From contig NC_135500.1 of assembly GCF_052857255.1 (NCBI RefSeq), positions 49,874,272 to 49,938,271 of the forward strand: a DNA stretch of 64,000 bases. The letters run 5' to 3'. Below the pieces are notes generated by a model. It had not been told where the DNA came from and made no database searches. It saw only the letters and a list, made by a program, of their open reading frames with translations. The stretch comes from Amblyomma americanum (taxonomy: Eukaryota; Arthropoda; Arachnida; Ixodida; Ixodidae). This document shows positions 1 to 64,000 of this stretch, piece by piece. Each line of letters starts with the position of its first letter. The first letter of the stretch is position 1. The position numbers were made by a program, and so were the translations under genes.

Positions 1-2
1 AA

Positions 3-527
3 AAAAAAGCTCTAAGACAACTGCACTACTTGAGAAAAACGCTGGCACAATCCACACAAGAAATAAAGCTTTTAGCTTACAAGACATTTGTTCGGCCAAT
101 GTTGGAATATGCTGCGGCAGTGTGGGATCCCTGGACCGAAAGTAGCAAACTTAAAATAGAAAATGTCCAACGCAAAGCTGCTAGATTTATCTTTAATTAT
201 TACAGTTGGAATATTTCCCCAACAGCCCTACTGCAAACCGCAGGACTTGAACACCTGGCCATGCGTCGTCATCGAGAAAAATTAAAGTTATTCTACTTGT
301 ATTATCACAATAAACTAACAATAGAGGAAGGAATTTTAGTTGAGCACACATCTCGACACCCTACAAGCTCTTACCATACTAAGAAAGTTGCCGCGTTTTC
401 ATGCAAAACTAATGTATTTAAGTATTCGTTCTTTCCCCATACTATCATTAAGTGGAATGGTTTACCTGCTGATGTTGTCAATTGCGAATCGGTGAATTTA
501 TTTTTACAAGCTCTGAAGGATGTATAG
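3..527 (+). pseudogene. LINE reverse transcriptase, C-terminal fragment
   Basis: Open frame entering from the left edge and ending in TAG. It encodes only the region downstream of the RT palm: a segment reading FVRPMLEYAAAVWDP, then NVQRKAARFIFN, then a terminal FFPHTIIKWNGLPADVV-like block. This order is typical of the C-terminus of CR1/L2/Jockey-type LINE ORF2 proteins. The RT catalytic motifs and the endonuclease must lie left of position 1. The frame has no internal stop, so this may be the tail of a fairly young copy. It is followed by a short 3' UTR, a hairpin and a (TAAA)n tail, so the 3' end is complete. Family level is confident; clade is uncertain. Confidence 0.8.
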
Positions 528-714
528 GGCTCTTATGTATCCTTGTTTTGGGCCAAGTCTGATGCCTTCGTTTGCTGCCAGGATCGATGTCATCATATGT
601 TCTGTCTTTGTAATCGATTTTTGTATGTACTGGTTTTTGCTCTGTTCGCTATCTGCTTCTTTTGCAATGTACTTGTCATTTTTATCAATATGTTTGTACC
701 CCACTCCTGCCTAA

Positions 715-731
715 GGCCTGTAACACAGGCC
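715..731 (+). other. Perfect 7-bp hairpin at LINE 3' end
   Basis: GGCCTGT, a 3-nt loop, then ACAGGCC, about 12 bases before the (TAAA)n tail. A stem-loop just before a microsatellite tail is a known feature of CR1/L2-type 3' UTRs, where it may be recognised by the element's own RT. The role here is inferred. Confidence 0.5.
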
Positions 732-743
732 GGCAGAATTTGC

Positions 744-786
<43 letters not shown>
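744..786 (+). repeat. (TAAA)n tail of the LINE fragment
   Basis: About 11 TAAA units directly after the LINE 3' UTR. The tail ends exactly where the RT frame of the neighbouring minus-strand LINE (787-1345) is cut, so it marks the insertion junction. Confidence 0.85.
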
Positions 787-1345
787 CATTATGGAAAGCT
801 TTTGTAAGATCCAGACCCAAGATTGCCCTGTCCTCTTTAGTTCCGTCGGTATCATCAAGTATACCACGTTTAAGCCTTAACATAACGTCCTGTGCGCTAA
901 GACACGGCCTATAATCTACCATTTCAATCCCTCGCTCTCCATGTAGCGCAAGAATTTTGTCTGCACAGCCTTTTCCATGAGCTTGCCCAAGCAAGACGTC
1001 AGAGAGATGGGTCTCATGTTGCCCAGATCAAGGCTTTTGCCTGGCTTAGGGATAAGTAGTATTTTAGAGACTTTCCCTTCCTCCGGTAAATCCTCCCCGT
1101 CCCAAATCTTGTTCATTAGGTCAGTTAGAAAAGAGATAGAATTCTCATCCAAGCTCTTTAGAGTGGTGTTGGTGATCCGTCAGGACATGGAGCCGATTTC
1201 TTTTTCAGGTCCTGTAACGCTGCTCACACCTCTGCAACCTCGAATGAAGAATCAATGCTTTTACTTTCCCCGCCTTCATATCCCGGTAGTGGAGAGCCTG
1301 TGTCCTGACAAACGTATACGTTTTGCGAATCTGAGTTGTGTAGTC
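787..1345 (-). pseudogene. LINE RT fragment, I-clade-like, interrupted
   Basis: Minus-strand translation gives, in order, a SSFEVAEV..ALQDLKKKSAPCPDG segment, SISFLTDLMNKIW, IPKPGK..LGNMRPISLTSCLGKLME, and DVMLRL...LGLDLTKAFHNV. These are the N-terminal RT motifs (PGPDG-like, RPISL, DLxKAFD). The same order and many of the same residues occur in the larger LINE at 1481-7275, so the two are relatives. The sequence breaks in the AFDNV motif exactly at the (TAAA)n tail at 744-786, so the plus-strand LINE inserted here and the remainder lies outside the window. Frame changes and stops show it is dead. Confidence 0.75.
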
Positions 1346-1415
1346 AAAATTTGAATTTGCGCGTCTTCGCGCCTTTCCCTCTCCTCTCGTCAGTTTTTGC
1401 ACGGTGAGATGTCGG
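1345..1415. repeat. Left arm of inverted repeat
   Basis: This stretch (AAAATTTGAATTT, GCGTCTTCGCGCC, TTTTTGCAC blocks) matches the reverse complement of about 7581-7650 with small gaps. Without the LINE between them the two arms would be about 370 bp apart, which suggests an older foldback or MITE-like element into which the LINE at 1481-7275 inserted. Confidence 0.5.
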
Positions 1416-1468
1416 CTGTCCTCCGCCGGCCCCTCGAACTCGCCCCCTCCGCCAGCTGCCGACGCACG

Positions 1469-1480
1469 CGAACCAATGCT
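1469..1480. repeat. Target-site duplication, left copy
   Basis: CGAACCAATGCT, identical to 7276-7287. It abuts the (CAA)n tail (GTTGTTGTTGTTG on plus) of the minus-strand LINE and fixes its 3' boundary. Confidence 0.85.
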
Positions 1481-1571
1481 GTTGTTGTTGTTGAAAACTT
1501 TTATTGTCCAACAGAGAAAGACCACACCGCCTGGGTCGCTCTGTCTCACCCCCCTTTACAGGGGAGAGGAC

Positions 1572-4500
1572 TTAGGAGCGGCCCAGCCGCACGGGATGGT
1601 CGCATTCGATGCTGGCCGGGTTGGTTTCGCCGGCGGCCTCTTCTGCCAGTTGGACGGCGGTGATTTGGAGCTCAGGGTCCGAGCTCCGCAACAAGGTTTC
1701 CTAGGCTTCCCTACTGCTAATGTTTTGCGCCCTGCCTGGGGAGTAAGCGCACTCCCAAATTATATGGTCGAGGGTTCCTCTCGCCCCATACTTTTTACAT
1801 TTATCGTCCTCGCAGTCCGATCGGATACGTTTGTTTAGTACTGGGTTTGGGTATACTCCAGTCTGCAGGCGTCTCCATGCCGTCGCCTGACTCCTATTTA
1901 ACGCCGTGTTTGGTGGGGGAAAATACCTCCGGCATTGCTTGTAGTGTTCGGCAATCTCTTGATACGAGATTAATCGCCCTTCTCTATCATGTTCGGCCTG
2001 AGCCGACCCATCCTGTACAGCACGGAGGTAGAGATCTCGGGCTGCACTGAGGGCCGCCTCGTTACCGCTGACAGATTCGTGCGCCGGGGTCCAGATAATG
2101 TTGATCGTCCTATCAATCACTCCTTGTGTTAAAATTTTGGTGGTGAGGGGGTTTATCACTCCCTCTGCTGAAATTTTGGATTGCAGTCTTACTGTCGCTA
2201 ATAATATATCTAGCTTTGGTGCCAGCGCAAGCGATCGCTATCGCGGCTTCCTCCGCTATCTCGGTTTCTTTCCCTAGTATGGTGGCCGCCGTGATGAGGG
2301 TGCCCTCCCCATCTACCGCCACTATGGTCATGTATCGACTGTGTCTGTCCCCTGCCGCATCTACGTAGGCGACTTCAATTCGGGGTTTACCCCGATATAT
2401 TCTTTCTATCGCTTCCGCCCTTTTCTGTCTCCTTTCCTTATTAAACTCAGGGTGCATATTCTTGGGTAGGGGAGGGATTCTTAGGTGCGCCGATTTCCCT
2501 GTCAATGTCGACCCTTTCCTTTTGCCCCTGTCTGTGGCCATTCCAAGATTACTTAGCGTAGCTCTTCCCACTCGCGTCGTGCTGAGTCTTTCAAGTAGCG
2601 AGGTTTTAACCGCTTCCGCGATTTCTGCAATCGTATTATGCAGTCCTAGGGCCAGTAGCTTCTCCGTCGATGTACAAAATGGGAGCCCTAGGGCCTTTTT
2701 TACGCATTTCCTGATGAGCGCGTCTATCTTGCTCCTCTCATCTGCCTTTAGGTTCAGATATGGCGTGGCGTATCCCACTCTACTAATGATGAAGGCCTGT
2801 ACCAACCTTAGGAGGTTTTTTTCCTTGAGGCCGCCTCCCTTACGTGAGACCCTCCTGATGAGGTTTAATGTCTGGGTCGCGTGGTTTTCTAATTTGTTAA
2901 TTGTGATCGTGTTCCTCCCGTGTGTTTGTAAGTGGAGGCCCAATATTCGTATTGTCTCTACCTTTGGTATTTCCCTTCCTTCCACGTACACCTGTGGGTC
3001 AGAGGGAGGTTTGTTCCTGAGTGCCTTGTCATTATACACGAAGATTTCTGATTCTTCAGGCGAATATTTAAGTCCTCTGTCCTCCGCGTACTGTGAGATG
3101 ACGTCTGCTGCCGCCTGCAGTGTTTGATTGATCTCTGCGTCGCTCCCTCTGTTGATCCAGAGGTTGATGTCGTCCGCGTACAGGCTGTAGTTTAAGTTGT
3201 AGTTCCCAATTTTTCGCAATTCCTTCGGGAGCCCTCTCATGGCCATGTTGAAAAGAGTGGGTGACAGTACCGATCCCTGAGGTGTCCCCCTGTTACCCAG
3301 CCTGGTCACGCCGGATTGTATTTCCTGGAAAGTTATAACCGCCGTGCGGTCCGTTAAAAAATTTCTGATATAACGATAGGTTTTTAGCCCTATTCCTGCC
3401 TGCTGGAGCCCCTCCAGAATGGCTTCGTGCTTGACGTTGTCGAAGGCCTTTTTTAGGTCTAGTCCCATAATGACTTTCGCGTCTTTGGTTCTGGAATGAA
3501 TTATGTCTTGCTGCAGCCGCAGCATGACGTCCTGTGTGCTCAGATGGGGCCTGAAGCCATACATCTCGTCTAGCCATTTCTCTGTTTCCTCCATATAATT
3601 TGAAATTCTGGTCTGAATGATGTGTTCCATTAACTTTCCGACACATGACGTGAGTGATATAGGCCGGAGGTTTTCCAGCTGCGGTTGCTTCCCGGGTTTT
3701 GGAATCAGGATCACGGTAGCCTCTTTCCACAGCGGTGGGATCTCCCCTTTTTCTCAGCAATCCTGCATGTAGCTGGTAAGGGCCTCTATCGAGGTGTCAT
3801 CTAAGTTCCTGAGCATCTTATTCGTGACTCCATCTGGCCCTGGAGCCGACTTGGTTTTGAGTTTCGCTATCTCCGCCCTTACTTCAGCTCTCGTGATGGG
3901 CGCGTCTAACTTCTCATTTGGAATCCCGTGGTAGTCGGGTAGCTCTCTAATTTCCGTGTCGCCTATGTATGTCTCGACGAGTTTTTTCATGAATATGTCG
4001 TCGTCCTGTTCTTCGCATGCGTGTCTATCTTTAGCCATTTTGACTCGTGCTTGTGTTTTGGACGTGTCAGGGTCTAATAAATGTCTTAGGATATTCCACG
4101 TCTGGGGGAGATTCATATTCCTTTCCATGTCACTACATTTGTTAGTCCAATTTTGTTCACACAGCTTAAAGGCGTAATCTTCTGTTTCTTTGTTATGACG
4201 CGCCAGCCTTCTTCTGAGGTTTTTGTTGTTTCTACCTTGCCTTTTAAGTCGACGTTCCATGCCCTGTTTGGCCTCCCACATGTGTAAGAGTCGGGCATCC
4301 GCTATTTCCGGAGCTTTTTCTCCTTCTAGCGTCTTAGTTGTTTTCCTGGTGTCTTTCTTTACCGCTTCGCACCAGTCCTCTATATTTCCTATCTTTGTTA
4401 TGTCTCTGTTCCCCCTAATCTCTCTAAATCGGTCCCAGTCTGTGATTTTCGTCCGGAAACACTTTTTTCCTTTGACTTTACTCCTGATTTCAACCGTGGT

Positions 4501-5157
4501 TTCCACTATTGAGTGGTCGCTCCCCAGATTGAGTTCCGTATTTATCCATTGCGTCGTTTCTACATTTTTAATCAGGGTCAGGTCCGGTGAGGTATCGGCG
4601 GTAATGCTGTTCCCCGCCCGCGTGGGGTGTAACGGGTCAGTCAGCAATGTTATCCTAAGGTTATGCGTGTCCTCCCACAACTGTCTCCCCTTTGCGTCTT
4701 CCTTAGTGTACCCCCACTCCGGGTGATGGGCGTTAAAATCCCCTACTATAATTAGCGGCTGGTTCCCCGCTTTTTTAAGTGTCTTGTTCATTATCGCCCT
4801 GAAGCGGACCTTCCGTTGTCGCGGTGGGCTGTAATTATTGAGTAGGAAAGTGTTTGATTCCTCCTTTTTCCCTGTTAGAAATTCTACAAAGACGTTTTCT
4901 ATGACGTTGTCTTCTAATTCGTGTTCGATCGTTGCTACGTTTCTCTGCACCAGTGTTGTAACTCTCGATTTGTCCCCTTTCCCACTGTGGACGGCGCGAT
5001 ACCCTTGTAATCTGGCCGGGCCACCGGTCTCCTGCAACGCTATAGCAAGGGGGGCTGATTCGCGGAGCGACAGCGTGCTCTGCAATACCGGTCGCTTGCG
5101 CCGATACCCGCGACAGTTCCACTGCCAAATTTGGATGTTATTGGGCGGTCTGTCCAT
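1572..5157 (-). pseudogene. LINE ORF2: endonuclease, RT, RNase H, CCHC
   Basis: Starts at ATG 5157, overlapping the end of ORF1 by about 20 bp. Domain order: APE endonuclease (IQIWQWNCRGYRRKRPVL at the start, then LQETGG, IIVGDFNAHHPEWG, SDHSIVETTV), reverse transcriptase (SAPGPDGV, IPKPGK, RPISLTSC, GLDLKKAFDNV, RGTPQGSVLSP, YSLYADDINLW), RNase H (VAYVDAAGD, AEEAAIAIA, IISDSKTAI) and a C-terminal Cys/His stretch (DCEDDKC...LDHIIWEC). Three lesions: in-frame TGA at 3752-3754 between the thumb-proximal PGPDG region and IPKPGK, a frame change around 2160-2175 inside RNase H, and in-frame TAG at 1701-1703; the natural end is TAA at 1572-1574. Otherwise the frame is continuous, so this copy died recently. 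Confidence 0.88.
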
Positions 5158-6921
5158 TATTCAACTTTGTCATGTTCTCCTCAAGTAGAGTCACTCTCGC
5201 ATTTAGGTTGGCGCTTTCCCCCTTCAATTGCTGGAGCGCCTCCGTCATGAGGTGAAAGTGATTTTGCATCTGTATCTGCATTTGTTGAATCTGATTGGCT
5301 ATGTCCTCAAGTTTACTGTCTCTTTCCTTAGCAAAATTCTTAAGACTTCTCTCCAGTTTCGCATTTAATTTCTCTACCTTTTCATCCACTGCCCGGTCTG
5401 AGTAGTTTTCCTCCCTGACTTTGCGTTTAGATGCGGGTGGAGAGGTACCCTCGACCATCATATTAATCTCCGCACCCTTGCTGTCGGCTTGAGCGCTAAA
5501 AGGGTCGCCTTCGATTTTGTTGGGCGCCGCTATTTTAGATCCGCCTGCTTTTGTTTGAGATTGAGGCGTCACTGTATTGCGCTCTGTTTTTAAATTTTGT
5601 ATGTCCTCCTTTAAACTAAGGATCGTTGCATTCATGCTCTTAATAATGTGCGTCAATTTTTCTATTTCCTCGTCTTTTTTGTCCTTAATATTTCCGCCCT
5701 GGGTAGCCGTGCTTGCGAAGCTCACGCCTTTGCTCTCACCATTATGGGTTGTTGATAAGCCTCGGGCTCGACTGGGGGTCTTGGCTCTCGAGCTCGACAG
5801 TCCTCTGGAATGGCTCCTTCCCCTGGATTGGTTCCTCCCTCTGGAAGAGCTTCGTCCCCTGGAGGCTGTCCGCTGCTCCTCTCCTAGTCTAGGGAAGGAA
5901 CTCGTCCTGGGCTTGTATCCTTCCTTCTCCCCGTCTGGTCTGGCCCTTGGGCGGCTCTGGTGTTCTTGGGTTTTTGCGATGCGGTTGGTTGCGCCCCCCG
6001 TGTCCGCTTCTTCCTTCATCTTCTTTTCCCAGTGTCTCTTTTTGATTTCGTACGGTGTACGATGGATCAGCTTGCATTTGCTGTCCCCCAGCATGTGATC
6101 TTTCCCGCAGAGTTGGCACTTCAGCTTGCAGGTGTGGGCCTCTGGTGGATTTTCCTGTCCGCAACCACGGCATTTGATGTTTGCCGGGTTTGGACACACG
6201 TCAATTCTATGGCCTAGTCTTCCGCATGCCTTGCATACTTCGTATTTCTTCTTATACAGGTAGCATCTGTGAGGGGCTCCCCCAAGGGGGGTACTCTCTC
6301 CTCCTTGAAGAGTATTAATATAGTCGTGGAATCTTTCCCGAGTCTTCTTACCCCGATAACCTCCGGGTTTGCCTTGTGCCTTAGCATCTGCATGATCTCC
6401 TCTTGGGTGAAAATCCTATCCACCCCGTGCACCACTCGCTTGCCGCAGCCGTCCGGAGTGGCCACGTAGGCGAAGACTGGCACCTGTTCTTCCTCCCCTA
6501 GCTTGATTAGGTTTATGCTCACGTATTTCATCTTCCTTTCCCCACTTGTCGTAGCGATGAGGATGGAATGTTGTTTCGTGTTGGTTATCACGATGTCTTC
6601 CTCTTCCGTTTCTTGAATATTCACGCCCGCCGACGCCTTGACCATTCTTGTTAAGTGTGCAGGTCCACGTTGAAGGAGTCTATCTAGTCCACCTTTGGGT
6701 CGGAGAATAATCTTGTCCGCTCCCTCCGGTATTTGTGCCTCCTGTTTCTCTACTGAAAATGCTGCCAGTTTTCTTCCGGCCTGCTGGAGCCTGAACTGCT
6801 CGGCCTCGATTTCCCTCCTGCTCTTCTCGAGCGCGACAACCTTCTTCCCTCTGCACTGGAACCACTGTCCCGGAGCCGTGAACTCCCGCGGGTCCACTTC
6901 GTCACCTTCAACCACCTCCAT
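5138..6921 (-). pseudogene. LINE ORF1 (gag-like, zinc knuckles, coiled coil)
   Basis: Begins MEVVEGDEVDPREF at 6921. The N-terminal third is charged and helical, followed by a region with MLRHKANPEVIGVRRLG resembling the RNA-binding part of I-element ORF1. Three Cys/His knuckles follow: CKACGRLGHRIDVC, CRGCGQENPPEAHTC and CQLCGKDHMLGDSKC. Then comes an Arg/Ser-rich stretch (repeated SRGR, about 5780-5890) and a C-terminal coiled coil (heptads over 5145-5400). The frame changes once within a C-run/G-run at about 6283-6296: upstream of it the frame ends in TAG, downstream it opens into the first knuckle. This is a single-base offset, either a real indel, an assembly error in the homopolymers, or less likely a shift used in translation. 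Expected role: RNA binding in the cytoplasmic RNP. Confidence 0.82.
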
Positions 6922-7275
6922 GATGGCTGCCCTCGTTTCAAATTTCCCGCGCGCTTCGTGCCGCGCGCCGTGGCGCTGCTGCTCCTCACGCTAGGGGCGC
7001 CGCTGCGCCGCTGCTGCTCCCTCGGCTCCCCCGCCGGGGCTCCGACCATATATCGCCCGGGTTAGGCTTAGCTCGCTTCGCCTCAAAAATCCTGGATTAT
7101 TCGAAAAATCGAACTCACTTGGTGGAAAACTTGGTATCCTCGTATTCCCGGCAAGTTCCGACCTCCGATTCTTCACTCGTTTTCAGTCGATGGGCAGGAT
7201 TTCTCCCGATAACAGCGTCAAAGCATGGAGCTGTGCTGAGACACGTGTGATCATGCCCACCGAGAGAGGGCGCTC

Positions 7276-7287
7276 CGAACCAATGCT
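7276..7287. repeat. Target-site duplication, right copy
   Basis: CGAACCAATGCT, identical to 1469-1480; it marks the 5' end of the minus-strand LINE. Confidence 0.85.
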
Positions 7288-7494
7288 AGCAGTCCGCTGC
7301 TGACGTAACGAGCGCTACATGAACGCAAAGAGCGAGGATTCGGGCGAAAGCCCAGCACCACAGGTCGCCACTACACGCAGAAGCGGGAGTTTTAGAAATT
7401 GCATTGTAAATTATCGGCTCGCTTTTGAGGTCTTGTACGCGGCATGAATGCCCGTTAGCCTGTACTCTACATAATGTGAACATTTTATAGACAA

Positions 7495-7580
7495 CCTCAA
7501 GCACCCTTCTCAGGGACCTTTTAAGGACCAGCTGTTATCTTGCCTTCGCATTACATGCCCTGCCCAAGTCCAGCAGAGGA
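7495..7580 (-). pseudogene. Possible RTE-type LINE C-terminal scrap
   Basis: Minus-strand translation includes WTWAGHVMRRQDNSWSL, close to the WAGHV.R...W motif at the C-terminus of RTE/BovB ORF2 proteins. It is under 90 bp, has no other motif and is flanked by unrelated repeats. It may be chance, but the motif is quite specific. Confidence 0.35.
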
Positions 7581-7650
7581 GTGCCGACTTTCCACGTGCA
7601 AAAAGTGACGAAAGGAGAGGGCGCGAAGACGCTGAAATTCAAATTTTTAT
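7581..7650. repeat. Right arm of inverted repeat
   Basis: Reverse complement of 1345-1415 with small gaps; see that entry. Confidence 0.5.
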
Positions 7651-7751
7651 TACAGATGACTCAGCTTCTACAAAGCGCACTAAAGGAAATCTTGCTGGAC
7701 AATATTCATGAAGCGGAGTGCTTTAACACCCCAGCATACCGCAACCTAATA

Positions 7752-8598
7752 CCCCTGTCAGACGGGACTTCTTCTCGGCCTTTGCCGCAAAGTTGTCTTA
7801 TTGCACTAAAGGAGGAAAACCGAAAAGGAGCAGCGACGATGCTACACGGCAAATCCAAAGGAGCAAGAACGCGGCCTCCGTGAATGCCAAAAGTCAGCGC
7901 TGTGTGTGAAGCGGCGCTAGTAATATTATGAAATTAAAGCAGACGGTAGCACTTCAGCTAAGAGTGCATTCGTTTATGTTGAAAAAAGTAGCTATCACGA
8001 TAATAAACGAGCGTTCTGACGGCGAGAAACGGATATTTTGAAACAAAGTTTCTTTTTTTTTTTCATCGTTCTCGGTCCGACCACGGTAGGCGCACTTTTC
8101 CGTTCGGCTCCTCGTTGTGTTCGAGAAACGTGCTTTGTTGCTTGTGTCTTTGTGCACACAAGCAAACTCAAAACACGCACTCAACAAAGAGCAAACGAAG
8201 AAAAAACAGCAAAGCGAGATGCGCAAGCACGTGTGTGTCGATGCGGCTGCTGAAAAGTGTTCAAGTTCTTTCTTAGCTGTGTGGATGTCTTTAGTCATAG
8301 CCTCCTCTACGGTTAAGTGCACTGTAACGCAAAATTAACCATTGAATAAGATAAATTAGATATTTTTTACGGTTTCAAAACTAAAAATTGCGTCAATTTT
8401 TTATTCTTTGAGCTCGCTAGCTGGCGCTGCCGTCTGGGTTGTTCCTTTAAGCAACTTTAAGGCCGCTGACGGCCGCCTTTATTGCTACGGAACTTTATCG
8501 CAAAGGTCTCGACTCTTTGCCGTGTAGATGCGCGTCACGCGCCTTTGGGGCAAAGGACCTTAATTTCTAAGGCCTTACAAGTGCCCGTGTGACAGGGG
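7752..8598. mobile_element. Non-autonomous TIR element flanked by TA
   Basis: Left end CCCCTGTCAGACGGGACTTC (7752-7771) and right end, reverse complemented, CCCCTGTCACACGGGCACTT (8579-8598) match at 17 of 20 positions. Both are bordered by TA (7750-7751 and 8599-8600), the target duplication of Tc1/mariner-like and several other superfamilies. The inside has no credible ORF; it holds a T-run at 8050-8061 and AT-rich stretches. The superfamily is not assigned. I take it as a MITE of about 850 bp. Confidence 0.6.
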
Positions 8599-8639
8599 TA
8601 TAAATTTTTAGAGCCCCTTTAAGTGTTCCCTCTAAATTT

Positions 8640-9150
8640 TGTAGCGAGAGCTACACCGGGCTACCTGTCGAGCATTTCGCGGTGCATGGGAAAGGCCAGT
8701 TGTGTGCATGCGCCGTTACCATGGCAACCGGAAAGGAGCAAGGTGCGGCGTGCGCTTCGCCGTCGCCGCGACGCGCACGCAGGCGCGAGCAGGGTGCAGA
8801 TATCTGTACATGTCAGATATCCGCGCCTAAGCGCGCGCGCGTCGGAAGCGGGGTCCGGTTTACAACAATAGGAGGACCGCGGGGATCTCGAGGACTCGTT
8901 TCTTCATGGCTTGAAGCTCTTTCAGGTTCCTAGAACTTTTCTTCGTTGTTTAAGTTGTCCTTTCAGCGCCCCCCAAATCCCATTTCTTCACGCTTGAAAT
9001 TCGTTTGGTCGGCTCGAGAGGGGGAACGAGCCAGCACAGGGAGCATGGATGTGGGTGCCTTTTTTCGACGCCCGTCGCGGCACAGCGCTGGGCGCGCAGG
9101 CGCTCTAAAGTCACTGGAACGGGAAAAGTACCGCAAGCAGCCGCCATATT
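8640..9150. repeat. GC-rich dispersed repeat with X-box-like motif
   Basis: Shares two segments with 21794-21920. One is a leader of the form TTGTGTGCATGCGCCG followed by a TACCAT..AACC block (8697-8730 here, 21887-21917 there). The other is AAAGTCACTGGAACGGGAAA (starting 9107), present in reverse complement at 21794-21821. The order and orientation of the two segments differ between loci, so this is a composite of short repeats rather than one colinear element. Apparent ORFs here are not supported. Confidence 0.5.
8715..8728. promoter_or_regulatory. RFX X-box-like palindrome
   Basis: GTTACCATGGCAAC matches the RFX X-box consensus (GTNRCC, short spacer, RGYAAC) and is immediately preceded by TGTGCATGCGCC (8703-8714), one mismatch from the NRF1 palindrome. 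Function is inferred from motif identity only. Confidence 0.4.
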
Positions 9151-9210
9151 TGGTCCAGCGCCGCTGGCTGTGCACTCTTATTTCTGCCCATGGGCACCCT
9201 GCAATGCAGT

Positions 9211-9347
9211 TGGATGGATGGATGGATGGATGGATGGATGGATGGATGGATGGATGGATGGATGGATGGATGGATGGATGGATGGATGGATGGATGGATG
9301 GATGGATGGATGGATGGATGGATGGATGGATGGATGGATGGATGGAT
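9211..9347. repeat. (TGGA)n microsatellite, 137 bp
   Basis: About 34 uninterrupted TGGA units. On the minus strand it directly follows the 3' end of the LINE at 9352-12968, so it is best read as that element's (ATCC)n tail, perhaps expanded later. Confidence 0.9.
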
Positions 9348-9360
9348 ACGGCTGAACCCT

Positions 9361-12300
9361 TTACATCGGGCGGTGGCTCAAGCCACCTAGCCATGTCTTG
9401 TGAAAGTTTACTTCTTGTCTTGCTTTTAGCCACCAATCAGATAACCTTCGCTTGGTTACTTCTAACCTCTTAAAATCCACTTTCCCTTCACTGTCCCTAA
9501 ACCCCAATGCCTTGGGTAAGTCAGCCCCGCTGCCTTCGACTGTAGGGTGAAGCCCTTTACAGGAGAGTATCAAGTGTTCAGCCGTTTCCTCCTCCTCGCC
9601 GCACGCAATGCACAAAGTGTCAATCTCCTGGTACCTGACTCTATACGTCTTAGTCCGCAAAACTCCAGTCCTGGCCTCAAACAACAAAGAACTTCCCCTA
9701 CAATTATCATAGATATTTTCATTGACAATTTCCTGTTTAATGGTCCGGTATGTTTCCAGTGCCGATTTCGTCAGCATCCCTGTTTTCCACAAAGCTCTCT
9801 CTGTTTCTTTAACCTTTTTCTTAACCGATAATTGCTGATTTGCCCCCTTACTGCTGTCCAGATATTTGCTTGTCAATTTTCTAGTTCGCTTTCTCCATTT
9901 CGTGTCAACATTCTTTATATACAGGTATCTGAAAACTTTCCTAGCCCACCGCTTTTCCTCCATCTTTCTCAATCGTTCCTCAAATGCTATCTTACTGCTA
10001 GCCTCTCTGCTCTCGAAAGACGCCCATCCCATATCACCCTGTACCCCCTGATTTGGTGTATTGCCATGTGCTCCCAAAGCTAACCTCCCTACTTCCCGTT
10101 GCCTAATTTCCAGCCTTGCTTGAACATCTGGCCTCATACACAGGACCGCATTACCGAAGGTCAGGCTAGGGACCATCACCCCTTTCCAGATCCCTCTTAC
10201 CACCTCATACCTATTGTAATTCCACAGTGCCCTATTTTTCATGACAGCTGCATTCCTACTAGCTTTATTCATTACATATTTTTCATGCTCTGTCAGATAC
10301 TCAACACTGTTATTTATCCACACCCCAAGATACTTGTACTCATTCACTACTTTTAGCACGAACTCCTGTATTCTATGCTCGCCGCCCTCTTCATTAAATA
10401 TCATGACTGCAGATTTTTCCTTACTATACTTGAAGCCTAATCTATCTCCCTCTGTACTGCATATGTCTAACAACTTCTGCAGGTCTTCCTTGTTGTCAGC
10501 CATTATCACTATATCATCCGCGTATAATAGTCCCGGTAATGTCTGTTTAATCAATTCCCCTTGCTTGAAAAAAGATAGGTTGAAGCCTAGTCCGCTCCCC
10601 TCTAGCTTGGTCTCCAACCCTTGCAGGTACAACATGAACAACAAAGAGGACAGAGGACATCCTTGTCTAAGCCACCGCTGTATCTCTACAGGCCCTGATA
10701 CATTTTTTCCCATTTTATGAGCACTCTGTTACCTCTATATATATATATCTTTTAAAAGATTAATTACTCCATTTTCCACATCCAATGTGCCCTGTATGTC
10801 CCACAAATGCTCCTGAGTAACGTTATCATAGGCTCCCCTAATATCCAAAAATGCTAGCCATAAGGGCCTATGTTCCTTTTTCGCAATTTCTATACACTGT
10901 GTCGATGAAAATAGATTGTCCTCCAACCTCCTTTGTTTCCGGAACCCATTCTGTAGTTCCCCTAACACCCCCTCGTTCTGCACCCAAGCCTGCAGTCTAT
11001 CCTTTATAATTTGCATCACCATTCTGTAAGCCACAGATGTCACTGTTATGGGGCGATAGTTACTTACGTCTGCTTTGTCCCCCTTTCCCTTATATATCAT
11101 GTTCATTCTACTTAATCGCCATTCATCGGGGACTTTCTCGTCCACTATCATTTTGTTCACTACCTGTATTAATGTTTGCTTGGATTTTGGTCCTAACTTC
11201 TTTATCAACATAATCGGGATACCATCTGGTCCTGTTGATGTGCCACTAGGAACCTTTTTCTCTGCCCTTTCCCACTCTCCTTGCTCAAGTGAAGCTATTG
11301 CTGTAACCGGTCTATCCTCCTTCGATAAATTATGTACCACGTGCTTTGCTGAAAATTTTTCCGTCATCCTTGTTCCTATGTGTTTTATTGCTTCATCCCC
11401 TTCTAGTCGAATACCCTCATCTGTAACAATAAACCTTTGTTCTAGCCTAGTTTTATTACTCATTGCATTTAGATGTTTCCAGAATTTTTGGGCTGCTTTT
11501 CTATCCTTTTTATTTACTTTTGACATCCATTGGGCCCCCTTTCTTCTAATTTTCTCATTAATCAAATAGGATGCCTCCCTTCTGCACTTTATGAAGGTAT
11601 CCCATTTTCTGTCTACTTCGGGTTTTGGTTCCCCTCTTCTTGGAATATCTGTGTTCCCTGGACGCTTCCTTGCGCTTTTCTATTGCCCTCTTGACCTCCT
11701 CATCCCACCAACTCTTGGGTTTGCATCTTTTCCCTTTTAGCTTTACTCGCACCTTAGCTAGCTATAGCTCCAGTAATCGAGTTAATTTGGTATAAGTCCA
11801 TTCTGTTTCACTATCCTCAAAAATTACTTTCTCGATTTGTTTGGCTGCTGCTTCCAATTGGTTTTCTGAGTACAAATTTCCCCCTGATTGTTCATCTTGC
11901 TTCAGTCCTACATTGCTTTTTCTTCTGAAGCTCAACTTGATACGCTTGTGGTCACTACCTAGACTTCTGGAACCATCTTCATCTATGCTCATTACCCCTA
12001 ATCTATTATACATTCTCTGTGACATTAGTGCATAATATACCGTCGAGTGCAGACTCCCCGCCTCCCATGTTATGAGCCCTTCACACTTCTCGGTGCTGTT
12101 GCATACAACTAAATCATGCCTGTCACACATGTACTGCAGTATGCTTCCTGTTGAATCCGTGTACCCATCCAGGTCTTCTATGTGTGCATTCATGTCGCCT
12201 AATATAATTATCTCGCCCTGTCCTCCTAGCGCATCAATGTCGCTTGCAATACATTCTAACATTTTCCTGTTTTCCTCTTTGGCATTAACCCCTGTCCACA

Positions 12301-12640
12301 GGTATACAAAGCCAAGGAGTGTTTGCTTGCCTGCCACTGTTCCTTTTAGCCATAAATGTTCCCTGCATCCCAGTCTTACCCTTTGAAAATTCATACTTTT
12401 ATGAATGAATGCCCCAATTCCACCTCCCTTTCGGCTGCCCTCTGTTCTATTGCAATATTCCCATGCGTAGTCTGGGTTAGAGGGTGGTTGCTCCATGTCT
12501 CTAAGATGTGTTTCCACTAAACCATATACCATTAATTCCTCCAAACTGTTCTTCTATTTCCTCCCATTTCAGTCTATTTCTGCCACCTTGCATGTTAATG
12601 AAACCTATATCTGAATTAACTTGGCCTGGCGCTTGCGTCT
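9361..12640 (-). pseudogene. LINE ORF2: endonuclease, RT, CCHC
   Basis: Endonuclease: NMQGGRNRLKWEE, VETHLRD, GGGIGAFI, IIILGDMNAHIEDLDGY and GSDHKRIKLSF (12600 to 11900). Then KSWWDEEV and RT: STGPDGIP, IYKGKGDKADVSNYRPITV, QNGFRKQR, LDIRGAYDNV, RQGCPLSSLLFMLYL, LLYADDIVIMA, KYLGVWI. The C-terminus has CIACGEEEETAEHLILSC (C-x2-C-x8-H-x4-C). Lesions: a frame change near 12545, in-frame TAG at 11759-11761, a frame change near 11558, and a frame change at a (TA)n run at 10736-10748, where extra TA units break the AYDNV-to-palm linker. The core (9361-10713) is one open frame of 450 codons. RT would act in target-primed reverse transcription. Confidence 0.85.
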
Positions 12641-12689
12641 CTTTCTTCCCATATGGTTCCATTGTCCGTTTGATCTTAATTCTTCGTTC

Positions 12690-12965
12690 TCTACACTGGT
12701 TCCTTCAGAGCTCTGGGTCCCCCCAAAAAAGCTGTTGCCTGGCGACCTATCCTACTACCCACCTTCTTGCCAGTGGCATCACCGTAGTGGATGCCATCCT
12801 GTGCAAAAGGGTGGGGCCTAACCTCGTACACTTCCCTGTTGACCTCCATCACCTCGTATCTTAGTCGTCGACTCAATAGCCTAATTACCCGATTTGCCTC
12901 AACGACCCTCTTTTCCGTTTCGCGAGCCTGCCTCTGGACCTCTGGGATTGTGCAGAGGCCTCTCT
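12690..12965 (-). pseudogene. LINE ORF1 remnant (coiled coil)
   Basis: Minus-strand frame reading IPEVQRQARETEKRVVEANR then RRLRYEVMEVNREVYEV: charged, heptad-like, no zinc knuckle seen. It precedes the endonuclease of the same element, so I read it as the surviving 3' part of ORF1. The N-terminus is missing. Confidence 0.5.
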
Positions 12966-13179
12966 AAGCCTACGCATCCCCACCTACTAAAAATGTGGAA
13001 CGCTTCACGATTTTGACTGAACAGGCCGCGCCCTCTGGCGGCCCATACAAGAAGCACGAAGGCGTTACCGTGCACGGGCTTTTCATGGCTGCCGTTGCTT
13101 AGCGTGTGATTTCTGGGCTTTTCTCTCCGCGTGTTTCGCGTCTGGAATAGGTGCGCCTGTTTCTGCAGTTGAGGGCCCG

Positions 13180-16100
13180 ATGGCATCATCGGAATTGTGC
13201 CATCGCTCTCCTGCCAAAGCTGCGGAGAAGAGAAGTGGGCGCAGGTATTGCTCCGTCAAAGACTGTCACAGTCGCGAAGGGACGCCGGGCGTGAAGCGTA
13301 CTGCTTTCCGTCAAAGCCTTGGGAGAAAACACGAAGGTAGAAATGGATTAACGCTGTGCGACGAGTCAAGTAAGTGAATTCCTATTTGTGAATGGTAATT
13401 TCTGCATGTTACAAAGTAGCCAAAGACGAGGTTCATTATTCAGTTGGCTCAGTCGGGTAACAATTTTGTTTGTTAGGGTACGGGTAGTTTGCACGATGCG
13501 GCATATCTTCCTGACGAAATAAAGAGAGTGCACCATGACATTTGGCACGAGTTCGCGACGCACTGTGCTTCGTCGTTTGTGGCGCGTAATGGTTTTCTGA
13601 GAATGACGACTGAACTACTTGCAGATATGTTCACCGCAAGTAGTACGAAAGAAGGCGTCCTCCGTTTTGGTGCTCCTTAATTTTTCTTGATACTACATGC
13701 TCTTCGCGGCGATGGGTGGCTGACGTTGACGGGTAAAAACTGCACAGAACTTTTACTACATCTGAATCAGTGCGAAAGCACGGATTTGTGCCGCGTAGAA
13801 GACGACCATGAGCGGGACGAAGCGCTCGCTCTAGGACTGTGTGTACACTGTGTGAGGTCTGTAATACCTAGATAAATAATTTCTATGCGTAGCGTATATT
13901 CCTGCTTTAATAATGACCCTTTCGATGGTTGACTCAGCCATATCTGTTGCAGCAGATTGATGTTAATACTTGTGTTTTACCGTTTCAGTTTCGGGGACTC
14001 CTCAAGTTGGCAGCCAAATAGAGATTCTAGGGTGTGCTCCAAGCACTTTGTGAATGGCGAAAAAAGAACAATTGAAAGCCACCCTAGCTACGTACCTACG
14101 ATTTTTCCAACCGTGTACAAAAAACGTTCCACTTCGCCTTCTGCCCAGCTGGCTAGATTTAACAGGTAAGCTTGTCTCTGGTGTGCCACTTGGCTCTAGT
14201 TTGCTGCGAAAGCGTGGGATCTTGGATGCATGTCTCCTTTTATTAAGCCTCACCGTAAAGCGGTTGGTCTCTACCAGGAAATCTGAATGTATGCGTGTAC
14301 CAAAACAAAAGCCATGTGTGCTTGCAAGTAAGATTTAGTGGAATTAAAGCTTCAGTTTAATTTGCAGGTGGAAACAGCGGCACTCTGTGTCGTCATCTGC
14401 CCCTCCTGCTGCCCCTGAATTGCCTGTTGCCACTGCATCACCATTTGCTGCCGCATCATCTGATGGCCTCGGATCAGCTTTTGCCAACACAGCTGAGGCA
14501 GCAGGAGCCAATGCCACCAGCAGCTTTGCCACAGGTGTAGAAGCAACTGGTCCAGACGAGTTGCATGAGGGGAGGTTATTGGAGGGCTTGGATCTACTGT
14601 CCACTGTTGCTGCTGAACTTCGGACTACAGCAAAATCTATGGTAAGCTTCTAAAAATTTTAGGGAACTGAAGTTGGATTTGTACAGGAAACTAAAATTGT
14701 GCTTCTGTATTACACAATGTTGAGCTACGCACCCCTGTGTAGCATAGGCAACAAGTTAGCAGTGTTGCGCTATTACTGCCCATTCCCTTCTCCTGGCCTT
14801 TCAGGGTAACACTTTAAACACAAATGTGACAGCGCTTTTCTGGTTGGGGGAATATAGAGATGCTTATTTGTTATCGGTAACTTGCACCACATTATGACTA
14901 ATGAGAATAACCTTCACATTGTAAGCTAGCATGTATATATTCTTTCTTATTGCCATTTTCCACAGCAAACCCAAACTGAAGATGCAAGCTTGTGCAGAAA
15001 AAATTTTACAGTGTTCATGTGCCTCATCGATGAATCAGGTGCATCAACTCAAGTAACACACCTCGAGACATGCGACAGCAATGTACAGCACCAGCCAGAG
15101 GTTACTAGCAAGCACTATGGACCTGACCACATAACTAGCTACTTCTCTGGCTATGACAGCATTGCTGAGTCAGCAAATGCGTTACAAGATCTTTGTAGTG
15201 TTAGCAAAGTAGTCTTCGCATTGCTTCTAAGCATACTGCCACCTTCATCGGAAAGAAAATGTGATGTCACAGCTCAAAATAGACTTCTTTTATTTCTTAT
15301 GAAGTTGAAGCTTGGCATCAGCTACTCTTCACTGGCTGTTCTTTTTTCAGTGAGTGAAACATCTGCATCACAGCATTTCAAAAGTGTTCTGAAGACGCCC
15401 TCTGTGGCAACTAAGAAATGGATTTTTCGGCCCCCATCACGAGTGATTGAGGCCACAATGACAGACAGTTTCAGGGTGCATTATCCCGGATGCACAATGA
15501 TTATTGACTGCACGGAAATACGTACTGAGCAGCCATCAACAATGCAGCAAGAACGAGTCCTGTACTCAAATTACAAAGGGGCATACACACTTAAGTTTTT
15601 GGTGTGCATAACACCAGGAGGGATGATATGTTTTTGATCGAAAGCTTACGGCTTTAGGGTATCTGATGCACACATAACAGTTGATTCTGGTTTTCTAGAC
15701 ATTGTTCAAGCTGGGGATACAGCTCTTGCCGACAAGGGGGTCCCAGGCATTCGAACACTTCTAGGCAACCAAAATGCTGTCCTGGTTATGCCCCCATTTC
15801 TTCATGGATCTCAGTTCACACCAGAAGAGGTTAGGGACACTTACAATATTGCTCAAGTGAGGATTCATGTTGAAAGGATGATTCAGAGGATTAAAATATA
15901 TAATGTCTTAAACAACAAGGTGCCAACTGAGCTCATCCCTTGTATGACTGATGTCTTCCATGTCTGCTGTGTGCTAGCTTACTTCCAGCTCCCAATAATT
16001 AAACGTAAAGAGGAGCCACAGTCATCTGTCATGTCTTCATCCTGAACCATCCACTACATTGGCCTCGCCCTTGATAACTTGAAACAAAGGTTATGGCAAG

Positions 16101-16587
16101 CCCGTACTCAAATTACAAAGGGGCATACACACTTAAGTTTTTGGTGTGCATAACACCAGGAGGGACGATATGTTTTTGCTCGAAAGCTTACGGCGGTAGG
16201 GTATCTGATGCACACATAACAGTTGATTCTGGTTTTCTAGACATTGTTCAAGCTGGGGATACAGTTCTTGCCGACAAGGGATTCCCAGGCATTCGAACAC
16301 TTCTAGGCAACCAAAATGCTGTCCTGGTTATGCCCCCATTTCTTCATGGATCTCAGTTCACATCAGAAGAGGTTAGGGAAGCTTACAATATTGCTGAAGT
16401 GAGGATTCATGTTGAAATGATGATTCAGAGGATTAAAATATATAATGTGTTAAACAACAAGGTGCCAACTGAGCCCATCCCTTGTATGGCTGATGTCTTC
16501 CATGTCTGCAGTGTGCTAGCTAACCTCCAGCTCCCAATAATTAAACGCAAAGAGGAGCCACAGTCATCTGTCATGTCTTCATCCTGA
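13180..16587 (+). pseudogene. THAP-DDE transposase gene, broken
   Basis: Four exons. Exon 1 (13180-13369, donor GTAAGT) begins the THAP zinc finger (YCSVKDCHSREGTPGVK). Exon 2 (13989-14165, acceptor TTTCAG, donor GTAAGC) continues it (SSSWQPNRDSRVCSKHFVNG, YVPTIFP). Exon 3 (14368-14641) is an Ala/Ser-rich linker. Exon 4 (14966 on) holds a helix-turn-helix-like part (ISYSSLAVLFSVSETSASQHF) and the DDE nuclease: first Asp in MIIDCTEI (codon 15506-15508), then VSDAHITVDSGFLD, ADKG, and Glu in VRIHVERMIQRIK. Exons 2-4 join in frame. Lesions: a frame change after GVKRTA and a TAG in exon 1, TGA at 15635-15637 in exon 4, and a 542-bp tandem duplication of the catalytic 3' part. Would cut and paste the element in the nucleus. 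Confidence 0.85.
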
Positions 16588-16646
16588 ACCATCCACTACA
16601 TTGGCCTCACCTTTGATAACTTGAAAAAAAGGTTATGGCAAGTCCG
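15563..16646 (+). repeat. 542-bp tandem duplication in transposase exon
   Basis: Copy 1 is 15563-16104 and copy 2 is 16105-16646. Each carries the second Asp and the Glu of the DDE triad plus the stop and the start of the 3' UTR. Copy 1 has TGA where copy 2 has TGC (CFCSKAYGGRVSD). Copy 2 keeps the canonical GGRVSD and ADKGFPG but has Met for Arg in VEMMIQRIK. 542 is not a multiple of three, so copy 2 cannot be read as an in-frame extension. Confidence 0.9.
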
Positions 16647-17927
16647 AGTCCACCAGCCATTGTTTCAACAAGAGAATTGTCTTTTTCTGGGCTGCCGGAA
16701 ATTTCGACATTATCTTTTGTCAGAATATTAGCTGGTGGAACGACACATCCATACCTTGATTAGTTTGTTCTGTGTTCGCAAGAATCCCATCTTCTTGTTG
16801 TCTCTGTGCCATGGACACTAATTCTGGATTGTTAATTGTTTGAGCATGCTCCTGCTCATTAAGAGTATTTGCATTTTATTGTTTAAAAGTTGGACATGAG
16901 ATACACTGCAGCGGTGGGCTCCGAATTATCATATTTATTTTATTAGGGCTCTTCAATGTGTTCCCATATCACACAGGCACTGACCAGTTTTTGTGGACTG
17001 TATAGGGGCTGTTTCAATGCATGTTAGGACTTTAATGACGTTTGGGTCCGAAACTTATCTGACAGGGTGTTTATGACCTGCATGAGTTTAAGTAGGTGAG
17101 ATGAATTCAGAATTGTAAGTGGATGTGTGATGCTTTACTGTGGGTATGACCCGTTTTTGTGTGCATAAAATTATGAGACTGGCTTGAACTATTTGCCATA
17201 GTTTGGTGTAGAGAAACAGAAACTCATCAATGTACTGGGAGCATTTGTGAATAATGCATTGTCACTTGACTTTACCTGTCAGTGGACCTTGTGTGCAAGT
17301 GAAGATATATTTTCCAGTTTTATGTTCTTTAATTTCTCCATGAAATTTTAGGTTTTCTGATGTCATCGCTGTTGTACCATTATGTACTGAACTGAGCCAT
17401 TTGACGTCAGTCTTTCTAACAAATGCATTGCTTGCGTGAGCAAGCAATGATCAATTTTTGTAGTGAAGTTTATGACATTTTTGTTTTCTTGTCAGTTTGT
17501 ACCTGTGCATTAGTTTTGTAGATTTTTTCGGTGGCATACTTGTATGATCTCTTTATATTGAATATAAATATTCAAATTTAACTTATTTCTTCTCCTGCTG
17601 CAAGTTGCCTTTTTGCCTGTTCTGAAAAGCACAATTGTTGGTCTTCTCAAATGATGCATTCAAACGCTTTTGAAATGAGCTTGTGTTTTTAGTTATGCAG
17701 CTTTCAGTGTTGTGCATGCATGAAGCAACAGAGCTGGTAAACAGTGATCACAACTGTTAGATCCCTTATTTTTCTGGCATTTTCAACTTCATAACCACCC
17801 TATGTACTGTTGGGATATTAACATTTTCTTACTGTGTGCAATAAAAGATGGAAACATGAAATGTTTTCTCCCATTGCATTTAGGGCCAAAGTCTGATAGT
17901 ACATACAAATCTCTGTGAACCTGTTCT
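16647..17927. other. Spacer between convergent transposon genes
   Basis: AT-rich, no credible ORF on either strand, no recognisable repeat. It presumably holds the 3' UTRs and poly(A) sites of both genes; AATAAA-like hexamers occur, but I cannot assign them. Confidence 0.5.
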
Positions 17928-20575
17928 TTATTTTGCTGCAGCTGGCAGAAGAAAATCAAAATCAAACTGTTCAAGGGCTGGTATTGCCTCTTGAAGAAAA
18001 CTATCATCCCTGTTTACCTCAACAATAACATTTTCTTTGCTGGAATAAACAAAAAAAGCATTTTTTTTTACATTCAGTAAGTACAGCAATATCTGCACTT
18101 GGTTGTAATAACAGTGCGTCATATTCAGTCTTCGGTCGCTGCCAGTCCCCTGGATGTATTCTAGGATGCTCTCTCCTGAGGCGCTGAACATATTTTCTTT
18201 ACATTTGTAAGGACACTTGATCTCCAGAAGATAAGTCTGTCCGGACTGGCAGAACATGCCGTCAGGGCTGCCACGTAGCCAAGGCTGATCTGGGTGTAGG
18301 ATCAGACCCATCTCAAACAGTTCACAATCACCTTACTACTAGACACTACAAATACTCAGATTACCGTAGCCTACCAAGTTTCTAGTCTGCTGAGTATCTC
18401 CCTTGCAACTTATTGAATGATATACGGATAAAAGTAACGAAACCCGGTTCACAAACCCCAGTACCATTAGTGGCATGTGCTGCAATGCTTTATTTTAAAA
18501 AAAGTGTTGAAATTCCATCCTGTTGAAACAAAACCTATGTTGTTTTGAAGTTCACATTGCCAAAAGGGTTAGGCAACATTCTCGCTATTTTTTAGCTTTA
18601 GAGGCCTCCATATTTCTGAAGTGCTGATTGCATAGGCCTGTGATGACTGGACTAAGTACAAACTCACCTCCACAACTTCAACACCTAGTAGGCGTTCAAA
18701 CTCCATGCGAGCCAAGGGTTCTGTACGCAGTCCTGTAATTAGATAGTATAAAAATGCTGTACTTAAGCTTGCTACTGTACAAATAGAATATAAGCACTAA
18801 AAACATCACTGAAAGAAGTCAAGAAGCATTTATAATTATATGAACATGGCTTCTATTCTGTCATTTCTTTTAGTGCTGTGTATTATACTAGAAAAAGCTT
18901 GTACTTTATGCATACCATATGCAGTGGCCTGTGAAGAAAATGGCCTTGAATCCAGGATGGCCTTGGCGATCACGTCAGGGCTGCGTCGGGCATGGAGTAT
19001 TGTGTGCGCAGTGGTGCTGCTAATTCTGAATTTCCTTTCTTTGTGCCACCTAAATCAGAGTTAGCATACTCAAAATCAGAAGCACGAAGTACGCATGTAC
19101 ATCCTTTGTCAAAAGTTTGGAGCCCAGGGGGTTGCTTTTAAGCCCCGTAGTGGGGCTCCTGTAGCATGTACATGAAACGCCTACCCCTGGTATGGGGCAG
19201 AACCAGATATTTTCTTTCCTTCAGGAGATTTGGAATGATGGGGATGCATTACAAGCCACACGGTGTGACCCAGAAGTGAACCCCTGGGCTCTAATCTTTT
19301 GACAAAGGCTATATACCTACTTAAAAGACGAACAATGCCCTCTGTCACTGTTGTATCCATACCTCAGACAGCTTGACTGGCCCATGGTTGCCACACACAG
19401 GTCAGACACTGACTCGCAGACAATATTTGTATTTTAAAACTCCATCTGCTGTTGCGTCATGAGCTGTGTAAGGTCTTTTGCTCTTACAGTTTGTTTCGGG
19501 TAGGTGCCCGACGTTTGCACCACATGCAATGCCTTGCAAGGTGCTGGAAGCAGCTGGCCAATTTTTTTCAGCTGTGAAACCCGCCTGGCTTCTGTTTCTG
19601 CTTCGTTGTTGGCCAAATCCGTCTCGCTCTTCGCAAGTTCTTGTAAGGTTTCAGTAAATGGTGAACCAATGCCCGGAAAATATTCCAGCACATAAAATAG
19701 GGGCAGCTCTGCTGGCTTTTTGTTTCCTACAAAGGTGCTGTTGTAGCCTGGGAGCAAGAATGACAAAACCCACTGCATATTAAGCAAAACAGTTGCAATA
19801 GCCAATCAGTGTGTTGAGCACAGAGCCATATACAGATGGTGGAAGCTAAAAGTGATAGCCAGAAAAAAAGATGCATTAACACAGCCAGTAGACATGAGAT
19901 GGCATAACAGATGTTTCATGCAAGCAGTGATGCACACAAATTAAATAGCACATAAACTACATACAGCAACAAAATCGAGTGTACCATACCTCCAAACAGT
20001 TCCTCAATGCTGGCTTTGTCATTTAGCAGGGGCTTCCATGCTGGCTTCCCCCATGCCTGTGGTGCACTTGTGCAGGATGCGTGTTCATATTCATTCAGAT
20101 AGAAAGCAACCGCAGCACAGCGCTTGCAGTTGCCCAGGCTGCCACAGCGACACGTGCATTTCCCGCTTTCTATTTTTCGGGGCTCAGTCGTCAGCTGAAA
20201 ATCGGGATATCGTAAGAAAAATAGGTCGCTCGGATATAATGTGAAACCAAATAAGGAAAAGTTCAGTGCGGCAATAACAAAAACTGAACACCGACAACAG
20301 GCGGTTAATGCATTCCTCGAGCCTTGTTCTGTCGCACATGCGCCTCAGCGTACTGAAGTCACATTGTTTTGCGTACTTACCTTGAGGAAAACTTCGTAGG
20401 TATGCTTGCTTTGTTGGGGCAGGCATTTTGCCGAGACCTCAATTCCATCAACTTCCCGGACTCCAAATACATGCTTATTGTCCAACAAGCGGCGACCTTT
20501 CCGCAGTAGCGATGGCTGAAAATACTCGTCGAGACCATCGACAGGCTTGAACCCGCAATGTAGAACCCGCGACAT
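17928..20575 (-). CDS. YqaJ-type nuclease protein of ISL2EU-like element, six exons
   Basis: Exons on minus: 20575-20381, 20194-19990, 19747-19441, 19049-18916, 18732-18668, 18311-17928. They total 1290 nt with consistent phases and no internal stop (429 codons plus TAA). Donors: GTAAGT, GTATGG, GTTTTA (weak), GTATGC, GTGAGT. All acceptors end in AG. The N-terminal part has HVFGVREVDGIEVSAKCLPQ and a SWIM-like CTCRCGSLGNCKRC. The C-terminal half is a YqaJ-like PD-(D/E)XK domain: WHKERKFRISST, FSSQATAYGLRTEPLARMEF, WLRGSPDG, LLEIKCPYKC (E-x-K at 18216-18224), CYYNQVQ. In the SWIM-like motif the usual CxH ends as CKRC, so the metal His is missing. Family proteins are suspected to process DNA ends during transposition; the role is inferred. 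This is the only apparently intact protein in the window. Confidence 0.78.
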
Positions 20576-20732
20576 GGCAGGTAGCTTTCGCTTTCCGGCC
20601 GCTGCTGAGTGCAAAAACAGAAACGAAAAATGTCCGGAGCAAACGAACTTGCCGTACAACGTTGAGGATGGTTGAAACGTTACAAGCACGGTCGGCACCT
20701 ACAACGAAAACAAGGGCTGCAACGGCGCCAAC

Positions 20733-20743
20733 ACATGAGGGAG
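20733..20743. repeat. Direct repeat flanking palindromic insertion, left
   Basis: ACATGAGGGAG, identical to 21538-21548; likely target-site duplication. Confidence 0.6.
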
Positions 20744-21537
20744 CAATAAAAACTGGTAATGGCGCAAGAAACGGGGACACATAAGGCACACAAAGGACAG
20801 GACTGACGCCAACTCAGACTTGAGTATCTTGCAGACGCGCCTGACGTGCCCCCATGATGGCTGCAGAACACCGAATAATGACTGAACCTCCAAAGGAACT
20901 ATTTTCCGTTTCAAGCAGTAGGAGACCACTCGAGACTGGCACGTTGAGACGGCAATCAGGTTGAGACACGTAATGGCAGGTTCGGTGCGGAAGCTTCGAA
21001 AGAGGAAAGGGCCCATTGTAGGAGAAATATGGTCAAGTAAAACTCTAGTTTGGGCGAGTTGGTTCATGTTGAAAGACAAACTGGTAATGGCTCAAGAAAC
21101 GGGGACACATAAGGCACACAAAAGACAGGACTTATGTGTCCCCGTTTCTTGCGCCATTACCAGTTTTTATTTCAACATGAACCAACTCGCCCAAACTAGA
21201 GTTTTACTTGACCATATTTCTCCTACAATGGGCCCTTTCCTCTTTCGAAGCTTCCGCACCGAACCTGCCATTACGTGTCTCAACCTGATTGCCGTCTCAA
21301 CGTGCCAGTCTCGAGTGGTCTCCTACTGCTTGAAACGGAAAATAGTTCCTTTGGAGGTTCAGTCATTATTCGGTGTTCTGCAGCCATCTTGGGGGCACGT
21401 CAGGCGCGTCTGCAAGATACTCTAGTCTGAGTTGGCGTCAGTCCTGTCTTTTGTGTGCCTTATGTGTCCCCGTTTCTTGCGCCATTACGTTTTTATTTCA
21501 ACATGAACCAACTCGCCCAAACTAGAGTTTTACTTGA
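20744..21537. mobile_element. Head-to-head inverted repeat insertion
   Basis: A unit of about 328 bp appears reverse complemented at about 20748-21079. It appears again in plus orientation at about 21163-21490, followed by the first about 45 bp of a further copy (21491-21535). The centre (21083-21160) is itself palindromic around ACAGGACTTATGTGTCCCCG. Both arms translate to the same stretch (NQLAQTRVLLDHISPTMGPF and on), which shows the match but is not evidence of a gene. The flanking 11-bp direct repeat indicates the whole block inserted as one piece. The family is not recognised. It lies in the putative 5' flank of the YqaJ gene. Confidence 0.65.
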
Positions 21538-21548
21538 ACATGAGGGAG
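21538..21548. repeat. Direct repeat flanking palindromic insertion, right
   Basis: ACATGAGGGAG, identical to 20733-20743. Confidence 0.6.
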
Positions 21549-21639
21549 TGCCTGAGGGTTGCCGACTCCTCCGGTGGTGGCGCATATGTCGGCGAGCTGG
21601 TGGCGCCGCCCGACGATTGCAGGTTCCCTGTAAGAGCAA

Positions 21640-22060
21640 GTGCTACGTAATGCTCCGAATTATCTGTGTGCCGGCGGCCGCGAGAAAGAAGCGAGCGGAC
21701 CATTTATGGCGGGAATGACCGCGTCACCGCGAAGAACGAATCGGGAACGCGCGCGCGCTGGCCGGCCGGCGCGGCGGCGAGAGAAAACGGATGCGGTACT
21801 TTTCCCGTTCCAGTGACTTTAAGGCGCTACGCTGTACGCCAAGGATGTGTCCATCGAGTTGGGGCTTGACGTCACGCAGCTGAGCAGTTGTGCGCATGCG
21901 CCGATACCATAGTAACCAGAGAGACCCCACAGCTGCGCCCCGTTCTTCGTCGCCGCCTTGCCGCACGCCGCTCTATCACCCGAACCGCGCTTCGCATGCG
22001 CAGCATTGCGTATAGAAGGCGGAGATGTAGTGGACGTCTGTATCACAATGCTTGACATGC
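21640..22060. repeat. GC-rich dispersed repeat with NRF1-like palindrome
   Basis: Shares segments with 8640-9150: reverse complement of the AAAGTCACTGGAACGGGAAA block at 21794-21821, and the CATGCGCC..TACCAT block at 21893-21917. TGCGCATGCGCC at 21891-21902 is a perfect NRF1-type core. The X-box half here is degenerate. No gene supported. Confidence 0.5.
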
Positions 22061-22235
22061 CCGCAGAGGAGAGTCCAGCCGCTGCTAAACGGCGGTATAG
22101 ACAAGAGAAGATTAACTCTTCAGATCCCGAGATTGTCGCCTGGCAGTTGGCTTGAACGAAATAAGAACGCTGGAGTGTGTGTGTACGCGAAATAAGGTAG
22201 CAATGCGGTCAGAAAGCTCCTTTCCATCGCGATGA

Positions 22236-22590
22236 ATAATGGTGAAGCCTGCTGTGTTCGGCTTCTGGAGAGCGGCATTATCATCCGAGGAGTCTACGTG
22301 GCACCGGGAACATCTGTCAAGCAGGCGACTGATGGGTTCGCACGTGTATACCTGCAGCCTACGGTATGGTTTTGCACTTGTGTGTGACTCTGGGTGATTT
22401 CAACAGGAAACAGGACACGAAAAGTTTAATTTACCTTCGGAACCTCACGTCCAGACTACAAAACGGGAAACTACTATAGACGTTTTATAACAAAGAGACT
22501 ACACAATCGAAATACTGTACAGACAGAATTGAGACCACTGCACGCTACTTCACAGATCATCGGGCAGTCTTCATCCCTGTGAATGAATAA
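22236..22590 (+). pseudogene. Endonuclease/exonuclease/phosphatase-fold remnant
   Basis: Across frame changes the plus strand reads GIIIRGVYVAPGTSVKQATD, then LGDFNR, then TTARYFTDHRAVFIPVNE. GDFN followed by a (S/T)DH motif is the signature of the EEP/AP-endonuclease fold. The surrounding sequence has no RT motif. From memory, a similar endonuclease tail occurs in some tick Helitron-like helicase proteins, so it could come from a Helitron or a LINE. Stops between the motifs show it is dead. Confidence 0.5.
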
Positions 22591-22867
22591 AAGATGTGTA
22601 TACATGTCTCTGTTAAACATACAGTGACCACAACAAGCTCAGCCAGGGAAACGCACATCTCGCTACGTATATCCTGGCATAGCCGAGCTAAGCCACTGGC
22701 AATTTTATAAGAGGGCTAGCTCTTGCATTCGAATGTTTCTTGTCCGTCCGAGATTTCAAGATGGCGGCCGGTCATGTAGTGAAATTGCTGCCGCATCCTG
22801 CAAAATGTGACCCTTCACGTGACCGCGCGCGCGTATTTGTCGGCTCTCTATGCGGGCATTCCGCTAT

Positions 22868-23063
22868 ATACAGGGACTTACGTTTTTATTTGCCGGGTTT
22901 TAAGAAATTCCCGTGCGCATAATACTGGCCTAATCGAGAGCAAACACCACTCACAAGGTAGAATATTATTGCTTAAGTTGTTTGAGATCTAAACAAACAT
23001 CGGTACTTGCCTGTATTTAGTGGAACTAGCGAGAAACTTTTCTCGGCTACGAGTACAGTCCCA
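22868..23063. repeat. Dispersed repeat, copy 1 (inverted to 25817-26015)
   Basis: Reads CAGGGACTTACGTTTTTATT through CTCGGCTACGAGTACAG. It matches the reverse complement of 25817-26015 along its whole length with scattered substitutions and small gaps. No ORF. Both copies lie beside degenerate TCCGGA/GGACGTCC tracts. Confidence 0.75.
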
Positions 23064-23082
23064 GACGGCCAACAATGTCCTA

Positions 23083-23225
23083 CGGGCGTCCGATTAAGGT
23101 CAATACGTCCGAAGCCGAATCCGGACATCCAAGGGAAGAACGAAGCAGATCCGAAAGCGGACATCCGAATCCGGATGTCCAGTGGGCATCCGAAAATCCG
23201 GATATCCGAATTCGGATGTCCGGTG
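23083..23225. repeat. Degenerate TCCGGA-rich palindromic tract
   Basis: Many imperfect half-sites of the form ATCCGGA, GGACATCC and GGATGTCC in both orientations, so it could fold on itself. A similar tract lies at 25495-25700. Confidence 0.55.
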
Positions 23226-24313
23226 GGCTTAGGAGGGGCGCCCTACTTAGGAACGATTTTGAAAATGGGCAGAACGGAAAAATCACTTTTACATTCTGCA
23301 GTAAACCGGTATATTTCGTGTCTGGTTGCTGTAAGAGGCGGGAGGGCTAGGGAGCTGCCCACTGAGGACTTTTATTAGGAGCTCGAACTAGGTCGGCGAC
23401 CTCCAGTGTTATTTCTTGTGTTTTACTACACTGCTGATGCTGAAAAACTTATCCATATTGCAGCCTGTAAGAGCAGCACATGGAATTGGGTCTGAAATTA
23501 TTAACACGGCTGCTTGAACAGAGATGCCGCGCTTACTTCGTATTCGGCACGCGGTGTCCCGTACACTTAAGCGAGCAACCTTTCAGCTGGAGAGTCCTTC
23601 TACAAAAAAAAAGAGAAAAAATCTCTGCGGAGCTCCGCTTGTGCATTGAATTCATCGTGTGGACGTAACCTTCCCGGCGGTCTAACTCGCTGTGAGGACG
23701 TTGCACTGAGAATACGAGTGGGTGCAATGCTGCATCCTGGACATCACAGGCCCCTCCAATGACATGTCCTTTATACTCTACTCCAACCAAGGAGGCAGTG
23801 CTTAGCCATTTTTTGACAGCTTGATCCGGTCTTAGTGCACGCGCGCGACTGACTAAGCAGGCACAGCTCCATCCAAACCGCCAGCCAGATGCACGCATGT
23901 TGACACATGCGCCTCACATCGAGCTTAATTCGTGCCGAAAGGTTAATTTGTGCAATGAACAAAAAACAAGAATCGAACAACGTGAACGATTGATTTTGTT
24001 ATAGTGCGCCAGTATTCTAGAACACAATAATTTTGGTCCACCAGGTTTGTTTATATTTATCGAATTCTTGCTAGACTTGAATTGACTTTAATCTTGAATC
24101 CAGTATTGTTTTAACCAAAAATAAATGCTTCTAGTGATTCTGAACGTTAAAATACAATTTTAAACACTTTAGAAGCTATTTATGCACTTTATTCTTATTT
24201 TTATTCCTGATTGGAAAAGAAAAGGCCGGCTTAACAGCCAAAACTTGCCAAAGCCGATCACGAGCCGCGCTTAGGTAAACAACAAATATGGCCGGCGTTC
24301 TTTGTGGCTGTGT
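23226..24313. other. No recognised feature
   Basis: Short chance ORFs only, with AT-rich sequence from about 23990. No protein motif or repeat match found within the window. Confidence 0.4.
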
Positions 24314-24322
24314 GCTTGCGAG

Positions 24323-24646
24323 TAATAATAATAATAATAATAATTGGTTTTTGGGGAACGGAAATGGCGCAGTATCTGTCTCATATATCGTTGGACACCT
24401 GAACCGCGCCGTAAGGGAAGGGATATAGGAGGGATTGAAAGAAGAAAGGAAGAAAGGGGTGCCGTAGTGGAGGGCTCCGGAATAATTTTGACCAACTGGG
24501 GATCTTTAACGTGCACTGACATCGCACAGCACACGGGCGCCTTAGCGTTTTTCCTCCATAAAAACGCAGCCGCCGCGGTCGGGTTCGAACCCAGCAACTC
24601 CGGATCAGCAGTCGAGCGCCCTAACCACTGAGCCACCGCGGCGGGG
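24323..24646 (-). mobile_element. tRNA-derived SINE (Ruka-type), full length
   Basis: Minus strand. The tRNA-like head has A box TGGCTCAGTGG (reverse complement of 24625-24635) and B box GGGTTCGAACCC (24581-24592). A tRNA-unrelated body ends CCAATT and is followed by a (TTA)n tail, seen as TAATAATAA at 24323-24343. It is flanked by GCTTGCGAG at 24314-24322 and 24647-24655, a 9-bp target duplication. Expected to be a Pol III transcript mobilised by a LINE. Related copies: 27118-27260, 35176-35496, 39162-39271, 39484-39564, 39594-39800, 41351-41451. Confidence 0.88.
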
Positions 24647-24655
24647 GCTTGCGAG

Positions 24656-25490
24656 CTCGATTTGCCGTTTTTTTTCGTCGTTAAGCGCTGTTCGCAGACG
24701 GTGTGACTCTTGAGACCGATGAATAAGTATCTCGTTCATCTGTAGGTGACATCTGTTTTCGGTAAAGAACATTCGACAGGAAGAGAAAGGAGCAATTTGC
24801 CATTAAGCGTCGTTGTACTCTGACGTTGGGCAGTGGAATATTTCTTGTAACAGTGGTTACTGAAGAGAAGAAAATGTGTGAAAATGCACCCTGGGGTGGT
24901 CAAGTAATACCGGTGATCGAGAAAAAGATTGGAAGTTGGAAGACGTTTCCCTGCGTCGCAACGTCGTCTTACGCCCGTACACCTAGCCTGTACTGCCGAA
25001 CTCGACTGGAATGCGCGAAACGCAGCGAAAGGTGAGCCCATTTGTCTGAAGCGCTCGAGCGGTGCTCTACGAAGGAAAGAAAGCGAATTTTTAGAACAGG
25101 TGCTGAATTTCAGAAATATTCGCGCTCAAGTACAGCCCAATAGGAATGCAACCCCGTGCAGGAACAAGCACTTCATCCTTACGCTGCGTAAAATTTTCCT
25201 TCATTCGCTCTGTATGCCACCGCTCGAGAGTTCTAGACAAACGTGCTCACTTCTGTATACGTGGACAAATCACCGCGACTGCGCTGTGATTTTGTAATTT
25301 GCCGTATATGTATATTGTGTGTCGTGTTTGTCGCTTCGGAAGCAGCCCTCTCGTTCAGTAAAGGATTTTTCGTTGGACATATTGCTAGTTAGTTTTGTTC
25401 TTAATGGTAACAGTGGCCTACGTAGGTCCTGCGGTAAAAAGCATGCAGAAACCGCTTGAATAACCTGGATATGCACGGTACCCTGCGATG
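24656..25490. other. No recognised feature
   Basis: Short ORFs on both strands without homology that I recognise and without codon structure; no repeat assigned. Confidence 0.4.
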
Positions 25491-25494
25491 ACCC

Positions 25495-25700
25495 GAGAAA
25501 TGTCCGTACATCCGCGTTCGGACGTCCATCGGATGAACTACACATGGTCCGCGGTCTTGCATCGGATGGTCCACATGGTCCGCGGTCTTGCATCGGATGG
25601 TCCGACGGACGTCCGGTGGTTGACTTTGGGTAAAAAATGGGTGTTCCGACGGACATCCTAAGACCGAAGCGGGATAACCGTCGGACTTCCGTCGGACGTC
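25495..25700. repeat. TCCGGA-rich tract with 31-bp tandem duplication
   Basis: Contains a 31-bp unit (CACATGGTCCGCGGTCTTGC and on) twice in a row at about 25542-25603, embedded in GGACGTCC-type half-sites like those at 23083-23225. Confidence 0.6.
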
Positions 25701-25816
25701 AATGGCCGTGTGGGGTTTTTGCAGACGCGAGCCAAGCAGCTGTTCTTACAGACTGCGCCGTCCGGCAGATGGCGGAGCCTGTGAGACTGGCTGCTTGGCT
25801 CGCGTATGCAAAAACT

Positions 25817-26015
25817 GTACTCGTAGCCGAGAACAGTTTCTCGCTAATTCCACCAAATACAGGCAAGTATCGATGTTTATTTAGGTTTCAAACAACTTAG
25901 ACAATAATATTAAACCTTGTAGGCCGTGTTTGCTTTCGATTAGGACAGTATTTTGCGCAGAGGCATTTTTTAAAATCCGGCAAATAAAAACGTCAGTCCC
26001 TGTATGTACAGTGGG
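25817..26015. repeat. Dispersed repeat, copy 2 (inverted)
   Basis: Reverse complement of 22868-23063; see that entry. Confidence 0.75.
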
Positions 26016-26346
26016 GTCGCTATTGGCGTACAAATTGTGGACCACCCGTTTGGCACAGAGCATTCGGAGTGGTGGAAAACAAATCGTACCGACTCGCCGC
26101 ACAAAGTTGTTAGTCGAGTTGAAACTTAGTGCGTGTGAGGGATTCGTGCCGACAACCTTTGGTCCTCAAAATTGTAATGGGGAGACCGGAGGGCCGTGGC
26201 GGGCGAACCAGAGGTCGCAGAGGGATGCGGGTGGTACAAAACGAATCGTCGTGTCGTGATGTACGTGTCGCTATCCGAATCTGGCACCTAGGGGTGAAAT
26301 TCGGATATAACGAATTTGAGCCTTCGTTATAAAGATAGTGCACGTT

Positions 26347-26835
<489 letters not shown>

Positions 26836-27105
26836 GACAATTTTATTCATGTCGATTCTCATAGAGCATAAATCAAGCCTATCAAAGCAGCAATGGCTTG
26901 GTGGCAGCGCCTGGGAGACAGCGAACATTGGCAAAATAAAGGAAAATAGAGACTTTGCAACGAATTTGACCACAACAACAAAAAAAAATTAACAACACAG
27001 AGAGGCAAACATAGAGACATAACTTATTACACCATCAAGAGGGATGACAGTAATTTGAAAATAGGACAGTAACATTAGATGAAATAATTACGGGGCAAGA
27101 AGCAA
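26836..27105 (-). mobile_element. Probable retroelement 3' end
   Basis: On minus it ends CGACATGAATAAAATTGTC and then (ATCT)n. An AATAAA just before a tetranucleotide tail matches the LINE 3' ends elsewhere in the window. No coding part remains, so the family is unknown. Confidence 0.35.
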
Positions 27106-27117
27106 CGGAGAGACATA

Positions 27118-27260
27118 TAATAATAATTGGTTTTTGGGGAAAGGAAATGGCGCAGTATCTGTCTCATATGTCGTTGGACACGTGAGCCGGGCCGTAAGGG
27201 AAGGGATAAAAGAGGCAGTGAAAGAAGGAAGGAAGAAAGAGGCGGCGTAGTGGAGGACTC
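27118..27260 (-). mobile_element. 5'-truncated SINE
   Basis: The 3' half of the SINE at 24323-24646 (body plus TAATAATAATT tail), lacking the tRNA head. It is flanked by CGGAGAGACATA at 27106-27117 and 27261-27272, a 12-bp target duplication, so the truncation happened at insertion. Confidence 0.82.
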
Positions 27261-27272
27261 CGGAGAGACATA

Positions 27273-29156
27273 CCGCAAATTTTTTTTTTCAGGTTATATT
27301 TAGTTTTCATGCGGAATACACTAGGTGGCAAACTATTGAAACAGGCAGGTACATAGTATTGACGTGTGCGCTTTCCGTACCGGGTTAATAATCATCGTTC
27401 ATAATAGTGCAAAGCATGGTCGAAAGCATAGGTGAAGACAACTTAGCTAACGCTCTTCATTTGATTTCACATTCCCGAGTTAATCAATTTTTCAAAAAAT
27501 CTCTTTGTTTATTGCGCAAAAGTATAAGGAGTCATCTGTTTTCTGGTAACTCCTAAGAGGTGATTTTTCTGCATTAAGGCGCATATGACAATTAGTGCGC
27601 CATTTTGATACTCATTTTAATGAATTGTTAAACGGGCCATGACATGGTCGTTCTTCATATTTAAATTTTGAACTTCAGCAACCTATATGTGTTCTTCAGC
27701 AACAAGAACCTATGATTAAGTTTCAAAAATTTGGCTGTCCAGGACGCGCTGTATATTAAAAAAATGTGATCAAAATTGAGACTGGGAAACTCCCATCGGC
27801 AGCGACCGCATATTGAATGCTCTAGTGACGTCACAAGGGCGTACACGGAGAAACGACGTCTGTTATTCGGGCAGCGATCGAGGTCTCTTGTCTCCTTTAC
27901 TTTCGCGGGCGATCTAAGTAACAGTCGTCCCCCGTATATGAGTGACTGGTGTCGAAAAAGCGGTATCATTAAAGTAGTTTTTTTTTTCACTTTAGGTAGG
28001 GTCCGGTCAGACTAAGCCGATGCGACGCCGATCGACTGTCGGTGGGTTGGTCGGTATGCTTTTGTGGGAACTCTTTCGTGGATTCGAAGAAGAAGCCGCC
28101 CGTCGGGAGCGCTAGCCAGAGTTGGCGTGTTAGCGGCCACGGAGTCATCGGCCGAATCCTGAAGCCCGCGCGAGGGATACCGAAGCGATGCGCAAGCGCC
28201 CGACCCTCGAGCGAGACGCTGAAGGGGTCGTAAAAGGGAGAGAGCGTGCCATGGATAAATAACTGTTCATCCAATCGATCTGCTGGCTTTGAGAAGTTTT
28301 ATGAAGCTTAGCGATTAGGGAATGCCAGGCAGCTTCGCTATTAACAGCCCTCGCGACCTTAAGTCTGGGCAGCTGTGCTCATTTTTTTCCCTCCCACATT
28401 CTATTCCCGGCATACGATATTAATTCCAAAAGCACAGATACAAATCCGTTGAAAACAGTTGAAGGATATCGTCCAATTTTACTCTGTAATGTAGATTACA
28501 AACATTCTGCAAATGTTCTTTGTAATCATGTGCAGGTATAGTTGTCACTGACTTAATAGGCTCGCACCGGGTCTGCAATAGACTACCGACGCAGCCGCAC
28601 ACGCCTCGTTTTACACTGCAACACACTCTCGCGCTGTGCGTTGCACACCGCCTTATTCATCAATTAATACTGCTATAAGACTACCATTGCCGCTTGGAGC
28701 TATATGTGATGGTGGCGGCAGAGAGGTGTGCAAAACTGCGGAAATCCTGTGCCTGTTCGTCACCCTTGTCTGAAATAGCACGATATACGTTTGTAATGTG
28801 GGTTAGCTGCGTAACATTGCGCAAGCTTCATCGAAAACCGTGTTGATTGTTTCAGAAGAAATGATTACTATCTATAAACGAACTATTTTCACTAAATATG
28901 AAGTGTTCGACGACCTTGCTCGACGTACACAGCCAGCAATGAATTGGTCACGTAGTGCCTATCGTAAGATTACTAGATAAGAACAGATCTGCCTATTTTC
29001 CGGTTCTTCGGAGCTTCTGCAGTGCGCAGGATATCGTGAAAAGTTGCAAGCGAATAATCAGCGCACAATTCTGCGTACCTGCAGAGAAATATGTTTGCGG
29101 TGTAATCAGGGACGAATGCTACATTTCAGTCCCTTGTATTAAATCTAATAGATAGA
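27273..29156. other. No recognised feature
   Basis: No supported ORF. One CRE-like TGACGTCA at 27826-27833 and a GC-rich stretch at 28020-28240; nothing ties them to a gene. Confidence 0.4.
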
Positions 29157-29715
29157 TAAAGAGGAGGAGGGAAAGGCAGGGATGTTAACCAGAAAAAGGT
29201 TCCGGTTGGCTACCCTGCACTGGGGTAGAGGAATTAGGGGACTAAAAGGAGGAAGAGAGAAAGGGGAAAAGGCATAACTCACACACACACACACACGCAC
29301 AACGCTGTAGCAATTTGTCACTCAATTCAGTCGCACTCAAGTAGGCAAAGACTGCCTTGTATGACTTGAGGGCAGTCGACTGCTGTGGCCACGGACCGAG
29401 GATCTTTTGCTCTGTTAATGGGCGAGGATCGAGGTGGTCCAGGGCACAACACAGTGCATGTCTTGCACTCGCAAATGCAGGGCACTTACAGAGAAAATGA
29501 GCGATGGTCTCCTCACAACCACCGCTTTCACAGGCAGGACTGTCGGCCATCCCCATCCGGAAAGCATAGTGGTTGGTAAAAGCAACATCGATCCATAAAC
29601 AGCATAACAATGTTGCTTCGCGACGTGATAAGTTACGTGGAAGACGAAGGCGCAGTCCAGGGAGTGTTACTAAGCCTATGACTTCATCATTGCCACGAAG
29701 AAAGTTGCATAAAAT
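29157..29715 (-). pseudogene. LINE ORF2 C-terminal fragment (zinc motif)
   Basis: Minus-strand frame with LVTLPGLRLRLPRNLSRREA, then CESGGCEETIAHFLCKCPAF (CCHC type), then RPLTEQKILGPW, ending at the (CA)n run near 29280. This is the region after RNase H in I/R1-like LINEs of arthropods. The 3' UTR continues to about 29157. RT and upstream parts are absent, so this is a 5'-truncated insertion. Confidence 0.75.
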
Positions 29716-29760
29716 AGCGATTAAAAGTTCCCCCTATACTATCGGTGTCTTCTTCTGCGC

Positions 29761-29768
29761 CTGCTAAC
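29761..29768. repeat. hAT target-site duplication, left
   Basis: CTGCTAAC, same as 31047-31054; fits the nTnnnnAn pattern of hAT targets. Confidence 0.85.
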
Positions 29769-31046
29769 CAGTGTTGTTGGCGTTACATAAAAGAAGTAAC
29801 TAAATACGTTACTCGTTACGCTAAAAAAAGGAACGCGTTACCGCCCTACGTTGCCTATAAAAAAAGAACGCGTTACCATTGCCGTTACCGAAAAGAAGTA
29901 CCGAAAGTTACTTTGCCGTTACTCCATGGCCATCAATTTTAATTAGTGCGTCTTCGTCTTAAGAACTCGCGATAACAATTTTATAAAGCTTATATTTCAC
30001 ATAAAACTTCTAGCCAAAAAAACCACTTTACGCGATATCCTGATTTAACGATTATACTTTGTACAAATGTGCAGCAGCTTAGCAATGTTACAGTGGCCTA
30101 AAGTTGCCTGTAGAGTTACATGTGTTGGATTCTAACTCTGTGGCACATGGCGAAGCCATCTTCTGAATGTGGCATTGAACACAAAATGGCACTTCATCAT
30201 CAACTATAACTTCACAAAGCAAACATCGCTGAACTCTCAACAAATTTACAGGTGGTAGTGGTTTTATTAAAAAATAATAGTAAAAAGGAAGGAAAAGATT
30301 TTTGCTAGCCCCGGCATCTGCCATCGATACTGAAGCACCTGAGCTGGGGCAGCGGAAATAAAGGACAGCAGGCAGAATGGAGAAATGAAATGAAAGAGGT
30401 GAGGGGACAGGAATAGAGGACAGGGGGAGAAGGAATATGTACAAACTATTTACACAATAAGTAATATGTCCAGGTTGAGCGCGTGATTAGTTCAGTTTAG
30501 AGGAATTAAATCACACACGCGCATAGCACTGTGTAGGTTACAACAACAAATTTACAGTAATTCTGAAAAATGTGATGTTCCAAAATGCTCGGCATGCTTC
30601 CACTCTGTAGAGAGTTGTGTGTGTGAGTGGTTCAGGAAGAGGCGCTAGGCGAAGGCGAATGTGGGAATGCGTGTTCGTGCACGTGTTTCGTGCTTTATGG
30701 CTATTATGTCCTTTTTTTTCTCTTAGTTGGGTACGTCTTGAAGGGCAGGTGTTTTCTGGCATGCATGCGAGCCGCAACAAAGGTCGTCGACAGCACCTGT
30801 TTGTTTATTTTCAACATCACATTAGGTGCTCTGCGCTTTTTTTTTCTAGAAAAAGGGAACGGAGTGTGCGACAACTGGAACAAAAAGTAACTTGTAGCGT
30901 GACACCTCACGTTACCGAAAAATGTTAACGTAAGTACGTTACCAGTTACACCTCCCAAATGGTAACGAGTACGTTACTAAGTTACAGAAAAAAAGTAACG
31001 CCTTACCGGTAACGCCGTTACTTGTAACACGTTACCGCCAACACTG
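29769..31046. mobile_element. Non-autonomous hAT element, 1278 bp
   Basis: Ends CAGTGTTG... and ...CAACACTG with an 8-bp duplication CTGCTAAC. The subterminal regions (29780-29925 and 30885-31040) are packed with GTAAC/GTTAC and ACGCGTTAC repeats in both orientations, the usual binding-site pattern of hAT transposases. No transposase frame is present, so it depends on a partner in trans. A 292-bp insertion at 30252-30543 with its own duplication lies inside. Confidence 0.88.
30252..30543 (-). mobile_element. 292-bp retro-insertion inside the hAT
   Basis: Bounded by CAACAAATTTACAG at 30238-30251 and 30544-30557 (14-bp duplication). On minus it ends ATAAAACCACTACCAC, with AATAAA near the end, like a short retroelement or SINE 3' terminus. 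No A/B boxes were seen, so the family is unknown. Confidence 0.7.
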
Positions 31047-31054
31047 CTGCTAAC
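31047..31054. repeat. hAT target-site duplication, right
   Basis: CTGCTAAC, same as 29761-29768. Confidence 0.85.
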
Positions 31055-31464
31055 TTTATGTTTTTGTGCATTCCTTTTCCCTGCCAAATAGCTCCAAAAC
31101 TTCGCGGTATTCTCCGTGACAAAGTGGCGAATTTTGTTATTTTACTGTTTTATTTTTCATCGTAGGTCCGCACGAAGTACTGTCAGCGTGTTCGGCGTCA
31201 CACTTGGTCGTGAAAGTAGTCGTTTCACTTGTCGCTCCAGCTGTTAACTTTCGCGCATGATGCAGTTCTCGCGCCTGTTTAATTTCTTGCATTTTAGAGG
31301 TACATGTTTATCGATAGTGTTATGTACTGTGAGGTTAAAGAACAACCAAAGCTATTTAGCATATGAGACGTCTTCATTAAACATGCTTTTAAAACGTTCA
31401 TATATTAGATCAATGTTCCAATAATTAAGGGTGTCTTGCAAGGAGACGATATTTCCAGTGCTAC
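31055..31464. other. No recognised feature
   Basis: AT-rich sequence without ORF or repeat match. Confidence 0.4.
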
Positions 31465-31870
31465 TCACCTCCTGTTTACAAGACGTATTCAGAGGCCTGG
31501 TAGGGAACAGTTGGAGTTAATGGAGAATACGTTAGCAATCTGTGGTTCACTGATGACATTACCCTCCTAAGTCACTAAGGAGTTGAACTGCAAAGCATGA
31601 TCAGTGATTTAGACAGATAAAGCAGAGCTACGGGTCCAAATATTAATAGATAGAAAACCAAAGTAATGTTTAGCAGTCTTTGAAGAGAACAGCAGTATGG
31701 GATTCGTAGTGAGGTGCTGGAAGCGGAAAGGGAATACGTCTACTTACGGCAAGCCGTCACCGCAGATCCAGATTGCGAGAGTAAATAAAATAACTAGAGA
31801 AATTAGAATTGGGTGAAACGCATATTTGGCAGGTTACACACGAGTTCTGCGTTGAAGGCCAAGGCAGACG
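31465..31870 (+). pseudogene. Decayed RTE/BovB-like RT fragment
   Basis: Across stops and frame changes the plus strand reads GTVGVNGEYVSNLWFTDDIT, GVELQSMISDLDR, INR.KTKVMFS, then EVLEAEREYVYLRQAVTADP. This is the palm-to-thumb segment of RTE-type ORF2 proteins (FADDI, ELQ.ML.DL, KTK.M, YLGQ). Several stops show long decay. Confidence 0.65.
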
Positions 31871-31984
31871 CAAAAACACGGATCCTACACGCTAACAAAG
31901 ACGCCGCATGCTCACAGGGGCAGCCGCGCAGGCGACCGTCTCCTGGTTTCGTTCTGCCTCGTCTGCTCCAGACGGACGCAATTT

Positions 31985-32098
31985 AAATCGGGTAGTGGCT
32001 CAAGCCGCCTAGCCATATGACTCGCGAAATTACACTCTTGTCTGGATTTCATCCGCCAAGCAGATAACCTTCGTTTGGTTACTTCTACCCGTCGCACA
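31985..32098 (-). mobile_element. LINE 3' end, same family as 9352-12968
   Basis: GTGGCTCAAGCCGCCTAGCC and CAGATAACCTTCGTTTGG closely match 9372-9455. On minus it encodes the end of the protein ([18 protein letters not shown]). A short 5'-truncated copy. Confidence 0.75.
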
Positions 32099-32114
32099 GG
32101 TTGTCGATGATGTC

Positions 32115-33683
32115 ATTGTTCATAGTCCAGTTCATATAGTCATATTCGCCGTTTCACTGCCGGCCCATCTCCCCTAGGAGCCGTTTTTTAATAGGACCTG
32201 TCGCTGGGCACGTCCACCACAAGTGCCGCACATCACAATGTCCGGTGCAGTGCCACGGTGAGGGCACCTGTCAGTTGCTGGCAGATCTCTGGCACGCCAC
32301 CGATGACGGACAGATGGTGTCAGAGCCGCGCCTGCCCGAATCCGGCGCACGGATGCCTCCTCCTGCCAAGTAAGACTAATGGGGACAGGGTAATAGTTGA
32401 ACACGGAACAATTAGAGCACGTATTCGCTGGCGCAGAACTTGTGAGTCGAAAAAATCGGATGGGAACGAATCTGGGGGGAGAGGGCAAAGTGGCGGGTCG
32501 TCTGATGTGTCAAGGTGAATCATAGCATCCGCTTGAATGTTATGTGCACCGTGAGCATGGCCGCGAATCCACTGCATGCGTACAGGACATGGGTACATTG
32601 AGCAGAGCAGATGAATTGATTGTGTAACCTTGAACGTTCGTCGAACAGCCTTAAGCTGTTTAAGGGCGGCGAGGGAGTCGGTGTAGAGATGAACTGTATT
32701 GAATGTGGGAACGAGCGGAACGGAAGCGATGGCAATGTAAATGGCTTGAGCCTCCAATGCCAATGCAGTGCACGTATTCGCGGTTTATGTCGCGTGAGAG
32801 TTGAGATATGGATGGGAAGGGCTATACACAGCAGTAACCCCCCGCTCTGCAGTATGTGATGCATCGGTGCACAACATTCACCCTTTAGGAAGATGCGCAA
32901 CTGGTACCGACGGAGAAACAATGGGGCGATAGTCTGTAAGCTTACAGTACGACATTGAAGGGAGTGTCTTTAAACGATGAATTTGTACGGACTGTTTGCG
33001 CGCTGTTTGCCATCAGTTGGCCGATGAGTTCACTGAGTGTTTAAAGATGGGCGAACTCCTGAAGCGCAGATATGGGTGTTAAACGGGGCAGATATGTTCT
33101 GGTGCGCATAGCCTCACGATTGATAGCTTCAAGGGAGTCCCGCTATCTGCAGGTGAGACGTTGAAATTGTGCCTGATATATTAGCCGTGGCTGAAGGATC
33201 GAGCGCAGACGCCGTCTGGCCGTACTCGCACGCGCGCCACCAGAGCGCGTAGCTACGCGACGAATCAGACCTAGAGTAGCGTGAGCCGATTTACAGGTGG
33301 CTGTAAGCCGCAGGGTGCCAGTCTTCGATGTGTGAAGGAGAAGGTCAAAATTACGAACAATTTATACCTGAACAATCGGACTATATATCATAAATTTTTA
33401 AGGGGGAGCTTTTCGTAAGCCGGCTTTATTTCTCATGCAAGTGAAACGTGATTTAGTAGGCGAGAGGGTTAGACGCTGGGGCGTGAGGAGAGATGTCAAG
33501 ACACCCGGTGTGGGCTGGAGGACCGCCTGATGGATACACGCATTTGGGTGACAGCACCACAAGGATATATCATCGGCGCACGCCAGCACACGTATAGAAG
33601 GGATGGTCTCTAGGGCTTGAACAAGAGGAATAAAAGCCACATTGAATAACGTGGGGCCGAGAACGGAGCCCTGGGGCACTCTT
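32115..33683 (-). pseudogene. RNase H LINE ORF2 fragment
   Basis: Minus strand, in order: PQGSVLGPTLFNVAF and CADDISLWC (RT palm, 33679 to 33530), a decayed thumb region, RNase H (ALEAQAIYIAI, LYTDSLAALKQL, IRGHAHGAHNIQAD; 32763 to 32530) and a C-terminal Cys/His stretch (CPHRGTAPDIV). The YADD box reads CADD here. Frames change several times. The 5' side stops abruptly at about 33683, where the 2A-bearing LINE begins on plus. I-clade-like, distinct from the copy at 1481-7275. Confidence 0.75.
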
Positions 33684-33912
33684 CTATTGAAAGTGAAGTT
33701 ACTAAATGGCTTTGTTAGCTTTCACGGTGAAGACTGGCCACCACTACCCAGCTGGATCGCTTCTGCGTGGATCAAGGCATCCGGATCCACTATGTCATCA
33801 ACACTCGTCGTCGATAAGAACTACTGGCTTGCTCCGGAGCTGTTCAGTGGGCGTGGGAGCAGCTGCGTTATGGAGGTCTTCAATTGCGTTCGTTTCTTTG
33901 CCCAGGTCAGTC

Positions 33913-34829
33913 ATGACTTGTCTTTACGCAAGTAAATCGAACAATGCCTGCTTGTTGCTGTACCCACGCACGAGAATACTGTTGTCCTTGCTATGTGAGT
34001 GCGTTGTTGTTGTAAAAGAGCTGCTTCTGCTGTCCGGTGATGTGGAAGAAAACCCAGGACCGCGACGCAATACCCGTTCCTACGATGCAGGAGATGACGA
34101 TGCAAAGCAGAAGCAGCTAAGTGATATATTTGGGTTGCTACAGGATATGAATATTCGAACCGCCAAAATGGAGGAAGACGACTTAATCAGTACTGTGAAT
34201 GAAATCAAGAGAATTTAGGAGGCCATTCAGAATCAGTTATCAGATATTGATAGTAGGGTAACTGTGTTCGAAGGCAAAACTGCAGCCAGTGAAATTTTTC
34301 AGAAGGAGTGTCAATGACTACGAAGTCTTGCTGATAGCATAGCTAGTGAAAATTCTAAATTGAGGGCGAATTAGGCGGAACTCGAAGATAGGCAGCGCAG
34401 TGATAATCTTCTGTTTTATGGCCTTTCTGACGCCAATATTGAAGAAAACGTTGTGAATGTACTTTCATCTGCCTTGAATTTGCCACCATCGAAACTATCG
34501 ATTGAACGTGCTCATAGACTTGGAGCTTTTTCTGAAGACAACAGCAGGCCAGTTATTTCGAAGTTCTCACCTTTCAAAACTGGGCGAAAAATTTTTTTCT
34601 CAAGTTCTCAACTGAAAGATAATGACATTAGTGTAAGAGATTATTCTCTCATGACTCGGCAGGCGCGGAAAAAAACTCGTTGAATTTGGTATCGCTCAAA
34701 AGTATACATTCAAAGTGTGCTATAACAAACTTTACATGAACGGTAGGTGTTACTGTTACGACCAGCTTAATGGCAGCGTTTTTGAAGTTCGTAGTAATGC
34801 AAGCCTTTCATCCGAATCGCCTGCAAATT
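33913..34829 (+). pseudogene. LINE ORF1 with N-terminal hydrophobic leader and 2A
   Basis: From ATG 33913 the first about 50 residues include a hydrophobic stretch (ILLSLLCECVVVVKELLLLS) running straight into GDVEENPGP (34036-34062), a full match to the D(V/I)ExNPGP 2A consensus that makes ribosomes skip the Gly-Pro bond. After it come an acidic coiled-coil region, ELEDRQRSDNLLFYGL and SIERAHRLG..RPVISKF, typical of the L1-ORF1-like/transposase_22-type fold. Three in-frame stops (TAG 34216-34218, TGA 34315-34317, TAG 34372-34374) and a frame change in an A-run near 34675 break it. From memory, 2A motifs at ORF1 starts of some animal CR1/L2-type LINEs can double as signal sequences. Confidence 0.82.
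34036..34062 (+). other. 2A ribosome-skipping motif GDVEENPGP
   Basis: In frame with ORF1 and preceded by a Leu-rich segment, as active 2A sequences usually are. All invariant residues are present. Activity is inferred from the motif. Confidence 0.85.
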
Positions 34830-35175
34830 AACGATGCGTGAGGGGTAGTGGGCACCCATCACTGTCCAATCGCTCATTATCGTTTCTCTATACTAATATT
34901 AGAAGTGTTCTGCCTAAACGTGATGAGCTTTGTGCGACTATCGACGCATGTGATGCTGACGTCGTTTGCCTTACCGAAACGTGGCTTTCATCGAAAGTTG
35001 ATAGCTCGGAAATCTTTCATTTCCGCGACAGGGGCGACAGAAGTGGTGGTGGTGTTTTGATAGCTGTTGCCGGCACACTTTTGTGTTCTCCTGTTCATGT
35101 TGTTGCTCGATTCGAACTTCTTTGGGTTGAACTGCGCACGCGCGTGAAAAAATTGATTTTGGGCGTTTGCTATCG

Positions 35176-35496
35176 TTACCCCGTCGCAGTGGCTCAGTGG
35201 TTAGGGCGCTCGACTACTGATCCGGAATTCTCGGGTTCGAACCCGACCGCGGCGGCTACGTTTTTATGGAGGAAAAACGCTAAGGCGCCCGTGTGCTGTG
35301 CGATGTCAGTGCACGTTAAAGATCCCCAGTTGGTCGAAATTATTCCGGAGCCCTCCACTACGGCACCTCTTTCTTCCTTTCTTCTTTCACTCCCTCCTTT
35401 ACCCTTCCCTTACGGCGCGGTTCAGGTGTCCAACGATATATGAGACATATACTGCGCCATTTCCTTTCCCCCAAAACCAATTACATTACATTACAA
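35176..35496 (+). mobile_element. Full-length SINE inside LINE endonuclease
   Basis: A box TGGCTCAGTGG at 35190-35200 and B box GGTTCGAACCC at 35234-35244, then the same body as 24323-24646, ending CCAATTACATTACATTACAA. It is flanked by TTGCTATCG at 35167-35175 and 35497-35505, a 9-bp duplication of the LINE codons for CYR. The tail is (TTACA)n rather than (TTA)n. Confidence 0.9.
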
Positions 35497-37366
35497 TTGC
35501 TATCGCCCTCCCTCGTACAGTGCCACTTTCGTTGAAGAACTTCATGATGCTGTTTGCGCGATTACCGTTCGCTTTCCAAATGTTCCTATTCTTTTGGTTG
35601 GAGACTTCAACTTTATTATTTGGTCCAATTTACGTTCTTATACCGACCCTTTTTCTACTGAGTGCGATGGTTTTTTGCGCTTATGTGCAGACTTCAATCT
35701 CTCCCAGCTTGGTACTAAGCCCACCCGCGTTACATCTTCATCGTCCAACTTTGTAGACCTTGTTCTTACCACGTCGCCTGGTCTTGTTGCTCCAATATCT
35801 TGTTTGCCGGACTTAAGTGATCATTGTATGCTTCATTTTTCATTGAACGTCGCGTCATCGCGCCAAAATAATAATTCTAAATTCATCCGTGACTACAAAA
35901 ATGGAAACTTTGTGGTCGTAAATAGTGAACTCGCTGTTTTTATCGATGTATACCTACCCTCTTTTCGCGGCCGTCCAATCGAAATTAACTGGAAATTTTT
36001 TAAGCACAAAATTGCGTCCCTGACAAATTCTTATGTGCCGCTGAGAAAAGTAATAACTAACAAATGTTCGCTCTCGTTTAGTTATTCACTAAAAAGGCTA
36101 TCTAACAAAAAGAAACGTCTGTTTCGCCCCGCAAAACTGGCCAATTCTGTGCCCTGGTGCGATGCTTATCAGTCCGCTGCGTTGGAATATAAGTCAGCAC
36201 TAAAACAAGCTAAGGAGCCATTTTTAGGCATACTCTTCCGTCGATGCTATTAAATAATCGCAAGCAATTTTGGAACATGACTAAAAAAACTGATCCATCT
36301 ACAATTAATCTTAAAACTTTAGACGATCAAGTAATTCCCAGTGAAATGTGTACTGATGTTCTTAATGATGTGTTTACTGCTTCTTTTACTAACGAATTAA
36401 TTACCGCAGTTCCTCATTACCCGCCCCACGACTTCTTGATTATGAACCTCATTGTAATGGATTCTGTTGACATCGAAAAAATAATTGAACAGCTGAAGAT
36501 GTCATCATCATGCGGAGTGGATAACATCAACTCGAAACTTTTTAAAAATACCAAAGTGTATAGCGCAATTATTCTTGCTGAACTCTTTCAACAATCTCTT
36601 GAGTCAGGCTGTGCTCCTAGCGACTAAAAGGTTGGAAAGGTGGTTCCCCTGCACAAGGCTTGGGTCAAACATTCTCCTAATAATTATCGGCCCATTTCAC
36701 TTCTTAGCATCCTCTGTAAGATCATGGAACATGTCATCTGCTCTCACCTCGCCGATTTTCTTGAGTCAAATTTATTTTTCAGTCACTGCCAACACGGCTT
36801 TCGTAAATCATTCTCATGCGAGACGCAGCTTACACATGATCCCCATTTCATTCTTGACCGGGGTTCCATGGCTGACTGTATATTCCTCGATTTCTCCAAA
36901 GCCTTTGACAAAGTTTCTCACCAATTACGAGTTTTTAAACTAAATAATCTCAATCTCGACCCTAATATAATTTCGTGGCTTCAGTCTTTCCTCACTAATC
37001 GTTCTCAATACGTGACTGCTAATAAATCTAACTCTCGTGCCTCTCCAGTTGGCTCAGGCGTTCCCCAAGGTTCTGTCCTAGGACCCCTAATTGTTCTCAT
37101 TTATATTAATGACTTGCCTAACAACAATGCTTCTTCTGTATGTCTTTTTGCCGACGATTCTGTTATTTACCGGGAAATTAACAGTGACTCTGACACTTCT
37201 GTCGTTCGATCTGATATTAACCAAGTTTCGGAATGGTGTAAATTACGGCACATGGAACTTAACATTATTAAGTGTAAACCTATGCGTGTTCCTCGACGTA
37301 ACACTGGAATAGCCACTTACGACCTGAATAATACTACTCTTGAAACTATGTTTTCGTACGAGTACC

Positions 37367-37427
37367 TTCACTTCACTTCACTTTAATACCTTGAAAACCC
37401 TCGTTAGAGGGTATTACATAAGGGGTG
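37367..37427 (-). mobile_element. About 60-bp retroelement 3'-end insertion
   Basis: Removing it would join YEYL to the TSNHSW...NANRML part of the LINE frame. On minus it ends CAAGGTATTAAA and then (GTGAA)n, a retroelement-like terminus. A very short 5'-truncated insertion; the family is unknown. Confidence 0.45.
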
Positions 37428-37930
37428 GTGTGCACATGACTTCTAATCATTCTTGGAATCTGCATGTGTAATTTATTACTAACAATGCTAACCGCATGTT
37501 GGAGTTACCTGCGTAGAAAATTCTCCCTTTGTTCTACTTCAATAAAATTGCTCTTTTATAAAGCACTTGTTCGGCCTAAATTGGAATATGCAGCATCTGT
37601 CTGATCCCTGACCTGTCATAATTAGGATCTTAAATCGAATCTGTTCAAAACCGTGCGTCACATTTTATACTTTCCAATTTTCACCGTACCTCCAGTGTTA
37701 CTGTTATGAAAACTACCTTATCATTGCCACTGCTTTCACTCCGCAGAAAAATTTCTCCCTTATGCCTATTTCATAAGAACTATTACTACAACCCTGTCCT
37801 TAAGAGCCGACTTCTAACTACACCTACATATGTTTCAGGCCGCATTGTTCATCCTCGCAAATTAGGTGTTCCGTTATGCCATACTAAATCATGGCCAGGA
37901 TTCTGGTTCATCCGCTCCTAGTTCACAACG

Positions 37931-39152
37931 CCGCCACCACGGGCCGCATAAAGTTGAGCTCCTCCTCCTTCTCTTACATTCTTCCTCCCGGTTTGAGAGA
38001 GAGACGCTAGTAAGCTTCGCCCATTGTCCGCTTTGTGTGTCCTCCCCTCAAGCCAAGCTCCTCGGGAGAGGGGCACCCTTCGCGTTTCTGTTTTTTTTTT
38101 TCCACCCAGCGTGTTCGAAACGGGCTGACTGTGCGGCTCCCCTAGTCTGTTCCTTTACTGCGGTGCTAGAAAAGAAAGAAGTCGGGTTGGGGTTGAAGCG
38201 GTGTACACGCCCCGTCTTTGTTCGACTTTGAGGGGCCATTTGTCAAAAGCTACTGGCGGTATATATGCACATCACACAAGATATGGCTAAACGTTCCAGA
38301 ATTGTGCCAAGGCCCAGCTATCACTCAGTGAGTCCAGAGCATAATGCGTGGAATAGAATTTTTTTAGCGCTGCACCCAACTTCTCCCCGTGGGACGGTCT
38401 GTGTCTTCATGGTAAATGGTGTTTTGCTGTACAGAAAATCTGATGACTGGTGACAGAACAGAACTAGCGGCCGTATAAGCATCAGTAAGAACCTTGTGTT
38501 GCGCATTTGTTTACACGTCAGGGCTTTTATTTTTTCGAAAGAGGTTGCAGTTATAACCTGACTCACCATAATTGTCAAGTTTTTTCGCAACGGGGAAAAA
38601 ATTACGGACAACAATTAAGTCTACTGACGAGCTGTGAAGGAGAAAGCTTGCAGCGTGGTGTTCGGCTGCGGCGATGGCGTGCTGCTCTAATGCAATGGCC
38701 AGCCAAGCTGATCAGTTCACGCCGCCCGAATGGAAGTTGATGAAGGCGACGATACCCAAACCCAGCTCGAGCCCCTGTGCTTCCTTTTTTCGAGTTGAGT
38801 TGAGTTGTCGACAGAAGGACGAAAGGAAAAGCACGGGCTTGCTTACTGGCTCAATGCGGAGCCACGCCCAGCTGCCTGCGTGCTGATAGTAGGAGGTGAA
38901 AGATGGGGTAAAGAGACAGAAGAAAAGCGCGCGCAATAGCCCGTAGGCCACGGGCCAATCCCGGAGGCAGTGCAATACCGGGCAGACCTGTGCCAGAGTG
39001 CGTTACGCCAAGCACTCCGCGATACTTTCAAAAATATGCGTAACACCCAAGCCTCAAGGGCCCATATGAGATATTAAGCCAGGTATGTGAATGGCGTCCC
39101 CCTTCGAAAGCGGACCGGGGATTGAGCCACACCCGAATACTCGATCCTGTGC
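37931..39152. other. No recognised feature
   Basis: Short chance ORFs and a T-run near 38089-38101; no repeat or domain identified. Confidence 0.4.
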
Positions 39153-39161
39153 TTCCTTGCT

Positions 39162-39243
39162 TATCCCTTCCCTTACGGCGCGGTTCAGGTGTCCAACGAT
39201 ATATGAGACAGATACTGCGCCATTTCCTTTCCCCAAAAAACCA

Positions 39244-39271
<28 letters not shown>
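39162..39271 (+). mobile_element. 5'-truncated SINE with (TTA)n tail
   Basis: The 3' body of the SINE family ending CCAATTATTATT. It is flanked by TTCCTTGCT at 39153-39161 and 39272-39280, a 9-bp duplication. Confidence 0.82.
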
Positions 39272-39274
<3 letters not shown>

Positions 39275-39483
39275 CTTGCTATCGCTCCCCTTTATATTTC
39301 TCCTCGATATCATTTCCCTTTCTCCTCCGCCGGCTGCAGCTCGGGTGGTTAAGATATTAGATAGCAATTGCCACGGCCGGCAACATTATTTTCCTTCACT
39401 TTTGATGCGAAAGCTTCACTATGCTACCTCGTAACGATTTCGCGGTGCTTACGGTTTTGACCTTCAAGTGGGCCAGAGGTCAG

Positions 39484-39564
39484 TCCTCTCACGGCGTGGT
39501 TCGAGCGTCCACCGATATATGTGAGACAGTTACTGCGCCATTTCCTTTCCTCAAAACCAATTTT
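39484..39564 (+). mobile_element. SINE 3' fragment
   Basis: ACGGCGTGGTTC through CAAAACCAATTTT, the terminal body of the SINE. It lies tail-to-tail with the copy at 39594-39800. Confidence 0.7.
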
Positions 39565-39593
39565 AGAAACTAACCTTGAAAGTAAAAATTGAA

Positions 39594-39800
39594 AATTGGT
39601 TTTTTGAGAAAGGAAATGGCGCAGTATCTGTCTTTCATATCGCCTGACACCTGAACCGCGCCGTAAAGAGAAAATGGAGGGAGTGAAAAAAAAAAGAAGA
39701 AAAAGGTGCCGTAGTGGAGGGTTCTGGAATAATTTAGACCACCTGGGGATGTTTAGCGTGCACTGACATCGCGCCCTATCCACTGAGCCAATGCGGCGGG
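39594..39800 (-). mobile_element. SINE with internal deletion
   Basis: Minus-strand copy from a CCGCATTGGCTCAGTGG head to the AACCAATT end. The stretch with the B box and start of the body is missing: the A-box region joins directly to the CGATGTCAGTGCACG block. It can pair with the neighbour at 39484-39564 as a hairpin. Confidence 0.72.
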
Positions 39801-41350
39801 TTCCCTTCGTGGGTGCGGAACCCTCTTCGGAAAGTATTTTATTTACGAAACTTAATTTTTCTTTTTCTGATTAGGTCACGTGGTTTTTCCAAACCTCTGG
39901 GGAGGACAACGCCTGATTTTCCTCCTTATGAGCTGCTATGCTTTCGCAAAAATGAAAATATGCTGCCTTCTACTTACGAACGGCGCTGATCATTTTACCT
40001 AGGCTGCTTGCACACAACATGTGTTTCCTGCATTTATACACAAGTATGGTGACAGGTTGCTCAGCGTACAAAATATTGAATAATACCATTTAAACGTGTA
40101 ACCATTTTCGGGATGCGCTTGTATATAGGAATTGTACCTGCATGCACGTGACTTTCTGGCGCCCTAGTTCACTGCCTTTTTCTGCATGAGTGTGTGTGTG
40201 TGTTGGGCTGAGTGTGTGGGCGTGCGCGCGCGCGCCACGGTAGAGTCCATTGCATGCAGTGGCGCAAAAACGCGGAGCTCCCACTTGGCTTGTCGCAAGT
40301 TTGGCTTGGTTAGGAGGGCGAGGGCCGGCTCAGGATGTGAAGCTTTTAAGTTCCATGGCTGATCACCGGCCTGTCTTATGACGTAGGGATAATGTAAACA
40401 GGAAATTCGAGAATGTAACATGCAACCAGATCCCTCGGATTTTTTTTTCATCACATTACTCCGCATGAACATGTCCAGATATCGACAACCACACGCTCGA
40501 GACAACACAGGCTTTTTGCGCGCGTGGTTTTCTTCCACCGGCCTTGAGGAAACGCGCGCGCCCATTTTCATACGACAGTAATTCATGTCCCCATAAAAAA
40601 AATACATGCTATGCTTGATGAATCGTTTATCTTCAAGACAGTCACGTTTCCATGCCCGCCCCCCAAGTCGCCACGTGCTCGTCGGCCATAGCGGCCTCGT
40701 CGACGGCGAAGTGCGCAAGCAGTCATATCGGAAAAGAGCGGGCTTTCTGCGCACCTATTCGCTCGCGTCAGCCGCCGCCTCATCAACCGTCGTCGGACGA
40801 CGTGCGAAAATTATCTGGTAGGTCCACATTGGTGGCGGCGCTCACCATCGGGTGAAAATCGCCGGCCTCACGCCGTAAAAACGCCTCATGCATCCCGGCA
40901 TTAAACGCTGTGGCTGAGAGGGGTTAAGATACTAGATTACGATACCTGGTGACATGACCAAGCGCCGTCACATGTCCGAGATGGGAGGTGCACTAGCGGG
41001 TGGCTGTTGGCTGGTTATACGGTCGAGTGCCCATTGCTCGCCGGGCTAAATGTTACGTCATGAGACCATGCGAAATAGCCTGAAATTTCGAATACAAAAT
41101 ATGCAGAGGACACCAAGCCGCAGAAAAGACCTGTTAATGCTATAGCATCATACCAACAAGGCGGAGCTAAGTGTTCCTCAAATTTCTTAATTTCAGCGCG
41201 ATTTCTTTTCTTTGTTCAAAAGTACTGCTCATAGTGCTGCCGCAATGAGGAGTTGTGTAGTCAAGTCATCAATGTTGTACTTTGCGATCGTTATGGAGCG
41301 CTTGGATTTTGATGTAGGCGAAATGCTAGTGGTCCGTGTACTGTTCGATT
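39801..41350. other. No recognised feature
   Basis: Holds a (GT)n/(GC)n patch at 40190-40235. ORFs across 40164-40855 overlap on both strands and match nothing I know. Confidence 0.4.
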
Positions 41351-41451
41351 TCAGTGCATGTTAAAGAACCTCAGCTGGTCGAAATTTCCGGAGTCTTTCA
41401 CTACGGCGTTCCTCATAGCCTGAGTCGCTTTGGGACGGTAAACCATAAACC
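41351..41451 (+). mobile_element. Old SINE fragment, variant 3' end
   Basis: TCAGTGCATGTTAAAGAACC and GGTCGAAATTTCCGGAGTC match the SINE core. The sequence then continues TTTGGGACGGTAAACCATAA instead of the usual body, so it represents another SINE subfamily sharing the core. Confidence 0.6.
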
Positions 41452-43226
41452 AAAACGCATGGAAATATTATACGGCTTATGGAAAAGCGTGATGAAGGAG
41501 ATTCCACAATTATTTTTGGGTGTGACATATCTATGAGGGATCGGAAAGCAAGCATTGCTTTTTCACGTTGTAAGAACTCGCTCAGCGGCAGCTGGAGCTG
41601 TGATGCGCCAAACATACCTTTTCACGTATTTGAAAGCACTGCCTGACAAATGTTTCAAAGACGATTAGAGGTCATATAACGGCAGCAGTGCGTCCCACCT
41701 GGTCCTCTTCGTTCCTTCTGTTGTTTTTCGTAACTGATCTAAATTCGGATCCAAGTGGAGACACATCACTTATGTTAAAGCTGAAATTTACTAACGTACC
41801 CTGACGCCCGGATCCACATGACGTTACTCACCAGCATGGTGACGTGACTCGATTACGACCGACGCTGAATACCCCCGGAAATTCGGTCCCCTCGCCGTCA
41901 ACTGTGAATGCTGAGGCGGTCGCCGATAGAACATGCCATCGCAAATGAGAATCTCCAAAAGGAGGCCATATTAGGTTCAGGAGTGAAGTTGAAAATAGCG
42001 AAAATTAAATGTAGCAATGCGTACATTCAGTTTAACTTCTTCAGCCTACCGAATTTCCTAACCTGTTGAGTGTTTTGCTCAATTCTTTGTTCCTGTCCTT
42101 TTGTGCAACTTGCAAAAAAAATAACGGTGGTTTAGCTTTGGTTAAACCTGGAGTGACGCGATAGCTACAGCTGTCCGAGTGGAACTTGGTCACGTGACCA
42201 AACACGCTACCAACAACGTGATCAGCGGCACCACGTGACCAACCACGTGACAGGGTGGCGGCGCATCTAAAGGGTGTCAACGCAGCCACAGGGTGGTGGT
42301 GCCGCCACCACCACGGCGCCGCCACGTTGAAGGCTCGAAATGCTGCCGTAATAATCGCTACAAAAACTCGTACAAAAAATCAAAGCGGCAGTTTACTTGA
42401 CATGACAGAATACATTTATTATCGCATCACATCATGGCGCAGAAAAAGTCTAAACGATACATTTCGACAGTTTGCTAGAAATACACAATGCACTTATGCA
42501 CAGAACCAGCTTGAGAAAGTGTCGGTAGTAAATATTAAGTATGGCAAAACTTTACACTTTCTACATAGACGTGTACCACTTGCAACCGCCACACATCACT
42601 AGGCTGGTTGTGAGGAAAGGAGAGGTGCAACATTCGCGCTACAATGAGGTCAGCCACATGAACCGCGCCGTTTCGCAGGGAACATAGGCAGCCAGAGGTG
42701 CACTGCGAAGGCATTTCAAGCGTGCACTGCAGTAATTATAAAACACAATTGGCCTAATTTTGATGAAACCCAAAAAACACAAAACAACACAGCCTGGCGC
42801 GACACAAAAAATATAAACATATCATACATGAATACAGATACAGCGTGTAAATATTGCACATCAAGGAAGATTATCACAAATATGGCGAAGAACGAAGAAC
42901 ATTTACTGCACATATAAGTCGCCACAAGCACAAACAAAGCATTTCACTCTCGTTTAGTCGTACCAGCGAGAATGCGAGTTTTAGCATTGAGTGAAGAGAC
43001 ATAGTAAACCGTTCAAGCTGCAAGTGTGCACATACTGCACTACAAAAATTTTTGATGAATATTTCATTAAAAAAGTAAGAAATGATAAAAACTGAGGCAT
43101 ACAGACTTGTGGAACATCGCGAGCAGGCAATTTCTAATTGCAGGCAATTTTTGCTAATAGAAGTCGACTGCTGAAAACATCGTTTTTCTCTTTCTTTGCG
43201 AAGCATTTCACGCAGTTTGGGAACTG
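41452..43226. other. Mostly unrecognised; E-box cluster and hairpin inside
   Basis: No credible gene. A perfect 9-bp stem hairpin, GTGGTGGTG/CCGC/CACCACCAC, lies at 42293-42314. Confidence 0.4.
42188..42251. promoter_or_regulatory. Cluster of CACGTG E-boxes
   Basis: GGTCACGTGACC (42188-42199, a perfect 12-bp palindrome), CCACGTGACC (42231-42240) and CCACGTGAC (42243-42251) within 64 bp. bHLH-ZIP factors bind TCACGTGA-type sites. No gene is evident next to it. Confidence 0.35.
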
Positions 43227-43450
43227 AGGTAGGTAGGTAGGAAAAACTTTATTGAAAATGCCGGCAACCGACGGTTTGACGCGTCGTGACGTTGGCCAAG
43301 CGTCGACCCGGGGTTATGCCCTCCTCTGCACTACCCCCGTTCGGCCCGTTTGGGGTGGGTCGTGAGGCTTGTGCTTTTCGAGCGCACCCCGGGCCTGCTG
43401 GACGGCCCATAGTTGAATGTCCTTGTCTGCAGCCTGCACTGCACTTTGAA
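43227..43450 (-). mobile_element. I-clade-like LINE 3' end with (CCTA)n tail
   Basis: On minus: LQAADKDIQLWAVQQARGAL, stop region, CAATAAAGTTTTTCCTACCT with the tail (AGGTAGGTAGGTAGG on plus, 43227-43241). This AVQQARGA segment is the extreme C-terminus of RNase H LINEs similar to 1481-7275. 5'-truncated. Confidence 0.65.
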
Positions 43451-43454
43451 GTTC

Positions 43455-43831
43455 GGGCGGGTGACGCTTTTTCTTCTTTTGTCCCCATCAATTCTGAGAG
43501 TTGGAACCACCTTCCCAGACACATTGTCGACACTACTAATCCAAGTTCTCTTAAGACTGCCCTATGTAATCTCTATTTGTACATTTTAGTCAGTTTTATT
43601 TGCGTTCATTTTTGCTTTCTTATTGCTGTATGCCGGAAATGTTTTCTTTTTTTGGGGATTTGTTATTTTTCCCCTTGCTTCTTTTTCCTTATTTTTTGTG
43701 TTTTGTTTGTTCATTTTTAACGGCTTTGTCATTTATTCTACTTGTTTTTCTGCTGCACTGTATCTTACTCAATATATGTCTTTCCCACTCCGCTCTTTAA
43801 TGACTTCGGGCCGTGAGGGTATTTGAATAAA
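43455..43831 (+). mobile_element. CR1/L2-like LINE 3' end
   Basis: FFSSFVPINSESWNHLPRHI then a stop, like the C-terminal block of CR1/L2 proteins, followed by a T-rich 3' UTR ending TATTTGAATAAA. It directly precedes the 269-bp array, which seems to have been inserted at its end. Confidence 0.6.
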
Positions 43832-43841
43832 CAGCAGCAGC

Positions 43842-46800
43842 GGCAGCAGCGGCGGCAGCAGCCAAGTCGACCAACTGTGAACGCTGTTCTACTGCATTTT
43901 TGCAGGGCCGACAGATGTGTACATCGATGTTCGTGTGATCAGCTACCGCACCTTGATTCAAGAGAGGAAAGAGGGCAAATCTTGACGATACCGGCCGACG
44001 CCCTGCCTGCAGCTGCGCAACATCTCTCGGAGCATCGTGACGTCAACGTGACCAAGCATGTCGCTGTCAAGCGTATAAGAAGGACGGAACCACCCTCGGC
44101 TGTGCTTTTTGGCAGCAGCGGCGGCAGCAGCCAAGTCGACCAACTGTGAACGCTGTTCTACTGCATTTTTGCAGGGCCGACAGATGTGTACATCGATGTT
44201 CGTGTGATCAGCTACCGCACCTTGATTCAAGAGAGGAAAGAGGGCAAATCTTGACGATACCGGCCGACGCCCTGCCTGCAGCTGCGCAACATCTCTCGGA
44301 GCATCGTGACGTCAACGTGACCAAGCATGTCGCTGTCAAGCGTATAAGAAGGACGGAACCACCCTCGGCTGAGCTTTTTGGCAGCAGCGGCGGCAGCAGC
44401 CAAGTCGACCAACTGTGAACGCTGTTCTACTGCATTTTTGCAGGGCCGACAGATGTGTACATCGATGTTCGTGTGATCAGCTACCGCACCTTGATTCAAG
44501 AGAGGAAAGAGGGCAAATCTTGACGATACCGGCCGACGCCCTGCCTGCAGCTGCGCAACATCTCTCGGAGCATCGTGACGTCAACGTGACCAAGCATGTC
44601 GCTGTCAAGCGTATAAGAAGGACGGAACCACCCTCGGCTGAGCTTTTTGGCAGCAGCGGCGGCAGCAGCCAAGTCGACCAACTGTGAACGCTGTTCTACT
44701 GCATTTTTGCAGGGCCGACAGATGTGTACATCGATGTTCGTGTGATCAGCTACCGCACCTTGATTCAAGAGAGGAAAGAGGGCAAATCTTGACGATACCG
44801 GCCGACGCCCTGCCTGCAGCTGCGCAACATCTCTCGGAGCATCGTGACGTCAACGTGACCAAGCATGTCGCTCTCAAGCGTATAAGAAAGACGGAACCAC
44901 CCTCGGCTGAGCTTTTTGGCAGCAGCGGCGGCAGCAGCCAAGTCGAACAACTGTGAACGCTGTTCTACTGCATTTTTGCAGGGCCGACAGATGTGTACAT
45001 CGATGTTCGTGTGATCAGCTACCGCACCTTGATTCAAGAGAGGAAAGAGGGCAAATCTTGACGATACCGGCCGACGTCCTGCCTGCAGCTGCGCAACATC
45101 TCTCGGAGCATCGTGACGTCAACGTGACCAAGCATGTCGCTGTCAAGCGTATAAGAAGGACGGAACCACCCTCGGCTGAGCTTATTGGCAGCAGCGGCGG
45201 CAGCAGCCAAGTCGACCAACTGTGAACGCTGTTCTACTGCATTTTTGCAGGGCCGACAGATGTGTACATCGATGTTCGTGTGATCAGCTACCGCACCTTG
45301 ATTCAAGAGAGGAAAGAGGGCAAATCTTGACGATACCGGCCGACGCCCTGCCTGCAGCTGCGCAACATCTCTCGGAGCATCGTGACGTCAACGTGACCAA
45401 GCATGTCGCTCGCAAGCGTATAAGAAAGACGGAACCACCCTCGGCTGAGCTTTTTGGCAGCAGCGGCGGCAGCAGCCAAGTCGAACAACTGTGAACGCTG
45501 TTCTACTGCATTTTTGCAGGGCCGACAGATGTGTACATCGATGTTCGTGTGATCAGCTACCGCACCTTGATTCAAGAGAGGAAAGAGGGCAAATCTTGAC
45601 GATACCGGCCGACGCCCTGCCTGCAGCTGCGCAACATCTCTCGGAGCATCGTGACGTCAACGTGACCAAGCATGTCGCTGTCAAGCGTATAAGAAGGACG
45701 GAACCACCCTCGGCTGTGCTTTTTGGCAGCAGCGGCGGCAGCAGCCAAGTCGACCAACTGTGAACGCTGTTCTACTGCATTTTTGCAGGGCCGACAGATG
45801 TGTACATCGATGTTCGTGTGATCAGCTACCGCACCTTGATTCAAGAGAGGAAAGAGGGCAAATCTTGACGATACCGGCCGACGCCCTGCCTGCAGCTGCG
45901 CAACATCTCTCGGAGCATCGTGACGTCAACGTGACCAAGCATGTCGCTGTCAAGCGTATAAGAAGGACGGAACCACCCTCGGCTGTGCTTTTTGGCAGCA
46001 GCGGCGGCAGCAGCCAAGTCGACCAACTGTGAACGCTGTTCTACTGCATTTTTGCAGGGCCGACAGATGTGTACATCGATGTTCGTGTGATCAGCTACCG
46101 CACCTTGATTCAAGAGAGGAAAGAGGGCAAATCTTGACGATACCGGCCGACGCCCTGCCTGCAGCTGCGCAACATCTCTCGGAGCATCGTGACGTCAACG
46201 TGACCAAGCATGTCGCTGTCAAGCGTATAAGAAGGACGGAACCACCCTCGGCTGAGCTTTTTGGCAGCAGCGGCGGCAGCAGCCAAGTCGACCAACTGTG
46301 AACGCTGTTCTACTGCATTTTTGCAGGGCCGACAGATGTGTACATCGATGTTCGTGTGATCAGCTACCGCACCTTGATTCAAGAGAGGAAAGAGGGCAAA
46401 TCTTGACGATACCGGCCGACGCCCTGCCTGCAGCTGCGCAACATCTCTCGGAGCATCGTGACGCCAACGTGACCAAGCATGTCGCTCTCAAGCGTATAAG
46501 AAAGACGGAACCACCCTCGGCTGAGCTTTTTGGCAGCAGCGGCGGCAGCAGCCAAGTCGAACAACTGTGAACGCTGTTCTACTGCAATTTTGCAGGGCCG
46601 ACAGATGTGTACATCGATGTTCGTGTGATCAGCTACCGCACCTTGATTCAAGAGAGGAAAGAGGGCAAATCTTGACGATACCGGCCGACGTCCTGCCTGC
46701 AGCTGCGCAACATCTCTCGGAGCATCGTGACGTCAACGTGACCAAGCATGTCGCTGTCAAGCGTATAAGAAGGACGGAACCACCCTCGGCTGAGCTTATT

Positions 46801-49800
46801 GGCAGCAGCGGCGGCAGCAGCCAAGTCGACCAACTGTGAACGCTGTTCTACTGCATTTTTGCAGGGCCGACAGATGTGTACATCGATGTTCGTGTGATCA
46901 GCTACCGCACCTTGATTCAAGAGAGGAAAGAGGGCAAATCTTGACGATACCGGCCGACGCCCTGCCTGCAGCTGCGCAACATCTCTCGGAGCATCGTGAC
47001 GTCAACGTGACCAAGCATGTCGCTCTCAAGCGTATAAGAAAGACGGAACCACCCTCGGCTGAGCTTTTTGGCAGCAGCGGCGGCAGCAGCCAAGTCGAAC
47101 AACTGTGAACGCTGTTCTACTGCATTTTTGCAGGGCCGACAGATGTGTACATCGATGTTCGTGTGATCAGCTACCGCACCTTGATTCAAGAGAGGAAAGA
47201 GGGCAAATCTTGACGATACCGGCCGACGCCCTGCCTGCAGCTGCGCAACATCTCTCGGAGCATCGTGACGTCAACGTGACCAAGCATGTCGCTGTCAAGC
47301 GTATAAGAAGGACGGAACCACCCTCGGCTGTGCTTTTTGGCAGCAGCGGCGGCAGCAGCCAAGTCGACCAACTGTGAACGCTGTTCTACTGCATTTTTGC
47401 AGGGCCGACAGATGTGTACATCGATGTTCGTGTGATCAGCTACCGCACCTTGATTCAAGAGAGGAAAGAGGGCAAATCTTGACGATACCGGCCGACGTCC
47501 TGCCTGCAGCTGCGCAACATCTCTCGGAGCATCGTGACGTCAACGTGACCAAGCATGTCGCTGTCAAGCGTATAAGAAGGACGGAACCACCCTCGGCTGA
47601 GCTTTTTGGCAGCAGCGGCGGCAGCAGCCAAGTCGAACAACTGTGAACGCTGTTCTACTGCATTTTTGCAGGGCCGACAGATGTGTACATCGATGTTCGT
47701 GTGATCAGCTACCGCACCTTGATTCAAGAGAGGAAAGAGGGCAAATCTTGACGATACCGGCCGACGCCCTGCCTGCAGCTGCGCAACATCTCTCGGAGCA
47801 TCGTGACGTCAACGTGACCAAGCATGTCGCTGTCAAGCGTATAAGAAGGACGGAACCACCCTCGGCTGTGCTTTTTGGCAGCAGCGGCGGCAGCAGCCAA
47901 GTCGACCAACTGTGAACGCTGTTCTACTGCATTTTTGCAGGGCCGACAGATGTGTACATCGATGTTCGTGTGATCAGCTACCGCACCTTGATTCAAGAGA
48001 GGAAAGAGGGCAAATCTTGACGATACCGGCCGACGCCCTGCCTGCAGCTGCGCAACATCTCTCGGAGCATCGTGACGTCAACGTGACCAAGCATGTCGCT
48101 GTCAAGCGTATAAGAAGGACGGAACCACCCTCGGCTGAGCTTTTTGGCAGCAGCGGCGGCAGCAGCCAAGTCGACCAACTGTGAACGCTGTTCTACTGCA
48201 TTTTTGCAGGGCCGACAGATGTGTACATCGATGTTCGTGTGATCAGCTACCGCACCTTGATTCAAGAGAGGAAAGAGGGCAAATCTTGACGATACCGGCC
48301 GACGCCCTGCCTGCAGCTGCGCAACATCTCTCGGAGCATCGTGACGTCAACGTGACCAAGCATGTCGCTCTCAAGCGTATAAGAAAGACGGAACCACCCT
48401 CGGCTGAGCTTTTTGGCAGCAGCGGCGGCAGCAGCCAAGTCGAACAACTGTGAACGCTGTTCTACTGCATTTTTGCAGGGCCGACAGATGTGTACATCGA
48501 TGTTCGTGTGATCAGCTACCGCACCTTGATTCAAGAGAGGAAAGAGGGCAAATCTTGACGATACCGGCCGACGTCCTGCCTGCAGCTGCGCAACATCTCT
48601 CGGAGCATCGTGACGTCAACGTGACCAAGCATGTCGCTGTCAAGCGTATAAGAAGGACGGAACCACCCTCGGCTGAGCTTATTGGCAGCAGCGGCGGCAG
48701 CAGCCAAGTCGACCAACTGTGAACGCTGTTCTACTGCATTTTTGCAGGGCCGACAGATGTGTACATCGATGTTCGTGTGATCAGCTACCGCACCTTGATT
48801 CAAGAGAGGAAAGAGGGCAAATCTTGACGATACCGGCCGACGCCCTGCCTGCAGCTGCGCAACATCTCTCGGAGCATCGTGACGTCAACGTGACCAAGCA
48901 TGTCGCTCTCAAGCGTATAAGAAAGACGGAACCACCCTCGGCTGAGCTTTTTGGCAGCAGCGGCGGCAGCAGCCAAGTCGAACAACTGTGAACGCTGTTC
49001 TACTGCATTTTTGCAGGGCCGACAGATGTGTACATCGATGTTCGTGTGATCAGCTACCGCACCTTGATTCAAGAGAGGAAAGAGGGCAAATCTTGACGAT
49101 ACCGGCCGACGCCCTGCCTGCAGCTGCGCAACATCTCTCGGAGCATCGTGACGTCAACGTGACCAAGCATGTCGCTGTCAAGCGTATAAGAAGGACGGAA
49201 CCACCCTCGGCTGTGCTTTTTGGCAGCAGCGGCGGCAGCAGCCAAGTCGACCAACTGTGAACGCTGTTCTACTGCATTTTTGCAGGGCCGACAGATGTGT
49301 ACATCGATGTTCGTGTGATCAGCTACCGCACCTTGATTCAAGAGAGGAAAGAGGGCAAATCTTGACGATACCGGCCGACGCCCTGCCTGCAGCTGCGCAA
49401 CATCTCTCGGAGCATCGTGACGTCAACGTGACCAAGCATGTCGCTGTCAAGCGTATAAGAAGGACGGAACCACCCTCGGCTGTGCTTTTTGGCAGCAGCG
49501 GCGGCAGCAGCCAAGTCGACCAACTGTGAACGCTGTTCTACTGCATTTTTGCAGGGCCGACAGATGTGTACATCGATGTTCGTGTGATCAGCTACCGCAC
49601 CTTGATTCAAGAGAGGAAAGAGGGCAAATCTTGACGATACCGGCCGACGCCCTGCCTGCAGCTGCGCAACATCTCTCGGAGCATCGTGACGTCAACGTGA
49701 CCAAGCATGTCGCTCTCAAGCGTATAAGAAGGACGGAACCACCCTCGGCTGAGCTTTTTGGCAGCAGCGGCGGCAGCAGCCAAGTCGACCAACTGTGAAC

Positions 49801-51975
49801 GCTGTTCTACTGCATTTTTGCAGGGCCGACAGATGTGTACATCGATGTTCGTGTGATCAGCTACCGCACCTTGATTCAAGAGAGGAAAGAGGGCAAATCT
49901 TGACGATACCGGCCGACGCCCTGCCTGCAGCTGCGCAACATCTCTCGGAGCATCGTGACGTCAACGTGACCAAGCATGTCGCTCTCAAGCGTATAAGAAA
50001 GACGGAACCACCCTCGGCTGAGCTTTTTGGCAGCAGCGGCGGCAGCAGCCAAGTCGACCAACTGTGAACGCTGTTCTACTGCATTTTTGCAGGGCCGACA
50101 GATGTGTACATCGATGTTCGTGTGATCAGCTACCGCACCTTGATTCAAGAGAGGAAAGAGGGCAAATCTTGACGATACCGGCCGACGCCCTGCCTGCAGC
50201 TGCGCAACATCTCTCGGAGCATCGTGACGTCAACGTGACCAAGCATGTCGCTCTCAAGCGTATAAGAAGGACGGAACCACCCTCGGCTGAGCTTTTTGGC
50301 AGCAGCGGCGGCAGCAGCCAAGTCGACCAACTGTGAACGCTGTTCTACTGCATTTTTGCAGGGCCGACAGATGTGTACATCGATGTTCGTGTGATCAGCT
50401 ACCGCACCTTGATTCAAGAGAGGAAAGAGGGCAAATCTTGACGATACCGGCCGACGCCCTGCCTGCAGCTGCGCAACATCTCTCGGAGCATCGTGACGTC
50501 AACGTGACCAAGCATGTCGCTCTCAAGCGTATAAGAAAGACGGAACCACCCTCGGCTGAGCTTTTTGGCAGCAGCGGCGGCAGCAGCCAAGTCGACCAAC
50601 TGTGAACGCTGTTCTACTGCATTTTTGCAGGGCCGACAGATGTGTACATCGATGTTCGTGTGATCAGCTACCGCACCTTGATTCAAGAGAGGAAAGAGGG
50701 CAAATCTTGACGATACCGGCCGACGCCCTGCCTGCAGCTGCGCAACATCTCTCGGAGCATCGTGACGTCAACGTGACCAAGCATGTCGCTCTCAAGCGTA
50801 TAAGAAGGACGGAACCACCCTCGGCTGAGCTTTTTGGCAGCAGCGGCGGCAGCAGCCAAGTCGACCAACTGTGAACGCTGTTCTACTGCATTTTTGCAGG
50901 GCCGACAGATGTGTACATCGATGTTCGTGTGATCAGCTACCGCACCTTGATTCAAGAGAGGAAAGAGGGCAAATCTTGACGATACCGGCCGACGCCCTGC
51001 CTGCAGCTGCGCAACATCTCTCGGAGCATCGTGACGTCAACGTGACCAAGCATGTCGCCGTCAAGCGTATAAGAAGGACGGAACCACCCTCGGCTGAGCT
51101 TTTTGGCAGCAGCGGCGGCAGCAGCCAAGTCGACCAACTGTGAACGCTGTTCTACTGCATTTTTGCAGGGCCGACAGATGTGTACATCGATGTTCGTGTG
51201 ATCAGCTACCGCACCTTGATTCAAGAGAGGAAAGAGGGCAAATCTTGACGATACCGGCCGACGCCCTGCCTGCAGCTGCGCAACATCTCTCGGAGCATCG
51301 TGACGTCAACGTGACCAAGCATGTCGCTCTCAAGCGTATAAGAAAGACGGAACCACCCTCGGCTGAGCTTTTTGGCAGCAGCGGCGGCAGCAGCCAAGTC
51401 GAACAACTGTGAACGCTGTTCTACTGCATTTTTGCAGGGCCGACAGATGTGTACATCGATGTTTGTGTGATCAGCTACCGCACCTTGATTCAAGAGAGGA
51501 AAGAGGGCAAATCTTGACGATACCGGCCGACGTCCTGCCTGCAGCTGCGCAACATCTCTCGGAGCATCGTGACGTCAACGTGACCAAGCATGTCGCTGTC
51601 AAGCGTATAAGAAGGACGGAACCACCCTCGGCTGAGCTTATTGGCAGCAGCGGCGGCAGCAGCCAAGTCGACCAACTGTGAACGCTGTTCTACTGCATTT
51701 TTGCAGGGCCGACAGATGTGTACATCGATGTTCGTGTGATCAGCTACCGCACCTTGATTCAAGAGAGGAAAGAGGGCAAATCTTGACGATACCGGCCGAC
51801 GCCCTGCCTGCAGCTGCGCAACATCTCTCGGAGCATCGTGACGTCAACGTGACCAAGCATGTCGCTCTCAAGCGTATAAGAAGGACGGAACCACCCTCGG
51901 CTGAGCTTTTTGGCAGCAGCGGCGGCAGCAGCCAAGTCGAACAACTGTGAACGCTGTTCTACTGCATTTTTGCAG
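43842..51975 (+). repeat. 30 x 269-bp tandem promoter-monomer array
   Basis: Thirty complete units (43877-51946, exact period 269, no indels) plus partial ends. Units differ at a handful of positions: GACGCC/GACGTC, GCTGTC/GCTCTC, AGAAGG/AGAAAG, GTGCTTTTT/GAGCTTTTT/GAGCTTATT, GTCGACC/GTCGAAC. Each has TGACGTCA (first copy 44038-44045; altered to TGACGCCA near 46460), then TATAAGAA 36 bp on (44074-44081), then a CAGCAGCGGCGGCAGCAGC block. The last unit stops at TTTTTGCAG (51975) and runs into the 5' UTR of a LINE. I read it as that LINE's 5' promoter repeat. The 90-codon ORFs on both strands of every unit are by-products, since 269 is not a multiple of three. Confidence 0.9.
44038..44081 (+). 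promoter_or_regulatory. CRE plus TATA-like core, representative of each monomer
   Basis: TGACGTCA followed 36 bp later by TATAAGAA. It repeats every 269 bp (the next TATAAGAA begins at 44343). A predicted start site about 31-37 nt downstream of TATA falls at the CTTTTTGGCAGCAGCGG block, which is also where the array begins at 43842. Confidence 0.55.
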
Positions 51976-52023
51976 GTTGGTCGAAAATTCCTCTGTATTA
52001 TTCTTACCTTTCTTCGTTACCCT

Positions 52024-52061
52024 TGCTGCTGCTACTGCTGCTGCTGCTGCTGCTGCTGCTG
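52024..52061 (+). repeat. (CTG)n in LINE 5' UTR
   Basis: About 12 CTG units with one CTA, between the array end and ORF1. Confidence 0.85.
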
Positions 52062-52141
52062 ATCTGTCGTTGTAATTTGATCTGTTTCTCTCGTAGTTCG
52101 TGGCTAAATACGCGTGTGTGAAATTGTGCTTGTATGCTGCC

Positions 52142-53047
52142 ATGCCTGCGGAGGTGTGTTCGGCCTGTAATGACGATTGCCCAGACGACGAGGGCTTTCC
52201 ATGTGTGGATTGCACTTATATGTACCACTTCGGAAAGTGCTCAGGAGTTGCTGAATCAACGTTCAGGTCAAAGGGTGAAGCATGGCGTAAGGCGTGGCGC
52301 TGTCCAACATGTCGGCATGCAGGCGCAAGGGGCAGCCAAAGTGGCAGGTCGAACACGGAGCCGGAAACTGATTATGCCAGCTTGTTCATGAGCATAAATG
52401 ACAAACTGGAACAGCTTATGACATTGAAGTGCACGGTGGAGAACATTGAGCAGTCGGTACAAACAATGTCAGATCAGTATGACACAATTCTTCAGCACAT
52501 TACCCGCCAAGATAAGGACATTGCCGAATTAAGGAAACGGGTTGACGCTATAGAAAGCAGGGAACCCTTGCTTGACTCTGAACAGATAATGAAGGATATT
52601 AATGACCTTGAGTGGCAGAGCAGGAAATGAAACCTCGAATTCCATGGAATTTCAGAAAGTGAAAATGAAGACCTGTTGTCGAAGGTTAACGCTGTTACGA
52701 GCAAGGTGAGCCTGCCCGCGCTGACTGTGAGCGATGTGGCCGCTGTGCATCGATTGCCAGCAGCTAAAGATAACGTCCCAGCGATTCTTGTCCGGTTTTC
52801 AAGACAATCACACAAAGATCTGTTCTTGAGCAAGAGGGCAGAACTGAACCAAATGAAAACAAACTGCTTTATGCTCGAGAACTTGACAAAAAGGAACAAG
52901 GAGTTGCTTAGGGACGCAAAAAACTGGGCAAAAAACAACAACTTCAAGTACGTTTGGCACAGAAATGGGAAAATTTTTGTCAGACAGCGAGACGGGGCGA
53001 ATGCAATTTATGTTGCGTGTAAGGCAGATTTGGATAAAGCTGCTTAG
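52142..53047 (+). pseudogene. LINE ORF1 with PHD finger
   Basis: From ATG 52142: MPAEVCSACNDDCPDDEGFP, CVDCTYMYHFGKC and RWRCPTC-like CPTCR complete a C4HC3 PHD-type finger in the first 60 residues. Then a coiled coil (KLEQLMTLKCTVENIEQSVQ through DIAELRKRVDAIE), then NLEFHGI, VHRLPAAKDNVPAILVRFS and KKRNKELL-like segments of the L1-ORF1-like RNA-binding fold, ending at TAG 53045-53047. One in-frame TGA (52628-52630), before NLEFHGI, is the only lesion. PHD fingers in CR1-type ORF1 proteins are known; the target of the finger is unknown. Confidence 0.85.
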
Positions 53048-53132
53048 CTTTATTACGTGTATCTTTTTCGTTAGTCTTTTTCAGTTTCAGTTTTGTCAGT
53101 GACAGCGTCAAGGTGCAATTCCTTCATTGCAC

Positions 53133-55984
53133 ATGGCGTTGGACACTTCTGATTGTGTAATGCCAAGTGAATTTCTGAATGTTTGCGGATCTCAGAACCC
53201 GCAATCATTTAGTGTATTTCATTTAAATGCTCGTTCAGCGGTGGCTAAGACAGCCGATCTCGAGTTGCTTTTTACGCAGTTAGGCTTTGATTTTGATACG
53301 GTCATGCTGACCGAAACTTGGTATACTGAACATAACAATGTATTCAAGCTTCCTTTGTATGACTCACACTTTATCAATCGCACGAACAGTCGCGGTGGTG
53401 GCGTACTATTGATGGTAAAAAAACATTTTCAATCTGAAGTGTTGCATGAATTTTCTTTTGTCCACCCTGATTATGAAGTCCTGTCTCTTGTTATCGAAAG
53501 GAAGGTTGTGGCAGTTATCTATCGCCCCCCAAGCGGAAACTTAAAATCCTTTTTTTCCTTTCTCGACTTTTTCTTATCTTTTATAAGCGAAAACAAATAC
53601 GATGTCATTTTAGGTGGTGATTTCAATATCAACTTCCTTGTAGACAACCCCACGAAAATTGAATTTGAAAATCTATTAAATTCCTTCGCTGTTCAGAACG
53701 TGATTTCCAATCCTACACGTGTTACACTGCAGTCTGAATCACTAATTGACCTATTTATAACCAATACGCACATGCCTGTCCTGAACGCAGGTGTAATAAA
53801 TACAGATATCAGTGACCACCGCGCCACCTTTATGTGCATTCCGAAAAGTAAATTTCCTAATAGAAAAGTGACAACGAAATTATTTCGGGATATTTCGACA
53901 AAAAAACTGAACACTTTCAAAGAGGAAGTTAATAGTCATGATTGGAGTGACGTTCTCAATGAAACAGCTGCCGAAAGGGCTTACGCTTTGTTTTTAACGG
54001 CCTTTTTACGTATATACAACAAGTGTTTTCCTTATAAACATGCAGAGAAACGTAAGAACATCAGGAAGCCATGGATTACACCTGAATTGCTGAAGAAAAT
54101 TCGTAAAAAGGACAAGCTTTACAAAAAGTTTGAAAAAACACGAGACCCTGACATATTTAAAGCGTTTAAAGTGTTTCGAAATAAACTGACGACGGAAATA
54201 CGGAGAGCGCGCGATCAATATTTTTGTGACAAGTTTTCCTCTATGAATAAGTCAGATGAATTATGGAGGAAACTGAATGCACTTCTGGGCAGGTCTTCAG
54301 GTTCAAGCTTAATAACAACAATTCAGAATGGGGGTAAGGAATTGACAGGCATTGACTTAGCTAATGCATTTAACAGCGACTTTACAAATACAACTAGTAA
54401 TTTCGTCGATTCAAATACTCTTAATACTCGAAACGAGAAATCTATGTTCTTAACGCCAATATCAGTCAGAGGTGATATCGGTTTTCATGGGCTTAAATAA
54501 CAGTAAAAGTGCTGACGCAGACGACATTGTAATAAAACCAGTAAAGTATGTGATAGAAGACATAGCAGGGTGCTTAACTCAAATATATAACCTTTGTTTA
54601 TCTCAAGGACTATTTCCGAAGCAAATGCAGCTTGCCAAAGTGAGTGTACTGCACAAGAAAGGAAGTAAGAATGAATTTACAAACTTTAGACCCGTGTCAA
54701 TACTTCCAGTTTTTTCTAAAGGATTTGAAAAAATGATTCTCTCTAGAATAACAAATTTTAGTGAACAATGCAATAATCTTCACGACGCGCAATACGGCTT
54801 CAGAAAACACAGATCAACAGAAATGGCACTGCTGGAGCAAAAGGAATTTGTTCTAGAATCTCTCGAAAACAAAGAAGTAGCCCTTGGGGTATACGTCGAT
54901 TTCACAAAAGCTTTTGATTACTTAAATTACTATCCTACTGAAAAAACTTGAAATGTACGGCTTCCGTGGAACTGTGCTATCGCTTTTGACATCCTACCTA
55001 AATGATCGAAACCAGTACGTATATTTAAATGGCTACTCGTCCCATGTATTGCCCATTTCTGCAGGTGTGCCTCAGGGGAGTATTCTTGGCCCGTTTCTTT
55101 TTAATTTGTACCTAAATGACATCATAAGCATCGATCCCACGATAAAATTTGTCATTTACGCGGATGATGTGACACTGTTGTTCACTGCAGCTAGCGCAGA
55201 TGAGGTCATCACTAGAGCGAACAAAACTCTTGAGAAATTAGACATATGGGCCCAACTGAACAAATTAAAAATAAACGTTAGTAAAACGAAGGCTGTCCTA
55301 TACCGTGCGAAAAACAAAATTATTAGCATAGACAGAGACATTAAGTTGAACAACTCAAAGATAGAGATAGTAAACACATTCAAAATACTTGGAGTATATT
55401 TCACCGAAAATATGACGTGGGACAATCACGTGAGCCACGTTATCTCAAAACTGTCTTGCATCGTGGGAGTAACGTACGCAAACAGATATACTCTACCTCC
55501 AAAGGTTAAACTTTTATTGTACAATGCACTATTCCACTCACACATAAACTATTGCCAACTAGTCTGGGGGAATACAACCAAAGGAAATTTGCAAAAAATT
55601 CTGACATTGCAGAAAAAAATGTTAAGAAACATTGAAAACGTCCCCAGAAGTCACCCTTCCCACCTTTTGTTCTCGAAATATTGCATAATGAAAATAGACA
55701 GCCTATACTCGCACGGCTTGTGTTCGCGTTATAGGATTGAAATAAAAAACAACACTCATTGTCTATTATGGTTGGCATCTCTTTGTAAAAGGACACTAGC
55801 TTATGAATATAGAAGCACACAGCCTTGGTTAGTAAAAACGTGCAGGACAGATTATGGACGACAAATGATAAACAGATTGCTACCACACTTGTTAAATATC
55901 TGTTACAGAATCGGTATCACTCCCGAGTTAACTTCAAAAAGAGAACTGAAATTACTGTTCATAGAAAACAATTCCTTCATATGA
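53133..55984 (+). pseudogene. LINE ORF2: APE endonuclease and RT
   Basis: Endonuclease: FHLNARSAVAKTADLELLF, TETWYTE, SRGGGVLLM, VIYRPPSGN, VILGGDFNINF, DISDHRATF. RT: KSADADDIVIKP, VSVLHKKGSKNEFTNFRPVS, QYGFRKHRSTEMAL, VDFTKAFDYLN, AGVPQGSILGPFLFNLYLND, FVIYADDVTLLF, ILGVYFTENMTWDNH. The C-terminus has HINYCQLVWGN and ends in TGA 55982-55984. Two single-base frame changes, near 54465-54475 and near 54925-54935 just after the AFDYLN motif, are the only lesions. All catalytic motifs are present, so the copy is young. Confidence 0.88.
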
Positions 55985-56414
55985 TGGGGTATTTCTAGCA
56001 TTTTGCATATGTACGCTGTACCTTTCCTTGAGCAACGCTTTTCTGTTCATGCGCATTGTTTTCTCCGTCTCTTTCCTTTACTTATGTAACGTTCTTGTTT
56101 TTTCGGGCTTTTTCCGGCATGTACTTTCGCTTATCACCGGTGTATCATACAGTTCAATTAGAATTGTTTTGTTTATTTTCCTTGTACAAGCCGATCTGAC
56201 TTTGTAAACAAAGCATTTCTGTATTTTGATTTGTGTTGTTATTATGCCGCTCTGCCATTATTTTATTTTATTTTTTTTCTCGTCCTCGCTTTTGTTTCTT
56301 GAATTTTTTGTAATCTGGGGAGCTGGGAACTAGTCAAGCTGAATTTTCAGCTTTTTTTCCCGCACTCCCTCACTTCATGAGTGAAATAAAGAATTTATTT
56401 ATTTATTTATTTAA
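55985..56414 (+). other. LINE 3' UTR and (ATTT)n tail
   Basis: T-rich 3' UTR, AATAAA at 56385-56390, tail AATTTATTTATTTATTTATTTAA to 56414. Confidence 0.8.
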
Positions 56415-56447
56415 TTCTGAATTTCAAATGCTGTCTTTCCTAGTCGC

Positions 56448-57752
56448 ATGCACTGTACACGTGTTTCTGTCCTCTACAAAAAAGGTGATAGAAACCAAGT
56501 GAACTACAGGCCAATATCAATACTTCCTATATATTCTAAATTACTTGAAAAAATTGTCTGTCAGCAATTCATTTCTTTTGAATCTGATAACCATATATTT
56601 ACGAGCTCTCAATATGGTTTTAGAAAATACTCATCCACAGAATCTGCTTTAATACACCAGAAACAACACATTTTGAAGGAGCTTGAACAAAAACCAAAGA
56701 GAATAGTAATTGCAATCTTTATTGGTTTCACGAAAGCTTTTGATCTTATTATTTACCATTTTCTACTCCGTAAGTTAAAACTATGCGGCTTTCGCGGGCG
56801 CACAGTCTCACTAATAAAATCATATTTAGAATTTCGCAAGCAGTAAGTTACATTACAAGGTTTCACATCTGAAATGCAGCCCGTTTGCTCTGGCGTTCCC
56901 AAGGAAGTATACTTGGTCCTTTTCTTTTCAATACCTACAATAAGGACATTGCTTGTGCTGTACCGCTCGTAAATTTGTTATTTATGCGGATGACACTAGT
57001 GCATTCATATCTGGAGACAACATAGATGGGTTGGTCGATAGAGCAAACCGCGTGTTAGAGCAACTAGATCAATGGGCCCTGAGTAACGCGTTAAAAATTT
57101 AAATCGCAAAGACGAAAGTTGTAACCTTCCGCACTAAAAACAAACTAGTCCATTTGAGCGAAACTGTATCTTTAAGGTCCTGCCCTTTAGAAGTAGTAGC
57201 AACGTTCAAAACATTAGATGTTATATTTAATGAAAGCATGTCTTGGAAAGCACACATATTACACTAACCACATAATTATCTCAAATTCTTGGTCTTCTCT
57301 ACCGGAATCATCACGTACTCCCAACATCTGCGATGCTCTTAATTTATCACTCCCTTTTTAGTTGCCACCTTAATTGTTGTGGCTTGGTCTGGGGCGCTAC
57401 AACTCAGAAAAATCTGCAAAAGATACACGTGCTGCAAAAAAGTTTTCTGCACATTCTTGAAAACGTGCTACGGTCTTATCACACCGCCAAACTTTTCCCG
57501 AAGCATAAAATGATTCCTATACGGAACATGTTTCCTTATCGACTTTGTCGAGCTTTCAAACAAGAATTATCTAAACACACAAGCCTCCTTCAAATGCTAG
57601 CAGAATCAAACACTCACACTCCGACATATGAAGCAAGTAGTAGGAACCAATGGAAAATAAAAACATATTCAACTAGCTACGGTCTACATACGCTACAAAA
57701 TAGGCTGCCACGAATATTGAATGAACTTTGTCGGGTTGAATTGGGGAGATAA
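56448..57752 (+). pseudogene. LINE RT fragment related to the element at 52-56 kb
   Basis: TRVSVLYKKGDRNQVNYRPI, QYGFRKYSSTESALIHQ, IGFTKAFDLI, then PVCSGVP, a frame change, KFVIYADDTSAFI-like sequence and a C-terminal NCCGLVWGATTQKNLQKIHV block to TAA near 57750. It parallels 54650-55960 residue by residue but is clearly diverged, with several stops and frame changes (near 56845, 56895, 57100, 57265). No 5' part, 3' UTR or tail. Confidence 0.78.
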
Positions 57753-57764
57753 GTACGTTCTCCC

Positions 57765-58320
57765 CACTCAATCGCCGCTGACACGGTTCAAAGCCGCCCG
57801 GACCCCACCCTGTGATCGCGTACGCTATCGAGCGCTCGCCGACCACGGCGGGCCTTGCTCTGGGGGAACAAAGGAACGACACATTGGCTGACACAAACAG
57901 GCATTTATTGCTACAGAAACAATAACGCCAGCTAGCAACAAGGTACGCTAATGAATCAAGGCTGTCCGACTCACTAGCAAGGTTCCGAGCGAATGTTCGC
58001 CCGCGCTAGGGCAAGGGATATATACTCCGAAGGCCGGACGGGACGAGTACGGAAGCCTGTCTCCCCGGCGCTTCCTAGTCCCGCCGGCGAAGAGCGGAGC
58101 CGCGAGCGACACGTCCGCCCACGCCGACGATCCCAGCCGAAGCCCCCCATGCCCCCTCTCCCGCGCGCGGGCTTTGGCAGTCTCTCGCGCAGCGATGCTG
58201 GCGCCCTCTTTTGCCAGTTAATGTAACTGACAAGGGAACGTGCTCAGCCTCGAGGTGAGACTGCCGCTGCACGGTGCCTTGCGGGAAAGCAAACTCAGGG
58301 CTCCAGGGCAGGTCCCCACA
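57765..58320 (-). repeat. Putative solo LTR-like or promoter-bearing repeat
   Basis: On minus: GC-rich upstream part, TATATATCC-type box (reverse complement of 58017-58029) and, about 110 nt further, AATAAA (reverse complement of 57904-57909). That U3-R-U5 order suggests an LTR. No 5-bp duplication or paired LTR was found, so this is tentative. A ggggaga/tctcccc inverted repeat lies at its left edge (about 57743-57766). Confidence 0.35.
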
Positions 58321-58329
58321 CCTTCTAGA

Positions 58330-58733
58330 ACCGAATGTAAATTTGTCTCACACAAACGTTTCGCGGAACTATTTCTCTCTCACACATAAATTTTCTGGCT
58401 TTTTTCATGTTTTTTTCTTCTTGAACACATTTTTTGTGATAGTGCTATTGGTTTTGCATGTTTACCCACCTCTCGGTAATATGGAAAAAGTGTCCAAGGC
58501 TGGCTGTGCTAATGTTTTGTTAATGTTGTTTTGTTTTCTTGTGATCATGTAGTTTTTCACCATGAAGTCCTATTTTGTGATTGCTTGTTTTGCCTTTTCT
58601 TCCACTGTGATAAGTGTTCATTTCGACCTTCATTGCTGTTGTCAAAATGTAGGGGCTTTTATTCCGGGCGCCCTGTCATCATGTACCGCACGATAGTCGA
58701 ATAAAATATTATTATTATTATTATTATTTGGTT
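58330..58733 (+). mobile_element. LINE 3' UTR with (ATT)n tail
   Basis: T-rich sequence ending TGTACCGCACGATAGTCGAA, TAAAATATTATTATTATT. The coding part is missing. It meets the minus-strand LINE tail-to-tail at the shared ATT repeat. Confidence 0.5.
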
Positions 58734-59019
58734 CCTAATCTTGCCATACAAATTATCAAAACACTGACTGAACCCGTAGCCAGAGGCTAGTGTGGGGTTC
58801 AGAAACAAAATTCATAATGGCAATTACACAACACTTGTGTAAAATTAAAAGCACAAAATCGCGGCGAAAGGCCGAAATACAGCATACAATGAGGAGAAAA
58901 TAAAATAATGTGTATTTAACAGCAGAATGAATACAGATCTATCATGAACAACACTGTACAACAAATACAAACCGAAAACGACTGTCGCAGGGGTCAAATA
59001 AAGCTCATAAAGTATGTTC

Positions 59020-61560
59020 TTAATGTTTTATTTGTTTCATGGACTGTTTCATTTCTGGGGGTAAAGCATTCCAAACCTTGGCTCCTGAAAACTGCACCAA
59101 TCTTTTGCTGTAGATGTTATTATTCGGTGGCAGACTGAAGCTACTACGTGTGAGTTTTCTTGTGAGTCGAGAAGGAGAGCGAAACAGGGAGGCATTGAAA
59201 GGTTGATTACATCTGACTATGTTGTTTACACAACCCGCTATCTTTAAAGTCCGCAAGAGGTCAAAAGGAAGGATATTTAATAACTAGAAAAGTGGTTTTC
59301 TTGGCTCGGTATGCATGCTTTGTGTTATAATTCAGATAGCCCGTATTTGTAATCGCCGGATAGGATCAAGGTAAGTGTTGTATGTCAAATTCCATGATTC
59401 TATACAGTATGTTAAATGACTGTTAATAAGGGCAAAATAAAGGGTACGCAGTGTATGTGTATTAAAACAATCGCGGGCCTGTAATAAGGCATAACAGCCA
59501 GAAGCCAAGTTCGAACAGACGGCGCTAATCTGATTTTTCCAGTGAAGGTGTTCATCTAGAGTGACACCCAGCTACTTAAATGACTGTGTTCGTTCAAGTG
59601 GGTGGCCGTCAATGAAAATGTTAATTTGGTTGCGGTCAATGGCTTTTACTCGTGAGCTAAATACTATATATTTGGTTTTGCTTGAATTAATTGTTAGCTT
59701 GTTGGTAAAAAACCACCATGAATTTTTTTCAATTCAGTGTTTGTTTTTGCTTTTAAATCCTCATGGTTGTCAGCTGTAGCGATGATCGCAGTGTCATCGG
59801 CATATATTAAATTATCAGAGCAACATAGGGCCTTCGGCAAGTCATTCAAGTATAACGAAAATAACATGGGCCCTAAAACGTATCCTTGAGGAACCCCGGT
59901 CTGTAAATATTGAAGTGATGACATGATGTTATTCATAACTACAGCTCGTTGACGGTTTTCGATGTAACTGGAAAGAAAGCTGTAGACTTCACCGCGGAAT
60001 CCATAATGGTTAAATTTGTTGAGCATAATAGCGTGATCTACGGCATGAAACACTTTCTTTAAATCAACAAATACAACGACGGCCAGTTTGCTTTTATGTA
60101 CTGCAGTATTAATTAACTGAGTCAAGCTTAGGACAGCAGCTGCCGTTGAGTGATGTTTTCGAAATGCATGTTGCAGTTGACAGAGTAAGTCATACTTTTC
60201 TAAGAATTTGCAAATATTGTTGGATATAATCTTTTCGTAGTTATTATTAATAACACTTAGGACAGAAATGGGTCTGTAGCTTGACGGGTTGGATACCAGG
60301 ACAACTTTGGCAATCTTTAGTGCGGAGGCGTACTTTGCACATTTTAATGAATGATTAAAAAGTTTGCGTAATATGGGTACCAAGATATCAGTGTTTCCCT
60401 TAAGTATGCCTTGGTAAATTCCATCCAGTCCGGAGATTTATTGCCTGGTCAGCTGAGAATAATGGACGTAATTTCATCGCGTTCGATTTCAAACATTACA
60501 AAAGTATTGAGGACTGGATTGGATGCAACATTTTGTTGTTGTGATTCAGGGAGTTAAGCAGCCAAGGACGGGCCGATATTGGTGAAGAATGAATTAAATC
60601 TTTCTGTAGCACTGCGATCTATTCCCTCCGGGAGAACACGGCGCAAACTGGCTTTGCCAGCAACTTCATTTCTTATTTTCCAGACCTTATGTGAATTGCC
60701 AGAAGCCTGTTTAATGAGGCCCGTGTAATATTCTTTTTTTCGTGCCCTCATCAGCGACCCAGATCTATTGCGCAGGTTCTTAAATTTTTTTAGATAGTAA
60801 ACATTACCTTTGTGTTGCTTCCATTTGCGGTACCATGAATCGTTTTCTTTTAGAACGGCGAGGATTGGCTCAGTCATCCAAGGGCATAGCGGCGCTTCGT
60901 AAGAGCGAACACTAATATTTCTGCTGCAGTTAGTAACCATTTGCGAAAGCGTGTCTATTAGGTTATGAACTCTGTATCGACGTTGTCATGGTATATCACA
61001 CTGGGGTCGACGGCCAATAGATTTTCACGCAACAGGGCATAATCTATTTTAGATAGATACTTCTTGATCCCACGCTCTGGTTTGTGTAGTAGGTGTTTCG
61101 AAAATTCCTTCCAGTTTATCAAGAAAGGACGAAAGGCGTGAATTTGGTGGACGTAAATAACTCCCAAGTGAATGATTCGGGCCGTTTTATGACCAGTGTT
61201 TCTATGTCTGTATGACTGAGGGTGGCTGGTGGCAAAAGCGAGAAAGGTAGACAATTTTTGAAAAAAAAAACGCAACACCACCACCACGGTTTTTTGATTC
61301 TCTCGGATGAGATAGCATAACATAGCCGGGAAGCATAACTTTCTCACCTTTTTGCAGCCAGGTTCCTGTAAGCGCCACAGTATCAAAAGATTGGGAATAT
61401 CTCGTCAAAGAAGTCTCTAGAAGTTCCAGGTTCTTCTTCACGCTACGAATATTAGAGTAAAGTATTGACGTATTTTCGTCACTACTTAACAGGTCATCAT
61501 CTTCTACGACATTGTAAGAGCAAGTAGGTACTAAAAACACAAGAGCATTGATAATCAGAC
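59020..61560 (-). pseudogene. LINE ORF2 with endonuclease deletion
   Basis: Minus strand: SILYSNIRSVKKNLELLETS, FDTVALTGTWLQKG and NRGGGVAFFF (start of endonuclease, 61480-61260). It then passes directly to the post-endonuclease linker (LINWKEFSKHLLHKP, APLCPWMTEPILAVLKEND, KKEYYTGLI), so the GDFN and SDH motifs are absent, an internal deletion. RT follows: NPSSYRPISVLS, QHAFRKHHSTAAAV, VFVDLKKVFHAVDHAI, TGVPQGYVLGPMLF, NLIYADDTAII. The C-terminus is PFNASLFRSPSRLTRKLTRS and VWNALPPEM. The catalytic TETW Glu reads as Gly (TGTW). Several frame changes. Confidence 0.8.
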
Positions 61561-61806
61561 AATTTTTTCCAGGTAATCTTCACAAGTTATGTGCATTACT
61601 TTCGAGCTTTCCGTTTTTCTCATCAAGATTTTGCCTTCAGACACCCAGGCGCACTTCCAGCCTCTGCCACGCTTTACTCCAATAGCTTTGCCGAGCACAA
61701 CCTTTTTTCCGGGCAGAAATGTTCGTTGACAAAAACGGGATCGTTCTCTGTGAAGACAAGAACGGAAGTATTTCGCCTGTTCTTTTACACAGCTTGCAAG
61801 ATTCTG

Positions 61807-62372
61807 TCACGTGGGGACCTTGACGAACTGCACAATCATATTGGAAGGTCCCTTCGACTTGGTAGGAACACGGTGTATGACGTCAATTTCCTGAGGAGAA
61901 AGCTCAACCTGTAGGTAAGAAGATATTTGTGTTATCATGCTACCGATGTTCTCGTTATCAGTTTCACGGATTCCTTTCAATTCGATGTTATTCCTTGTGC
62001 TATATTGCTTCAGTTCAACCAATTGTGTTTTTACCTCCACTTCGTTCGTCAGCTTCTTGTTTTCTTGCTGAATTTCCAGATTACTTTCTTTACTTCTGTG
62101 AGTTCAAGCCTCATCGTTTCAACTTCTGTTCTGAAATCCTCAAAGGCAGTGTTCATGGAACTAATTGATTCCTTTACTGCTGCTATTTTAATCTGTACCG
62201 CATCGCTAGATGAGTTCAACTTGTTTACTGTGACCTTGATTTCGGTCATGGCTTCCATAAATTTAGAAGTCATTTCCACTAGAACCTTGGTAACTTCTTT
62301 AATGCTTTTGGGAGCCTCGTCTGCGAGTGTCATGGCAAAGTTGTCAAGTTGCGTAGCCTCGTCGTCCCTCAT
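61807..62372 (-). pseudogene. LINE ORF1 (coiled coil, RRM-like)
   Basis: From ATG 62372: MRDDEATQLDNFAMTLADEA then a long coiled coil (VTVNKLNSSSDAVQIKIAAV and on), a frame change near 62050-62070, then LKQYSTRNNIELKGI and QEIDVIHRVPTKSKGPSNMI, the RNA-binding fold shared with other L1-ORF1-like proteins. No PHD finger and no 2A are seen, unlike the two plus-strand LINEs. Stops near 61807. Confidence 0.72.
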
Positions 62373-62473
62373 TTTAACAAGTTTTCGCAAAAGCATCACA
62401 GACAACAAGAGGCATCAGAGCAGCGCAGCAACCGTAAAATGCAATGAAATAAACTTTCACACGAATGTGTGTG

Positions 62474-62786
62474 TGCATGAGTACAGCCATACAGTTAGCA
62501 GTAGCACAGACGGCCGCCAGCAGCGCTCTGATGTGTCCGCGGTTGTCGCTGGCTCCTTTTATAGGGTTGCTGGAGGGGCGTTGTAAGCCTCGTAAGCTTT
62601 CCGCGCAGGCGCAAACTTCCTGGTTGATTGCTTGCACAGATCACTCCGCGGCCATGTTCCGGAATGCAGCGTTGGTGCTGCGTTGGGTAAGATGGTTTTG
62701 CGCTGGTCGATGGAACCGTGTCAAAATGCCTGCATGAGTACAGCAATACCGTTAGCAGTCGCACAGACGGCCGCTAGCACCGCTCT
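62474..62786 (-). promoter_or_regulatory. 257-bp 5' monomer repeat with TATA box
   Basis: TGCATGAGTACAG...CGCTCT (56 bp) occurs at 62474-62529 and again at 62731-62786, period 257. Between them, on minus, CTATAAAAGG (62564 to 62555) lies 34 nt upstream of TCA(+1)GAG at 62529. The partial upstream copy starts exactly at the equivalent base, 62786. Confidence 0.65.
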
Positions 62787-62839
62787 ACAGCTTACCTCTC
62801 GAACAGGTGTGAATTCGTCACTGTAAACAATATTTCTTC

Positions 62840-63823
62840 TAGCTGTGTCCGGGTTATGTCTGGCGTCCCCCAGGGATTCGTTTTGGGACCACTCTTATTT
62901 CTGTTGTTTATTAATGGCTTAATGGCATTGGGGGAGATATTTCAGTTCGCGTGAAGCTGTACGCGGATGACTGTATTTTTTATCAAGTGGTGTCTTAATT
63001 TGACGACCAGGTGCGTCTAAATAATGACCTAGCGAAGGTTGTTGCGTGGTGCAACAAATGGCAGATGTGCATTAATTTTGAGAAAAAAAACGTCTTTATG
63101 AAAATTACACACAAGAAAATGCAGCTTCATTTTGTGTACGGTACTAACAACATATGCTGATTACAGGTGACAGAGTATAAATATTTGGGCCTATGGATTA
63201 CTAACAACTTTCAACAACACAAATTCAATGCGGAATTTTTTTTTGTTTCAGGCGCTCATTAAAGTCATCCTCACCTAGTGTTCGTCTACTAGTGTACAAT
63301 TCCCTCATCCGTCTGTTACTAGAATATGCTGTAATCATCTGGGACCCTTTCACGTTAACAAACATTCAAAAATTAGAGCGAATACAACATAAAGTAGTTA
63401 GATTTGTTTTTAACTTATGGCCCTGCATCTGTAAGTGAGCTCGTGAGGCGAAGTGGATTACCCCCAGTCGTTGAGCGCAATCGTGTTTGTCGCTTAAAGT
63501 TTTTCTTCCAGCTTATAAAAGGTCATTATAAAGCTAATACTTCTTATTATTTTGCTTCCTCCTCATGTTATAACATAAGACAAAGGCGTGCACTGAGAAT
63601 AATTCCTTTGAACGCGCGAAATAACTGCTTTAAATATTTTTTTTTAGAGGACAATTACTGAATGGAACAAACTTAATAGCGAGACTGTTAATCATAATTT
63701 TTTCCTGATGTTTGAAAAGTGCCTGCAAATGTTAGGAATTTGAGTGTGTTTATATGCTTGTACTTTTTCTCCCACCCTGCTATGATCTGTACTAGATCGC
63801 AGTATCTGTAAATAAATAAAAAA
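62840..63823 (+). pseudogene. Decayed CR1/L2-like RT fragment
   Basis: MSGVPQGFVLGPLLFLLFIN, a broken ADD region, YKYLGLWITNN-like sequence, SVRLLVYNSLIRLLLEYAVI then NIQKLERIQHKVVRFVFN and FFLEDNYTEWNKL-like end. Many stops. The 3' end is TCTGTAAATAAATAAAAAAA. Confidence 0.68.
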
Positions 63824-64000
63824 ATTAATGTAGAGGTGCAGTCATGTTGTGGAAAGAACTGACTGGTGCCTTGTTGGGCATATGTATCCTCATCCACGTT
63901 CAGCGTGAATATAATGCTCTTTGTGTAATCTACAACCTGAGAAGGGCGCTCTATGACGTGAAACACTCTCGACAGATGTCGATTGCTCTGCGTAGAGGAC
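63824..64000. other. No recognised feature
   Basis: Right edge; short ORF on minus only, nothing recognised. Confidence 0.4.

Follow-up and report, generated by a model that had tools for sequence, protein, structure and literature searches.

The 269-bp unit repeated in tandem ahead of a LINE in the tick Amblyomma americanum is very probably a promoter monomer of that LINE, with the array serving as its 5' UTR; we hypothesize that transcription would start from a TATA box in a unit, that the units further downstream would travel in the RNA, and that units would be regained at the DNA level. Units are linked to this LINE across the genome, the 5' ends of its insertions are locked to one phase of the unit, unit number varies between copies and changes in place, and arrays carry variants of their own.

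The Array and the LINE in the Window

The window is the whole stretch of 64,000 nucleotides that was analysed, and the features relevant here are as follows.

43842-51911, + strand: array of 30 units, putative promoter units (TRF, comparison with the majority sequence)
Within each unit: leader-like 1-65; putative promoter region with TGACGTCA (197-204) and TATAAGAA (233-240); CTTTTT (264-269)
51912-51976, + strand: 65-bp partial 31st unit (64/65 identity to unit positions 1-65)
51977-52141, + strand: non-repeated 5' UTR ("tether"), 165 bp, with a (TGC)n tract at 52024-52061
52142-53047, + strand: ORF1, PHD-like N-terminus by eye, Baculo_FP_2nd C-terminus, in-frame TGA at 52628
53103-55984, + strand: ORF2, APE endonuclease and reverse transcriptase, in three overlapping frames (53103-54500, 54454-54951, 54926-55984)
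55985-56414, + strand: 3' UTR, with AATAAA and a short (TTTA)n tail at its end

TRF describes 43842-51976 as a repeat with a period of 269, 30.2 copies, 98% matches and 0% indels, and reading this repeat in steps of 269 gives 30 head-to-tail units without any indel, each with 0-4 substitutions against their majority sequence, so that the thirty units of equal length in the original prediction are borne out. The motifs begin at unit positions 197 (TGACGTCA), 233 (TATAAG) and 264 (CTTTTT), and the predicted fixed spacing with a single altered motif also holds: 11 positions vary among the 30 units, none of them inside TATAAGAA, and TGACGTCA is changed in unit 10 alone (T202C). The array has the orientation of the LINE and runs straight into its 5' UTR, as had been proposed; the stretch said to be shared at the array-UTR junction exists, its length being 65 bp instead of 64, with one mismatch, after which the sequence continues as unrelated 5' UTR. 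In an RNA initiated at the last full unit, this partial unit would form the beginning of the leader. Array lengths, here and below, depend on the genome assembly. Elsewhere in the window, a GATA microsatellite of ~122 copies lies at 26347-26835.

Linkage of the Units to the LINE

The genome searched comprises 2.56 Gb in 429 contigs. A search with the unit gave 29 first-look candidates, all of which were scored, and 189 matches; loci were read among the matches listed, where 21 unit loci were distinguished by their coordinates (an interrupted array on C7 being counted once). All 21 adjoin the 5' end of the LINE, and their outer flanks differ while the unit-LINE junction stays constant, so among the matches listed there are none of the arrays away from LINEs that would have spoken against the original prediction. 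Since the unit recurs upstream of other LINE copies, a chance occurrence of the array is excluded.

The reciprocal search, with the UTR and ORF1, gave 43 candidates, 40 of them scored, and 43 matches, 28 of which start within the first six UTR bases (the window, 20 fetched loci and seven others); the remaining matches, apart from one copy on C7 described below, are without the 5' end. Full-length copies lacking units would have spoken against the original prediction, but unit sequence lies directly upstream, on the same strand, in 28 of the 28 listed copies in which the beginning of the 5' UTR is preserved. Three of these unit-bearing copies have diverged considerably in the LINE body, with an identity of only 78% for L040 and for the C1 copy with L053, and of 85% for the L052 copy, and the unit is therefore older than this burst. 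In a search with the 3' end, 40 of the 180 candidates were scored, and each of the 40 was a match; this suggests that most copies of the LINE are without the 5' end, as is usual for LINEs. No target-site duplication was recognised by eye in the four copies for which both flanks were available, two of which sit in other repeats. The copy at C7:113880210 has its first base within the (TGC)n tract and is preceded by at least 300 bases of CTG repeat; in the corresponding sequence (L051, C7:113880200-113880499) the (TGC)n of the 5' UTR is expanded to 100 CTG repeats or more.

The candidate promoter motifs are also better kept than the rest of the unit. Across three divergent units, two of which were measured at 82-83% identity, the CRE and TATA parts are conserved at 0.91, compared with 0.81 elsewhere (permutation p 0.02, for a region that we chose ourselves). 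Among the divergent copies, the CRE has been lost from L040, and a 3-bp gap falls at the TATA of L053. A sigma-70 promoter scan of the sequence was set aside as irrelevant to this genome.

Unit Number per Copy

The listed 5'-complete copies of the LINE carry from 0.65 to about 32 units; the numbers below count units that are complete or nearly so. Three arrays are very long: the window with 30 units, the C5 copy with about 32 (from match coordinates), and the C7:1535 copy with about 30, of which 26 full units and one split unit lie in L047 and about three more are placed by coordinates. Intermediate arrays have 15 units (L038), 10 (L033), 7 (L041), 4 (L035, and also L049 and L050) and 3 (L031). 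Two units each are found in L032, L034, L036, L037, L039, L042 and L048, the last being a duplicate of L042, and one unit in L043, L045, L046 and two duplicates of L046 on C6, while L044, L040, L052 and L057 have less than one. The C4:26650 and L053 arrays were followed part-way, short of their ends. Most, though not all, of the 28 listed 5'-complete copies have at least two units, and arrays of about 10 or more occur at 5 of 19 same-family loci.

The split unit of the C7:1535 array encloses a nested insertion of 2,164 bp (L047, 2775-4938 in the orientation of the LINE; C7 about 153.564-153.566 Mb), which with its inverted ends (ATCGCCCAATTTTTT...) is by its look a DNA transposon.

Start Phase of the Insertions

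The 5' end of an insertion was scored as the outermost base that matches the unit without interruption, and insertions with distinct outer flanks, judged by eye, were counted as independent. Sixteen of 18 independent 5' ends of the same family fall within 19 of the 269 positions, from unit -6 to +12. In unit coordinates, the ends are 1 for the window, 0 for L031 and L036, -2 for L032, L034 and L041, 10 for L033, 12 for L038, -6 for L043, -3 for L045 and -5 for the C5 copy (L054). Among copies grouped as one insertion, the ends are 5 for L035/L037/L039 (the value being that of L037, since the exact-match value of L035 and L039b is displaced to 17 by a substitution), -5 for L042/L048 (-4 for L042 alone), 3 for L046/L058/L059 and 1 for L049/L050. 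The C7 copy (L055) has CTTTTT with one G missing and an exact-match value of 2. A chance match to a T-rich or CAG-rich flank can shift single values by a few bases, and the flank of the window copy is itself CAG-rich.

The two same-family ends outside the cluster lie at 95 (L044) and about 61 (L057), and when the divergent L040 (about 80) and L052 (about 92) are added, 16 of 20 insertions remain in the cluster; the four off-phase ends are what ordinary 5' truncation would be expected to give. By a binomial calculation, for a 19-nt range chosen after seeing the data, the clustering has a probability of 5e-17 (16/18) or 1.4e-15 (16/20).

The position of the cluster is consistent with a TATA-set start. 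C264, the first base of CTTTTT, is 31 nt after the T of TATAAG, and about 31 nt past the TATA is the usual distance for such a start. The 16 clustered ends lie 30-48 nt past T233, none of them more than one base upstream of C264, and CTTTTT is kept at the 5' end of L043, L048, the C5 copy (L054) and the C7 copy (L055). Insertion ends are locked to the predicted start site, the coincidence to which the original prediction had pointed, and this phase-locking is as expected of RNA that would have been started within a unit. Just outside the outermost unit of L041 stand two extra copies of an 11-bp ATTTGGCAGCT piece, possibly a stutter of reverse transcription at the 5' end of the RNA.

Proposed Mechanism

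Taken together, we propose that each unit would bear an RNA polymerase II promoter of the TATA type together with a CRE site, and that transcription would begin near the end of the unit, at about C264 of CTTTTT, just before the leader of the next unit. RNA from unit k would then hold the units from k+1 onwards, the 65-bp leader, the UTR and the ORFs, and its reverse transcription would yield a new copy that starts at the phase of the start site and contains complete promoters, unless k is the last unit. An upstream TATA promoter would thereby become internal and survive retrotransposition, each round costing at least one unit, and units would be regained at the DNA level, by duplication of single units and of blocks within the array. 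In this model it is predicted from sequence that the units act as promoters, where exactly transcription starts, and that units are lost in each round.

One could instead suppose that the innermost unit alone works as a promoter and that long arrays are passive, satellite-like expansions in place, without a role in transposition. Such expansion would agree with the in-place changes in unit number and the many private variants per array that are described below, and with long arrays being a minority. However, it predicts new copies with zero units, of which there are none among the 28 listed 5'-complete copies, and the outermost ends of arrays with at least two units sit at the start phase, and we consider it unlikely. 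Starts in the last unit should yield zero-unit copies under the promoter-monomer reading as well, and their absence among the 28 suggests either that most RNAs begin in outer units or that jumps are rare for elements with few units.

We regard it as less likely still that the units are promoter monomers whose phase-locked ends were cut by a self-cleaving ribozyme in the unit and do not mark a transcription start. Ribozymes are known at the 5' ends of LINEs (HDV-like ones in R2 and others), and the insertion ends here cluster near GGCAGC. However, several copies keep CTTTTT before GGCAGC, the ends are at the distance expected from TATAAG, and no hammerhead or HDV-like family is among the seven Rfam matches obtained at E up to 10 in 51374-52200, which are to miRNA, sRNA or frameshift-element models and all far under their gathering scores.

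Turnover of Arrays at the DNA Level

Units of the same array resemble each other more than they resemble units of other arrays, with 2.17 differences within arrays vs. 4.45 between them (107 units from 12 arrays, unit positions 1-12 and local duplicates being omitted), a contrast reached in 0 of 1000 shuffles. Further, in 8 of 12 arrays at least half of the units carry a variant that is absent from the others of the 15 arrays compared.

Changes in place can be seen in three duplicates on C4 (C4:7950613, 7964689 and 7971096), which have one insertion junction and 98-99% identity over the last 400 bp of the flank (5-7 mismatches), and yet hold 4, 2 and 2 units. The junction of this trio (L035, L037 and L039, C4 7.94-7.97 Mb) lies inside an unrelated 98-99-bp minisatellite several kb long, and the two extra units of L035 have three variants in common with its first unit. 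The window array, in turn, shows a periodicity at a lag of 13 units, with 1.53 differences where 2.58 are expected (p 0.007 over 15 lags); no clear long-lag block pattern was seen in the other three arrays tested (L047, L038 and L033). The window array also has only 5 singletons in 8,070 bp, compared with 26 private substitutions in 4,240 bp of body (p 2e-8), where private means not shared with the three other full bodies; part of these substitutions may predate the insertion.

The within-array likeness, the C4 duplicates, the 13-unit lag and the scarcity of singletons in the window indicate that arrays turn over at the DNA level. The length of 30 units probably arose largely by DNA-level block duplication after or around the insertion, and was not carried whole via RNA. 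Shared ancestry of the long arrays in a single long array was not supported, since few variants are common to the window, L038, L033 and L047: two (30C>A and 225G>C) occur in both the window and L038, one occurs in both L038 and L033, and the remaining four pairs have no variant in common. Unit distances and body distances are uncorrelated across 15 copies, with Mantel r of -0.36 and -0.42 (p 0.92 and 0.94; unmasked version, r -0.20 and -0.41) for about 440 bp of body per copy, and units and bodies therefore do not have one simple shared history.

That the units are homogenised and block-duplicated in a satellite-like manner, and that one insertion of the family sits in an unrelated 99-bp minisatellite (C4:7.95 Mb), might suggest an ordinary satellite merely lying beside a LINE, or a LINE inserting into such a satellite, an explanation that is hardly tenable and that we rejected on the linkage among the matches listed (28/28 5'-complete copies with units, 21/21 loci at the same junction with differing flanks).

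The LINE Body and its Classification

ORF1 of the window copy opens with an ATG at 52142. The copy is not intact, having a premature TGA in ORF1 and an ORF2 split over three frames, and breaks in the frame of ORF2 also occur in the other three full bodies seen (L039a, L042 and L050). Two near-identical database proteins ("lgn") were matched, an ORF1 with 98% identity over 91% of the query and an ORF2 of 951 amino acids with 96% identity over 98%; each is assigned to a contig of 4,099 bases, presumably one and the same. Other relatives of ORF1 exist at 40-62% identity. Those with a named source come from the ticks Dermacentor, Rhipicephalus, Haemaphysalis and Ixodes, at 41-45% identity, followed by moths at 28-29%.

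Pfam matched the LINE proteins to PF03372/PF14529 and RVT_1, with no RNase H family among the matches; the LINE has the APE endonuclease and reverse transcriptase without RNase H that are expected of the CR1/L2 lineage of the Jockey superfamily. The APE/RT ORF2 of the original prediction is thereby confirmed, and a PHD finger is not found by Pfam in the LINE's own ORF1 (L042, P0001), although PF00628 scores below threshold in 6 of the 7 proteins of one further scan, all six being relatives (best 22.9 bits against a cut-off of 24). No L1-type ORF1 (transposase 22, PF02994) was found by Pfam in the ORF1s scanned, in which Baculo_FP_2nd was found instead. According to the available part of one survey, PHD-type ORF1 proteins occur in the CR1 and L2 lineages, and all elements of the Jockey lineage have another ORF1 type (PMC4120745). 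We classify this LINE as non-L1 and CR1-like, of the CR1/L2 type, as judged by architecture rather than by a phylogeny of the reverse transcriptase.

Several further features of the UTR and its surroundings may be mentioned. The CAG-rich leader and the (TGC)n of the UTR (51912-52061) are predicted to form a stem of ~21 pairs, with a z of -2.74 in the window and of -1.81 in the 78% relative L040, and this modelled fold may bear on translation or stability. Where the sequences of unit and UTR part, TTTTTGCAG/G (unit 56-65, window 51967-51976) resembles a splice acceptor, and CAG/GTTGGT in the UTR copy resembles a weak splice donor, in a stretch that is well kept in divergent copies. Just 3' of the LINE and in its orientation, 56480-57752 appears by eye to be what is left of a second, decayed reverse transcriptase.

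Comparison with Known Systems and Implications

LINEs must carry their promoter inside the RNA that they copy. Mouse L1 answers this need with monomers, whose gain and loss are hard to watch there. In the telomeric HeT-A of Drosophila, an upstream copy of the repeat supplies the promoter of the downstream copy, from a promoter in its 3' end; HeT-A differs from the tick LINE in consisting of whole elements in tandem at telomeres and not of a monomer array.

The closest parallel is mouse L1, whose 5' UTR is described, in the part of the source available, as tandem monomers of 208-214 bp (A and Tf types; also Gf) in variable number, followed by a tether, with more than 10 monomers at 7 of 5,765 loci and outermost ends clustered near nt 70-110; other vertebrate L1s have tandem 5' UTR monomers as well (PMC9022269). 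The tick LINE shares with that description same-sense tandem units before a non-repeated tether and ORF1, a variable unit number, and outermost ends clustered at one phase. It differs in having no L1-type ORF1, in a unit with a TATA-like box and a CRE ("TATA" is absent from PMC9022269 as far as available), in arrays that reach about 30, 30 and 32 units, and in an outermost unit that is nearly complete, whereas that of mouse typically starts at about nt 70-110; these differences set it apart from the monomers as that paper describes them rather than by comparison of sequences. The monomer-bearing LINEs of the same source, in the part available, are all vertebrate L1s, unlike the non-L1 LINE of the tick. 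By analogy, the tick array, which belongs to a non-L1 LINE and is unusually long, probably acts as the promoter monomers of mouse L1 do.

With its APE/RT ORF2 and an ORF1 that looks PHD-like by eye, the tick LINE resembles the PHD-bearing LINEs of the CR1/L2 lineage. For some PHD elements with a single ORF, the stretch 5' of the PHD has been called "highly repetitive" (PMC4120745), and related arrays may have been glimpsed in this remark, although the available part of that source describes neither promoter units nor a start phase, and "tandem" and "promoter" are absent from its main text. Apart from that sentence, no tandem promoters at the 5' end of a LINE other than L1, or in any tick, were found in the open-licence literature, which was covered mostly as titles and openings of abstracts, so that this is weak evidence of absence; PMC9659126 and PMC5753468, in the parts available, contain nothing on the subject.

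The tick LINE thus seems to be the same solution as that of mouse L1 in an extreme form, with a start phase set by a TATA box. The family is small (28 listed 5'-complete copies), its arrays carry variants of their own and some of its duplicates differ in unit number, and the birth, spending and regrowth of arrays are therefore directly testable in it. A broader proposal, to which we give an even chance of being right, is that a counted promoter array arose independently in a LINE that has a TATA box and does not belong to the L1 clade. Starts would occur mostly at outer units, in keeping with the lack of zero-unit copies among those listed, at least one unit would be spent in each round, and the array would be refilled in place by block duplication of the DNA. 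If this is true, the transposition lifespan of an element would be the balance between the loss and the regain of units.
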